DNA of 50,139 nt from NCBI GenBank assembly GCA_937961665.1, contig CALGMO010000064.1:1-50139 (forward strand). Reading direction: 5' to 3'. The position numbers were made by a program, and so were the translations under genes. Positions 1 through 50,139 of the stretch are shown here, in pieces. The notes beneath the pieces were generated by a model that saw only the letters and a list, made by a program, of their open reading frames with translations, was not told the DNA's origin and made no database searches. This DNA is from an uncultured Fimbriimonadaceae bacterium. Lineage in GTDB: Bacteria; Armatimonadota; Fimbriimonadia; Fimbriimonadales; Fimbriimonadaceae. Within the stretch, counting starts at the first letter, position 1. Every line of letters begins with the position of its first letter.

Positions 1-1
1 G

Positions 2-61
2 AGCGAGCTGGTCGGGCGAGCCGAGAGCTGGCCGGCATCCGAACGGAGGCTCTCGGATTGA
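2..61 (+). CDS. C-terminal tail of an upstream gene (partial)
   Basis: An open frame enters from the left edge and ends at TGA 59-61, giving the tail ...ESWPASERRLSD. The stop overlaps the TTG start of mtlD (TTGA, 58-61), the arrangement expected for a translationally coupled operon partner. Too little is present to name the product. A sugar-alcohol kinase, transporter or regulator would fit mtlD but that is only a guess. Confidence 0.5.
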   Translation, partial: SELVGRAESWPASERRLSD

Positions 62-1173
62 AGATCGTGATCTTCGGCGCGGGGAACATCGGCCGGGGGT
101 TTCTCGGCCAACTGTTCCACGACGCTGCGTGGGAGGTGGTCTTCGTAGAGGCCAACCCAAGCCTGGTGCAGACCATCCGCAGGCATCCCACCTATCCGGT
201 GCGGCTCGTGGACAACCGCTCCGACCGCACCGTCTGGGTTGGGCCGGTCCGCTGCGTGGGCATCGAGGACCGCGGCTCCGTGTTGGACGAACTGGCGACT
301 GCGGACCTGGCTGCCACCGCGGTCGGTCCGGCGCGGGTTCGGGAGCTCGCTCAGGTCTTTGGAGAGGGAGCGCGGCGCCGCGTGAGGCCGCTCGACGTCC
401 TCCTGGCCGAGAACCTGTGGAACGCCGCGGAGGCGATGCGCTCCGCTCTCGACGGCGCCGGTCTGGGGGACGTGGGCGGCCGCCTCGGATGGGTTGAGAG
501 CAGCATCGGTCGGATGGTGCCGTTTCGGAGCCCCAAGGAGGGGGAGCACCCGCTGCTGGTGGTTGCAGAGCCTTACGACGAGCTTCCGGTGGATGAGCGA
601 GGATTTCTAGGCCCCGTCCCGCGGCTGCCCACGCTTCGACCCGCGAGCCCCTTCGAGGGTTACATGGCGCGCAAGCTGTTCGTCCACAACGCTGGGCACG
701 CCTGCGCCGCCTACTTGGGAGCCGAACGGGGCCACGAGACGATCTGGAGCGCGGTCGAGGATGCCGCGATCCGGCCCGTGGTCGAGGGCGCGATGCAGGA
801 GTCGGCGGAGGCGATCCATCGCCGCTACGGGCTCGACCGGGAGGGGCTGTCCGTCCACGTGCGGGACCTGCTCGAACGGTTCTCCAACCGGCCGCTCCAC
901 GACACGGTCGCTCGGGTCGCGGCGAACCCGATCCGCAAGCTCGGCGCGGACGAGCGCTTCTTCGGCGCCATCCGGCTTTGCCTCGAGCAGGGCGTGGAGC
1001 CCCGCAGTCTCGCGCGAGGAGCCCTCGCCGCCTTTCGATACCGGAGCGCAAACGACCCGGACTGCGCCAAAATCGAGGAAGCGGTCGCCAGCGTCGGCCC
1101 GCAGACGGCGTTGTCGCTGATCTCAGGGGTCCCGCAGGATGATCCGGCGATCGCACTCGTTCTCTCTGCCTAG
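58..1173 (+). CDS. mtlD: Mannitol-1-phosphate 5-dehydrogenase
   Basis: This cytoplasmic NAD-dependent polyol-phosphate dehydrogenase interconverts mannitol-1-phosphate and fructose-6-phosphate. The 371-residue protein opens with the Rossmann motif IFGAGNIGRGF (about residues 5-15). It also carries the family block LFVHNAGHA (about 207-215), where substrate-binding and catalytic residues lie, and it is close to the usual 380 residues. The start is TTG at 58, preceded by GGAGG (45-49) with 8 nt spacing and overlapping the upstream stop as TTGA. It is therefore probably translated from an operon that begins outside the window. No mannitol PTS gene is visible here, so the physiological substrate (imported mannitol or a fructose-6-phosphate sink) is open. 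Confidence 0.93.
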   Translation: MKIVIFGAGNIGRGFLGQLFHDAAWEVVFVEANPSLVQTIRRHPTYPVRLVDNRSDRTVWVGPVRCVGIEDRGSVLDELATADLAATAVGPARVRELAQVFGEGARRRVRPLDVLLAENLWNAAEAMRSALDGAGLGDVGGRLGWVESSIGRMVPFRSPKEGEHPLLVVAEPYDELPVDERGFLGPVPRLPTLRPASPFEGYMARKLFVHNAGHACAAYLGAERGHETIWSAVEDAAIRPVVEGAMQESAEAIHRRYGLDREGLSVHVRDLLERFSNRPLHDTVARVAANPIRKLGADERFFGAIRLCLEQGVEPRSLARGALAAFRYRSANDPDCAKIEEAVASVGPQTALSLISGVPQDDPAIALVLSA

Positions 1174-1930
1174 GAATCGGGCTTTCACGCTCCTGGAGCT
1201 GCTCGTCGTGGTGGCGATCATCGCGGTGCTCGCCGCTCTGCTCTTCCCGGTGTTCGCCATGGCCAAGGAATCCGCGAGAAGGACCGTGTGCCTCTCGAAC
1301 GTAAAGCAGCTCGGGGCGGCGTTCCTGCTCTATGGGGCGGACCACGACGACGCGTTCCCCAACACGGGAGACCCTTATTTGTGGGTCGGGAGGCGCTGGC
1401 GTTGGCCGATCTTGCCGTACGTGAACACCGGTCACCGGCGCGGCGCCGGCTTCGACTCCGCCACCCGTCCCAGCGCCAATCCGTTCGTCTGCCCGTCCGA
1501 CCCGATCTCCCCGGGCCAGTACGACGCAACCTCGTACGCCTACAGCGCCGCCTTCTACCTGACTCCCGAACAGGTGGACCAGGCGCGCATTCGGAACTTG
1601 GTCGCCTCCCTCTCCGATCCCGGCCCTCTGGCGTCGCCCATCACCCAGTTCGGCTCGTCGGTGGCCTCGCCGTCCTCCAAGAGCCTTGTGACGGAGTGGT
1701 TCAACTCGCACGACACGGGCGGCGGGCCGAGGGTGGGTTTCTGGGGCACCCTGCAACCGGGGTTGCGCCCGGGGCCGGACCGCTGGAACGGTGGCCGGAA
1801 CCACCTGTTCGCGGACGGACACGCGCGGTGGCTGAGAGCCTCGGGGCAGACCCCCTCCGCAGAGGACTGCCCCGACATCAACCTCACGCCGGGCGGAGTG
1901 CTGGGCTCCGACCTGCGCGCCGACCGCTGA
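1139..1930 (+). CDS. Pseudopilin-like secreted protein (prepilin N-terminus, DUF1559-like)
   Basis: The 263-residue protein begins with a basic leader of about 15 residues, then FTLLELLVVVAIIAVLAAL, the class III signal cut by prepilin peptidase before the Phe (here after Ala rather than the usual Gly). A conserved 'CLSNVKQLGAA' helix follows, and the C-terminus has NHLFADGHARWL, the DG(H)A element typical of the large DUF1559-type pseudopilin families of Planctomycetes and Armatimonadota. It should sit in the inner membrane and be assembled into, or anchored by, a type II/IV pilus-like system; the partner machinery is not in this window. The ATG at 1139 lies inside mtlD (35-nt overlap), so it may be co-transcribed with it. 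Two further pseudopilins occur at 32567 and 36272. Confidence 0.85.
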   Translation: MIRRSHSFSLPRNRAFTLLELLVVVAIIAVLAALLFPVFAMAKESARRTVCLSNVKQLGAAFLLYGADHDDAFPNTGDPYLWVGRRWRWPILPYVNTGHRRGAGFDSATRPSANPFVCPSDPISPGQYDATSYAYSAAFYLTPEQVDQARIRNLVASLSDPGPLASPITQFGSSVASPSSKSLVTEWFNSHDTGGGPRVGFWGTLQPGLRPGPDRWNGGRNHLFADGHARWLRASGQTPSAEDCPDINLTPGGVLGSDLRADR

Positions 1931-1933
1931 GCC

Positions 1934-3259
<1,326 letters not shown>

Positions 3260-3485
3260 CTAGCATTTTGGGCGCACGGCCTCGGGAGCGGTGGAGGGGA
3301 GCGGGGTCAACTTGCCCGAAAAACTCACGTTCTAAGGCCCCTGAGCTTCTCTGCCTAAGCATCTTCGAGATCCGGCCAGCGGGATTGATGGGACCGGGCT
3401 ATGGGGCTGGGACTCGGCTCCACCTTTCCGCAGCGAAGCAACGGCCCCGCGCGCACGGGTAACCTGAACCCAGGCAGGTGTCGGT

Positions 3486-4661
3486 ATGAGCTTCAACAAG
3501 AAGACCGTCAAGGACATCGATCTGAAGGGCAAGAGGGCCTTCGTTCGGTGCGACTTCAACGTTCCCCTCAAGGACGGCGCCATCACGGACGACCGCCGGA
3601 TCCGTGCGGCGCTGCCCACGATCCAGCACATCCTGGAGCAGGGCGGCAGCGCGATCCTGGCGAGCCACCTCGGCCGACCCAAGGGCGTGACGCCCGAGTT
3701 CACGCTCGCGCCGGTCGCCAAGCGGCTGAGCGAGCTTCTCGGAAGGCCCGTGGAGCTCCTTCCCGACTGCGTTGGACCCGAGGTGGAGGCCGCCTGCGCC
3801 AAGCTGCAGCCCGGGCAGGTGGTCCTGCTGGAGAACGTCCGCTTCCATCCCGAGGAGGAGAAAAACGATCCCGAATTCGCGGCGAAGCTGGCCAAGCTCG
3901 CCGACGTCTACGTCAACGATGCGTTCGGGACCGCCCACCGAGCCCACGCCTCCACGGAGGGCATCGCCCGGATCCTGCCCGGGGTTGCCGGCTTCCTCAT
4001 CGAGAAGGAGCTGGACTACCTCGGCAAGGCGGTCGAGGACCCGAAGCGCCCCTTCGTGGCGGTGCTCGGCGGCGCGAAGGTGAAGGACAAGATCGGCGTC
4101 ATCGAGAACCTGATGCCGAAGGTCGACAAGCTGGTGATCGGCGGCGGCATGGCGTTCACCTTCCTCAAGGCCAAGGGGTACGGCATCGGGGCCTCGCTGC
4201 TCGACGAGGGCAACATCGAGTTCGCCAAGACCGTGATCGAGAACCACGGCGACAAGGTGCTTCTGCCGGTGGACGTGCTGATCGCGGACAAGCTCGATCC
4301 GCAGGCTCAAACGAAGGTTGTCCCGGCGGACGCCATTCCGGACGGCTGGATCGGCGTGGACATCGGTCCCAAGACGATCGAGGCCTTCGCCGGAGCGGTT
4401 CGCTCCGCGGGCACCGTGGTTTGGAACGGCCCGATGGGCGTGTTCGAGATGGAGCCGTTCGCCGAGGGCACCAAGGCGCTTGCTCAGGCCATGGCCGAGT
4501 GCGCGGGCACGACGGTGGTCGGCGGAGGCGACTCCGCTGCGGCCGCCGAGAAGTTCGGCGTGGCTGAAAAGGTGAGCCACGTGAGCACAGGGGGAGGAGC
4601 GAGCCTCGAGTTCCTGGAGGGCAGGGTCCTTCCGGGCATCGCGGCCCTCGCCGACCGCTGA
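3486..4661 (+). CDS. pgk: Phosphoglycerate kinase
   Basis: A 391-residue glycolytic kinase that transfers phosphate from 1,3-bisphosphoglycerate to ADP. All hallmark blocks are present: [11 protein letters not shown] (about residues 21-31), [34 protein letters not shown], the hinge region ending [23 protein letters not shown], and the C-terminal nucleotide loop [15 protein letters not shown] followed by [15 protein letters not shown]. Length is normal for bacteria. It starts at ATG 3486 shortly after a weak AGGTG and is monocistronic, being closed by a strong intrinsic terminator at 4681-4723. No gap or tpiA neighbours it here. Confidence 0.97.
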
Positions 4662-4680
4662 GCCGCCTCGGCTCGGTCTG

Positions 4681-4723
4681 GAGTCGCCGGATCGCCTCGG
4701 AGATCCGGCGGCTCTTCTTCTTT
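4681..4723 (+). terminator. Intrinsic terminator of pgk
   Basis: A 13-pair stem (4681-4693 with 4702-4714, one T-G wobble) and an 8-base loop are followed by the T-rich run TTCTTCTTT. It begins 20 bases after the pgk stop codon, so it should end the pgk transcript before fucI. Confidence 0.88.
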
Positions 4724-4756
4724 CCGCACGCGCCCGAGGGGTAAAACCGGGGCGCT

Positions 4757-6571
4757 ATGGTCCAGCCAGGAACGTTTCCCAAGCGGTCGCCGGAGAACCG
4801 GCTGCGAACCCCCTTGCCGAAGATCGGAATCCGGCCAGTCATCGACGGCCGGTACGGCGGAGTGCGCGAGTCGCTGGAGGCCCCGGTGCTCGCGATGGCC
4901 CGATCGGCCGCGGACCTCCTCTCGAGGAACCTCCGGCACTCCTGCGGTCTTCCGGTCGAGTGCGTGGTGTTCCCCAAGTGCATCGGCGGCCTCGCCGAGG
5001 CGGCAGAGTGCGACGCCCTGTTCGCCAAGGAGGGAGTCGGCGCGACGCTGACCGTGACCCCCTGCTGGTGCTACGGCAGCGAGACCATGGACACGGATCC
5101 GATCCGCCCCAAGGCTGTCTGGGGCTTCAACGGCACCGAGCGGCCCGGGGCCGTGTACCTCGCCGCCGTTCTGGCCGCCCACGCGCAGAAGGGCCTGCCC
5201 GCCTTCGGGATCTACGGTAGGGACGTGCAGGACGCGGGCGACACGTCGATCCCGGAGGACGTCGCACAGAAGGTCCTGCGGTTCGGGAGGGCCGCCATCG
5301 CCGTTGCGACGATGCGCGGCACGAACTACCTGTCTGCCGGGGGCGTGTCCATGGGCATCGCCGGCTCGCTCGTCGACCATGACTTCTTCCAGCGCTACCT
5401 GGGCATGCGCGTGATGACGGTCGACATGGTCGAGTTCGTCCGGCGGATCGAGCGTGGCATCTACGACCCAGAGGAGTTCGCCAAAGCCATGGAGTGGGTC
5501 CGACGGTGGTGCAAGGAGGGTCAAGACCCGAACCCGCCCGAGAAGCGCCGCTCCGCCGAACAGAAGCAGGCGGACTGGGAGTTCACCGTTCGCTGCGCGC
5601 TCGTGATGCGCGACCTGATGGTCGGCAACCCTCGGCTGGCGGAGCTCGGCTACCCGGAGGAGGCCGAGGGGCACAACGCGATCGCCGGCGGGTTCCAGGG
5701 TCAGAGGCAGTGGACCGACCACCTGCCGAACGGCGACTTCTTCGAGGCGATCCTGAACACATCCTTCGACTGGTCCGGCCTCCGTCAGCCGTACATCGTT
5801 GCGACGGAGAACGACGCGCTGAACGGCGTCGGGATGCTGTTCGGCCACCTTCTGACCGGCTCGGCGCAGCTCTTCTCCGATGTCCGAACCTACTGGTCTC
5901 CGGACGCGGTCCAGCGGGTCACCGGCGTCCGGCCCACGGGCCTAGCCGAGCAGGGGTTCATCCACCTCATCAACAGCGGACCCTCGGCCTTGGATTGGAC
6001 CGGAGAGCAATCCAAGGACGGCCAACCGACGGTCAAGCCGTGGTGGGAGGTCGAGGAGGAAGAGGCGGCGCGATGCCTGGAGGCCACCTTGTGGTGCCCG
6101 GCCAACCTGGGCTACTTCCGGGGCGGCGGGTTCTCCACCGACTTTCAGACCAAGGCGCCGATGCCCGTCACGATGTCTCGGCTGAACCTCGTCGCCGGCT
6201 TGGGGCCGGTCCTGCAGATCGCCGAGGGCTGGGTGGTGGAGCTTCCGCAAGAGATCCACGCCCGCCTCGATGCGCGCACGGACCCGACCTGGCCGACGAC
6301 CTGGTTCGTCCCGAGGACCACGGGATCGGGGCCGTTCCGCGACGTCTACACGGTCATGGCGAACTGGGGAGCGAACCACGGCTCCATCTGCCACGGACAC
6401 GTGGGAGCCGACCTGATCACGATGGCCTCCATGCTGCGCATCCCGGTGGACATGCACAACGTGGAGGAGACGGCTCTGTTTCGACCGGCCGTCTGGTCGA
6501 GGTTCGGCGCGCTGGACCCTCAGGGAGCCGACTACAGGGCCTGCGCGCTGTACGGACCCCTCTACGGATAG
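4757..6571 (+). CDS. fucI: L-fucose isomerase (also likely D-arabinose isomerase)
   Basis: A 604-residue cytoplasmic Mn2+-dependent ketol isomerase that converts L-fucose to L-fuculose; the family also acts on D-arabinose. The protein follows the E. coli enzyme closely from [13 protein letters not shown] through [37 protein letters not shown] and [10 protein letters not shown]. The catalytic and metal residues are in place as Glu351 (VATEND), Asp375 (SDVRTYW) and His548 (GHVGAD), matching E. coli Glu337/Asp361/His528 in spacing up to a small insertion. The start at 4757 has no clear Shine-Dalgarno. No fucK, fucA or fucP is adjacent, so the rest of the pathway must be elsewhere. GH172 enzymes, one of which is encoded at 13836, can release D-arabinose or fructose units in other bacteria; a functional link is only speculative. 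Confidence 0.95.
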
Positions 6572-6579
6572 AGAGCGAT

Positions 6580-6608
6580 GTGCGCCCCGGCCCCAGGCCG
6601 GGGCGCAC
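6580..6608. terminator. Bidirectional hairpin between fucI and sepF
   Basis: A perfect 13-pair GC-rich stem (6580-6592 with 6596-6608) with a CCA loop fills the gap between the converging genes fucI and sepF. There is no T-tract on either side, so it could act as a terminator or 3'-end stabiliser for both transcripts. Confidence 0.7.
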
Positions 6609-6617
6609 CGAACAGGC

Positions 6618-7025
6618 TCAGTTCCGAAGCGGCTGGGGCCGACCGGTGGACGGCGCGATCTCAACGTAGGCGGTCGGCGGCACGACGAGGTAGATGTGCT
6701 CGCCGATCTCCTCCCAAGTCCCCTCTTGGGCGTAGTTCACGCCGGCCATGAAGTCCACGATCTTCTGCCGCAGAACGGGGTCGGTACCGGTGAGGTTCAA
6801 AATCTGCTGCTCCCCGCGCTTCAGACCGTTGGCCGCAGCCAGCGCGTCCTCGAAGCAGAAGACCTGTCGGCGCACCGTCACGTTGTAGCGGTAGACGGGC
6901 CGCATCGTCGTGGGAGAGAGGGTTGCAGCCTCCTCGTCGGGGTCCAACTCAAACTGGCCGCGGCCTCCGCCGAAGAGACGCTGAAACAGTCCCGGGCGCT
7001 CTTGGATGGCATCCGTATCTTCCAT
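6618..7025 (-). CDS. sepF: Cell division protein SepF
   Basis: A 135-residue protein matching SepF (DUF552), which anchors FtsZ to the membrane and helps organise the division ring. The N-terminal part contains a short helix (LFQRLFGG, about 14-21) suited to membrane binding, then an acidic linker, then the conserved beta-alpha core with ALAAANGLKRGEQQILNL and QKIVDFMAGVNYAQEG. It ends with the IYLVVP strand seen in the family. The ATG at 7023-7025 is preceded by GGAGG with 10 nt spacing; in-frame codons further upstream run into yggS and have no such signal. It follows yggS by 26 nt, the same pair order as in the ylm cluster of Firmicutes, Actinobacteria and Cyanobacteria. Confidence 0.9.
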   Translation of the reverse strand: MEDTDAIQERPGLFQRLFGGGRGQFELDPDEEAATLSPTTMRPVYRYNVTVRRQVFCFEDALAAANGLKRGEQQILNLTGTDPVLRQKIVDFMAGVNYAQEGTWEEIGEHIYLVVPPTAYVEIAPSTGRPQPLRN

Positions 7026-7051
7026 GATTTCCGATCCTCCTGTTCCGACTC

Positions 7052-7717
7052 TCAGCCGGGGCGTTCCCCGAACAGAGCCGACCCCACTCGGACGTGGGTC
7101 GCTCCCTCCTGGATCGCCACGTCGAAGTCCGCGCTCATGCCCATGCTGAGCCATTCGCAACCGAACCGGTCCCCAAGCCGCCGCAGCTCCCTGAAGAACG
7201 GGCGCATGGCCTCCGGGTCCCCGAGGTTCGGCCCGATGGTCATCAGTCCCCGGACACGAACACCCTTGCATTGTGAGGCCAGCTGCCAAAATTCGTCAAG
7301 GCTTTCCGGCAGAACTCCGGATTTTTGCGATTCATGCGCAAGATTCACCTCGATCAGCGAGTCCACCGGCGCAGCCAGCTTCTCGAACTCCTTCAGCTGG
7401 CTCGACGACTCCAGCGTGTGGATCACGCGGAACAGCCCGGCCGCCTTGCGAACCTTGTTCGACTGCAGCTTTCCGATGAAGTGCCACTCGATGTCCGACG
7501 GCAGACCCGCGATCTTTGGAGCGGCCTCCTGCACGCGACTCTCGCCGAAGACGCGCTGACCGGCCTCGTAGGCCTCGAGAATTCGCTCCGGCGCCACGGT
7601 CTTGGTCACGGCGATGAGCGAGACCTCTTCCGGCTTTCGACCGACCGATTCGGCCGCCCTCGCGATCCTCTCGCGGACGACCGCCAGTCGCTCCCTGAGG
7701 GTCTCAGGCTGTCTCAC
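7052..7717 (-). CDS. yggS: PLP homeostasis protein (YggS/YlmE/PROSC family)
   Basis: A 221-residue PLP-binding fold-III barrel protein involved in vitamin B6 balance rather than a known catalytic reaction. Family marks are LIAVTKTV with the PLP Lys39, VFGESRVQEA, IEWHFIGKLQSNKVR, the IHTLESSS segment, VRGLMTIGP and the C-terminal LSMGMSADFDVAIQEGATHVRVGSALFG. Translation begins at GTG 7717, which overlaps the stop of the upstream secreted protein gene as GTGA (7714-7717), so the two are translationally coupled. It precedes sepF in the same operon, as in ylmE-ylmF of Gram-positive bacteria. Confidence 0.94.
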   Translation of the reverse strand: MRQPETLRERLAVVRERIARAAESVGRKPEEVSLIAVTKTVAPERILEAYEAGQRVFGESRVQEAAPKIAGLPSDIEWHFIGKLQSNKVRKAAGLFRVIHTLESSSQLKEFEKLAAPVDSLIEVNLAHESQKSGVLPESLDEFWQLASQCKGVRVRGLMTIGPNLGDPEAMRPFFRELRRLGDRFGCEWLSMGMSADFDVAIQEGATHVRVGSALFGERPG

Positions 7718-10245
7718 CGCGCGCTCGCCTCCAACGCCATGACCTGCTCGGGCTTGAGCCGGAGCGTCACCGATCCAGCGGAGCCGCTCCAGACGACTGG
7801 GAACCGTCCGCCACGGAGCAGATCGGTGAACCACCTCGGCCTGCTTGGAAAGCCCCGTGACTCCAGGCGAATCCGCACTTCCCTCTCCGACCCCGTGGAG
7901 TTCAGAACCGTGAGAAACCGGGTGCCAAACCGCTCCAGCCAGACGGCAGGGTCGCTTGCGGAAGCATGCGTCACCGGTTGCCAGCCCGCCTCCGAGAGCT
8001 TCACGATCTTCGGCATTCGGTCTCGGAAGAGGGCGCGGTCGCGCTCGACCAAGTCCGGCCGGTCCCAGTAGACGCGCGTGGCCGCGTCGGGGCTGAACAT
8101 GCTGGGGAACATTCCGTAGAAGGCGGCGCGCTCCACATAACGCTCCATCCACTCCGGATGGAAGCGATCGAAGTCCGTGTTCAGCAACAAGAGATACGGC
8201 TTCCTCGCTGCGAACACCCGTCGGTACAGAAGGTCGGCATCCGGATCCGGCTGGAAGCGGCCGCTCGGCGCCCAGTCCGTCTCGATCCCCATCACGTCGA
8301 GCACCCGGCAGAAGAGCGGATGGGAGATGGGAACCGCATTGGCGAACAGGTAGTACCCGCGGCGGCGCAGGTCCTTGGCCACGAACTCCGCGAACTCGTA
8401 GCTCTGGAACCACTGCGGCAGCGCGGCAAGGCCGTCCGCGTCGAAAGTCGGAGCGTAGGGAGAGAGGCGCAGGTGTTCGCTGGAGTAGTTCAGCACCTCC
8501 GACCACCCTTCGAGGGAGTCCAGATATTGCCCGTCCAGCCCCGTGTCTCCGGCCTTCGGCACGGGATGCCACCGGTCGGCGTCCACCGGGTTGTAATTCA
8601 GCCAGGCTTTGGTGGGCTCGTCGGGGCCGCCACCGAGGCTGGGACTGGGGTTCAGAACGAACACCGCACCGTTGCACCACGGCTCCTCGCGGAACTGGAG
8701 ATTCAGAGTCCCGTCCTTCGCGCGGGTTGCGCACCTCAGAGCGGCCCGGGCTTGGTCCCTCAGGCTGGAGCCCCCTTGTGCCAGGGCTTGGAGCGTCTCC
8801 AGTGCCCAATCGTAGGTTCTCGGGGCCTCCGACGCCATCGGCATCCAGAAGGTCATCGGCTCGGTGTAGCGGAAGCTGAGGATACCGAGGCTGTCGTCGG
8901 AGGCGACGGAGTTGTCGCCCTCGTGGAACGCCACCCCGAAGTCCTGCACCCCCTGAACCAGTGCGGGATCCTTGAAAGGCATCCAGAGCCCGTGTCTCGA
9001 AAGCCTCCGCTCCGTCAGCTCGGGATGGATTCGGTAGAACCACTCGGTGGCTCCGCGGAAGCCCCAAGCGCCTCCATCGCCTTGCAGGCGAGCGAAGTTC
9101 CAGGCGAGGACGACTTTCGGCCGGCCGCCGCCCAGCACGACATCCCAAGCCAAGGCGATGCATCCCTCGTCGCGATTGGCGAACACCCGGTGCACCACCG
9201 GCTCTGTGAACCCCTCCGCCAACACCGTCGTGGTGGAGCCGGTCTGCACACAGCCGTAGGGATAGCGACTGAGCAATCCGTTCGCGCCGTACGGCACCGC
9301 AACGCAGTTGCCGGGCTCCCTGGCTCCGCGAAGGTCTCGGGAAGACCTCGGATCGTCCCACCAGACGCCGTCCTTCTGGGACAGAGGAAGCAGAAAGTAG
9401 ACGGTCGCCGGCAAGCGTTCGTTCGAGCGGCACGCCAGGCTCACGGCGCCCGACCAACCGATCGCTGAGGCACGCAGCACCGCGGAAGCGCGGACGCCGC
9501 CCCCGGCATTGGCCCCTTCGATGCGGATAGAGGAACCCACGCGGCGAGCGCCCCCCGCCAGCGGGACCACCGCCCCGTCGGATCCGTCCCGCGGCCGAAT
9601 GTAGAGTCCGCCAGGCCGGACGACCTGCCTGCCGTTCGCTTCAACGATCGAGCCTTTGGCGCTCCATCCCAGGGAGAACCCGCCTCCGGACAGCCGGGCG
9701 ACCGCCCGCTCCTTGGAGGGCCAGCGAACGATCCCGGGCAGGAAGTCGAACACGTCCCCTTGGTCCAGCTGCCTCGCGCTGAAGCCGTCGAACCACGCCC
9801 GGCCGCGGTGGCGCCGGAACAGGGCGTAGACGGTGATCGATCGCAACGGCTTGGTCGGGGTAAGCACGACCTTGCGCTTCTGCCAATCGTGGGTGCCGAC
9901 GTCGAACGGAACGTTCGTGCCCCACAGCGGAGTTCCATCCTGGTGCAGCGCGTCCACGTACAGGCTGTAGTCGGGGTCCTTCGCCCCGGAGATCCCCTCG
10001 GCTCTGCTCCAGCCGGAGAGGACGATCGGCGCGGCCGCATGCTGGTCCAGCTGGACGGTGCAGAACGCTCCCCGCACCTCCGACTCGGTTTCGTTCTCAC
10101 ACCGGATGGACCTTGCCCCCTCCTGGCGGAGAGCCGCATCGAACACGAAGCCCGAGCCAAAGGGCCGCCACTGCGCATCCTGCTCGAATCCCGGGTCGGG
10201 GAGCAACTCCCCCGCGAGGACGAGGACCGCGAGAGCCGCTACCAT
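7714..10245 (-). CDS. Putative secreted glycosidase-like protein with N-terminal carbohydrate-binding-like domain
   Basis: The 843-residue product starts with a short hydrophobic stretch (AALAVLVLAG) that looks like an export signal, although it lacks the usual positive charges. Residues about 15-160 resemble a CenC-type beta-sandwich (LPDPGFE, then a rise-and-fall pattern ending in RAWFDGFSAR). The middle is beta-rich. The rest looks like a TIM barrel of a glycoside-hydrolase clan, with GLDGQYLDSLEGW, YYLFANAVPISHP, DVMGIETDW and YLLLLNTDFDRFHPEW. A C-terminal beta domain follows. I cannot name the family or the catalytic pair. It lies 14 nt after smc and overlaps yggS by 4 nt, so it is embedded in a chromosome-segregation/division operon, an unusual place for a secreted carbohydrate-active protein. 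No Shine-Dalgarno is seen before ATG 10245. Confidence 0.6.
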   Translation of the reverse strand: MVAALAVLVLAGELLPDPGFEQDAQWRPFGSGFVFDAALRQEGARSIRCENETESEVRGAFCTVQLDQHAAAPIVLSGWSRAEGISGAKDPDYSLYVDALHQDGTPLWGTNVPFDVGTHDWQKRKVVLTPTKPLRSITVYALFRRHRGRAWFDGFSARQLDQGDVFDFLPGIVRWPSKERAVARLSGGGFSLGWSAKGSIVEANGRQVVRPGGLYIRPRDGSDGAVVPLAGGARRVGSSIRIEGANAGGGVRASAVLRASAIGWSGAVSLACRSNERLPATVYFLLPLSQKDGVWWDDPRSSRDLRGAREPGNCVAVPYGANGLLSRYPYGCVQTGSTTTVLAEGFTEPVVHRVFANRDEGCIALAWDVVLGGGRPKVVLAWNFARLQGDGGAWGFRGATEWFYRIHPELTERRLSRHGLWMPFKDPALVQGVQDFGVAFHEGDNSVASDDSLGILSFRYTEPMTFWMPMASEAPRTYDWALETLQALAQGGSSLRDQARAALRCATRAKDGTLNLQFREEPWCNGAVFVLNPSPSLGGGPDEPTKAWLNYNPVDADRWHPVPKAGDTGLDGQYLDSLEGWSEVLNYSSEHLRLSPYAPTFDADGLAALPQWFQSYEFAEFVAKDLRRRGYYLFANAVPISHPLFCRVLDVMGIETDWAPSGRFQPDPDADLLYRRVFAARKPYLLLLNTDFDRFHPEWMERYVERAAFYGMFPSMFSPDAATRVYWDRPDLVERDRALFRDRMPKIVKLSEAGWQPVTHASASDPAVWLERFGTRFLTVLNSTGSEREVRIRLESRGFPSRPRWFTDLLRGGRFPVVWSGSAGSVTLRLKPEQVMALEASAR

Positions 10246-10259
10246 GTTCAGAGGATAGC

Positions 10260-13200
10260 TCAGCCCTCGCCCGTGGGAGCGCCTTCCTCGGCGGCGAGTT
10301 CGGCCACGTTCACGGGGACGATGGTCGACACCCCGTCTCTTCCCTGCATCGTCACGCCGATCCAGTTGTCGGCGGCGAGGATCGTCACGTGGTTGTGGGT
10401 GATCAGGATGAACTGCGTGTGGGAGCGCATTTCCTGCAGCAGGTCGATGAAGCGCTCCACGTTTCGACCGTCCAAAGGCGCGTCGATCTCATCGAGGATC
10501 ACGATCGGACTGGGCTTCACCTTGAGCAGGGCGAAGAGAAACGCGGCCGCGCAGAGCGCTCTTTCGCCGCCCGAAAGCAGCTCCAGCCGCTGCCGCTTCT
10601 TGCCGGGCAGGGTCACCTCGATGTCGATCCCCGTCTCCAAGAGGTTGCCCGGGCTGGTGAGCCTCAGGCACCCTTCCCCGCCACCGAAAAGCTTGGCGAA
10701 GGTCTCCGCGAAGGCGGCTTCCAGCCGCTCGAACGTGGCGGCGAAGCGGTCCTGCGTCAGCCGGTCCAGCTCCCGGATGCCCGCCTCGACCTGACGGATC
10801 CCCTCCTCGATGTCCTCGACCTGCGCCCCGAGCTCCTCCGCACGCGCCGTTAGGCGCTCGTAGGCCTCGATGGCGCCCAGGTTGACGTCGCCCATGGCCC
10901 GGACCTCCCGCCGTAGCCGTGAGACGACGGCCGGGGCATCCTCCGGCACTTCCACCGCCTCCGCAAGGCGGAGAGCCTCCTCCTCGGTCATGTTGTAGTC
11001 TTCGATCAGCCTCTGCAGGGCGGCCGCCCGCTTGCCCTCCCATCTGGCCCGCGAGAGCTCGGCTTGGTGCGCGCCCTCGGCGCTGGCTTGGGCGCCCTGT
11101 CGCGCCGCCCGCGCCTCATAGAGCAACTCCGACCTTTTGGCGAGCAGGCTCTCCCTCCCCGCCAAGCCCTCCTCCAGCCGTTCAGAGGCCCGCAACCGAT
11201 CGTGCTCCGCCTGCTCCTTTCGCCGGACAGCCTCCTCACGCTCGGCGAGCATCCGGGTCCTCTCAGGTTCGATCGCCGCCAACCGCTTCTGCCGGCTCGT
11301 CTGGCCCTCCGTGAGAGACCGGAGCCTGCGCTCTGCGGCATGGTGCCGCACCTTGGCCTCCTCAATCCTCTGTTCCGCCTCTCGAAGGAGCCTCTGCGTG
11401 GCCTCCGCGTCCGCCGACTTCGCGGCGAGGCTTCGCACCAGCTCGTCGCGCCTTGCCTCCAGGCCGGCCACGTCGACCGCATCCGGAAGCCGGTCCGAGG
11501 CCGAGGAGAGAGCCTCCAGCTCCCGGTGCAGCCTTTCTCTCTCCCTCTCTGCGGAGTGCAGCTCCGAGGACAGACGGTCAAGCCACTGCTTGGCCTCTTC
11601 GCGGTCGGACTGGCTCTCCGCGATCTGTCGCTGGATCGATCCGATCGTGGCTCGGATTTGCTCGGCTTGCCTCCCAAGCTTCTCGGCGGCCGCTCGGCGC
11701 GCGGCCACCCGCTTGCCGATGTCCTCGATGGCACGCACGGTCTCAGCCAGCTCCGCCTTTCGCTGCACCATTCCGAAGGCGCTTCGAGCCGCGACGCCGC
11801 CGGTGACGGCCCCGCTGGCGTGCACAACCTCGCCATCCAAGGTGACGAGTCTGGCCCAGCCACCCGTCCGCGCGAGCCTGAGCGCGTCGTCGAGGGTTTC
11901 GACGACGAGGATCCTGCCCAGCAGGGAGTCCGCGACCGGCCTGAAGCTCGGGTCGCAGCGCACCAAGTCGGATGCCCGTCCGACGACGCCCGGTTGGTTC
12001 GCCAAGCGGCGCAACTCCTCCGACACCGCGGGAGGACGCAGGAGCGTCAGAGGCTGGAACGTCGCGCGGCCGGCTCGGTTGGCCTTCAGCCACTCGATCG
12101 CGCTCTTCGCTTCGGTCTCAGAGGGGGCGATCAGATCGTTCGCCGCGCCCCCGAGTGCGGTGTCGATCGCCGTGGCGTGTCTCTTCTCAACCTCCAGAAC
12201 CTCGCCGACCGGCCGATAGACGTTCGGCAGGCGACCCGTCTCCGCGGCGGCAAGGACGGCTCTGGCGCCCTGCTGCAGCCCCTCGTGGCTTTCGATGGTA
12301 GACTCGATGCCTCGCCGACGACCCTCCAGCGCGGCCTGCTCGGCCAAGAGCTTCCGGATGGCGACCGACTCCTCCTCCTCGCCCTTGGCCAGCTTGGCCA
12401 TCTCGGACCTCAGGCCTTGGATCTCGCGTTCCCATCCCTTGGCGGCCTCGAGCAGGGCGTCGTACGAGGCCCGAGCCTCCTGCACGGCGGAACGAACATC
12501 GGGGAGCGTCCGATCGATTCCCTCGAGCTCACGCCGCAGCTCCCTGATGCGCGCCTTCCGGTGATCCAGCGCCGCCTGAGCCTTGGCCCGCTCGGTGTTC
12601 GCCCGCCGACCCTGCTCCAGCTCCTCCTCCAGCCTCCGAAGCTCTTCCGCCAGGGCCTGCGCCTCGCGATCCACGCCTGAGACCTCGGTCTGCAGACGCT
12701 CCAACGCCGCGACCTCGCGATCGAGAGCCTCTTGGGCGGATCGGAGCTCCTCCTCCGCCTCCCGCACCCGGCTGTCTCCCGCCGAGGACTCTTGCTCCAG
12801 GCTCGCCCGCAGCTCCTCCAGGCTCGCCAGGCGCTGATCGCAGAGGCGAATGGCCCCGTCCGCGCGCTCCGCGGCCGTCAGCGCAGACTGCACCTGGCTC
12901 CGGCAGGCGTCGAGCTGACTCTCCAAGTCGGCCAACTGCTCCCCCAGAGCCTGCGCCTCCAGGTCCAGGTGGTCGGCCCGAAGCGCCTCGGATTCGGCGA
13001 GCCCGAGCGCACGGGACAATACGGTCTCCAAGGCTTGGATCTCGCTCGTCGCGGCGGCGAGCTCGCGCGCCAGCAGTCCGCACTCCACGCGGCGGAGAGT
13101 GTCCAACACGGCTTTGTAGCGGCGGGCGGTTTCCGCCTCCGCCCGCAGCGGCTCGCGCTGCGCCTCGATCTCGCCGAGGATGTCCTTCGTGCGGGTCAGG

Positions 13201-13760
13201 TGCTCCTGAGCGGCCGCCAGCCGACGCAGCGAGTCGTTCTTCCTGGATCGGTACCGCTGGACGCCCGCTGCCTCGTCCACCCACGCCCGGCGCTCCTCGG
13301 CCGACGCCGCGAGAGCCTGATCGACCTCCTTCTGGCCGACGATCGCGTAGCCGGCGCGACCCAGTCCGCTGTCGGCGAACAGGTCCAGGACGTCCTTGAG
13401 GCGGCACGGCTGCCGGTTGATGAGGTAGTCGGACTGGCCGGCCCGATTCAGCCGGCGCGTCACGGCCACTTCGGGCGTCGGAATGGGGAGCGCGCCGTCC
13501 TCATTGTCGAACAGCAACGTCACCTCGCAATAGCCGACGGGCTTGCGCTTGGACGAGCCGTTGAAAATGACGTCCTGGCTGGACTGCGCCCGCAGCTGCC
13601 TGGCGCTTCCCTCGCCCAAGCCCCACAGAATCGCGTCCACCAGGTTGGACTTGCCCGAGCCGTTCGGCCCGACGATCGCGATCAGATCTCCCGAGAGATC
13701 GATGTCCGTCCGGTCGGCGAACGTTTTGAAACCGAAGATGCGGACCCGCTTGAGACGCAT
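10260..13760 (-). CDS. smc: Chromosome segregation ATPase SMC
   Basis: SMC is the condensin ATPase that organises and segregates the chromosome with ScpA/ScpB. The 1166-residue product has the full layout: MRLKRVRIFGFKTFADRT, Walker A GPNGSGKSN, two long Ala/Glu/Arg-rich coiled coils, a central hinge (around VYRPVGEVLEVEKRHATAIDTALGG to VTGGVAARS), and the C-terminal signature LLSGGERAL with Walker B IVILDEIDAPLD. I chose ATG 13760 because the family begins here and a perfect TATAAT lies at 13789-13784. A GTG at 13781, seven codons upstream and preceded by GGAGGAG at 9 nt, is the alternative and would add MSPPRPS. It heads the operon smc, secreted protein, yggS, sepF and is divergent from the GH172 gene. 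Confidence 0.96.
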   Translation of the reverse strand: MRLKRVRIFGFKTFADRTDIDLSGDLIAIVGPNGSGKSNLVDAILWGLGEGSARQLRAQSSQDVIFNGSSKRKPVGYCEVTLLFDNEDGALPIPTPEVAVTRRLNRAGQSDYLINRQPCRLKDVLDLFADSGLGRAGYAIVGQKEVDQALAASAEERRAWVDEAAGVQRYRSRKNDSLRRLAAAQEHLTRTKDILGEIEAQREPLRAEAETARRYKAVLDTLRRVECGLLARELAAATSEIQALETVLSRALGLAESEALRADHLDLEAQALGEQLADLESQLDACRSQVQSALTAAERADGAIRLCDQRLASLEELRASLEQESSAGDSRVREAEEELRSAQEALDREVAALERLQTEVSGVDREAQALAEELRRLEEELEQGRRANTERAKAQAALDHRKARIRELRRELEGIDRTLPDVRSAVQEARASYDALLEAAKGWEREIQGLRSEMAKLAKGEEEESVAIRKLLAEQAALEGRRRGIESTIESHEGLQQGARAVLAAAETGRLPNVYRPVGEVLEVEKRHATAIDTALGGAANDLIAPSETEAKSAIEWLKANRAGRATFQPLTLLRPPAVSEELRRLANQPGVVGRASDLVRCDPSFRPVADSLLGRILVVETLDDALRLARTGGWARLVTLDGEVVHASGAVTGGVAARSAFGMVQRKAELAETVRAIEDIGKRVAARRAAAEKLGRQAEQIRATIGSIQRQIAESQSDREEAKQWLDRLSSELHSAERERERLHRELEALSSASDRLPDAVDVAGLEARRDELVRSLAAKSADAEATQRLLREAEQRIEEAKVRHHAAERRLRSLTEGQTSRQKRLAAIEPERTRMLAEREEAVRRKEQAEHDRLRASERLEEGLAGRESLLAKRSELLYEARAARQGAQASAEGAHQAELSRARWEGKRAAALQRLIEDYNMTEEEALRLAEAVEVPEDAPAVVSRLRREVRAMGDVNLGAIEAYERLTARAEELGAQVEDIEEGIRQVEAGIRELDRLTQDRFAATFERLEAAFAETFAKLFGGGEGCLRLTSPGNLLETGIDIEVTLPGKKRQRLELLSGGERALCAAAFLFALLKVKPSPIVILDEIDAPLDGRNVERFIDLLQEMRSHTQFILITHNHVTILAADNWIGVTMQGRDGVSTIVPVNVAELAAEEGAPTGEG

Positions 13761-13783
13761 GGAAGGGCGAGGAGGCGACACGG

Positions 13784-13826
13784 ATTATAGCTCCTCCTTC
13801 CCCTCCGGCGGAGACCGGCGTAGAAT
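13784..13826. promoter_or_regulatory. Divergent promoter region between smc and the GH172 gene
   Basis: A consensus TATAAT faces left at 13789-13784 for smc. A TAGAAT faces right at 13821-13826, ending nine bases before the ATG of the GH172 gene at 13836. No convincing -35 boxes are visible for either. The rightward start of transcription should fall only a few bases before the ATG, giving an almost leaderless message. Confidence 0.5.
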
Positions 13827-13835
13827 CGGGCCGAG

Positions 13836-14915
13836 ATGATCGGACGCTCGACCTTGGCCCAACTTCCCTACCTGCGCGACTACGAGTCCCGCCGCGCGTC
13901 GTCCTACGACCCCTCCGGCTGCAACAACGACTGGTGGACGATCCAGCCGCGCGAGAGACGAACGTTGCTGAACGAGAGCCGGCCCGGATGCGTGAAGCAC
14001 ATCTGGATGACCCTGGGCGGGGCCAAGGAGCAGCTCCGCACCACGGTCCTACGGATGTACTGGGATGGCGAAACGAAGCCGAGCGTGGAGGCCCCCATCG
14101 GCGACTTCTTCGGGATGGGCCACTGCGAGATGCGCAACTTCGTGTCCCTGCCTCTCCAGATGAGCCCCGAGGACGGGCGCGGGTTCAATTGCTGGTTCCC
14201 GATGCCCTTCGACCAAGCCCGAATCGAGGTGGAGAACGACTGGGACCAGCCGATGAACCTCTACTTCTACATCGACTACGAGACGTACGACCGAGCGCAC
14301 CCGGAGGGCGTCGCCCGCTTCCACGCCCAGTGGCGACGGGAGGCCTGCACGGAGGGCTGGCTGCGGGAGAGGCTGGGACCGGACAACGTCGCGCGCGTGT
14401 GGGCCCAGAGACCGAACCTGTCCGATCGGGACAACTACGTCATCCTGGAGGCGGAGGGCTCGGGCATCTACGTCGGGTGCAACCTCAACGTGGACTGCTT
14501 CCAGCGACAAGGCAACGACTGGTACGGCGAGGGAGACGACATGGTCGTCATCGACGGCGAGCCGTGGCCGCCCCGAATGCACGGCACAGGGACGGAGGAC
14601 TACTTCTGCACCGCGTTCGGTCCGAGAACGGTCTATTCGGCGCCGTACCACGGGATCACCCTGTACTCGGGCACGCCCGACTGGCCGTGGAAGGGCAAGA
14701 ACTCCATGTACCGGTTCCACATCGAGGACCCGATCCGTTTCCGCAAGAGCATCCGCGTGAGCATCGAGCACGGGTCGTCGAACAAGCTCTCCAACGACTA
14801 CAGCTCCACGGCCTACTGGTACCAGATCGAGCCGCACCGGCCGTTCGGTCCGCTTCCTCCCGCCGAGGCGAGGCTGCCCAGACCGAACGAGCCGGTGTTT
14901 CCTCCTAACGAGTGA
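13836..14915 (+). CDS. DUF2961 / glycoside hydrolase family 172 protein
   Basis: The 359-residue protein matches the DUF2961 family, now GH172, whose characterised members cleave or rearrange alpha-fructofuranosides and D-arabinofuranosides. Recognisable blocks are RRASSYDPSGCNND near the N-terminus, GDFFGMGH, FNCWFPMPF, and the strongly conserved MHGTGTEDYFC (about residues 248-258) whose Glu is a candidate catalytic residue. It ends with YHGITLYSG and the RFHIEDPIRF strand. There is no signal peptide and it is single-domain, so it may act in the cytoplasm or as a hexamer like known members. The stop codon abuts, with no gap, that of the converging ATPase gene (TGA|TCA at 14913-14918). Substrate is unknown. 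Confidence 0.85.
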   Translation: MIGRSTLAQLPYLRDYESRRASSYDPSGCNNDWWTIQPRERRTLLNESRPGCVKHIWMTLGGAKEQLRTTVLRMYWDGETKPSVEAPIGDFFGMGHCEMRNFVSLPLQMSPEDGRGFNCWFPMPFDQARIEVENDWDQPMNLYFYIDYETYDRAHPEGVARFHAQWRREACTEGWLRERLGPDNVARVWAQRPNLSDRDNYVILEAEGSGIYVGCNLNVDCFQRQGNDWYGEGDDMVVIDGEPWPPRMHGTGTEDYFCTAFGPRTVYSAPYHGITLYSGTPDWPWKGKNSMYRFHIEDPIRFRKSIRVSIEHGSSNKLSNDYSSTAYWYQIEPHRPFGPLPPAEARLPRPNEPVFPPNE

Positions 14916-17717
14916 TCAGACGGCCGACTCCGCCGCCGCCATCCGCCTGAGGCGGATCGCCTTCTCGATGCCGACTATCGGCAACACGGTCGCTCCCGCC
15001 AGAACGCTCAGCAGCCATCCTTGCAGGCTCAGGGGAGCGGTGCCGAACACCGCGTTCATCCACGGGAGGTGGACGAAGGCGAGCTGAAGAACCAGCAGAA
15101 CGCCGATTCCGGCCCACGCCCACGGATTGCTGAACCAACCGATCTTCCAGACAGGGTGCGTCAGCGACCGGCACTGCAGCATGTAGAAGATCTGGAAGAA
15201 CACAACGGCGTTGGTGGCCATCGTCCGCGCCTCGGCGAGGGCCAGCGGCTCCGTTTCGGGCCCCTTGTACGTCGACCAGAAGCCGAAGTGGTAGGTTGCG
15301 ATCGCGCCGAGGGCGATGAGAACGGCCACCATCACCGTCCTGTACAGGACGAAGCCGCTCAACAGGGGCTCACTCTTGCTCCTCGGTGGTCTGGCCATGA
15401 GGCCCGGCTCCTTCGCCTCCATGGCGAAAGGCAGGCCCAGCGCCACCGAGGCCACCATGTTGACCCATAGGAGCTGAGTCGGCAGCATCGGCAGGAGCAG
15501 CGTGTTGGTGACCGGATCGAACGGGAAGAAGGCGACCGCTGCGGTGAGGATCAGCGCCAGGCCGAGGTTGGTGGGCAGCAGGAAGACGAGGGACTTGACC
15601 AGATTGTCGAAGACCCTGCGGCCTTCGGCGACCATCCTCTCGATCGTCGCGAAGTTGTCGTCGGTCAGGACGACGTCTGCCGCCTCCTTGCTCACCGAGG
15701 TGCCGGTGATCCCCATCGCCAGGCCGATGTCAGCCTGCTTCAGGGCGGGGGCGTCGTTCACCCCGTCGCCGGTCATCGCCACGACGTGGCCCTTGGCCTG
15801 CAGCGCCCGCACCAGTCGGAGCTTCTGGTCCGGCGCCACGCGGGCGAAGACGTTGGTGCGGTCGGCGGCCGACACCAGCTCCTCGTCGGACATCCTCGCC
15901 AGCTGGCTGCCCGTCAGGGCCGCCTCGTCCTCCCCGGCTATGCCGATCTGGCGGCCGATCGCCTCGGCCGTGAGGCGGTGGTCGCCCGTGATCATCTTCA
16001 CGCGGATTCCGGCCTGCTGGCACGTTCGCACGGCCTCGATCGCCTCCTGCCGAGGCGGGTCGATCATGCCGACCAGGCCGAGGAAGGTCAGGTCTTCGAT
16101 CGCCTCGGGATCGAGATCCTCGCGATCCCAAGGCCTGGATGCGACCAGCAAGACCCTCAGGCCCTGTCGCGCCAGTCGGGACGCCTCCGCCTCGATCTCC
16201 GCCACGTTCACAGGACCTCCGCTGGCATCGCGGCTGCAACGGGCCGCCAGGGCCTCGGGAGCCCCCTTGACGAAGAGCGTCCTCGAGCCGAGCGGGTCGG
16301 CGTGGAGCGTTGCCATGTACTGATGCTTCGAGTCGAAGGGCACCTCGGCGACCTTGCGCAGCTCGCGCCTCAGGCGGTCCACGTCGAGCCCCGCGCGCAG
16401 GGCCGCGGCCACCAGAGCGAGCTCCGTCGGGTCGCCGGAGACCTCGAGCCGGTCCCCCGACCCGTGGATCGCCGCGTCGTTGCACAGCGCCGACGCGGTC
16501 AGCAGCTCGGCAAGGTCCGCGGGCGGGCCATCGAGCGGCGAGCCGGCAACCAGGATTCTGCCTTCGGGCTGGTAGCCCTGACCCTCGAAGTCGTACTCGC
16601 CGGCGGGAGTGAGGGCCTTCACCACGGCCATCTCGTTGCGGGTGAGCGTGCCCGTCTTGTCCGAGCAGATCACGTCCGTGCTGCCGAGCGTCTCGACGGC
16701 CGGCAGCTTGCGAACGATGGCCTTCTGGCGGGCCATGCGCTGCACCCCTACCGCCAGCAGGATGGTGACCAGGGCCGGCAGTCCTTCGGGGATGGCTCCC
16801 ACCGCCAAGGCGATCGCAAAGATCGCCGTCTCCCGCAGGGCCTCGACGATGCCGACTCCGGTGGTGGCAACGGCCCGCCAGGCGCCGACGACGAACATCA
16901 GGGCCGCCACCGCCAGAATGCCGATCGCGATCCGCTTGCCGATGACCGCAAGCGCCGCGGTGAGCGGCGTCTCGGTCTCGGTGGCAGTCTCGATCATGTC
17001 GGAGATCCGACCCAACTCCGTTCGGCGGCCGGTGGCGACAACGATGCCCTTGCCGGAGCCTTGGGTCACCAGAGTTCCGCCGTAGGCCATATTCGTCCGG
17101 TCGGCGAGCGATGTGGCCTCCTCGAGCGGCTCCACGGTCTTCGCGACGGGTACGGACTCCCCGGTCAGAGCCGCCTCCTCGATCAGCAGGCCGGATGACG
17201 CGACCAGCCGAAGATCGGCCGGAACTCGGTCGCCGCTCGCCAGCTGCACCAGGTCTCCCGGCACGATCTCCTTGACCGGGACGCTCTGCAACCTCCCGTC
17301 TCGCCACACTTGGGCGAACTCCGGGATCATCTCGGCGAGCGCGGCGATCGCCTTGTTCGCCCTGTACTCCTGGAAGAACCCGACGACGGTGTTCACCAGC
17401 ACGACGCCGAGGATCACGCTCCCGTTCTTGAGTCCGTCGGCAGGATCGGCGACCATCGCCAGGAAGCCGGCGCCGATGAGGACCCAGACCAGCGGGTTGT
17501 TGATCTGCGTCCAGAGCAGCGCCCACACGGAAGGACCTTTGCCGGCTTCGACCGTGTTAGGCCCGTACCGACGAAGTCGGGCCCGCGCCTCCTCCGTCGA
17601 CAGCCCCTCCGGCTCCGCGAGGAGGAGCCTTGCGGCCTCGGACGCTTGCAGCGCGTGCCAAGGCCGAGGCTCCTCCCGATCCGGAGAGGCCAACGCGCTC
17701 GAGTCTTTCAAGCTCAT
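14916..17717 (-). CDS. P-type cation-transporting ATPase under Mn2+ riboswitch control (probable Mn2+/Ca2+-type efflux pump)
   Basis: A 933-residue P2-type ATPase. The N-terminal cation_ATPase_N segment (GLSTEEARARLRRYGPN) leads to membrane helices, the actuator motif LTGESVPV, M4 with IPEGLPA, the phosphorylated Asp353 in SDKTGTLT, the nucleotide domain (FVKGAPEAL), MTGDGVNDAPALK and a C-terminal helix bundle. M5 has TNLG and M6 has WVNMVASV: by eye the Asp of the SERCA M6 motif (VTD) is missing, so Ca2+ specificity cannot be assumed. ATG 17717 lies 2 nt after the htpX stop, and both genes follow a yybP-ykoY riboswitch. Since that switch class senses Mn2+ and commonly controls Mn2+ exporters, Mn2+ efflux is the best inference. 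Confidence 0.9.
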   Translation of the reverse strand: MSLKDSSALASPDREEPRPWHALQASEAARLLLAEPEGLSTEEARARLRRYGPNTVEAGKGPSVWALLWTQINNPLVWVLIGAGFLAMVADPADGLKNGSVILGVVLVNTVVGFFQEYRANKAIAALAEMIPEFAQVWRDGRLQSVPVKEIVPGDLVQLASGDRVPADLRLVASSGLLIEEAALTGESVPVAKTVEPLEEATSLADRTNMAYGGTLVTQGSGKGIVVATGRRTELGRISDMIETATETETPLTAALAVIGKRIAIGILAVAALMFVVGAWRAVATTGVGIVEALRETAIFAIALAVGAIPEGLPALVTILLAVGVQRMARQKAIVRKLPAVETLGSTDVICSDKTGTLTRNEMAVVKALTPAGEYDFEGQGYQPEGRILVAGSPLDGPPADLAELLTASALCNDAAIHGSGDRLEVSGDPTELALVAAALRAGLDVDRLRRELRKVAEVPFDSKHQYMATLHADPLGSRTLFVKGAPEALAARCSRDASGGPVNVAEIEAEASRLARQGLRVLLVASRPWDREDLDPEAIEDLTFLGLVGMIDPPRQEAIEAVRTCQQAGIRVKMITGDHRLTAEAIGRQIGIAGEDEAALTGSQLARMSDEELVSAADRTNVFARVAPDQKLRLVRALQAKGHVVAMTGDGVNDAPALKQADIGLAMGITGTSVSKEAADVVLTDDNFATIERMVAEGRRVFDNLVKSLVFLLPTNLGLALILTAAVAFFPFDPVTNTLLLPMLPTQLLWVNMVASVALGLPFAMEAKEPGLMARPPRSKSEPLLSGFVLYRTVMVAVLIALGAIATYHFGFWSTYKGPETEPLALAEARTMATNAVVFFQIFYMLQCRSLTHPVWKIGWFSNPWAWAGIGVLLVLQLAFVHLPWMNAVFGTAPLSLQGWLLSVLAGATVLPIVGIEKAIRLRRMAAAESAV

Positions 17718-17719
17718 GT

Positions 17720-18568
17720 TCACCGGCCGGCCTCGAGAGCGAGAAGCTTGCGGACCCGATCCTCCACAGGGGGATGGGTTCGGAACAGCGAGGCCACGAA
17801 ACCCCCTACTCCCGCCAACGGGTTGACGATGCAAAGGTGGGCGGTCTGGGGTGGCAGGTGGCTCGGCACCATCGCAGCGCCTCGCTCGAGCTTCAGGAGG
17901 GCGTTCGCCAGCCCGCGGGGCGTGCCGGCGAGCATGGCCCCCGTGCGGTCGGCCTCATACTCGCGAGCGCGGCTGATCGCGAGCTGAAGGATCATGGCCG
18001 CGAACGGGGCGACCAGAGCCATCGCGAGCAGCGCCAGCGGGCTCGGACCGTCTTCGTCGCTCTGACCGAAGATCGCCGCGAACTGCGCGATGTTCGCGAT
18101 CATCATGATCGCGCCCACCACGGTGGCCACGACCGTCATGGTCAGCGTGTCCCGGTTTTTGATGTGCGCGATCTCGTGGGCGATGACGCCCTCCACCTCC
18201 GGCCGGTCCAGGATCCGGAGCAGGCCCTCGTTCACCGCCACGGCCGCATGCTTGGGATCCCGGCCCGTGGCGAAGGCGTTGGGGCTGGGGTCTGGCACGA
18301 CGTACAGCGCCGGCTTGGGGATTCCGGCCTTTCTGCTCAGTCGCTCGACCATCGCGTGGAGTTCTGGCGCCTCCGTGGGAGAGACGGGCTGGGCGCGCGT
18401 CATGGCGATCACCATCCGGTCGCTGTACCAGTACGTGGCGACGTTCATCGCCAGCGCGAAGACGAACGCCACCGCGGCGCCCGCGGCTCCGCCGATCAGC
18501 GACCCCATCGCGACGAACAGAGCCGTGAGCGCGGCCAGCAAGGCACCTACTTTCAACGTGTTCATCAT
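17720..18568 (-). CDS. htpX: Membrane zinc metalloprotease HtpX
   Basis: HtpX is an inner-membrane M48 protease that helps clear misfolded membrane proteins. The 282-residue protein has two N-terminal transmembrane helices (about 6-25 and 27-46), a cytosolic segment with PNAFATGRDPKHAAVAV, the zinc site His131-Glu132-xx-His135 (HEIAH) with the third ligand probably Glu203 in SRAREYEAD, and two further hydrophobic helices between them. The start is the first of two tandem ATGs (18568), preceded by AGGAGGT with about 10 nt spacing. It is the first gene downstream of the Mn2+-type riboswitch and is followed 2 nt later by the P-type ATPase, so protease and pump are co-regulated. Confidence 0.94.
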   Translation of the reverse strand: MMNTLKVGALLAALTALFVAMGSLIGGAAGAAVAFVFALAMNVATYWYSDRMVIAMTRAQPVSPTEAPELHAMVERLSRKAGIPKPALYVVPDPSPNAFATGRDPKHAAVAVNEGLLRILDRPEVEGVIAHEIAHIKNRDTLTMTVVATVVGAIMMIANIAQFAAIFGQSDEDGPSPLALLAMALVAPFAAMILQLAISRAREYEADRTGAMLAGTPRGLANALLKLERGAAMVPSHLPPQTAHLCIVNPLAGVGGFVASLFRTHPPVEDRVRKLLALEAGR

Positions 18569-18604
18569 TTTCGTTCTCACCTCCTTGTCTCGAGAAAGGG
18601 CATG

Positions 18605-18637
18605 AAAAAGACCTCCACCGGAATCCCGGTGAAGGTC
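18605..18637 (-). terminator. Riboswitch-controlled intrinsic terminator
   Basis: On the minus strand a 12-pair stem (18637-18626 with 18621-18610, one G-T wobble) and a 4-base loop are followed directly by five Ts (18609-18605). Its left arm overlaps the conserved GACCTTC at the 3' end of the aptamer, so aptamer closure and terminator formation exclude one another. Confidence 0.93.
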
Positions 18638-18717
18638 TCGCTCTTCCCGACGGGACCGGCCTTGCGGCGTACTGACGATCCCGTCTCCCGATCGCTCGGG
18701 CGCTACTCCCCTTCGTG
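18605..18717 (-). promoter_or_regulatory. yybP-ykoY (Mn2+-sensing) riboswitch upstream of htpX
   Basis: Read on the minus strand, the leader contains the family's invariant pieces in order: GAAGGGGAGTAGC (18715-18703 region), a CCCGA/TCGGG hairpin, a GACGGGA/TCCCGTC helix enclosing CGTCAGTACG, and AGCGAGACCTTCACC. The GAAGG at the 5' end can pair with CCTTC at the 3' end to form the closing helix. The same CCTTC is the left arm of the intrinsic terminator just downstream, so ligand binding should block termination and switch htpX and the ATPase on. This is the usual logic of the class. The match is by recognition of conserved bases and pairing, not by a covariance search. Confidence 0.95.
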
Positions 18718-18746
18718 GAGTCTCTGTCTGGCCTTTCTTCCGCTCC

Positions 18747-18752
18747 AGTATA
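18747..18752 (-). promoter_or_regulatory. Probable -10 box for the riboswitch-htpX-ATPase transcript
   Basis: TATACT reads leftward at 18752-18747, about 30 bases upstream of the conserved aptamer core, giving a start near 18740. A good -35 box is not evident. Confidence 0.5.
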
Positions 18753-18783
18753 ACGCCCGCCCGGCCCGAGAGGTTCCTTGGCC

Positions 18784-19728
18784 CTAGACGGTCTGCGTCA
18801 CCTTCTGCAGGAACTGCGGATCGTCGGGGTTGAGGCCGCGGGCCCTCGCCGCGAGCAGCGCCAGCCACTGGCCGAAGACGATGTCCCACATCGGCGCGGA
18901 GGTGTCGCTCACAGGCGGCCTCGGTGCGGGAAGAACCAAGCATCCCTGCCTTTCCAGCGACTCGTCCGGCTCCCCGAAGACGATCGCCGCCGAACCGTGA
19001 GAGGCGACGGCCCGAGGGCCGTGCTGGAAGTCGGCGAGCGAATAGCTCTTGCAGCTGAGGAGCGCGCACTCCATCAGTTTGAGGGCAGCCTCCTGCGCCG
19101 TGGCGAAGCTGTAGCCGCGCGAGAGCGTGAACAGCGTCTGGGAGCGAAGCACGGGGCCCAGCGCCCGCTGAGCCGCTGCGAGAGCCTGCTCCATCCAGTC
19201 CTGGGTTGGAACGGCGGGCTCGCCCAGCCCTCCACCCAGCGCACGGACCAGCTCGTACATCGCCATCAGCGTCGCGGTGTACGTCTTCGTCGCGGCGACC
19301 GACCGCTCCTCGCCCGCGCCCAGCAAGAGGGTGAACTCGGCCGCCTGCGTGATCCTTGAGCCTGGGGTGTTGGTGATGGCGAGGGTCGCGTGCCCGTCCT
19401 CGCGGATGGAGGCCAGTACCTCGCTCACGTCGGGGGCGGCACCGCTCTGGGAGATTCCGATCGCCAGACAGTTGCGATAGCGGACGCGCCTTCCGAACCT
19501 CGTCCACACGGACGGTGCGGCCAGAGACACGGGCACGCCCAGGTTCACCTCGATCAGGTATCGGCCGTAGAGCGCCGCGTTGTCCGAGGACCCGCGCGCC
19601 GCGATGACGATCATGTCGAACGAGCGTCCCTCCAGGAAGCGTCGGAGCTCGCCCAAGTAGGCGGACGCGCCCCTGGCGAGAACCTCCGGCTGCTCCCGAA
19701 CCTCCGTCTCCATCCATTCGCCGAGCAT
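18784..19728 (-). CDS. SIS-domain sugar-phosphate isomerase/aminotransferase-like protein (GlmS C-terminal/AgaS type)
   Basis: A 314-residue protein with two SIS domains like the isomerase half of GlmS, and without the glutaminase domain. Seen are IVIAARGSSDNAALYGRY, GISQSGAAPDV, ITNTPGSRI, AATKTYTATL, the second-domain SRGYSFATAQEAALKLMEC, LADFQHGPRA with the conserved His, and a C-terminal LQKVTQTV whose Lys resembles the ring-opening Lys of GlmS. It probably acts on an amino-sugar phosphate, possibly as a deaminating isomerase; murQ in this window would be a compatible partner but is far away. The ATG at 19728 has no Shine-Dalgarno. TATGCT lies just 6 nt upstream, which suggests a leaderless message. 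It is divergent from the kinase gene across 36 bp. Confidence 0.85.
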   Translation of the reverse strand: MLGEWMETEVREQPEVLARGASAYLGELRRFLEGRSFDMIVIAARGSSDNAALYGRYLIEVNLGVPVSLAAPSVWTRFGRRVRYRNCLAIGISQSGAAPDVSEVLASIREDGHATLAITNTPGSRITQAAEFTLLLGAGEERSVAATKTYTATLMAMYELVRALGGGLGEPAVPTQDWMEQALAAAQRALGPVLRSQTLFTLSRGYSFATAQEAALKLMECALLSCKSYSLADFQHGPRAVASHGSAAIVFGEPDESLERQGCLVLPAPRPPVSDTSAPMWDIVFGQWLALLAARARGLNPDDPQFLQKVTQTV

Positions 19729-19764
19729 GAGGCCAGCATACACCGTGGATGCATAATCGGTCCG
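19729..19764. promoter_or_regulatory. Compact divergent promoter between the SIS gene and the histidine kinase
   Basis: Only 36 bases separate two divergent start codons. TATGCT faces left at 19740-19735, six bases before the SIS ATG. CATAAT faces right at 19752-19757, seven bases before the kinase ATG. Both transcripts would begin at or next to the start codon, and each promoter's -35 region would fall in the other gene's start. Confidence 0.5.
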
Positions 19765-21483
19765 ATGGCCTCGACGCGCGACTGGCGGCTTCTGATCGAG
19801 GAGATCCGCGCATCCCAGGACGACGATTCCACCCTCATGAGAATCGTCGAGGCCGCCGCGTCGCTGGCCGGCGCGGAGCATGCGATGCTCGCGCTGGTCG
19901 ATGACGACGCTGGGGTGCTGCGGCTCACCCACGGGGTTGGTCCGGAGTGGTCGGGCGACCTCGTCGGCCTGGAGCTGGATGTGGAGGCGCCGGACGAGGG
20001 GATCGTCACGCTGGTCGCCAAGACGGGGAGGGCGCACCTGGCGAAGGACGTGACCAGAGAACGGACGTACCGTCGACTGTTCCAATCCACCCTGAGCGAG
20101 TACGCCCTGCCGCTGGTCGACGAGCATGGCCGAGTCCGGGGCGTGCTGAACCTGGAGTCCCAACGGGTCGGAGCCTTCGACGAGCCGGCCCGCGAGGCGG
20201 CCAAGATGCTGGCTCTGCTGGCCATCCGGGTGGTCGAAAGGCAGGACCTCGTTCGAAGAGAGGAGGCCCTCGTGCAGATCGGCGGAGCGCTCGACTCGGC
20301 CGTGAGCGAGGAGGAGCTCGTGGAGAAGGTGCTCTCCGTGGCCGGGAGCCTCCTGCAGATGCACTCGTTCAGCGTGTTCCTGCGGGACCCGGCTACGGAT
20401 CGGCTCTGGCTCCGGGGGTCGGTGGGGGGACTCCAGGACCGAGTCGGGCGCGTGTCGTACGCATGCGGCGAGGGCCTGACGGGCTTCGTGGCGGAGTCCG
20501 GCAAGCCCCTGCTTCTGGACCGCCCCCAGCAGCACCCTCGGTGGCGTGGTTTGCACCTGGAGATGCCCCCCGGCGAGGTGGCCAGCTACCTCGCGGTTCC
20601 GGTCAACAGCAAGGGCCGGTGCCAAGGCGTTCTCCGGGCCGTTCGCCGGAGGTCCACCAACCCGCTCCTTCAGGTTCGCTTCACCGAGCACGAGCTTCGG
20701 GTCGTTCAGACCATCGCCGAGCAGCTGGCCACCGCGTTGGAGAACCTCCGGAACTGGGCGAGGGTCGTGCAGGCCGAGCGCATGGCGGCCTGGGGCGAGC
20801 TGAGCGCAAAGAGCTCGCACATGATCGGCAATCGGGTGTTCGCGCTGAGGGGAGAGGTCAACGAGCTGCGGCACCTCCTGAAGGAAGCCGAGCTGGACCG
20901 CGGGGCCTTGGCACAGGTGGCCGACGGCCTGCAGCGCAACGTCGACCGGATCGATGAGATTCTGCAGGACTTCCGGGACTTCCTGACCGCAACGACGCTC
21001 ACCAAGGAGCCGACGGACGTCGCGGAGTTGGTGCGCGAAACGATCCGGGAGGTCGTGCCGCGAACCGATGCGGTGCAGGTCTCGGTGACGGTGGAGGAGG
21101 GCCTCCCGCGGGCCGAGGTCGATCCGCGCAAGGTGCGCCGTGCGCTCTCGGAGCTTCTGGAGAATGCGCTGAACCACATGGAGCGCGGGCGGCTGGAGGT
21201 GGAGGTGGGCTTGGAGGTCCAGCCGTCCGGCCGCCGATCCGTGCGCATCGCCGTGGGAGACACGGGTCCCGGGGTTCCGGAAGATCTGAAGACGGCCATC
21301 TTCGAGCCGTTCCGCAGCACGAGGGTGAAAGGAATGGGATTGGGTCTCTCGATCGTCAAGGGAATCGTGGAGGCTCATGGAGGAACCGTCGCGGAAACCG
21401 GGAAGCCGGGGCGGGGCGCGCGCTTCGTCATGACCCTGCCGGTCGCATCCGGCCAAAATGGAGTTCAACATGGCGCTTCTTGA
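19765..21483 (+). CDS. GAF-GAF sensor histidine kinase (orphan)
   Basis: A 572-residue soluble sensor kinase. Two GAF domains (about 25-165 and 175-325) precede a dimerisation helix pair and an HATPase_c domain with N box LLENALNHME, G1 box GDTGPGVPED, F box IFEPFRST and G2 box KGMGLGLSIVKGIVEAHGG. The region where the phospho-acceptor should be reads ERMAAWGELSAKSSHMIGNRV: the His is there, but the acidic residue that normally follows it is Met. There are no membrane helices and no adjacent response regulator. The gene overlaps the next one and probably leads an operon with a secreted protein, tsaB and murB. The start at ATG 19765 is set by CATAAT seven bases upstream and the absence of homology further upstream. 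Confidence 0.88.
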   Translation: MASTRDWRLLIEEIRASQDDDSTLMRIVEAAASLAGAEHAMLALVDDDAGVLRLTHGVGPEWSGDLVGLELDVEAPDEGIVTLVAKTGRAHLAKDVTRERTYRRLFQSTLSEYALPLVDEHGRVRGVLNLESQRVGAFDEPAREAAKMLALLAIRVVERQDLVRREEALVQIGGALDSAVSEEELVEKVLSVAGSLLQMHSFSVFLRDPATDRLWLRGSVGGLQDRVGRVSYACGEGLTGFVAESGKPLLLDRPQQHPRWRGLHLEMPPGEVASYLAVPVNSKGRCQGVLRAVRRRSTNPLLQVRFTEHELRVVQTIAEQLATALENLRNWARVVQAERMAAWGELSAKSSHMIGNRVFALRGEVNELRHLLKEAELDRGALAQVADGLQRNVDRIDEILQDFRDFLTATTLTKEPTDVAELVRETIREVVPRTDAVQVSVTVEEGLPRAEVDPRKVRRALSELLENALNHMERGRLEVEVGLEVQPSGRRSVRIAVGDTGPGVPEDLKTAIFEPFRSTRVKGMGLGLSIVKGIVEAHGGTVAETGKPGRGARFVMTLPVASGQNGVQHGAS

Positions 21484-22519
21484 ACTGGCCCTTGCCGCGG
21501 GGCTGATGCAGGCTACGACAACCGTCTCGCCCCAGGGGCTCGGACTCCAGCTGGACGTGCCCAAGGAATGGAAGCCCGTCCAACGCAAGGGCACCATGCA
21601 GCTCCTCCTGCCGCCGAACTTGGGCGGAGGGCGCATCGAGATCTTCTCCGCCAACTTCAAGAAGGAGCCTGAGACCTGGCAGGCGATCGAGGCGGCGATG
21701 GCCGCCCAGCTCAAGCGCGAGGTCGTGCGCCAGTGGCAGGAGGAGCTGCTCGGCGTACCGCTGCTGCTGACGCACACTCGATGGACTGCGGGAGAGGCAG
21801 GCCAGGCGGCGCTCTCCGGCCTGCTGTACGCGTGGACCCCCCGGAAGATGCTCTTCCGCCTGCAGACCAGCGAGGCCGGCTTCCCGGACGCCGTTGTCGC
21901 CTGGAGGCAGGCTCTCTCGACCCTGCGCACCTCCGACGGACGGCTACCGGTTGCCGAGGATCCCGGCAAGCCATGGGATCCTGAGGAGCTGCAGAAGCCG
22001 GCCACCCCGGTTCCGAGAACGCGTCTGGAGCCATCCAAGACGGGCAAGAGGCCAGTCGAGCTTGCCCCAGTGACCGTGGAGGCCATCGTGGCCGGTCGTT
22101 CGGCGCAACTCCGCATCCCCACGGGCTGGATCGCCGAGAAGTCCGGCGACTTCGAGTGGCGACTCCGGCACCCCGACCTTCCCTTCCCCATCCAGGTCGG
22201 CGTGTACTCCACGCTCGACTCCCCCGCGCCCGAGCGCACGCTGCTCCGAGCGTCGTCGGAGTCGCTGGCCGCCTTCGCACGGGTGGATCGAAGGGACGAG
22301 CCGAGGCCGGATGCCAACAAGGCCGGTGCGCTCGTGCGACAGGTATGGCGGTTCGGTCAGGGCGACGCAGGGCCGTTGTGGACCCTCGAGGCGGTGGGAT
22401 CGAAGGACAGGCTGTACTGGCTGGCCGTCGCGCGCGGGGAGGGAGTCCTCTCGAACGCGACGCAGAAGCTCATCGCCTCCCTGCTGCAATCCATGAGCCT
22501 GGAGCCCGCGAACCCGTGA
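21470..22519 (+). CDS. Secreted protein with two DcrB/PsbP-like domains, function unknown
   Basis: The 349-residue product has an N-terminal hydrophobic stretch (MALLELALAAGLMQA) that could be a signal peptide. Two similar halves follow: about 20-150 (LGLQLDVPKEWKPV...RIEIFSANFKKE) and about 205-345 (SAQLRIPTGWIAE...FPIQVGVYSTLDS). This is the 'lipoprotein-like PsbP/DUF1795' pattern of a strand, a P-x-G/E-W turn and a two-layer sheet. A Pro/Lys-rich linker joins them. ATG 21470 is preferred over 21458 because GGAG lies 6 nt before it. It overlaps the kinase by 14 nt and tsaB by 4 nt (GTGA), implying coupled translation. Role unknown; an envelope or stress protein tied to murB expression is a guess. 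Confidence 0.65.
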   Translation: MALLELALAAGLMQATTTVSPQGLGLQLDVPKEWKPVQRKGTMQLLLPPNLGGGRIEIFSANFKKEPETWQAIEAAMAAQLKREVVRQWQEELLGVPLLLTHTRWTAGEAGQAALSGLLYAWTPRKMLFRLQTSEAGFPDAVVAWRQALSTLRTSDGRLPVAEDPGKPWDPEELQKPATPVPRTRLEPSKTGKRPVELAPVTVEAIVAGRSAQLRIPTGWIAEKSGDFEWRLRHPDLPFPIQVGVYSTLDSPAPERTLLRASSESLAAFARVDRRDEPRPDANKAGALVRQVWRFGQGDAGPLWTLEAVGSKDRLYWLAVARGEGVLSNATQKLIASLLQSMSLEPANP

Positions 22520-23088
22520 TCCTCTGCCTCAGCACCTCCAGCCCCGAGGTATCGCTCGCGCTGATTCGCAACGGCGAGGTTGCGGCGCACGCGCGGCGGA
22601 GGGCGACGAGGGGCAGCGGGGGGATTCTGCTGGCTATTCTGGAGGAGGCTCTCCGGGCTTCCGGGGTGGCCATGGAGGCGATCGAGCTGTTCGTGGCGGA
22701 CGTCGGCCCGGGTGGCTTCACGGGTGTCCGGGTCGGGGTCGCCCTCGCGAAGGCTTGGGCTTGGTCGCTCGGTCGACCGTGCGCCGGCTTGAGCGCCTTC
22801 GATCTGGTTTCGTCGGAGAGGACGGTGGCGTTGCCCGTGCGCCGCGGGCTGTACGTCGTGCGCGAACCCGGTGGCGAGCCGTACCGCGCCGAGAGGCCGC
22901 CCTCCGGCGCGATCGGCTACGGCACGGACTTCAGGGAGGAGCACCATCCGGACGCCGTCCGTTGCCGCGACCTCCTGGACTCTCTGAAGCCTGTCACGGC
23001 GCCCATGCTTCTTCCCGCCTACCACGCCGCGCCGAGCATTTCGACCCCGAAAGCCCCGTTCGGCATTCCGGGAGGGGCCGGTGCTTAA
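22516..23088 (+). CDS. tsaB: tRNA threonylcarbamoyladenosine biosynthesis protein TsaB
   Basis: TsaB is the inactive-homologue partner of TsaD in making t6A at position 37 of ANN-decoding tRNAs. The 190-residue product shows the family's ILCLSTSSPEVSLAL start, the H/R-rich dimer helix, and the diagnostic VGPGGFTGVRVGVALAKAWAW with GPGxFTGxR. It is shorter than E. coli TsaB (231 residues), with the loss in the C-terminal half, as in many other phyla. The GTG start at 22516 overlaps the previous stop (GTGA), and the gene overlaps murB by 8 nt. Confidence 0.85.
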   Translation: MILCLSTSSPEVSLALIRNGEVAAHARRRATRGSGGILLAILEEALRASGVAMEAIELFVADVGPGGFTGVRVGVALAKAWAWSLGRPCAGLSAFDLVSSERTVALPVRRGLYVVREPGGEPYRAERPPSGAIGYGTDFREEHHPDAVRCRDLLDSLKPVTAPMLLPAYHAAPSISTPKAPFGIPGGAGA

Positions 23089-24019
23089 CGCCTTGGCGGA
23101 GGTGCCTCTGGCCCCCTTCACCACGCTGCGGGCCGGCGGGCCTGCCCAACGACTGATTCTGCTGGACAGTGCGGAGCAACTTGCCGAGGTAGCGGCCGTG
23201 GCCCAGGTGGTCGGGGAGCCGCTCACGGTTCTCGGCAGCGGCAGCAACGTGCTGCCTTCGGACCTCGGAGTGGAGGGCACGGTGCTGATCAACCGGAGCC
23301 GCGGCCTGAAGATCGAGCCCGACGGCACCGTCACGGCCGACTCTGGGTTCCCGCTTCAGGACCTCTTCCTGAAGACCGTCCAACAGGGGCTGACGGGCCT
23401 GGAGTTCGCCGTGGGCATCCCCGGAACCTTGGGCGGGGCGCTCGCCAGCAACGCCGGAGCCTACCGAAGCTCGATCGGCTCCTTCGTGACGGCCGTGGAG
23501 GTCGTGGAGGGAGGCTTGGTCCGCTGGGAGCCCGCCTCGTTCCTCAAGCTGAGCTATCGGCACTCCATTCTGCGCGAGCCTGCCGGTCGCGGGATCGTCG
23601 TCACGAGGGTCCGGCTGCGCCTGCAGCCGGGGGACTCCTGGCGCGCGCTGCAGGACGCGCGCGAGTTCCAGCGACAGCGCATCTCGAAGCAGCCCGCGCC
23701 CGCGAGCGCAGGCAGCTTCTTCAAGAACGTGGAAGACCGAGGGCTGGCCGAGAGCCTGCCAGGGCTGCCGCAAGCCCTGAAGGATGCGGGCGTTGTTCCG
23801 GCGGGCTATCTGCTGGAGGCGGTCGGTCTGAGGGGATTCCGGCACGGCGGAGCGCTGTTCAGCCACCGGCACGCCAACTTCCTGCTGAACGTCGCCCGAG
23901 CCACCGCGACGGAGATCCGCGAGCTGGCCGAGATCGCCAAGGAGCGGGTGTACGACCGCTTCGGCCGGCGGCTGGAGGAGGAGGTGCTGCTCCTCGGCCG
24001 ATGGATCAACCCGAGTTGA
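23081..24019 (+). CDS. murB: UDP-N-acetylenolpyruvoylglucosamine reductase
   Basis: MurB is the FAD enzyme that completes UDP-MurNAc for peptidoglycan. The 312-residue protein has the FAD-binding blocks PFTTLRAGGPAQ, LGSGSNVLPSD and GLEFAVGIPGTLGGALASNAGAY, the YRHSIL element, the catalytic Ser region ASAGSFFKN, and the C-terminal LLEAVGLRGFRHGGALFSHRHANFLLN. The start is GTG 23081, inside tsaB (8-nt overlap), so synthesis of the two is coupled. It closes the operon that begins with the histidine kinase. Confidence 0.96.
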   Translation: MLNALAEVPLAPFTTLRAGGPAQRLILLDSAEQLAEVAAVAQVVGEPLTVLGSGSNVLPSDLGVEGTVLINRSRGLKIEPDGTVTADSGFPLQDLFLKTVQQGLTGLEFAVGIPGTLGGALASNAGAYRSSIGSFVTAVEVVEGGLVRWEPASFLKLSYRHSILREPAGRGIVVTRVRLRLQPGDSWRALQDAREFQRQRISKQPAPASAGSFFKNVEDRGLAESLPGLPQALKDAGVVPAGYLLEAVGLRGFRHGGALFSHRHANFLLNVARATATEIRELAEIAKERVYDRFGRRLEEEVLLLGRWINPS

Positions 24020-24085
24020 TCCGTCCTGTAGATACCGGCCCGATCCGGGCATAATGGGAACCCGGCGCTCCGCCACACGAACCCC

Positions 24086-26038
24086 ATGGGCCATTCGAAG
24101 TTCGACCCCATCGCGCTCTTGCGCACGATGCTGACCAGCCGGGAGGCCGACCGACGCGAGGGCATCCTGCTGAGGCAAGGCAAGGGCTGGTTCCAGATCG
24201 GATCCATGGGCCACGAGGCCCTGGCGGCTCTTCCGCTCGCCTTCCGCGAGGACGATTGGTTTTTCCCCTACTATCGCGACCGGGCGCTGATGCTGGCCCG
24301 CGGCTACTCCCTCCGGGACATGGCTCTGGACTTCTTCGCGAAGGCGGATTGCAGCTCGGGCGGAACGCAGATGCCGTGCCACTTCAGTTCGCGGCGCCTC
24401 AACGTGTTCAGCGTCGCGACTCCCACCGCATCGTCGCTGTTGCCGGCTTGCGGAGCCGCCTGGGGCATGCGTCTGGACGGCAACGACGCCGTGTGCCAGG
24501 CGAGCCTTGGCGACGCGGCGTCGAGGCAGGGAGAGTTCTTCGAGGCCCTTTGCTTCGCCGTGCAGGAGCGGCTGCCGGTGGTGTTCTGCGTCATGGACAA
24601 CGGCTACGGCATCTCCACGCCCACCCGGCAGCTCGTCCCGAGCCGCCTCGGGGTGCTGCACGAGGATCTCCAGCAGCGGGTGGACGGCAGAGACCCCTAC
24701 GCCGTGCTCGAAGCCGGCGAGCGGGCGGTGGAGAGAGCGAGGGCCGGCGAGGGTCCGTCGCTTCTCTGGTTCGACTTGGACCGTCTGGCCAGCCACACGA
24801 GTTCGGACGACCATCGGCTGTACCGCGCCCCGGAGGAGATCGAGGCGATGCTCCTTCGAGACCCCGTCAAGACTTGGGAGGAGAGGCTTCTGTCCCAGGG
24901 ACTCCTCACCAGGGAGGAGCTGGAGCGGATGAAGGCCGAGATCGCCGAGGAGGTCGCCGAGGCGTATCTGCGCGCCGAGCGGGAGGCCGACCCCTGCCCC
25001 AAGGAGGCCCCGGCGGTGTTCGGGCCGCTGCCGAAGGCCGAGCTTCCACCGATCGTTCCGGCCGAGCGAACCACGATGGTCGCCGTGCTGAACCAGGCGC
25101 TGGAAGCCGCCTTGGAGGAGGACGAGAGGGTCTTGCTGTTCGGCGAGGACATCGAGGACCCGAAGGGCGGTGTCTTCGGCCTCACCAAGGGTCTCTCGAC
25201 GCGCTTCCCCGGCCGGGTCCGCAACTCGCCCCTCGCAGAGGCGACGATCGTCGGAGTCGGGATCGGTCTCGCCGCCTACGGCTACCGGCCCATCTTCGAG
25301 ATCCAGTTCATCGACTTCCTTTCGCCCGCGTGGAACCAGCTGACGACCAACGCCGCCACCCTCCGATGGCGGACCAAGGGAGAGTGGACCTGTCCTCTGA
25401 CCCTCTACTCGCCCAGTGGCGCCTACCTTCCCGGCGGGGGACCCTGGCATAGCCAGTCCTTCGAGAGCCATCTGGCCGGCACACCGGGGCTGCGCGTTGC
25501 GATGCCCTCGAACGTCGCGGACGCCGCAGGCCTGATGTGGACCAGCCTGCACGGCGACGATCCGTCGGTGTTCCTCATCCCGAAGCACCTCTTCCGGAAG
25601 CCGGAGCACAGTGTGGCGCTGGAGGCCGTTCCCCTAGGCCGCGCTAGGACCCTGCGGGAAGGCAGGGACTGCACCGTCTTGACGTGGGGCAACGGCACCG
25701 AGGTCGCCCTCTTGGCGGCGGATCGGCTCAGCCCGGAGCTCGAAATCGAGGTGCTGGACCTGCGCTCGATCGTTCCGTGGGACCGGGACGCCGTGCTGCA
25801 GAGCCTGCGGAAGACCGGCAGGGTCGTGATCGTCCACGAGGACCCGAGAACCTGCGGGTTCGGGGATACCGTCGCAGCGTCGATCGTGTCCGATCCCGCT
25901 AGCTGGGACCTTCTGGCAGGTCCGCCCGTGGTCGTCGCCAGGCAGGACGTTCCGATCGGCTTCCATCCGAACCTGGAGTACGGATGCCTGCCCTCGGTGG
26001 AGGACGTGATGCAGGCGATCCGAACGACGATGCGCTAG
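24086..26038 (+). CDS. 2-oxo acid dehydrogenase E1, fused alpha and beta subunits (branched-chain type)
   Basis: A 650-residue thiamine-diphosphate enzyme in which the E1 alpha half (about 1-300) and beta half (about 325-650) are one chain. The alpha half has GSMGHEALAAL, the TPP motif GDAASRQGEFFEALCFAV...VMDNGYGIS, and SHTSSDD. The beta half has ERTTMVAVLNQALEAALEED, LFGEDIEDPKGGVFGLTKGL, SPLAEATIVGVGIGLAAYG and IEVLDLRSIVPWD. Such fusions act with lipoyl E2 and E3 to decarboxylate branched-chain or related 2-oxo acids and feed acyl-CoA to lipid synthesis. No E2 or E3 is nearby. CATAAT at 24049 could be its -10 box. Pyruvate or another 2-oxo acid is possible as substrate. Confidence 0.9.
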   Translation: MGHSKFDPIALLRTMLTSREADRREGILLRQGKGWFQIGSMGHEALAALPLAFREDDWFFPYYRDRALMLARGYSLRDMALDFFAKADCSSGGTQMPCHFSSRRLNVFSVATPTASSLLPACGAAWGMRLDGNDAVCQASLGDAASRQGEFFEALCFAVQERLPVVFCVMDNGYGISTPTRQLVPSRLGVLHEDLQQRVDGRDPYAVLEAGERAVERARAGEGPSLLWFDLDRLASHTSSDDHRLYRAPEEIEAMLLRDPVKTWEERLLSQGLLTREELERMKAEIAEEVAEAYLRAEREADPCPKEAPAVFGPLPKAELPPIVPAERTTMVAVLNQALEAALEEDERVLLFGEDIEDPKGGVFGLTKGLSTRFPGRVRNSPLAEATIVGVGIGLAAYGYRPIFEIQFIDFLSPAWNQLTTNAATLRWRTKGEWTCPLTLYSPSGAYLPGGGPWHSQSFESHLAGTPGLRVAMPSNVADAAGLMWTSLHGDDPSVFLIPKHLFRKPEHSVALEAVPLGRARTLREGRDCTVLTWGNGTEVALLAADRLSPELEIEVLDLRSIVPWDRDAVLQSLRKTGRVVIVHEDPRTCGFGDTVAASIVSDPASWDLLAGPPVVVARQDVPIGFHPNLEYGCLPSVEDVMQAIRTTMR

Positions 26039-26093
26039 GCACCTCCCGCTCGGCCCCCCTCGGCTTGATGCAGAATGCTGCCGAGGCACCGAG

Positions 26094-26627
26094 ATGGAAG
26101 GAACTTTCGGAGATCTCGACATCGAGCTGGCCTCCGGTCGGCGGTGCAAGCTCGGAGATCTTTGCGCGGAAGGGCCTTTGGCGCTGGTCTTCCTGAGGCA
26201 CCTCGGCTGCATCTTCTGCCGGGAGCACGTCGGCAGGCTCGCGAGGGAGGCCCCGCACGATCGCATCCACCTCGTGGCCATGGCCGATCCAGATCTGGCG
26301 CGAGAGTTCCTCCGAAGGCATCCGACTCCGCACTCCATGGTGTGCGACCCGCAGCGCCGCCTCTTCGAGGCGTTCGGACTGGAGCGGGGCACCCTCGGGC
26401 AGTTGGCGGGACCCAAGGTGTGGGCGCGCGGGGCCAAGGCGTTCGCCGCCGGCTACCGGCAGGGACGCACCCTCGGCGACCCCGCGCAGCTTCCGGGTGC
26501 GTTCATCTTGGACGGCAGCGGCCGCGTGGTCTGGAGCCACCTTGCCAAGCACGCGGGAGACACGGCCGAGCCGTCCGTCCTTTCCGCCATGCTTCGGGCC
26601 CAATCGGCTTCGCCTAGCCCGTCCTAA
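26094..26627 (+). CDS. Peroxiredoxin-like 2 (AhpC/TSA-superfamily) protein
   Basis: A 177-residue thioredoxin-fold protein with the mark FLRHLGCIFCREH, that is, a C-x-x-C at Cys39 and Cys42 as in the Prx-like 2/AAED1 group. The N-terminus has the expected short sheet and the C-terminus the GAFILDGSGRVVWSH hairpin. There is no signal peptide, so it is cytoplasmic. Likely a thiol oxidoreductase or peroxidase; the electron donor and substrate are unknown. Its last 14 bases overlap the converging SDR gene on the other strand. Confidence 0.82.
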   Translation: MEGTFGDLDIELASGRRCKLGDLCAEGPLALVFLRHLGCIFCREHVGRLAREAPHDRIHLVAMADPDLAREFLRRHPTPHSMVCDPQRRLFEAFGLERGTLGQLAGPKVWARGAKAFAAGYRQGRTLGDPAQLPGAFILDGSGRVVWSHLAKHAGDTAEPSVLSAMLRAQSASPSPS

Positions 26628-27516
26628 GGGCTGCGCGCACGGCATCCGCGAGCTCCGGGTGTCGGAATCGGAAGCCTGCCTGCAAGGCCTTGCGCGGCAG
26701 CACCCTCTGGCCGCGCAGAACCAGCTCGGAGGGCGTGCCGCTCAGCAGGCCGAACAGACGCAAGGCCACGGCGGGAGCGGAGGGCATCAGCGGGCGACCC
26801 ACCGCGCGCGCGACCTCCGCCATCAGCTCTCGGTTGGAACATGGGGCCGGGCCGACCACGTTCAACACCCCTTGGACGGACGAACTCAGAGACCAGACGA
26901 TCATCTCCACGGCGTCGTCCAGGTGGATCCAGCTCACCTGCTGACGGCCGCTCCCCGCCGGACTCGTCAGGCCGAGCCGGGCCAAGCGAGCCAAGACCGG
27001 AAGCGCTCCTCCTGCGGCCCCCAGAACGAAGCCGATGCGGCCGATCACGACGCGCGTGCGGGGGAGGTCGACAGGCACGGCCGCCTCCCACGCGCGGCAA
27101 GTGTCGACCAAGAAGTCGCCCTGAGGGCCGATCGGAGAGTCCTCGTCCAGCTCCTCACCCGGACGGTCCCCGTAGATGCCGACCGCAGACGCGTTGAACC
27201 ACACGGGCGGGGGGCTGGCGCATCGGCCGAGCGCCGCCGCCAGAGCCTTGGTCGGTTCGACGCGCGACCGGAGGATCTCGCTGCGGTTCTCAGGAGTCCA
27301 GCGCACCGAAATGGACTTGCCACTCAAGTTCACGATCGCCGCGGAGCCCTCCAGCGCCGCCGCCCAATCGCCGACGGTCCGTCCGTCCCACACGAGCCTC
27401 CCCGGACCAGGACTCCTGGAGAGAACCAGCGGCTCGAACCCTTCCGCCTGCAGCCTCCGAACCAGGGCCGATCCGATGAAGCCCGTGCCTCCGGCGACGA
27501 TCACCCGACCCGTCAT
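26614..27516 (-). CDS. TIGR01777-type epimerase (SDR39U1 family)
   Basis: A 300-residue atypical short-chain dehydrogenase. It opens with VIVAGGTGFIGSALVRRLQAEG (NAD(P)-binding), has the family's VNLSGKSISVRWTPENRSEILRSRV block, and WFNASAVGIYGDRPGEELDEDSP. The C-terminal DUF1731-like part includes VNVVGPAPCSNRELM, and RVLPRKALQAGFRFRHPEL. The substrate of this family is unknown; it is often linked to membrane or division functions. ATG 27516 follows the ubiX stop by 1 nt, so it is translated from the ubiX message. Confidence 0.92.
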   Translation of the reverse strand: MTGRVIVAGGTGFIGSALVRRLQAEGFEPLVLSRSPGPGRLVWDGRTVGDWAAALEGSAAIVNLSGKSISVRWTPENRSEILRSRVEPTKALAAALGRCASPPPVWFNASAVGIYGDRPGEELDEDSPIGPQGDFLVDTCRAWEAAVPVDLPRTRVVIGRIGFVLGAAGGALPVLARLARLGLTSPAGSGRQQVSWIHLDDAVEMIVWSLSSSVQGVLNVVGPAPCSNRELMAEVARAVGRPLMPSAPAVALRLFGLLSGTPSELVLRGQRVLPRKALQAGFRFRHPELADAVRAALRTG

Positions 27517-27517
27517 C

Positions 27518-28108
27518 TCAGCCTCCCATCCACGGCGCAACGAGATTCTGTTCGAACCCCAAGGCCTGCATGACTCTCGCCACCACCGTGTCCGCGAGCT
27601 CCTCAAGGCTCTGGGGACGACCGTACCACGCCGGACAGGCCGGAACGACGCGCGCCCCGACTTCGGCCAAAGCAGCGAGGTTGCGAAGCATGATCGCGTT
27701 CATCGGCATCTCCCGAGGCACGACGACCAAGCGCCTGCCTTCCTTGAGGCAGACGTCGGCGCAGCGCGTCAGAAGGTCGTCGCTGATCCCGTTCGCGATC
27801 CTTCCCGCCGTGCCCATGGAGCACGGAATGATCGCCATGCCGTCGTGCACGTAGCTGCCCGATGCGGGCGGCGTGAAATAGTCGCGGTCCCCCAGGAGCT
27901 CGATGTTCGGGAAGTCCGCTCCCAGCCAGGAGCCCGTGCGGAAGTTGGACTTCTCGAGTTCCACTCCCAGCTCGGTTCGGGCGACCTGAACCGCCTGCTC
28001 GCTCAGGATGAGGTGGATCTTCTCGCACAGGGGCGCCATGCGCATCAGAAACCGCTGGGCGTAGATCGCGCCGCTCGCTCCGGTGACACCCACGACGATT
28101 CTTGCCAT
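27518..28108 (-). CDS. ubiX: Flavin prenyltransferase UbiX
   Basis: UbiX joins a dimethylallyl group to FMN to give the prenyl-FMN cofactor of UbiD decarboxylases. The 196-residue protein has VVGVTGASGAIYAQRFL, the SYVHDGMAIIPCSMGTAGRIANGISDDLL block and RLVVVPREMPMN with the catalytic Glu region, and full length. No ubiD is in the window. The ATG at 28108 has TAGACT (28121-28116) only 7 nt upstream and no Shine-Dalgarno, so the message may be leaderless even though the epimerase gene ends just 15 bp away. Confidence 0.95.
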   Translation of the reverse strand: MARIVVGVTGASGAIYAQRFLMRMAPLCEKIHLILSEQAVQVARTELGVELEKSNFRTGSWLGADFPNIELLGDRDYFTPPASGSYVHDGMAIIPCSMGTAGRIANGISDDLLTRCADVCLKEGRRLVVVPREMPMNAIMLRNLAALAEVGARVVPACPAWYGRPQSLEELADTVVARVMQALGFEQNLVAPWMGG

Positions 28109-28123
28109 CGCAGGCAGTCTACG

Positions 28124-29122
28124 TCAAGGCGCAGGCGGTCGTTCGCTCCACAGCTTCAGGAGCCTCTGCTCTCGGTCCGCCGATAGTCCGGCCAGCCATG
28201 GGCGAGGCGGCTGGGCTCGATGCCACACAACCGTGTCCCGCGCCGTCTCGGCCAAAGGCCGCAAAGAGAGGCCGGCCGCGATGGCGCGGGAGGAGTCTGC
28301 CCTCATCGTACCGTCCGCCCGGGCCTCGGAGGCGATCCAGAGCGGCAGTTCCGTCCAGCACTGAACGCCCTGTTCGGCTAGGAACCCTTCGGAGACGGGC
28401 ACGGGGCGAGCCCCGGGAAATGCCGTGCCCAGCTCCCGCCAGAGGCCCTCCAGCGTCAGCGGTTCAGCCGGGCCAGCCGCGTTGAACACCCCAGTAACTT
28501 CTCCCTCGACGAGCCTCAGCATCCACTCCGCCAGGTCACGGACGTCGATCACCTGAACCGGCTGGTCCGGCCGGTCGGGAACAAGCACGTCGCCGCCGTC
28601 GGCGAAGCGCACGGGCCAGTACGTGAAGCGGTCGGTAGGATCCCACGGTCCGACGATCAGGGTCGGACGCACGATGGCGCTCCGAGCCTCGCCGAACGAG
28701 TCCCCCACCACCGACTCGCACGCGGCCTTCAGCGCGCCGTAGTCCCGAGCGACGTCCTCCGAGGATGGGTCGGCCAACTGGGCCATGGGGGAGTCCTCCG
28801 TGAGCGTCGGTGCATCCGCGTCGGCGTACACGGAGACGGAGGAGACGAACAGATAGCGGCCGGCTCTGGACCGCAGCCGCTCGCAGGAGGCTCGGACGAC
28901 TCGAGGCAGGTAGCCGCTGGTGTCGACCACGGCGTCCCAGGAGCCGTCGTCCAGCAGAGCCAAGTCGCTAGCGCGGTCGCCGATCAGTCGGCGAGCGTTC
29001 GGAAACAGATCCGCGCCGTGGCGGCCTCGGTGGAACAGCGTCACCTCATGGCCGGCATCCAAGGCGGCTTGCACGAACCAGCGGCCGAGGAACACGGTTC
29101 CGCCGAGAACGAGGATGCGCAT
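28124..29122 (-). CDS. NAD-dependent epimerase/dehydratase family protein (extended SDR)
   Basis: A 332-residue extended SDR with ILVLGGTVFLGRWFVQAALDAGHEVTL at the N-terminus, DTSGYLP, the SSVSVYAD strand, and YGALKAACE holding the catalytic Tyr-x-x-x-Lys. It most resembles the bacterial homologues of plant CSP41/isoflavone-reductase-like proteins; substrate unknown. It is followed at 15 nt by ubiX and is divergent from gyrA. CATAGT lies 5 nt before the ATG. Confidence 0.85.
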   Translation of the reverse strand: MRILVLGGTVFLGRWFVQAALDAGHEVTLFHRGRHGADLFPNARRLIGDRASDLALLDDGSWDAVVDTSGYLPRVVRASCERLRSRAGRYLFVSSVSVYADADAPTLTEDSPMAQLADPSSEDVARDYGALKAACESVVGDSFGEARSAIVRPTLIVGPWDPTDRFTYWPVRFADGGDVLVPDRPDQPVQVIDVRDLAEWMLRLVEGEVTGVFNAAGPAEPLTLEGLWRELGTAFPGARPVPVSEGFLAEQGVQCWTELPLWIASEARADGTMRADSSRAIAAGLSLRPLAETARDTVVWHRAQPPRPWLAGLSADREQRLLKLWSERPPAP

Positions 29123-29176
29123 GGCGCACTATGGCACGAGCAGGGCGGTCCGGGCTGGGTTCGCCCGGCGTTCGGG

Positions 29177-29238
29177 TAGAATCGAGGCTCCACTCCACCG
29201 TCGGCGAGCCTCTCCGGCGGCACCATGGAAGGAGTCCC
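29177..29238 (+). promoter_or_regulatory. gyrA: Probable gyrA promoter and leader
   Basis: TAGAAT at 29177-29182 is a plausible -10 box. The roughly 50-base leader contains a 7-pair hairpin (29184-29190 with 29206-29212) and AAGGAG at 29229-29234, four bases before the TTG start. No strong -35 is seen. Confidence 0.45.
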
Positions 29239-31713
<2,475 letters not shown>

Positions 31714-31717
31714 TCGT

Positions 31718-32314
31718 TTGTCGGCACAGGACGCTCACGACGTTCCGCCTCAGGCGGTGATCATCGCCGGACCGAACGGCTCCGGCAAGTCCACCTGCTC
31801 CCTGGCCCTTCTCACGCAGTTCGTCGAGTTCGTGAACGCGGACCTCATCGCCCAAGAGATCACCGGGCACACGCGAGCCGGGGCCGACATCGGCGCCGGA
31901 AGGCTGTTTCTGGAGCAGATCGAGCGACTGGCCCGCCAGCGGCGCGACTTCGCGATCGAGACGACCCTGGCCACCCGCTCGCTTGCCGACCGGATCGTCC
32001 AGTGGCGGCGCGACGGGTACCGGGTCCACCTCGTGTTCCTTTGGCTTCCGAGCGCGGACCTCGCCGTGCAGCGCGTTGCGTTCCGTGTCCGCTCCGGCGG
32101 GCACGATGTCCCGGAGAGCACGATCCGTCGTAGGTTCACCGCGGGGCTACGAAACCTGTTCCGCATCTACATCCCGATCGTGGACACCTGGAGGGTGTAC
32201 GATAATTCCCGTGGAGCGGACCCGGTTCTGATCGCCTCCGGCGTGAGGGGCGGACCCGTCAAGATCGCCGAGCCAGAGGCGTGGCGAGGGCTGCAACAGG
32301 AGTACGGCTCGTGA
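31718..32314 (+). CDS. Zeta-toxin-like P-loop kinase
   Basis: A 198-residue P-loop kinase of the chromosomal zeta/PezT-like group. It has Walker A GPNGSGKST (about 18-26), FVNADLIAQEI, FAIETTLATRSLADRI, the FLWLPSADLAVQRVAFRVRSGGHDVPE block, IRRRFTAGLRNLF, and YDNS near the end. True zeta toxins phosphorylate UDP-GlcNAc and block peptidoglycan synthesis; whether this member does so is unknown. It begins with TTG 5 nt after the gyrA stop and overlaps the following 72-residue gene as GTGA. This toxin-first order, with a small partner second, is common for this subgroup. Confidence 0.82.
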   Translation: MSAQDAHDVPPQAVIIAGPNGSGKSTCSLALLTQFVEFVNADLIAQEITGHTRAGADIGAGRLFLEQIERLARQRRDFAIETTLATRSLADRIVQWRRDGYRVHLVFLWLPSADLAVQRVAFRVRSGGHDVPESTIRRRFTAGLRNLFRIYIPIVDTWRVYDNSRGADPVLIASGVRGGPVKIAEPEAWRGLQQEYGS

Positions 32315-32529
32315 GCCATCTGGACCGCAAGAAGTTCGCGAACAGGTTCGAGCAGGACGACGAGGTCAGCCGCGCCGTTCGCGAGGCCGTGCATCGCGCG
32401 TTGGCCGAGCACAAGCGCAAAAGCAACTCGATTGCGGTCTGGAAGAACGGCAAGGTGGTGATTCTGGAGTCCCACGAGATTCCCGTCGAGGAGCCGCCGA
32501 AAGCCCAAGAGCCCCCTGAGAGGTCCTAA
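32311..32529 (+). CDS. Small protein coupled to the zeta-like kinase (candidate antitoxin)
   Basis: A 72-residue protein with a helical first half (about [21 protein letters not shown]) and then [19 protein letters not shown]. This 'vWkdGKVv' ending is seen in small partners of zeta-like kinases in other phyla. The GTG start overlaps the kinase stop (GTGA 32311-32314), so both are made in fixed ratio. Antitoxin function is inferred from position only; it does not resemble epsilon or PezA. Confidence 0.65.
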
Positions 32530-32554
32530 GGCCTTCTCTTGCAAGATTATTGCA

Positions 32555-32560
32555 TATACT
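32555..32560 (+). promoter_or_regulatory. -10 box for a leaderless pseudopilin message
   Basis: TATACT ends six bases before the A of the ATG at 32567, so transcription should start on the start codon. No Shine-Dalgarno is present. Confidence 0.5.
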
Positions 32561-32566
32561 GGCGAT

Positions 32567-33238
32567 ATGCAAAGCGGTCGTTCCACCAACGGGTTCACGC
32601 TGATCGAGCTGCTGGTCGTCATCGCGATCATCGCGATCTTGGCGGCGATTCTGTTCCCTGTGTTCGCGCAGGCGAAGCTCGCCGCGCAGAGGGCGAAGGA
32701 CCTGTCCAACCAGCGCCAGCTCGGCCTGGCGATCGCGATGTACGCCGCGGACAACGACGACTTCACGATGGTCGCGGACCACGAGTCCGGCTACGATTGG
32801 TTCGAACCCCTGCTTCCCTACTTCAAGTCTCCGGATGTGCTGCGGTCTCCCGCGATCCATGGCAGGGCCGTCCCGGCGGAGAGCGACTACGTGATCAACG
32901 GCCTGATTTCGCACGGTCTGTCGCTCACGAGCTTCAGCGAGCCATCCTCGCAGATCACGACTGCTGTGCGAAACAGGAACTCGGAGGAGCTGCACTACCA
33001 CCCGTGGCCGACCGAGTCCGACGGCGACTGGGACGATTGGACCTCGTACATCGACGAGGAGGACGGCGGGAACTCCGTTCTGGACCGCGTGGAGATCCGA
33101 GCCTTCGGCAAGGGCGGCAACTTCTCGTTCATCGACGGGCACGCCAAGCACCTCGCTTGGGAGGCGACGCTCCGGGATCGACTGCCGGGCATGCACAACG
33201 TGGACCGCATCTGGATCCAGATCCATCACGATCACTGA
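32567..33238 (+). CDS. Pseudopilin-like secreted protein (prepilin N-terminus, DUF1559-like)
   Basis: A 223-residue protein with leader MQSGRSTNG, cleavage expected at Gly9/Phe10, then [29 protein letters not shown] helix with [20 protein letters not shown] and the C-terminal [13 protein letters not shown] follow, both typical of the DUF1559-type pseudopilins. Exported to the inner membrane and likely processed by prepilin peptidase; the partner assembly system is not visible. It ends with a His-rich IHHDH tail and overlaps the converging GT9 gene by 7 nt. Confidence 0.85.
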
Positions 33239-34119
33239 TCCGCGTAGAGGGCACGGCTCAGGGCCTCGACGGCTTCGTCCGCCGAGGCCTCCGTCGTGAG
33301 GGTGACGTTTCTCGGCTCGTGCCACCCCCATTTCGGCGCCAGGCGAGGACTGAGGAACGCCAGCGTGGGAACGCCCATCGCCGCGGCCAGGTGCACCAGA
33401 CCGGTGTCTCCGGCGATGAAAGCGCGAGAGGACGAAAGCCTGCGGAGAATGCCGTCCAAATCCGTCCTGCCCGCGACGATCGCCGCTCCTTGGCAGAACT
33501 GGCGGGCGAAGGCGCGGCAGGACTCCACCTCGGCGGGGCCACCCACCAGCTCCACGTCGTGGTCGGCGATGCGCAGGGCCGAGAGAGCTTGCCCCAAGAC
33601 ATGCCACGGCGGACGCTTCCACGGGTGTCTCGCGCCGGGCTGCAGCCGCACCTTCCCGTCGGGCGACTCGGGACGAGAGATCCTAGGCCGTGAGGCGCGA
33701 ACCTCCAGGCCGATGGACCGGGCAAGGTCCAGCAGGCACTCCACCTCCGAGCGTGCGGACGAGTACGGCACGGCCACGGTGAGCAGAGCGCCGCGGGCCT
33801 CGGTCCGATGGCCGACGCGCACCGGGACGCCCGCCAGGCGCACCTGGAGTGCCGAGCGGAAGCTCCGGTTGGCGAGAAACGCCGCTTGGAAGCTCTCGCG
33901 CAACACGAGGCGCCGCCATCGCAACACCCCCGCAAGGTGCCGATCCGGAGGGGCGAGCCACTCGCAGGGACGATCGCGGAAAATCGGGCGCAGCGCTTCA
34001 GCCGCGCACACCGTGACCGAGTCGAAGGCCGCCAACAGGCAGTCCAGCAATGGGAGCGACAGAACCGCGTCCCCGATGTAGCCGGGCTTCAGCACCAGCA
34101 GAGCTCTACTTTCCGGCAA
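33232..34119 (-). CDS. Glycosyltransferase family 9 (heptosyltransferase-like)
   Basis: A 295-residue GT-B protein like those that add heptoses to the LPS core. Visible are [22 protein letters not shown] (acceptor-side start), [14 protein letters not shown], and the donor-side [23 protein letters not shown] with the family's D-T-G-x-x-H motif. It is slightly short. The TTG start at 34119 has GGGAGG 9 nt upstream and overlaps the upstream GT9 gene by 14 nt. The pair suggests surface glycan synthesis, probably in a diderm envelope; the sugar is unknown. Confidence 0.85.
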
Positions 34120-35122
34120 GCGGCATGGCCTCCCAGACTCGGTCTACGGAGATGGATGCCACGGTCCCGCCGGGCTCCGGCGTGAGAACGGTCAGGTTCG
34201 GCACGCGCGGGGCCCAAAGGCGATGGATGCCGTGCCGGAAGATCCCCAGGATCGGCGTCGAGGTTGCGGCAGCCAGGTGGAGCACGCCGTTGTCCAGCGA
34301 GACCACCAGCCTCGCCGCGCGGGCGGCGCCCACCACCTGGGGCAGGCTCAGCCTTCCGCGGAGGTCCTCGACGAGGCCCTCGCGCACCCAACCGTCCTCG
34401 TCGCTGGCGCCCTTCCAATAGCGCCTCTGGGCCTCGGGGGGCGCTCCCAGAAGTCCGACGGACCATCCGCCGGCTCGGAGCCTGCGGAGGAGCTCCCGCC
34501 ATCGGTCGCCAGGCCAGAGCTTGTCCTCTCCGGAGGCGGCGGTCGCCACCAGAACATCCGGCACCCGGAAGGCCGGCTCCTCTTCCGGCACCCGGTAGGG
34601 CCCCACCTCGCCCTGCAGATGGCAGGCGCGGCACAGGATCTCCGAGATGTGGGTCGTGCGCAGCGACTGGTGACGCGACGCGAGGTCTTCGGCGCACCAG
34701 TCTGGGTCCTGCCAGAGCCTCGACGCGGGATCGTCGCCGAACGCCAAGTCTCCCCGGCCCTCGGAGTCCAGGCACGGGCCGAACACGACGGTCTCCGGGC
34801 CGCAGAGCATCGCGGCCACCGCCTTCGCCCAAGGTGCGTTCTCGATGTTGACGACGACGTCGAAGGGTGCGGCGGCGGCCGCCTCCTTGGCCACCTGCCG
34901 GGGAGCGACGCCGAGGTGGCTGCCCGTGCCGTCGATCAGATGGGAAGCGGTCTGCAGCTCGAGCGTCCTCGTCCCGCCGTAGTACCAGACCTCGCTGGGG
35001 CTCCATTCCTCGCGCACGAGGGCGAGGAGCGGGGTGGCTACCACGAAGTTGCCGATCGCGTCGTTGGCGACGACCGCGACGCGGACGCCTGGGCGCACGA
35101 ACCCGTCCCTGCTTCGCAGCAC
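34106..35122 (-). CDS. Glycosyltransferase family 9 (heptosyltransferase-like)
   Basis: A 338-residue second GT9 protein with VAVVANDAIGNFVVATPLLALV near the start, DVVVNIENAPW, the central KLWPGDRWRELLRRL, and VVSLDNGVLHLAAATSTPILGIF, where the D-x-G-x-x-H motif reads DNGVLH. The chosen start is GTG 35122, because TACAAT lies exactly 7 nt before it (35135-35130) and the conserved GT9 N-terminus follows; an ATG 29 codons upstream is possible but lies beyond that promoter. It is co-transcribed with the second GT9 gene. Confidence 0.85.
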   Translation of the reverse strand: MLRSRDGFVRPGVRVAVVANDAIGNFVVATPLLALVREEWSPSEVWYYGGTRTLELQTASHLIDGTGSHLGVAPRQVAKEAAAAAPFDVVVNIENAPWAKAVAAMLCGPETVVFGPCLDSEGRGDLAFGDDPASRLWQDPDWCAEDLASRHQSLRTTHISEILCRACHLQGEVGPYRVPEEEPAFRVPDVLVATAASGEDKLWPGDRWRELLRRLRAGGWSVGLLGAPPEAQRRYWKGASDEDGWVREGLVEDLRGRLSLPQVVGAARAARLVVSLDNGVLHLAAATSTPILGIFRHGIHRLWAPRVPNLTVLTPEPGGTVASISVDRVWEAMPLAGK

Positions 35123-35129
35123 GGGAGCG

Positions 35130-35151
35130 ATTGTAGCGCATGCGGTACAAT
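35130..35151. promoter_or_regulatory. Palindromic divergent promoter/operator between the GT9 genes and murQ
   Basis: The 22 bases read ATTGTA-g-CGCATGCG-g-TACAAT, a palindrome with a single mismatched pair. Its ends are two outward-facing TACAAT -10 boxes: 35135-35130 for the GT9 operon, 7 nt from its GTG, and 35146-35151 towards murQ. Confidence 0.6.
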
Positions 35152-35320
35152 CCCCTTGGCGGCTCGCGCGGACCACTCGGCCGAGGCGCCGGCTCAGGAT
35201 GCGGTCCATCCCTTCGACGAGGAAGGTTGATCGCGGCGAGGCCCTCGCGGCCCGCCGGGACGCGCCCCTTCCCCCTCCCGACGGATTCCTCCGCCTGCCT
35301 CAGAGCAACGTGCTGCAACC
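35152..35320 (+). other. Untranslated leader of murQ
   Basis: These 169 bases between the TACAAT box and the murQ ATG are GC-rich and could fold into several hairpins, for instance around 35230-35270. I recognise no riboswitch class, no Shine-Dalgarno and no convincing small gene in it. Confidence 0.35.
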
Positions 35321-36148
35321 ATGAACACCGAATCGCGAAACCCGCGCTCCTACGGACTGGACAAGATGACGGCCGCGCAGATCGTCCGGCTGATGAACGA
35401 GGAGGAGTACGTGGTGATGCAGGTCCTGCAGTCCGTGGAGGCCGACTTGGCGCGCTGCGCCGAGAAGGTCGCGGAGACCTTCCAGAACGGCGGGAGGATC
35501 ATCTACGTGGGAAGCGGAACGAGCGGAAGGATCGCGGCGATGGACGCTGCCGAGATGCCACCCACCTTCGGCCTGGAGCCGGGGGTGTTCATCGCCCTGG
35601 TCTCGGAGGGCCCGGAGGGTGTGGCTGGCGCACCGGATAGCGCCGAGGAGGACGAGCACGCGGCGGTCGTGGCGCTGAACCAGCTGCGGGTGGACCGCAA
35701 CGACATCGTGATCGGGCTGACGGCGAGCGGGCGGACCCCCTTCGCGGTGGCGGCGGTGCGGCACGCGCACCAGAAGGGGGTATGGACGTGCGGCATCGCC
35801 AACAACCGCAACAGCAAGCTGCTGCGCATCGTGGATCTGCCGATCCTCCTCGACACCGGTCCAGAGGTGCTGACGGGCAGCACGCGTCTGAAGGCGGGCA
35901 CGGCTCTGAAGCTCGCGCTGAACAGGATCAGCACAGCGGCGATGGTTCTCAGCGGCAAGGTGATCGAGAACCTAATGGTGGACGTCAAGCCGGTGAACCA
36001 GAAGCACCGGGAGCGCTGCGCGCGGATCGTTCGCGACCTGACGACCGCGACTCTCGACGAGGCCTACGACCTCCTGGAGAAGAACGACTGGAACGTCCGC
36101 AAGGTCCTGGGAATCCTGCGTCCGGAGCTCGTTCCGACGACCCGGTAG
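35321..36148 (+). CDS. murQ: N-acetylmuramic acid 6-phosphate etherase
   Basis: MurQ cleaves the lactyl ether of MurNAc-6-phosphate to GlcNAc-6-phosphate in cell-wall recycling. The 275-residue protein is a single SIS domain with GGRIIYVGSGTSGRIAAMDAAEMPPTFG, the EEDEHAAV segment, DIVIGLTASGRTPFAVAAVRHA, and TGSTRLKAGTALKLALNRISTAAMV. It ends with a C-terminal helix pair (TLDEAYDLLEKNDWNVRKVL). It is about 20 residues shorter than the E. coli protein at the N-terminus. The stop codon TAG is inside the terminator hairpin. No murP or anmK is adjacent. Confidence 0.95.
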   Translation: MNTESRNPRSYGLDKMTAAQIVRLMNEEEYVVMQVLQSVEADLARCAEKVAETFQNGGRIIYVGSGTSGRIAAMDAAEMPPTFGLEPGVFIALVSEGPEGVAGAPDSAEEDEHAAVVALNQLRVDRNDIVIGLTASGRTPFAVAAVRHAHQKGVWTCGIANNRNSKLLRIVDLPILLDTGPEVLTGSTRLKAGTALKLALNRISTAAMVLSGKVIENLMVDVKPVNQKHRERCARIVRDLTTATLDEAYDLLEKNDWNVRKVLGILRPELVPTTR

Positions 36149-36163
36149 TTCCTACCGGTTTTT
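36142..36163 (+). terminator. Intrinsic terminator of murQ, overlapping its stop codon
   Basis: A perfect 7-pair stem CCGGTAG/CTACCGG (36142-36148, 36152-36158) with a TTC loop is followed at once by five Ts. The TAG stop forms the end of the left arm. Confidence 0.88.
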
Positions 36164-36271
36164 GCGCCCCCGGCTCTCCGTGGGTCTTCCGCATGCACGA
36201 CCCTGCGCGCCTTGCTTCATAATTGCCGAAGGAAACCCAACCGGCCACGGATGGCGCCCCTTGGAGAACCT

Positions 36272-37219
36272 ATGCGCAAAGCATTCACCTTGATCGAGCT
36301 CTTGGTGGTCATCGCGATCATTGCGATCCTGGCCGCCATCCTCTTCCCTGTCTTCGCCCAGGCGAAGGTCTCTGCCAAGAAAGCCGCCGCCATCAGCAAC
36401 CAGAAGCAGATCGGCCTCGCGCTGATCATGTACACGACGGACTACGACGACACCTATCCGCGGAACGACGGGTGCGTGCTGAACTCGTCTCTGAACCCGC
36501 GACTGAACGACGGCGTGCTCCGGTGCGGCGGATCGGCCGGCTTCGCCCACCGCATGAACCACTTCAGCTGGCAGAAGTGGGTGATGCCCTACATCAAGAA
36601 CGTGGACATCCTGGAGCACCAGCTGCGGCAGAAGGACTCGGTGCAGTGGAACACCAACGGCCAGATCGTCGGCGGGTTCGTTCTGAACTCGGCGGTGACC
36701 GGCTCGCTGGACACCTACAATCGGGCTCCCACGTTCCCGCGGCAGTTCCGCAACAGCTGGCTGGGTGGGACGACCACCGCGACGCCTCCCTCGACCATGG
36801 TGCTTCTCGAGTTCCCCGCCGCGGGCGTGCCAATCCTCCCGGGCGGTTCGGTCGACAGCCAGGGCGTCGGCCCGGTCGTCACGGTCTATCCCCCGGCCAT
36901 CCGCGAGTTCTGGCGCTACAAGCTGATGAAGGGCACCGTCACCGACTGCGTGAACGGCACCTCGGGCACCGAGCCGGATCCCTCTAAGATCGCCGCGGGC
37001 GGCATCATCGCGGGCCTCGCGGACGGCAGCGCGCGCTTCATCAGCGCCGGCCAGTTCCTCGCGCAGACCCCGCCGAAGATCGAGTACCTCGGCGTGACGG
37101 GCGGCCCGAGCGCCGGTTGGACCTTCCAGGACGACTGCCGCTACATCACGGCCGGCAACCTAGGCTTCGTGCAGCCGGATACGACGATCAACTATCCGCT
37201 GTGGGGTCTCGGCCAGTGA
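36272..37219 (+). CDS. Pseudopilin-like secreted protein (prepilin N-terminus, DUF1559-like)
   Basis: A 315-residue protein with a very short leader MRKA, then [28 protein letters not shown]. The helix AISNQKQIGLALIMYTTDYDDTYP follows, and near the C-terminus GLADGSARFISAG, the DG-containing element of the DUF1559-type families. Start at ATG 36272, five bases after GGAG. The GTGA overlap at its end couples it to a small lipoprotein gene, suggesting that the two proteins work together in the envelope. CATAAT at 36218 may be the -10 box. Confidence 0.86.
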   Translation: MRKAFTLIELLVVIAIIAILAAILFPVFAQAKVSAKKAAAISNQKQIGLALIMYTTDYDDTYPRNDGCVLNSSLNPRLNDGVLRCGGSAGFAHRMNHFSWQKWVMPYIKNVDILEHQLRQKDSVQWNTNGQIVGGFVLNSAVTGSLDTYNRAPTFPRQFRNSWLGGTTTATPPSTMVLLEFPAAGVPILPGGSVDSQGVGPVVTVYPPAIREFWRYKLMKGTVTDCVNGTSGTEPDPSKIAAGGIIAGLADGSARFISAGQFLAQTPPKIEYLGVTGGPSAGWTFQDDCRYITAGNLGFVQPDTTINYPLWGLGQ

Positions 37220-37443
37220 TCCGAGCGCTCTCCTTGCTGGCTGCGGCGGCGATCCTCTCGGGTTGCAGCGCAGGCTCCGGCGTCACCGAGTCGGACGCCC
37301 AGAAGGTCAAGGAGGAGTTCTCGACCGAGAACTACGAGAAGGCCATGAAGGAGTCCGGAAGGGCCGAGGAGCTGGAGGCCCAGAAGCAGCGGGAGGCGCA
37401 GTACCTCCAAGGCGGTGGAGAGCAGGACGCCGAGCAGCGCTAA
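37216..37443 (+). CDS. Small lipoprotein coupled to a pseudopilin
   Basis: A 75-residue lipoprotein: signal peptide VIRALSLLAAAAILSGC with the lipobox LSGC at Cys17, then a mature part of only about 59 residues, highly charged and Glu/Lys/Gln-rich, predicted as a single helix. The GTG start overlaps the stop of the pseudopilin gene. No family is recognised. Its size and context recall pilotin-like or periplasmic helper proteins, but this is only positional inference. Confidence 0.75.
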   Translation: MIRALSLLAAAAILSGCSAGSGVTESDAQKVKEEFSTENYEKAMKESGRAEELEAQKQREAQYLQGGGEQDAEQR

Positions 37444-37462
37444 ACCATCGGCTCGCGAGCTG

Positions 37463-37499
37463 GAAGCCGGCCCAACCCGTGACGGGTGGGGCCGGCTTC
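37463..37499. terminator. Bidirectional hairpin between the lipoprotein and RNase E/G genes
   Basis: A 17-position stem with one A-G mismatch (37463-37479 with 37483-37499) and a TGA loop lies between converging genes. There is no long T-tract on either side. Confidence 0.72.
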
Positions 37500-37515
37500 G
37501 CTTGTGCACCGTCCA

Positions 37516-39291
37516 TCAGCGGGACTGCGGGCTGGGAAGGATGACCTCTCCCACGGCGAAGGACCTGCGAATGTCCTGCAGGCAGACCTTGGCGCGGTGT
37601 CCCACGAAGGACTCCCCCTCGATGAGTTCGATGAAGTACCCGCCGTCGGTCCAGCCGATGACCCGGTTGCTGTTCTCGAGAACGGAGCGCCTGACGTTGC
37701 ACTCCAGCACTTGGGCGCGGCGGAATCCCATGTGCCGCCTCTCCAGTTCTTCGATGGTGGACGAGCGGATCTCGTACTCCTCGTACTCCATGTCGAAGTT
37801 GGCCCGGATGTAGATGCCACGCCGCATCTCGTGCTCGAGCATCTCCACGTTCTCTCCGTCGAGGCCGATGAACGCCTCCACGACCGAGGGGTGGCACTCG
37901 ATGTAGAACGCGTTGCCCGGCTCCCCGATCTTGCGCCACATGTCGCGTTCGATCCACAGCGACACCGTCTCCTTGCTCGGGATCCGCCCGCGGCCGACGC
38001 ACATCGGGCAGACCTCGGTGATCGCCTCGGTGACGGACTCGCCGGTTCGCTTGCGGGTGATCTCGACCAGGCCGAGGGAGGAGATGCGTCCCACCCGCGT
38101 CCGCGAATGGTCGCGGCCGAGCCGCTCCGTGAAGTGCGCCAGCACCTTCTTCCGATCCTCGGCGGACTCCATATCGATGAAGTCGATCACGATGATTCCG
38201 CCCATGTCGCGGAGCCGGAGCTGCCGGCAGACCTCCTCGGCCGCCTCCAGGTTGGTCTTGAGGATCGTGTCGTTGAGCGAGGTGGATCCGACCTGCTTGC
38301 CCGTGTTGATGTCGATGGCCGTGAGGGCCTCCATCTCGTCGATCACGAGGTAGCCGCCGCTCTTCAGCCAGACCTTGTGCTGCAGAAGCCTCTCGAGATC
38401 CTGCTCCACGTTGTAGGCGTCGAACAGCGGGACTTCGCGGTCGTAGAGCTGAATCTTGTCCCTGAGGTTCGGCGCGACCACGCTCGCAACCAGGTGGACC
38501 TTCTCGTATTCGTCCGGATCGTCGATCACCATCCGGTCGATCTCGTCATCGAACATGTCCCGAACGGTTCGATAGAGGAGCGTCTGGTCGCGATGCACGC
38601 AGGCGGGAGCCCGCTGCCTCTTCGCGGCGGCCAGCACCTGGGCCCAGACCTGTTGCAGATAGGCCACGTCGGCCCTGAGCTCGGCCTCGGTCCTGCCCTC
38701 GCACTCGGTCCTCAGGATGATGCCGAAGCCGGGGGGGACGATCTTCTCACCGACCTTCCGCAGGCGCTCCCTTTCGGATCGGTCGTCGATCTTGCGGCTG
38801 ACGCCCACGTGCTGGCTCTCGGGCATCAGCACGACGTAGCGGCCAGGGAGGCTGATGCGCGTGGAAACGCGTACGCCCTTGGTGCCCCGCGGCCCCTTGG
38901 TCACCTGCACCATGAGCTCCTGGCCCGGCTTGATCAGCTCCTTGATCTTTCTGCGGCGCAGCTCGCTCCGCTTCAGGCTGGCGGGGCTGTTGTCGGTTGG
39001 GTCCTCCGGCAGGATGTCGGCCACGTACAGGAAGGCGTTGCGCTCCAGTCCGATGTCGACGAACGCCGCATCCATGCCGGGCAGGACGTTCTGCACGATG
39101 CCCTTGAAGATGCTCCCAACGACCCGCTCTTCCCGCTCCACGCGGTACTCCATCAGCTCGCCGCCCTCCAGAACGGCGATGCGGGTTTCGCGGTTGCTGC
39201 AGTTAACGAGGATTTCCACGCCGGAACCCCTGGACGGATGGAGGGACTTGGAGGCTCCGGAGGACTTGGATTTGGTGCGGCTTCTAGCCAT
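37516..39291 (-). CDS. rng: Ribonuclease E/G family endoribonuclease
   Basis: A 591-residue single-strand endoribonuclease for RNA turnover and rRNA processing. After a basic, Ser-rich N-terminal tail (about 1-24) comes the S1-containing domain (GSIFKGIVQNVLPGMDAAFVDIG), the 5'-sensor/RNase H-like part, and the metal-binding Asp327 (AIDINTG) and Asp370 (VIDFIDM) with the same 43-residue spacing as E. coli RNase E. The zinc-link CPMC (Cys428, Cys431) follows. A C-terminal segment of about 110 residues includes a small beta domain (NRVIGWTDGGYFIELIEGESFVGH). It lacks the long degradosome scaffold of E. coli RNase E, so RNase G-like is a fair label. TAGAAT at 39383-39378 gives a leader of about 85 bases. 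Confidence 0.93.
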   Translation of the reverse strand: MARSRTKSKSSGASKSLHPSRGSGVEILVNCSNRETRIAVLEGGELMEYRVEREERVVGSIFKGIVQNVLPGMDAAFVDIGLERNAFLYVADILPEDPTDNSPASLKRSELRRRKIKELIKPGQELMVQVTKGPRGTKGVRVSTRISLPGRYVVLMPESQHVGVSRKIDDRSERERLRKVGEKIVPPGFGIILRTECEGRTEAELRADVAYLQQVWAQVLAAAKRQRAPACVHRDQTLLYRTVRDMFDDEIDRMVIDDPDEYEKVHLVASVVAPNLRDKIQLYDREVPLFDAYNVEQDLERLLQHKVWLKSGGYLVIDEMEALTAIDINTGKQVGSTSLNDTILKTNLEAAEEVCRQLRLRDMGGIIVIDFIDMESAEDRKKVLAHFTERLGRDHSRTRVGRISSLGLVEITRKRTGESVTEAITEVCPMCVGRGRIPSKETVSLWIERDMWRKIGEPGNAFYIECHPSVVEAFIGLDGENVEMLEHEMRRGIYIRANFDMEYEEYEIRSSTIEELERRHMGFRRAQVLECNVRRSVLENSNRVIGWTDGGYFIELIEGESFVGHRAKVCLQDIRRSFAVGEVILPSPQSR

Positions 39292-39377
39292 GACGCTGTG
39301 CTGCGGGCTGGCGCGAAACTCCCGGACTCTGCGGTCGAAGGGGTCAACGGGAACGATTCAGCCGGCCTCGAACCTCT

Positions 39378-39406
39378 ATTCTACCGGTTTGGGCGGGCGG
39401 TATCCT
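39378..39406. promoter_or_regulatory. Divergent promoters for RNase E/G and the zinc-ribbon gene
   Basis: TAGAAT reads leftward at 39383-39378 for the RNase gene. TATCCT at 39401-39406 reads rightward and ends seven bases before the ATG at 39414, implying a leaderless or near-leaderless zinc-ribbon message. Confidence 0.45.
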
Positions 39407-39413
39407 GAGGATC

Positions 39414-39758
39414 ATGCCCATCTACGAGTATCGTTGCGACGCGTGCCGCAAGCGGTTCTCGCTGCTTGTGGGCATGACGGCCGAACCACACGAGGAGAAG
39501 TGCCCCCACTGCGGCTCGCTGACGATCACCAAGCTCGTCAGCAGGTTCAACCGCTACCGGAGCGAGGATGATCGCATCGACGAGCTCGCCGACACGCTGG
39601 AGACCATGGGAGAGCCGGACGATCCCAAGGAGATGCGGCGAATCGTGCGGGAAATGGGCAAGGCCATGGACGAGGACATGTCGGAGGAGATGGAGGAGCT
39701 CTTCGAGGCGGACATGGCGGGCGAGGGAGAAGAGGGAGCGACCAGCGATGAGGATTGA
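39414..39758 (+). CDS. FmdB-family zinc-ribbon protein
   Basis: A 114-residue protein with the FmdB N-terminus MPIYEYRCDACRKRFSLLV and a zinc ribbon formed by Cys8/Cys11 and Cys30/Cys33. The rest is a long acidic helix (Glu/Asp/Met-rich) that is lower in similarity. Members are annotated as putative regulators, but their role is not known. It is followed by tdk after 15 nt and is probably co-transcribed with it. Confidence 0.88.
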   Translation: MPIYEYRCDACRKRFSLLVGMTAEPHEEKCPHCGSLTITKLVSRFNRYRSEDDRIDELADTLETMGEPDDPKEMRRIVREMGKAMDEDMSEEMEELFEADMAGEGEEGATSDED

Positions 39759-39773
39759 CGGGGGCCGGGGCCG

Positions 39774-40376
39774 GTGAGGAAGCCGGGCACCCTGACCGTG
39801 GTCTGCGGCAGCATGTTCGCGGGCAAGAGCGAGGAGCTGATCCGCCGCGCGCGGAGGGCGCTCTTCGCCCGCAAGAAGGTCCAGGTCTTCAAGCCGGTTC
39901 TGGACGACCGGTACCACGCCACCATGGTCGTCACGCACATGGGAGTTCGGCATGAGGCGGTCCCCGTGGCCTCCGTGGAGGACCTCGAGTCGAAGATCGA
40001 GCCGGAAACCGATGTGATCGTCATCGACGAGGCGCAGTTCTTCGACGCCAGCCTGGTGGAGCTGGCGGTGGATCTGGCGGACCATGGCCGGGACGTCGTG
40101 GTCGGCGGACTGGACCAGGACTTCCGAAGGATGCCCTTCGGCCCCATGCCGGCCCTTCTTGCCGCCGCGGACGAGGTCGTCAAGCTGAGGGCGATCTGCA
40201 TGCGATGCGGCGCGCCGGCGAGCCACACCTACCGAACCATCGACGGCAAGCCCGCGCACAAGGACGACCCCGTGATCCTGATCGGGGCCACCGAGAAGTA
40301 CGAGGCCCGCTGCCGGGCCTGCTACAAGCTCTTGGGCCTCAAGCCTCGGAGATCGTCCGTTCGCCGTTGGCGCTGA
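39774..40376 (+). CDS. tdk: Thymidine kinase
   Basis: A 200-residue type II thymidine kinase for deoxynucleoside salvage. Seen are the P-loop GSMFAGKSEELIRR, the Asp-Glu pair DEAQFFD, VVVGGLDQDFRRMPFG, and four zinc cysteines in two C-x-x-C pairs (CMRCG and CRACY). The lasso loop between them includes ASHTYRTIDGKPAH. The GTG start at 39774 follows GGGGCCGG with no strong Shine-Dalgarno. Confidence 0.95.
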   Translation: MRKPGTLTVVCGSMFAGKSEELIRRARRALFARKKVQVFKPVLDDRYHATMVVTHMGVRHEAVPVASVEDLESKIEPETDVIVIDEAQFFDASLVELAVDLADHGRDVVVGGLDQDFRRMPFGPMPALLAAADEVVKLRAICMRCGAPASHTYRTIDGKPAHKDDPVILIGATEKYEARCRACYKLLGLKPRRSSVRRWR

Positions 40377-40452
40377 AGTTTCACCGAACCACGGCGCCGC
40401 GCGTGCGTCCGTGCCTCCCGAACGCGCTCGAACCGAGCGCAGGAGACAAACC

Positions 40453-41001
40453 ATGAAGACCTTCGCTACCATGCTGCTGGCTCTGGTCGTCGGATTCGCC
40501 ACGCTGGCATCCGCCCAGCGCATTCCGGTCGGTCCGGGCGGACGCGCCGGCATCGCCGGCCGGGGAGAGAACCGCGAGATGCTCGCCGCCATGGCGCTCT
40601 GCGGGAGGGCGCTGCAGACCATGCGCTCCGCGCTTCCGATCTACCAAGGGCACCGCGTCAAGGCCATGGTCGCCACGCGCGACGCCATCAGCTTGATCCG
40701 CCAGGGGTTGCAGTTCAACCGCAACAACCGCGGCAGCGCAGGCATCGACGCCCTGTCGATCCCCATGGCGGACAACGAGCCCCTGGGCCGCTTCACGCGC
40801 GAGCAGATCCAGCGGAGCAACGCCAAGATGGTCCTCGCGGCGAGGCTGCTGAACCAAGCTCGCGAGCGCCTCGAGGCGGCGAGCGAGGACTACGGCGGCT
40901 TCCGCAACCAAGCCCGCGACAAGGTGCTCGAGGCGCTGCGAGAGATCGACGCCGCGCTGGCCATCTTTCGGAACGGCGACGGCGTGAACGGTCGCCCTTA
41001 G
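40453..41001 (+). CDS. Small secreted helical protein, function unknown
   Basis: A 182-residue protein with a clear signal peptide (MKTFATMLLALVVGFATLASA, cleavage after Ala21). A Gly/Arg-rich spacer follows, then a mostly helical body rich in Ala, Arg and Leu (NREMLAAMALCGRALQTM, MVLAARLLNQARERLEAASED, KVLEALREIDAAL) that may form a helical bundle. No family is recognised. AGGAG is 7 nt before the ATG, immediately after a small hairpin (GCGCTC/GAGCGC). Confidence 0.7.
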   Translation: MKTFATMLLALVVGFATLASAQRIPVGPGGRAGIAGRGENREMLAAMALCGRALQTMRSALPIYQGHRVKAMVATRDAISLIRQGLQFNRNNRGSAGIDALSIPMADNEPLGRFTREQIQRSNAKMVLAARLLNQARERLEAASEDYGGFRNQARDKVLEALREIDAALAIFRNGDGVNGRP

Positions 41002-41028
41002 GCGGCATCTGAAGCGGCCGCCGTCGAT

Positions 41029-41054
41029 GGTGGCCTCCCAAGCGGGAGGCCACC
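41029..41054. terminator. Bidirectional hairpin between the small secreted protein and the esterase genes
   Basis: A perfect 11-pair stem (41029-41039 with 41044-41054) with an AAGC loop in the gap between converging genes, without a T-tract. Confidence 0.7.
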
Positions 41055-41074
41055 AACGTCGTTCGGCCCCGCGC

Positions 41075-43015
41075 TCAGCGCTTCGGACCCGTGAGCATGG
41101 GCCAATCGTCCGTCCGGAACGGCGAGAGCGGCAGACCCTCCGCGCTGTAAACGTTGCACCACGGATTGGCCGCCCAAGCGTAGCGCACCGCCACCGGGTT
41201 CGGAACGTCCGAGGACCAGACGGCGATCTTGTTCGGACCCAGAATCTCCGCCTGAGCCCACCGCCACTTTCGGTCAGCGCCGGCGATGGCGAATCCTCGG
41301 GGCGCACCGTTCCGCGAGACCAATCCGGACCCGCACTCGGCGAACGTGAGGATCGCCTTCCCGTCGCGCACCGTCATGCTGCGGTACACCGGGCTGAGGT
41401 AGGGGCCCTTGCGGCCGTAGGCGACCCGAAGCGCCGCCAAGGCCAGACGCTTGCCGACCGTCTGCTTGTCCTTCGGATGGATGTCGTCCGCCTCTCCGGC
41501 GTCGATGATGACCGCCACCGCCGCGTTGCCAACCGCCTTCGCCGCGATGTTCTGGGCCTCCCTCAGCTCGGCCCAGGCATCGTCCCCCGGAGCGGGCTGG
41601 CGCTGCATGAAGTTCGCCAGCTGCACGATCAGGAACGGGAACTTGCCCACCCCCCATCGGCTGCGCCAGTCCTGGATCATCGTTGGCAACAGGGTCCTGT
41701 ATTGATAGGCTCGTCCCGCATTGGACTCGCCTTGGTACCAGATCGCTCCCTTGATCCCATAGGGGAGCCAGGGATGGATCATCCCGTTGAACAGCACCGT
41801 GGGGCTGTTCTGGTTCTCCGGACCGGCGGGCGGCACAGCAAAGTCAGCAGGAAGCTTGGAGGACGGGCGCATTCTCCAGTTCTGCAGGGGGAGGCGCTCG
41901 CCATCCACCTCGAGGAACATCGAGGAAGGTTCCGCCGTCATGCCCCCGGCGCCCATGGTGTCCAGCACGCGAACGGTCACCACGTTGTCGCCTGCCTTCA
42001 AAAGCCCGTTCGGTAGGGCGTAGCGGCGCGGCAGGTTCCAGCCCTCGGTCGATCCGACGAATCGACCGTTGATCCAGACCGTGTCCTGGTCGTCGATCGC
42101 ACCCAGCTGCAGGTAAGCCTCTCGACCGGCCTGAGCCTCGGGCACCTTGACGGTGGCGCGGAACCAAGCGAAGCCATCGAACTGGTCCAGACCGTTGCCC
42201 TCGAAGGTCGGTCTGGCGACCGGCTTCCAAGCCGGACCGTCAGGCTGGGTGTGCCAGCCCTCCTTGGTGCCTTGATCCGCCGTCGCGATGAGGTCATCCA
42301 GCGCGCGCTGACGCTTCTCGAGGGCCTTCCGCCGATCCGCCCGCAGCTCGGCGAGCTGCCTCAAGGACGCGGCGAAGTCGGGCATCTTGGCCAAGGCCTC
42401 GGCGCTCGTCCAGGCTTCGGCCGGAGTGCCGCCCCAACAGGTCTGGATCAGGCCGATCGGCACGTTCACCTCCCGCTGGAGGTCGCGTCCGAAGAAGTAG
42501 GCGACCGCCGAGAAACCGCCCCAGCCGCCTTCGGCGATGGTCTTGGGCGTGCACACCTTCCACTCTCCCTGAGGGACAAGCTCGGGGTTCAGGCTGTAAC
42601 GCCTCTCCGTCATGAAGAGCCGGATGCGGGGGTGGTTCGCCCTCGCGATCTCCTCCTCGGGGTTCTTGGAGATCGCGATTCCCTGCTCCATGTTCGACTG
42701 TCCGGAGCAGACCCAGACGTCGCCGAAGAGCACGTCTCTGAGCACAACCCGCTTGGGTCCCTCGACGCGAACGTCGTAGGGCCCGCCCGCGGGCATCGCG
42801 GGCAACCGGGCCAGCCATTTTCCGTCCGAAGCCGCGACGGTTCTCACGGTCCGTCCCGCAAGGCTAACGGTCACCTCGGCTCCCGGGTTCGTCCAGCCCC
42901 AGATGGGAGCGGATAGGTCGCGCTGAAGCACCATGTGGTCGCCGAAGGCAGGGCTCACAAAGGGCATCGGTCCGGCCTGAGCCGCCGCCAGGAGCGGCAG
43001 AAGCATCGTCAGCAT
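41075..43015 (-). CDS. Secreted sialate O-acetylesterase-like protein
   Basis: A 646-residue SASA-family (SGNH-type) carbohydrate esterase. It has a signal peptide (MLTMLLPLLAAAQA), an N-terminal beta domain (MVLQRDLSAPIWGWTNPGAEVTV), the block VWVCSGQSNME with the nucleophile Ser107, VAYFFGRDLQ, and LIQTCWGGTPAEAW. A jelly-roll insert of the GH2/galactose-binding type lies around 240-390 (WINGRFVGSTEGW, VTVRVLDTMGAGG). The second half has IKGAIWYQGESNAGRA and DIHPKDKQTVGKRL with the Asp-x-x-His of the active site. It removes O-acetyl groups from sialic acid or other sugars. ATG 43015 is preferred because GGAGG lies 9 nt upstream; a TTG three codons earlier overlaps that signal. Confidence 0.93.
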   Translation of the reverse strand: MLTMLLPLLAAAQAGPMPFVSPAFGDHMVLQRDLSAPIWGWTNPGAEVTVSLAGRTVRTVAASDGKWLARLPAMPAGGPYDVRVEGPKRVVLRDVLFGDVWVCSGQSNMEQGIAISKNPEEEIARANHPRIRLFMTERRYSLNPELVPQGEWKVCTPKTIAEGGWGGFSAVAYFFGRDLQREVNVPIGLIQTCWGGTPAEAWTSAEALAKMPDFAASLRQLAELRADRRKALEKRQRALDDLIATADQGTKEGWHTQPDGPAWKPVARPTFEGNGLDQFDGFAWFRATVKVPEAQAGREAYLQLGAIDDQDTVWINGRFVGSTEGWNLPRRYALPNGLLKAGDNVVTVRVLDTMGAGGMTAEPSSMFLEVDGERLPLQNWRMRPSSKLPADFAVPPAGPENQNSPTVLFNGMIHPWLPYGIKGAIWYQGESNAGRAYQYRTLLPTMIQDWRSRWGVGKFPFLIVQLANFMQRQPAPGDDAWAELREAQNIAAKAVGNAAVAVIIDAGEADDIHPKDKQTVGKRLALAALRVAYGRKGPYLSPVYRSMTVRDGKAILTFAECGSGLVSRNGAPRGFAIAGADRKWRWAQAEILGPNKIAVWSSDVPNPVAVRYAWAANPWCNVYSAEGLPLSPFRTDDWPMLTGPKR

Positions 43016-43135
43016 TCGTCTCAACCTCCGCTGGGAGATTCAACGGGAGCCCGCGAGCTTCCTGCCCCGTGTGCAAAGAGATTGGGCCATCCGCCAAAAT
43101 GCCTTCGGCAAGCCCGCTCGCCCCTCACGTTCGCC

Positions 43136-44359
43136 ATGGACTCTCCCGTCTCTCCATCCCGATGCGAAGGCCAGACATCCGAGCCGCAAGCCGGATACGG
43201 CGAGGTGGAGACTCTGCTGCAGCACCTTGGCGAGGAGGATCACCCGTTGGGAGCGTTGGTACCGCCGCTGTTCCAGAGCGCGATCTACACGTACCGCGAT
43301 CTGGACCTGTTCGAGGAGGCGAACGAAGCCCCCTACCGCGAGGATCCGGTCTACAGCCCATGGGGCAACCCGACGGTCAGCCTCGTGGAGCGGAAGATGG
43401 CCGCCCTCGACCGCACGGAGGCGGCGAAGCTCACGGGGGACGGCATGGCCGCGATCGGCACCGCGCTGCTCGCCTCCCTCGAGCGGGGATCGCACGTCGT
43501 GACGGTCGACAGCACCTACTCCACGACTCTGCGCCTGCTTCGCGAGACCATGGAGCGCTACGGGGTGAGCTTCACCTGTGTGGACGGGCGGGAGCCCGAG
43601 ACCGTTTTCGACGCCGTCACGCCGGAAACGTCCGTCATCTACCTGGAATCGCCGAGCAGCCTTCTCTTCCGCCTGCAGGATCTGCGGCGGATCGCAACCT
43701 TCGCGAAGCAGAAGGGGATCACCACGATGATCGACAACACCTACAGCACGCCGCTCTTCCAGAGGCCGGCGCAACTGGGGGTGGACATCGTCCTGCAGAG
43801 CACCTCGAAGTACCTCGGAGGCCACAGCGATCTGAACGGCGGAGCGATCTGCACCACCCGGGAGAGGATCGAACGCATGGCCCACGGAGAGGTCAAGCTG
43901 TTCGGCACGATCATGGCTCCGTTCGTCGCATGGCTCTTGCTGCGCGGACTGCGAACGCTGCCGCTGAGGCTCAGGCACGTGCAGGAGTCGGGCAACATGG
44001 TGGCTTCCTGGCTCGAGCAGAGGCCCGAGGTGGAGGTGGTCCATCACGTCGGCCTAGAGTCGTACCCTCAGAGAGAGCTGTTCCTGTCGCAGATGCGCGG
44101 CTCCACGGGCCTGTTCACTTTCGTGCCGAAGAACCAGGATCGGGAATGGACCAAGGCGTTCCTCGAGGCTCTGCGCGTGTTCCGCATTGGCGTGAGCTGG
44201 GGCGGTCCGTTCAGCCTGGCGATCCCCGCCACCGACCCGACCAGTCCCAAGGAGTCTCCTGTTCGCATGATCCGTCTTTACTGCGGCCTTGAGAACCCCA
44301 AGGACCTCGTCGCCGACCTAGAGCGAGCGTTGGCGGCGGCACACAGGAAGTGCCTATGA
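43136..44359 (+). CDS. Divergent Cys/Met-metabolism PLP enzyme, paralogue 1
   Basis: A 407-residue fold-type-I PLP protein of the cystathionine gamma-synthase/lyase family. It has LVPPLFQSAIYTY, MIDNTYSTPLFQRPAQLG, and the PLP Lys225 in STSKYLGGHSD. The C-terminal domain has WGGPFSLAIP and MIRLYCGLE. Two usual cofactor contacts differ: the phosphate-binding Y-S-R reads YSPWGNPT (Arg replaced by Pro), and the YGG(T) stacking loop reads TYSTT. Substrate specificity is therefore unclear. It overlaps the second paralogue as ATGA. No Shine-Dalgarno precedes the ATG. Confidence 0.85.
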   Translation: MDSPVSPSRCEGQTSEPQAGYGEVETLLQHLGEEDHPLGALVPPLFQSAIYTYRDLDLFEEANEAPYREDPVYSPWGNPTVSLVERKMAALDRTEAAKLTGDGMAAIGTALLASLERGSHVVTVDSTYSTTLRLLRETMERYGVSFTCVDGREPETVFDAVTPETSVIYLESPSSLLFRLQDLRRIATFAKQKGITTMIDNTYSTPLFQRPAQLGVDIVLQSTSKYLGGHSDLNGGAICTTRERIERMAHGEVKLFGTIMAPFVAWLLLRGLRTLPLRLRHVQESGNMVASWLEQRPEVEVVHHVGLESYPQRELFLSQMRGSTGLFTFVPKNQDREWTKAFLEALRVFRIGVSWGGPFSLAIPATDPTSPKESPVRMIRLYCGLENPKDLVADLERALAAAHRKCL

Positions 44360-45531
44360 ACGAAGAGAGACAGTTCTCCCCCTGCACCCTGCTCCAACAC
44401 TACGGCGAGGAGGCACCGCCGGAGGGGGCTCCAGCCTTTCCCCTCTTCCAGAACTCGAACTTCCTCTACCCATGCCACGAGGAGTTCGTGGAGGCGATCT
44501 CCAATGTTTCGGGGCACTCGCCCTACATCTACAGCCGCATCGGCAACCCGACCGTCGACCTGTTGGAGCGGAAGATCGCGAAGCTGGAGGGTGCGGAGGC
44601 GTGTCGGGCGACCGCGGCGGGCATAGCCGCCATCACCGCGGTGCTCATGGACGCCGCCGAGCCGGGCGCGCACTTCATCGCCGAGGAGTTCGCGTATGGC
44701 TCCGTGCGGCAGCTGTGCACGGAGGTGCTCTCCAAGATGGGGGTGACCCTAACCGTCGTCGACGGCAGGCGGGCGGAGAACGTGCTGGACGCCGTGCGGC
44801 CGGAGACGAGGTTGATCTACCTCGAGTCGCCTTCCTCGATGGTGTTCCACCTTCAGGACATCCGGCGCATCGCCGACTATGCCCGTCAGAAGGGCATCCG
44901 CACGGCGATCGACAACACGTACTCGACGCCGCTGTTTCAGCGACCGATCGAGATGGGCGTGGATCTCGTGGTGCACAGCTGCTCCAAGTACCTCGGCGGC
45001 CACAGCGACCTGATCGGTGGCGCCATCTGCGGCAGGCGCGAGGACATCGATCGCATCAGCCGCGGCCAGATCCACCTGTGGGGCAACATCATGGCCCCCT
45101 TCCCAGCCTGGCTCGTTCTGCGGGGGCTAAGAACGCTCGGCGTCCGACTGCGGCAGCACCAAGAGGCGTCGCTCCGATTGGCAAGTTGGCTAGAGGAGCA
45201 CCCAGCCGTGGAGAGCGTGAACCACCCGGCCTTGGCCAGCAACCCTCAACGGGAGCTCTTCGAGAGCCAGATGAGCGGCGCGGGGGGGCTGTTCAGCTTC
45301 GTTCCCAAGGTTCAGGAAGAGGAGCGACTGGTCGGGTTCGTCAACTCCCTCCGATTGTTCCGCAAGGGCATCAGCTGGGGTGGCTTCGAGAGCCTGGCCC
45401 TTCTGGCGCGCGTCGCACCGAGTTGGGCACCGGATGGCTTCTGGCTCGTCCGCTTGTTCGTGGGCCTCGAAGACGAGGGCGATCTGCGGCAAGACATGGA
45501 ACAAGCGCTGGAGCAGATCCGTCCAAGCTGA
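44356..45531 (+). CDS. Cys/Met-metabolism PLP enzyme, paralogue 2
   Basis: A 391-residue homologue of the preceding gene with the same order of motifs: PLFQNSNFLY, the canonical IYSRIGNPTVDLLE, AYGSVRQL in place of YGGT, AIDNTYSTPLFQRPIEMG and PLP Lys211 in SCSKYLGGHSD. It keeps the Arg that paralogue 1 has lost. Since residues of one subunit complete the active site of its neighbour in this family, the coupled pair (ATGA at 44356-44359, AGGAAG upstream) might form a mixed oligomer. No pathway neighbours are present to indicate the substrate; cystathionine, homocysteine or methionine chemistry is most likely. Confidence 0.87.
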   Translation: MNEERQFSPCTLLQHYGEEAPPEGAPAFPLFQNSNFLYPCHEEFVEAISNVSGHSPYIYSRIGNPTVDLLERKIAKLEGAEACRATAAGIAAITAVLMDAAEPGAHFIAEEFAYGSVRQLCTEVLSKMGVTLTVVDGRRAENVLDAVRPETRLIYLESPSSMVFHLQDIRRIADYARQKGIRTAIDNTYSTPLFQRPIEMGVDLVVHSCSKYLGGHSDLIGGAICGRREDIDRISRGQIHLWGNIMAPFPAWLVLRGLRTLGVRLRQHQEASLRLASWLEEHPAVESVNHPALASNPQRELFESQMSGAGGLFSFVPKVQEEERLVGFVNSLRLFRKGISWGGFESLALLARVAPSWAPDGFWLVRLFVGLEDEGDLRQDMEQALEQIRPS

Positions 45532-45556
45532 CAGGATCCCGGCAATTCAACCTAGG

Positions 45557-45603
45557 TAGAATTATCGAGGCGGATCTGGGGAGCCGTGCGGCTACGGCTC
45601 CCC
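45557..45603 (+). promoter_or_regulatory. Promoter and leader hairpin of the first subtilase gene
   Basis: TAGAAT at 45557-45562 is a plausible -10 box. A 9-pair hairpin (45578-45586 with 45595-45603) lies in the presumed leader and is followed by GGCTTTT. It could serve as a terminator for the PLP operon, or as an attenuator for the subtilase; which is not clear. Confidence 0.45.
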
Positions 45604-45630
45604 ATGGCTTTTCGTGGCAGGAGGGATGGA

Positions 45631-47361
45631 ATGCGTTCTGGTTCTTGGAGAGCTCTCGTTGCGCTGCTTGCCGGCACACTGGCCCATATGGGGGCAGGAG
45701 CCCCGCCCGATCAGCCGATGGTTCCCGGGCGAGTGCTCGTTCGATTGGCGGCACCCCACACGGAGCCGGCGGCCGGCACCTTGGGCGGGTTGCCGAGCGT
45801 TCCCGAACCCCTCGGCCCCCAAGGGGTATGGATCGTCCGATGCCCGGCCGGGGTGCGCGAGGATGCCTTCGCCGCCCAGTTGCGGCGCCAGCCGGGCGTG
45901 GTCGCGGCCGAGCCGGACGTGCTGTTCCGTATTCAGGCGAAACCCAACGACGCCGCCTATCCCCAGCAGTGGCACTTGCCAATGGTCGGAAGCGAGGAAG
46001 CCTGGGATCTCTCCAAGGGGTCGTCGGCCGTTCTTGTCGCGGTCTTGGACACGGGGGTCGATGGCAACCATCCGGACCTCGCCGGGAAGCTCGAGCCCGG
46101 CTGGAACGTTCTCAACGAGGGTGCCGCTCCGATCGACGACAACGGGCATGGAACCGCGGTCGCCGGGGTCGTGGCGGCGGCGACGAACAACGGCATCGGA
46201 GTGGCATCTCTGGGCTGGGGCTGCCGCATACTGCCGATCAAGGTTGCCGACGCCTCCGGCTGGGCGAGCACCAGCAGCATCTACATGGGGCTCATCTGGG
46301 CCGCGGACCAAGGCGCGAGGGTCGCGAACGTCAGCTTCCGAGTGAGCGAGAACACGTTCGCTTCCTTCGGGATGCAGTACTTCGCCTCCAAAGGCGGGGT
46401 TGTGACGGTGTCAGCGGGCAACCAAGGCGACACCTCCGGCTCCCCCGACAACCCCTACTGCCTCACAGTCGGTGCCACCGACTCCTCCGACCGGGTCGCC
46501 TCCTGGTCGACGAGAGGGAGCATCGTGGATCTGACGGCGCCAGGCGATCGCATTCTCAGCACGAACCGCGGCGGCGGTTACGGAGCGTGGTCCGGAACTT
46601 CCTTCTCGGCCCCGCTCGTCGCTGCGGCTGTCGCACTCGCCTACTCGGCCAAGACCGACCTGACTCCGGAGGCCGCGATGTCGGCGGTCAAGAACGCAGC
46701 CAGAGACCTCGGCCCAGCAGGGTGGGATGCGACCTACGGGCAGGGACGCCTGGACGCGGCCGCAGCCCTGCAGGTTGTCGTTGGAGGATCGCCCAAGGAC
46801 GAGACGCCTCCCCAAGTCGAGTTCGTCGCACCGACGTCGGGCTCGACCGTCCAGGGCGCCGCCGTTGCCGTAGTGATCCGCGCGACGGACGACAGACAGG
46901 TGCGGCGAATCGGTTGGCTGCTCGACGGGGCATCGATGGGCCTAGTCGAAGGCACCGATCGCGTGGAGGCCACATGGAACACCCTGGACTCCATCGACGG
47001 GGTGCACACGCTGGAGGCGGTCGCCGAAGATTCCTCCGGGAACCAAGCAAGGACCGTCATCCAGGTCGTCGTGGCCAACGGAGATCGGAAACCTCCGACG
47101 GTCGTCCTCTCGTCGCCCGCGGACGGTGCCGAATTCGGAGATCGCTTGGCACTGCGTGGGTACGCCAGCGACGAGTCCGGAATCGCCCGCATCGAGGTGT
47201 ACGTGAACGGAAGTCTGAAGGGATACCGCCTGCGCGACACCTTCTCGATGGACCTCTACTCCAAGTACTGGCGCGCGGGCTGGTACACAGTCCGGCTGAA
47301 GGCTTACGATGGGGCCGGCAACTCGGCCGATTCTCAGACCATCTCGGTCCGAAAGCTGTAG
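45631..47361 (+). CDS. Secreted subtilase (S8) with two Ig-like domains
   Basis: A 576-residue secreted serine protease. A signal peptide (about 1-24) is followed by an inhibitor-I9-like propeptide (VPGRVLVRLA ... VVAAEPDVLF, about 31-100). The S8 domain has Asp140 (AVLDTGVD), His173 (NGHGTAVAG), oxyanion Asn264 (SAGN) and Ser324 (GTSFSAP). Two Ig-like modules (about 390-485 and 488-576) end the chain, with PPQVEFVAPTSGSTV and PPTVVLSSPADGAEF starts. Start ATG 45631 follows AGGAGGG by 5 nt. The second subtilase at 48016 is a paralogue with more Ig modules. Role is probably extracellular protein degradation or surface-protein processing. Confidence 0.93.
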   Translation: MRSGSWRALVALLAGTLAHMGAGAPPDQPMVPGRVLVRLAAPHTEPAAGTLGGLPSVPEPLGPQGVWIVRCPAGVREDAFAAQLRRQPGVVAAEPDVLFRIQAKPNDAAYPQQWHLPMVGSEEAWDLSKGSSAVLVAVLDTGVDGNHPDLAGKLEPGWNVLNEGAAPIDDNGHGTAVAGVVAAATNNGIGVASLGWGCRILPIKVADASGWASTSSIYMGLIWAADQGARVANVSFRVSENTFASFGMQYFASKGGVVTVSAGNQGDTSGSPDNPYCLTVGATDSSDRVASWSTRGSIVDLTAPGDRILSTNRGGGYGAWSGTSFSAPLVAAAVALAYSAKTDLTPEAAMSAVKNAARDLGPAGWDATYGQGRLDAAAALQVVVGGSPKDETPPQVEFVAPTSGSTVQGAAVAVVIRATDDRQVRRIGWLLDGASMGLVEGTDRVEATWNTLDSIDGVHTLEAVAEDSSGNQARTVIQVVVANGDRKPPTVVLSSPADGAEFGDRLALRGYASDESGIARIEVYVNGSLKGYRLRDTFSMDLYSKYWRAGWYTVRLKAYDGAGNSADSQTISVRKL

Positions 47362-47374
47362 GATCGGCGCCTTC

Positions 47375-47402
47375 GGCGGGCGGGCCGGGGGGTCCGCCCG
47401 CC
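47375..47402. terminator. GC-rich hairpin after the first subtilase
   Basis: A 9-pair stem GGCGGGCGG/CCGCCCGCC (47375-47383, 47394-47402) with a 10-base loop lies between the converging subtilase and the 108-residue gene. There is no T-tract. Confidence 0.6.
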
Positions 47403-47425
47403 TCCGTTCCCGAGTCGAGCGGGCC

Positions 47426-47752
47426 CTAGGCCGAGTAGTCCATGAACGGGTACTCGGCCGTGGTGGAGACCTTGCGCCGCTCGTGCCGAAGCTGCCTCGC
47501 GCACGCCTCCAAGAAGCGGCTCGCTCTCATGCGAAGTCTGGCGAGGTCCCGGTACAGAGAGCTTTTCGGACTCTGGGAAAGCAACGCCTGCCAGAAGCGG
47601 TGCTCATAGAACAAAGCCTTCTCGCGGTTGTGCCTCGCGAGCCGCAGCAAGGCTTCCGCCTTCTCCTCCGGCGCGCCGGTAGAGCTGAGGACCCGACGGA
47701 CGATGGCCCTAACGAGCGGCGAGAGTCGCCGTTCGATACGCTGGTGCTTCAC
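47426..47752 (-). CDS. Unrecognised 108-residue protein under c-di-AMP riboswitch control
   Basis: The protein is basic, Arg/Leu-rich and predicted all-helical (RRLSPLVRAIVRRVL, EEKAEALLRLARHNREKALF, LYRDLARLRMRASRFLEACA), with a less ordered tail ending in PFMDYSA. It has no signal peptide, membrane segment or known motif that I can see. GTG 47752 is chosen because AGGAGG lies 8 nt upstream; longer in-frame readings run into the riboswitch. A c-di-AMP aptamer sits directly upstream, so its level should respond to that second messenger, which in other bacteria governs osmotic balance and wall metabolism. Convergent with the first subtilase and divergent from the second. Confidence 0.65.
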   Translation of the reverse strand: MKHQRIERRLSPLVRAIVRRVLSSTGAPEEKAEALLRLARHNREKALFYEHRFWQALLSQSPKSSLYRDLARLRMRASRFLEACARQLRHERRKVSTTAEYPFMDYSA

Positions 47753-47802
47753 GTTGCATGCCTCCTGTCGATTGCGGTCGGAGAGAATGCACGCATTCTC
47801 TT

Positions 47803-47913
47803 TCGATGCGCCTACGAGGTTAGCTGACGGGCTAGAGCCGAAAGTACTCTCCCTGATGGGTTCGCCCCGAAGACCGGTTCCCCCGTTCCGAGCGAAGCTC
47901 GGATTCGGCTTCT
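47803..47913 (-). promoter_or_regulatory. Cyclic-di-AMP (ydaO-yuaA) riboswitch
   Basis: On the minus strand the conserved elements appear in the right order: GCCGAATCCG (47909-47900), a CCGAGC/GCTCGG hairpin, GGGGGAACCGG, GGGGCGAACCCATCAGGG, an AGAG/CTCT hairpin, and the hallmark CCCGTCAGCTAACCTCGTAGGC (ending near 47810). GCC and GGC close the fold. Downstream, two overlapping hairpins compete: GCGCAT with ATGCGT, which uses bases next to the closing helix, and AGAGAATGC with GCATTCTCT. They lie before AGGAGG and could be the switching part. There is no T-tract, so control of translation is more likely than of termination. A TACACT -10 box is at 47922-47917. Confidence 0.92.
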
Positions 47914-48015
47914 TGCAGTGTAGCTCCCGTGTCCCTTTGCCGATGGGACCCGTGGGCGTCAAGACCAGCACTTTGGCTGAACGGGGGCAGATCCGCCTCG
48001 CGGAATCCCTTTCCC

Positions 48016-50139
48016 ATGGAAGCTGCTCGATTCCTACAAGCACTTTGCCGCCTGGGGCGCGCGGCGGGGGTCGTCTTCCTCGCGGCTGGCGCCTGCGTCG
48101 GATGGACCGCCCCCAAGTGCGTTCCGGGGCGCGTGCTCGTTGTGTTCAACACCCCGCTGGAGCGTGGCCTCCTGAGGGCTCCGAACCTGTTGGGGGCCCG
48201 ACCCGTTGCGCGACTGGGGCACGGGGAGGCGCTGGTGCTCGCGGTCCCGAAGGGAGCGGACGAGGCGGCCTTCGCTCGGCAGCTCTCCCGTGACCCCTTG
48301 GTGAGGATCGCGGAGCCCGACTACCTGTTCGAGCCGCAGGCGACGCCGAACGACCCGCAGTTCCCCAACCAGTGGCACCTGGCCAAGATCCAGGCGCCCC
48401 AGGCTTGGGACCTGTCCAAAGGCAGCCAGCAGGTGGTCATCGCGATCATCGACAGCGGCGTCGACCCCAACCACCCCGACCTCGCGCCCAAGCTCGTGCC
48501 GGGCTGGAACGTCCTCAACGGAACCTCCAGCTGGGCCGACGACAACGGCCACGGGACGGCCGTGGCAGGGGCCGCGGCCGCCGCCACCAACAACGCCGTC
48601 GGCGTCGCGGGCGTCGCTTGGAACTGCCGCATCATGCCCGTCAAGGCCGCCGGCGCCGACGGGTACGCGTCCTCCAGCTCGCTATACAACGGGCTCGTGT
48701 GGGCCGCCGACAACGGGGCCAGGGTCGCCAACCTCAGCTTCAAGGTCACCGACAACTCCTTCGTCACGATGGGGATGCAGCACTTCGTCTCCAAGGGGGG
48801 CGTGGTGACCGTGTCCGCCGGCAACGACTCCGCCCAGGCCACGACGCCCGACAACCCGAACTGCCTCACCGTCGTCGCCACCGACTCGGCCGACCAGAAG
48901 GCCTCCTGGTCCGCCTGCGGCAGCAACGTCGACCTCTCGGCACCGGGGACCGGCATCCTCACCACCAGCAGGGGCGGAGGGTACGGGAGCTGGGCGGGCA
49001 CCTCGTTCTCCGCGCCGATCGTCGCCGGGGCTGCGGGCATCCTCCTGTCCGTGAACCCCAGCCTCACGCCGAACGAGGTCATGCAGATTCTGAAGGACAC
49101 CGCCGACGACCTCGGGGCGGCGGGCAGGGACAACACCTACGGAACTGGGAGGCTGAACCTGCGGAAGGCCGTCGTGGGCGCTCTGCAGACGCTCGACGAC
49201 CAGGAGGAGCCCACAGTCTCGATCAACGCGCCGACGTCGCTGAGCGGCACCGTGCAGGTCACCGTGAACGCTTCGGACAACGTGTACGTCGACTCGGTGG
49301 ACCTGTACGTCGGCGGCAATCTCATTGGACGGTCGACTACCTCGCCGGCGACGTTCACGTGGGACACCACGACGGTGCCGAACGGCAACCACCTGCTGGT
49401 GGCGAAGGCTCGGGACCTGAAGTCGAACGAGGGCTATGCCGAGCTGCCCGTCTCGGTTCGGAACGGAGACGCGCAGGCCCCGCAGGTGTCGTTCATCAAT
49501 CCGACCAACGGGGCGAACCTGTGGGGACGCCTCCGCGTGCGCATCAACGCCCAGGACAACACGGCCGTCCGAACGGTGCGGTTCTTCGTGGACAACACGC
49601 TGATCCGGACCTTCACGGCCGCTCCTTACGAGATGGACTGGAGCTCCGCCTCCGTTCCGGACGGCAGCCACACGCTCCGCGCCGTGGCCGAGGACACCTC
49701 GGGCAACCAAGCTACGGCTCAGGTGAGCGTGCAGGTGGTGAACTACGTCGACAACGTGCCGCCGACCGTGTCCTTCCGGTTCCCGCGCACCGGCCAGAGG
49801 ATCAACGGCGGGGTGGTGCTGAGCGTGGACGCCCAAGATGACCGAGCGGTGCGTTACGTCCGCCTCTATCTGAACGGCACCCTGCTGCGCACCTTCACCT
49901 CCGGCCCGTACGAGATGAACTGGAGCACCAGGTCGGTGCCCGATGGATCCTACACGCTGCGCGCGGAGGCGGTGGACGGCTTGGGCAACACGGCGAGCGA
50001 CACCGTGACGGTGACCGTCGACAACTCGTCGGTCGCCTACGAAGACAACGAAGCGCCGGTGGTGTCGTTCGTGAACCCGACCAACGGGCAGACCGTCTCG
50101 GGCACGCTGGCGATCCGCATCGAGGGCCGCGACAACGTG
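48016..50139 (+). CDS. Secreted subtilase (S8) with tandem Ig-like domains, cut by the window end
   Basis: At least 708 codons, open at the right edge. A signal-peptide-like start (about 1-30, with VVFLAAGACVGW) is followed by a propeptide (VPGRVLVVF ... VRIAEPDYLF) and a complete S8 domain: Asp146 (AIIDSGVD), His179 (NGHGTAVAG), Asn270 (SAGND) and Ser330 (GTSFSAP). Then come at least four Ig-like modules of about 85-100 residues. It is clearly paralogous to the subtilase at 45631 over the whole catalytic part and shares 'PNHPDL', 'PGWNVLN' and 'GGGYG' blocks. ATG 48016 has no Shine-Dalgarno. The array of Ig modules suggests a long, surface-extended protease or adhesin. Confidence 0.92.
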   Translation, partial: MEAARFLQALCRLGRAAGVVFLAAGACVGWTAPKCVPGRVLVVFNTPLERGLLRAPNLLGARPVARLGHGEALVLAVPKGADEAAFARQLSRDPLVRIAEPDYLFEPQATPNDPQFPNQWHLAKIQAPQAWDLSKGSQQVVIAIIDSGVDPNHPDLAPKLVPGWNVLNGTSSWADDNGHGTAVAGAAAAATNNAVGVAGVAWNCRIMPVKAAGADGYASSSSLYNGLVWAADNGARVANLSFKVTDNSFVTMGMQHFVSKGGVVTVSAGNDSAQATTPDNPNCLTVVATDSADQKASWSACGSNVDLSAPGTGILTTSRGGGYGSWAGTSFSAPIVAGAAGILLSVNPSLTPNEVMQILKDTADDLGAAGRDNTYGTGRLNLRKAVVGALQTLDDQEEPTVSINAPTSLSGTVQVTVNASDNVYVDSVDLYVGGNLIGRSTTSPATFTWDTTTVPNGNHLLVAKARDLKSNEGYAELPVSVRNGDAQAPQVSFINPTNGANLWGRLRVRINAQDNTAVRTVRFFVDNTLIRTFTAAPYEMDWSSASVPDGSHTLRAVAEDTSGNQATAQVSVQVVNYVDNVPPTVSFRFPRTGQRINGGVVLSVDAQDDRAVRYVRLYLNGTLLRTFTSGPYEMNWSTRSVPDGSYTLRAEAVDGLGNTASDTVTVTVDNSSVAYEDNEAPVVSFVNPTNGQTVSGTLAIRIEGRDNV
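49204..50139 (+). repeat. Tandem Ig-like (Big-type) protein repeats
   Basis: Four successive modules begin near 49204, 49471, 49756 and 50050, the last incomplete. Each starts with a P-x-V-S-(F/I) strand, has S-x-D/A-x-D-N/D in the middle, then (T/R)TFT(S/A)(G/A)PYEM(N/D)WS and VPDGS(H/Y)TLRA, and ends with G-N. Modules 2 and 3 are especially alike at protein and DNA level, consistent with recent duplication. Confidence 0.85.

Follow-up and report, generated by a model that had tools for sequence, protein, structure and literature searches.

The minus strand of the window (the whole stretch of 50,139 nucleotides that was analyzed) carries a complete c-di-AMP riboswitch aptamer immediately upstream of a gene for a small, basic protein of 108 residues, called P0001, whose family is undescribed as far as the libraries searched show. 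By a narrow balance, we favor a model wherein this RNA functions as a translational c-di-AMP switch over a single small cytoplasmic protein of this family, with the gene turned OFF by the ligand and the protein acting as an adaptor or regulator.

A complete RF00379 aptamer in Armatimonadota

The aptamer resides at 47793..47920 (-), where an Infernal search against all Rfam models aligns it with positions 1-134 of the 134-position model for the ydaO/yuaA leader (RF00379). The score of 73.8 bits (E 2.3e-15) compares with a curated gathering cut-off of 38 bits, and the 50 kb window holds no other gathering-level Rfam match. The conserved bases GGGGGAACC, GGGGCGAA and CCCGUCAGCUAACCUCG are present, as are the core elements GGGG.GAA and CAGCUAACCuCG and the P1 stem, whose base includes one non-standard pair. 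A first-pass annotation, made from the DNA letters without database searches, had proposed a ydaO-yuaA aptamer with its hallmark bases and had called for a covariance search, and the strong match over the full model length bears out this proposal. Judged by sequence, this RNA adds a new member to an established riboswitch class, with which it shares a complete aptamer, all helices, the conserved core, the tail pseudoknot and a location in a 5' leader near a strong ribosome-binding site. The usual targets of RF00379 are wall hydrolases, resuscitation factors, and potassium and osmolyte transporters. In contrast, the target here is a small protein without a recognized family, the host belongs to Armatimonadota, and the leader has no visible terminator.

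The source genome (an assembly of 2.88 Mb in 142 contigs) encodes a diadenylate cyclase (PF02457, one domain, E 9.5e-40), and thus the c-di-AMP signal is expected to be present. A literature search returned no paper on a c-di-AMP riboswitch in Armatimonadota, nor one on ydaO in Fimbriimonas.

The gene under probable riboswitch control

P0001 is encoded at 47426..47752 (-), from a GTG start at 47752 to a UAG stop, and this assignment draws on a homologue in another genome of the same genus (G002), on the pattern of codon-position changes and on family profiles. A subtilase gene on the opposite strand lies to its left (45586-47361), and a subtilase-type gene occupies the other flank of the locus (47929-50139). 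These two flanking genes are related to each other, and the same arrangement is kept in G002. Because the left neighbor is on the opposite strand, the 108-residue frame is the only gene that the transcript can plausibly serve, and the transcript is probably monocistronic. The earlier view that P0001 is the sole gene that the aptamer can control therefore stands for the window locus, but it does not extend to relatives that carry tandem copies or operons with Tad1/Acb2-like genes.

The protein has a calculated pI of 11.2 and a charge of about +13 at pH 7. No Pfam family matches it at the curated cut-off (best E 0.084), and neither NCBIfam nor the PDB families yield a match, in agreement with the first impression of a protein without a recognized family. 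The weak Pfam matches, which fall far under the cut-off, and an NCBIfam match to FixL found for two family members (best E 0.00035) were set aside as coiled-helix noise. AlphaFold models exhibit three or four helices with pLDDT values of 60 and 65, the first having been built on a poorly aligned two-sequence alignment (A6); at this low confidence they support a helical protein and nothing finer. Comparison with the G002 gene over 108 codons reveals 45, 38 and 61 differences at codon positions 1, 2 and 3, respectively. Third positions are the most variable, and so the frame behaves as a protein-coding gene; on this sequence evidence we regard it as real. The only invariant column in alignment A1 is K31, and the best-conserved positions include several basic residues (in A1, K31 and R74; in alignment A2, K24, R26 and R76).

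The pairing of riboswitch and protein recurs in relatives

When 100 relatives were searched with the single protein, the only clear homologue was that of G002, which is 55% identical. Two subtilase genes flank its gene, which follows its own 73.4-bit aptamer at a distance of 35 nt; this aptamer is 88% identical to that of the window. We then collected the DNA around all 118 RF00379 matches of the bacterial family (85 genomes), which yielded 838 downstream ORFs, and searched these iteratively with profiles that started from P0001 and from three further proteins encoded downstream of riboswitches. The profiles converge on overlapping sets, and a member of the resulting small-protein family is located behind 47 of the 118 riboswitches, in most cases within 70 nt of the aptamer and usually at 20-62 nt. 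No match was obtained among 1943 control ORFs located upstream or on the reverse strand. P0001 itself, which starts 40 nt past its aptamer, is recovered by the profiles P0001, A, Bx and C.

Whole-genome profile searches in the bacterial family produced 16 matches to branch B, to which P0001 belongs, and 30 to branch A. A second family of the order contributes six branch-A matches, every one behind an aptamer of 74-88 bits. Across the two families, 45 of the 52 matches lie in a riboswitch transcript, and the remaining seven comprise five branch-A genes and one branch-B gene without an aptamer and one gene with half an aptamer. The six copies that have no upstream riboswitch indicate that the pairing is not obligatory. 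The half aptamer (L124, G024:C76) consists of the 5' half only (...GCGGGGGAACC) and runs straight into the coding sequence of a branch-B gene; perhaps it reflects an assembly break or a deletion.

Full matches are absent outside the taxonomic class of the host across 291 genomes of the phylum, and no branch-B relatives were found in viral contigs. A search of genome contigs with central relatives (A5) returned one match, the Armatimonadetes MAG contig CALMEF010000097.1 (L132), which is apparently the relative G024:C97. Branches A and B align by hhalign with a probability of 80 (E 1.5e-5). Profiles of short helical proteins may drift as they are iterated; the grouping of branches A, B and C into one family therefore depends on the control ORFs and the hhalign comparison rather than on high identity. 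The homologue search proposed at the outset thus finds the reading frame conserved behind the aptamer in G002 and in other relatives. The family, whose members have about 85-140 residues and probably three helices, is so far confined to two families within a single order of Armatimonadota, where it is usually encoded right behind RF00379. This recurrence points to an undescribed protein family governed by c-di-AMP.

Other riboswitches of the source genome

The source genome carries three RF00379 matches in total. The second riboswitch (86 bits; L001:1501-1972, G000:C52:3822-4290) precedes a branch-A protein that is a distant paralogue of P0001, and the third (L002, G000:C94:17542-17677) is located about 200 nt ahead of hisB in a histidine operon. 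The arrangement before hisB recurs in about 20-25 loci of the bacterial family, and a link between c-di-AMP and histidine genes looks unusual. Many hisB leaders carry AGCACCUCCUGU(U)G, part of which is identical to the 16S anti-Shine-Dalgarno sequence, and in the examples read (downstream of G101:C1:4755761-4755896 and G027:C1:431177-431313) this conserved element precedes a hairpin and its U-rich tail. CACCTCC occurs in 40 of the 118 regions downstream of riboswitches.

Architecture of the leader

A putative -10 box, TACACT (47917..47922, (-)), lies before the aptamer, as the first-pass annotation had pointed out. A promoter scanner reported no full sigma-70 promoter at this site. However, TANNNT recurs at matching spacing before P1 in the family loci (a peak of 15 loci at -13) and occurs within 20 nt in 38 of 117 loci, compared to 23.6 in shuffled sequences. 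Because of this recurrence, TACACT is a plausible -10 box for the aptamer transcript.

An aptamer loop with the sequence CUUUCGG (47838..47844, (-)) has 7-bp complementarity to a tail segment, UCGAAAG (47800..47806, (-)), and these would form the 5' and 3' strands, respectively, of a pseudoknot. The tail segment lies after P1, and its last G doubles as the opening base of the next hairpin. Equivalent loop-tail complementarity recurs in most other loci. This predicted expression-platform hairpin, GAGAAUGC-GU-GCAUUCUC, spans 8 bp (47783..47800, (-)) between the aptamer and the ribosome-binding site. In branch B it adjoins the pseudoknot strand, its 5' arm starts with GAG, and 90.9% of its alignment cells are paired, versus 41-66% when the hairpin is slid along the alignment. 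Three pairs are changed on both sides, a number reached by 7 of 500 shuffles, which amounts to modest covariation support from 11 sequences. Beyond the hairpin, a Shine-Dalgarno sequence AGGAGG (47761..47766, (-)) resides 8 nt before the GTG codon at 47752, just past the aptamer as originally described, and Shine-Dalgarno sequences are likewise strong in most related loci. Free-energy folding detected no unusual stability of the leader as a whole (z -0.68).

Proposed level and direction of control

No terminator was found in the leader between the aptamer and the gene start, and therefore translation is the likely level at which the riboswitch acts on P0001. The proximity of AGGAGG to the start codon also counts in favor of translational control. 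A precedent exists in the ydaO-type riboswitch for nlpC of Corynebacterium glutamicum, which is likewise thought to act on translation (PMC9960051), although that RNA regulates a cell-wall peptidase whereas the target in the window is an undescribed helical protein.

In the mechanism that we propose, c-di-AMP binding would promote formation of P1 and of the tail pseudoknot, which would compete with the base of the following platform hairpin. A pyrimidine-rich stretch between the hairpin and the Shine-Dalgarno sequence would then be freed to cover the latter, such that the P0001 gene would be OFF when c-di-AMP is high and the protein would be made when c-di-AMP falls. We consider this competition, and the OFF response that it implies, fairly probable. 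The direction was chosen mainly because characterized ydaO-class switches are described as OFF switches (PMC9960051).

Two folding proxies for the accessibility of the Shine-Dalgarno sequence disagree on direction, and these models do not fix whether the switch is OFF or ON. In the local proxy, the pseudoknot reduces access in 15 loci and increases it in four, whereas in the whole-leader proxy, which leaves pseudoknots outside the model, mean access is 0.38 for the free RNA versus 0.42 for the bound RNA (p 0.12). Neither proxy gives a useful change in access for the window locus. An ON switch with the same anatomy, wherein the free RNA masks the Shine-Dalgarno sequence, by the conserved ACCUC in the aptamer core or by the platform hairpin, until c-di-AMP releases it, is rather unlikely. 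Such a switch would agree with unconstrained folds that pair the Shine-Dalgarno sequence into the aptamer in several loci (0.78 in G002 and 0.70 in G106), and with the finding that an imposed aptamer raises access by >0.1 in 17 loci and lowers it in nine. The overall difference, however, is not significant and comes from a model without pseudoknots, the local proxy leans the opposite way, and those ydaO-type RNAs that have been characterized act as OFF switches. We give almost no weight to the view that a decayed aptamer remnant precedes a reading frame that is open by chance. Although the aptamer score is among the lower ones of the bacterial family and the promoter match is weak, a full-length match so far above the cut-off, the retention of pseudoknot and hairpin in G002 with an 88% identical aptamer, and the codon-position bias and family conservation of P0001 all speak against decay.

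A conserved C-terminal tail and a possible function of P0001

P0001 ends in EYPFMDYSA (47429..47455, (-)), which fits a short conserved branch motif, PFM[E/D][Y/F]S[S/A], that emerges from alignments A1 and A4 and from a whole-genome pattern scan. Nine members in the branch-B alignment end in a tail of the type PFM[E/D/Q][Y/F]S[S/A], and the linker between the helices and this tail varies in length. At the DNA level the pattern occurs 11 times in the 85 genomes, and nine of these occurrences are branch-B members, including the gene at G024:C76 with half an aptamer. The two others were rejected as family members, because the frame runs through stops in G115 and the open stretch at G012:C8 is only short. 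Docking peptides typically take the form of a short conserved motif after a linker of variable length, and the tail may serve as one. Since branch A lacks the motif, the tail can account for only part of the small-protein family.

Our tentative proposal, to which we assign somewhat less than even probability, is that P0001 acts as a small adaptor or regulator, which would bind a partner protein through its helical body and tail. It is improbable, by comparison, that P0001 is itself a c-di-AMP receptor or buffer, the candidate effector of the first-pass annotation, whose level is set by a riboswitch for the same ligand. The constant pairing with the riboswitch would suit such a role, as would the Tad1/Acb2-like genes in the operons of relatives (16 of 118 riboswitches), which belong to a superfamily that includes cyclic-nucleotide sponges; Acb2 of phage T4 has a Kd of about 62 nM for 2',3'-c-di-AMP (PMC12657218). 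Nevertheless, P0001 is unrelated to Tad1/Acb2 (hhalign probability 0.1) and has no Pfam, NCBIfam or PDB relative, its alignment A1 has a single invariant column (K31) with no evident nucleotide-binding motif, and the source genome is devoid of any Tad1-like gene. Less probable still is a nucleic-acid-binding or ribosome-associated protein that is switched on or off through c-di-AMP during potassium or osmotic stress. The strong positive charge and the conservation of basic residues fit this role, but the protein matches no family that binds DNA or RNA, its tail motif lacks basic character, and by eye branch C members appear less basic. An adaptor or regulator therefore remains our preferred assignment for P0001.

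Tad1/Acb2-like genes in related operons

The Tad1/Acb2-like ORF that is present in 16 of the 118 riboswitch loci often lies right behind the small-protein gene. These ORFs match Tad1 structures (8kbb, E 2.1e-11; 7uav, E 4.3e-7) and PHROG 2428. Similar genes occupy 74 places in 63 of the 85 family genomes (for example G059:C1:614056-614379), and thus they are ordinary chromosomal genes in this bacterial family; a rough estimate of the number expected by chance to follow an aptamer within 1.2 kb is only ~0.04 of the 74. Many of the chromosomal proteins share a conserved N-terminus (MSENMEKFRHMDGS), and a viral contig (IMG/VR, L131:2001-2249) encodes a Tad1/Acb2-like protein that is 42% identical to them. 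P0001 is not a member of this superfamily: hhalign comparison of A1 with the alignment A3 gives the near-zero probability cited above, and Tad1 structures are absent from the PDB matches of A1. Given that the source genome has no Tad1-like gene, the link bears on the small-protein family and not directly on the window locus.

Biological meaning

The riboswitch marks the small-protein family as part of the c-di-AMP response of Armatimonadota and, through guilt by regulation, offers a handle on a protein family without a known relative. Some relatives tie this family to Tad1/Acb2-like proteins, members of a superfamily of cyclic-nucleotide sponges so far known mainly from phages. It is conceivable, though doubtful, that the small proteins and the Tad1/Acb2-like proteins of these operons together form a native c-di-AMP buffering and response module of Armatimonadota. 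If so, riboswitch, sponge and small adaptor would operate under one control, and the module would represent a cellular counterpart of the tools that phages use against nucleotide-signal immunity.
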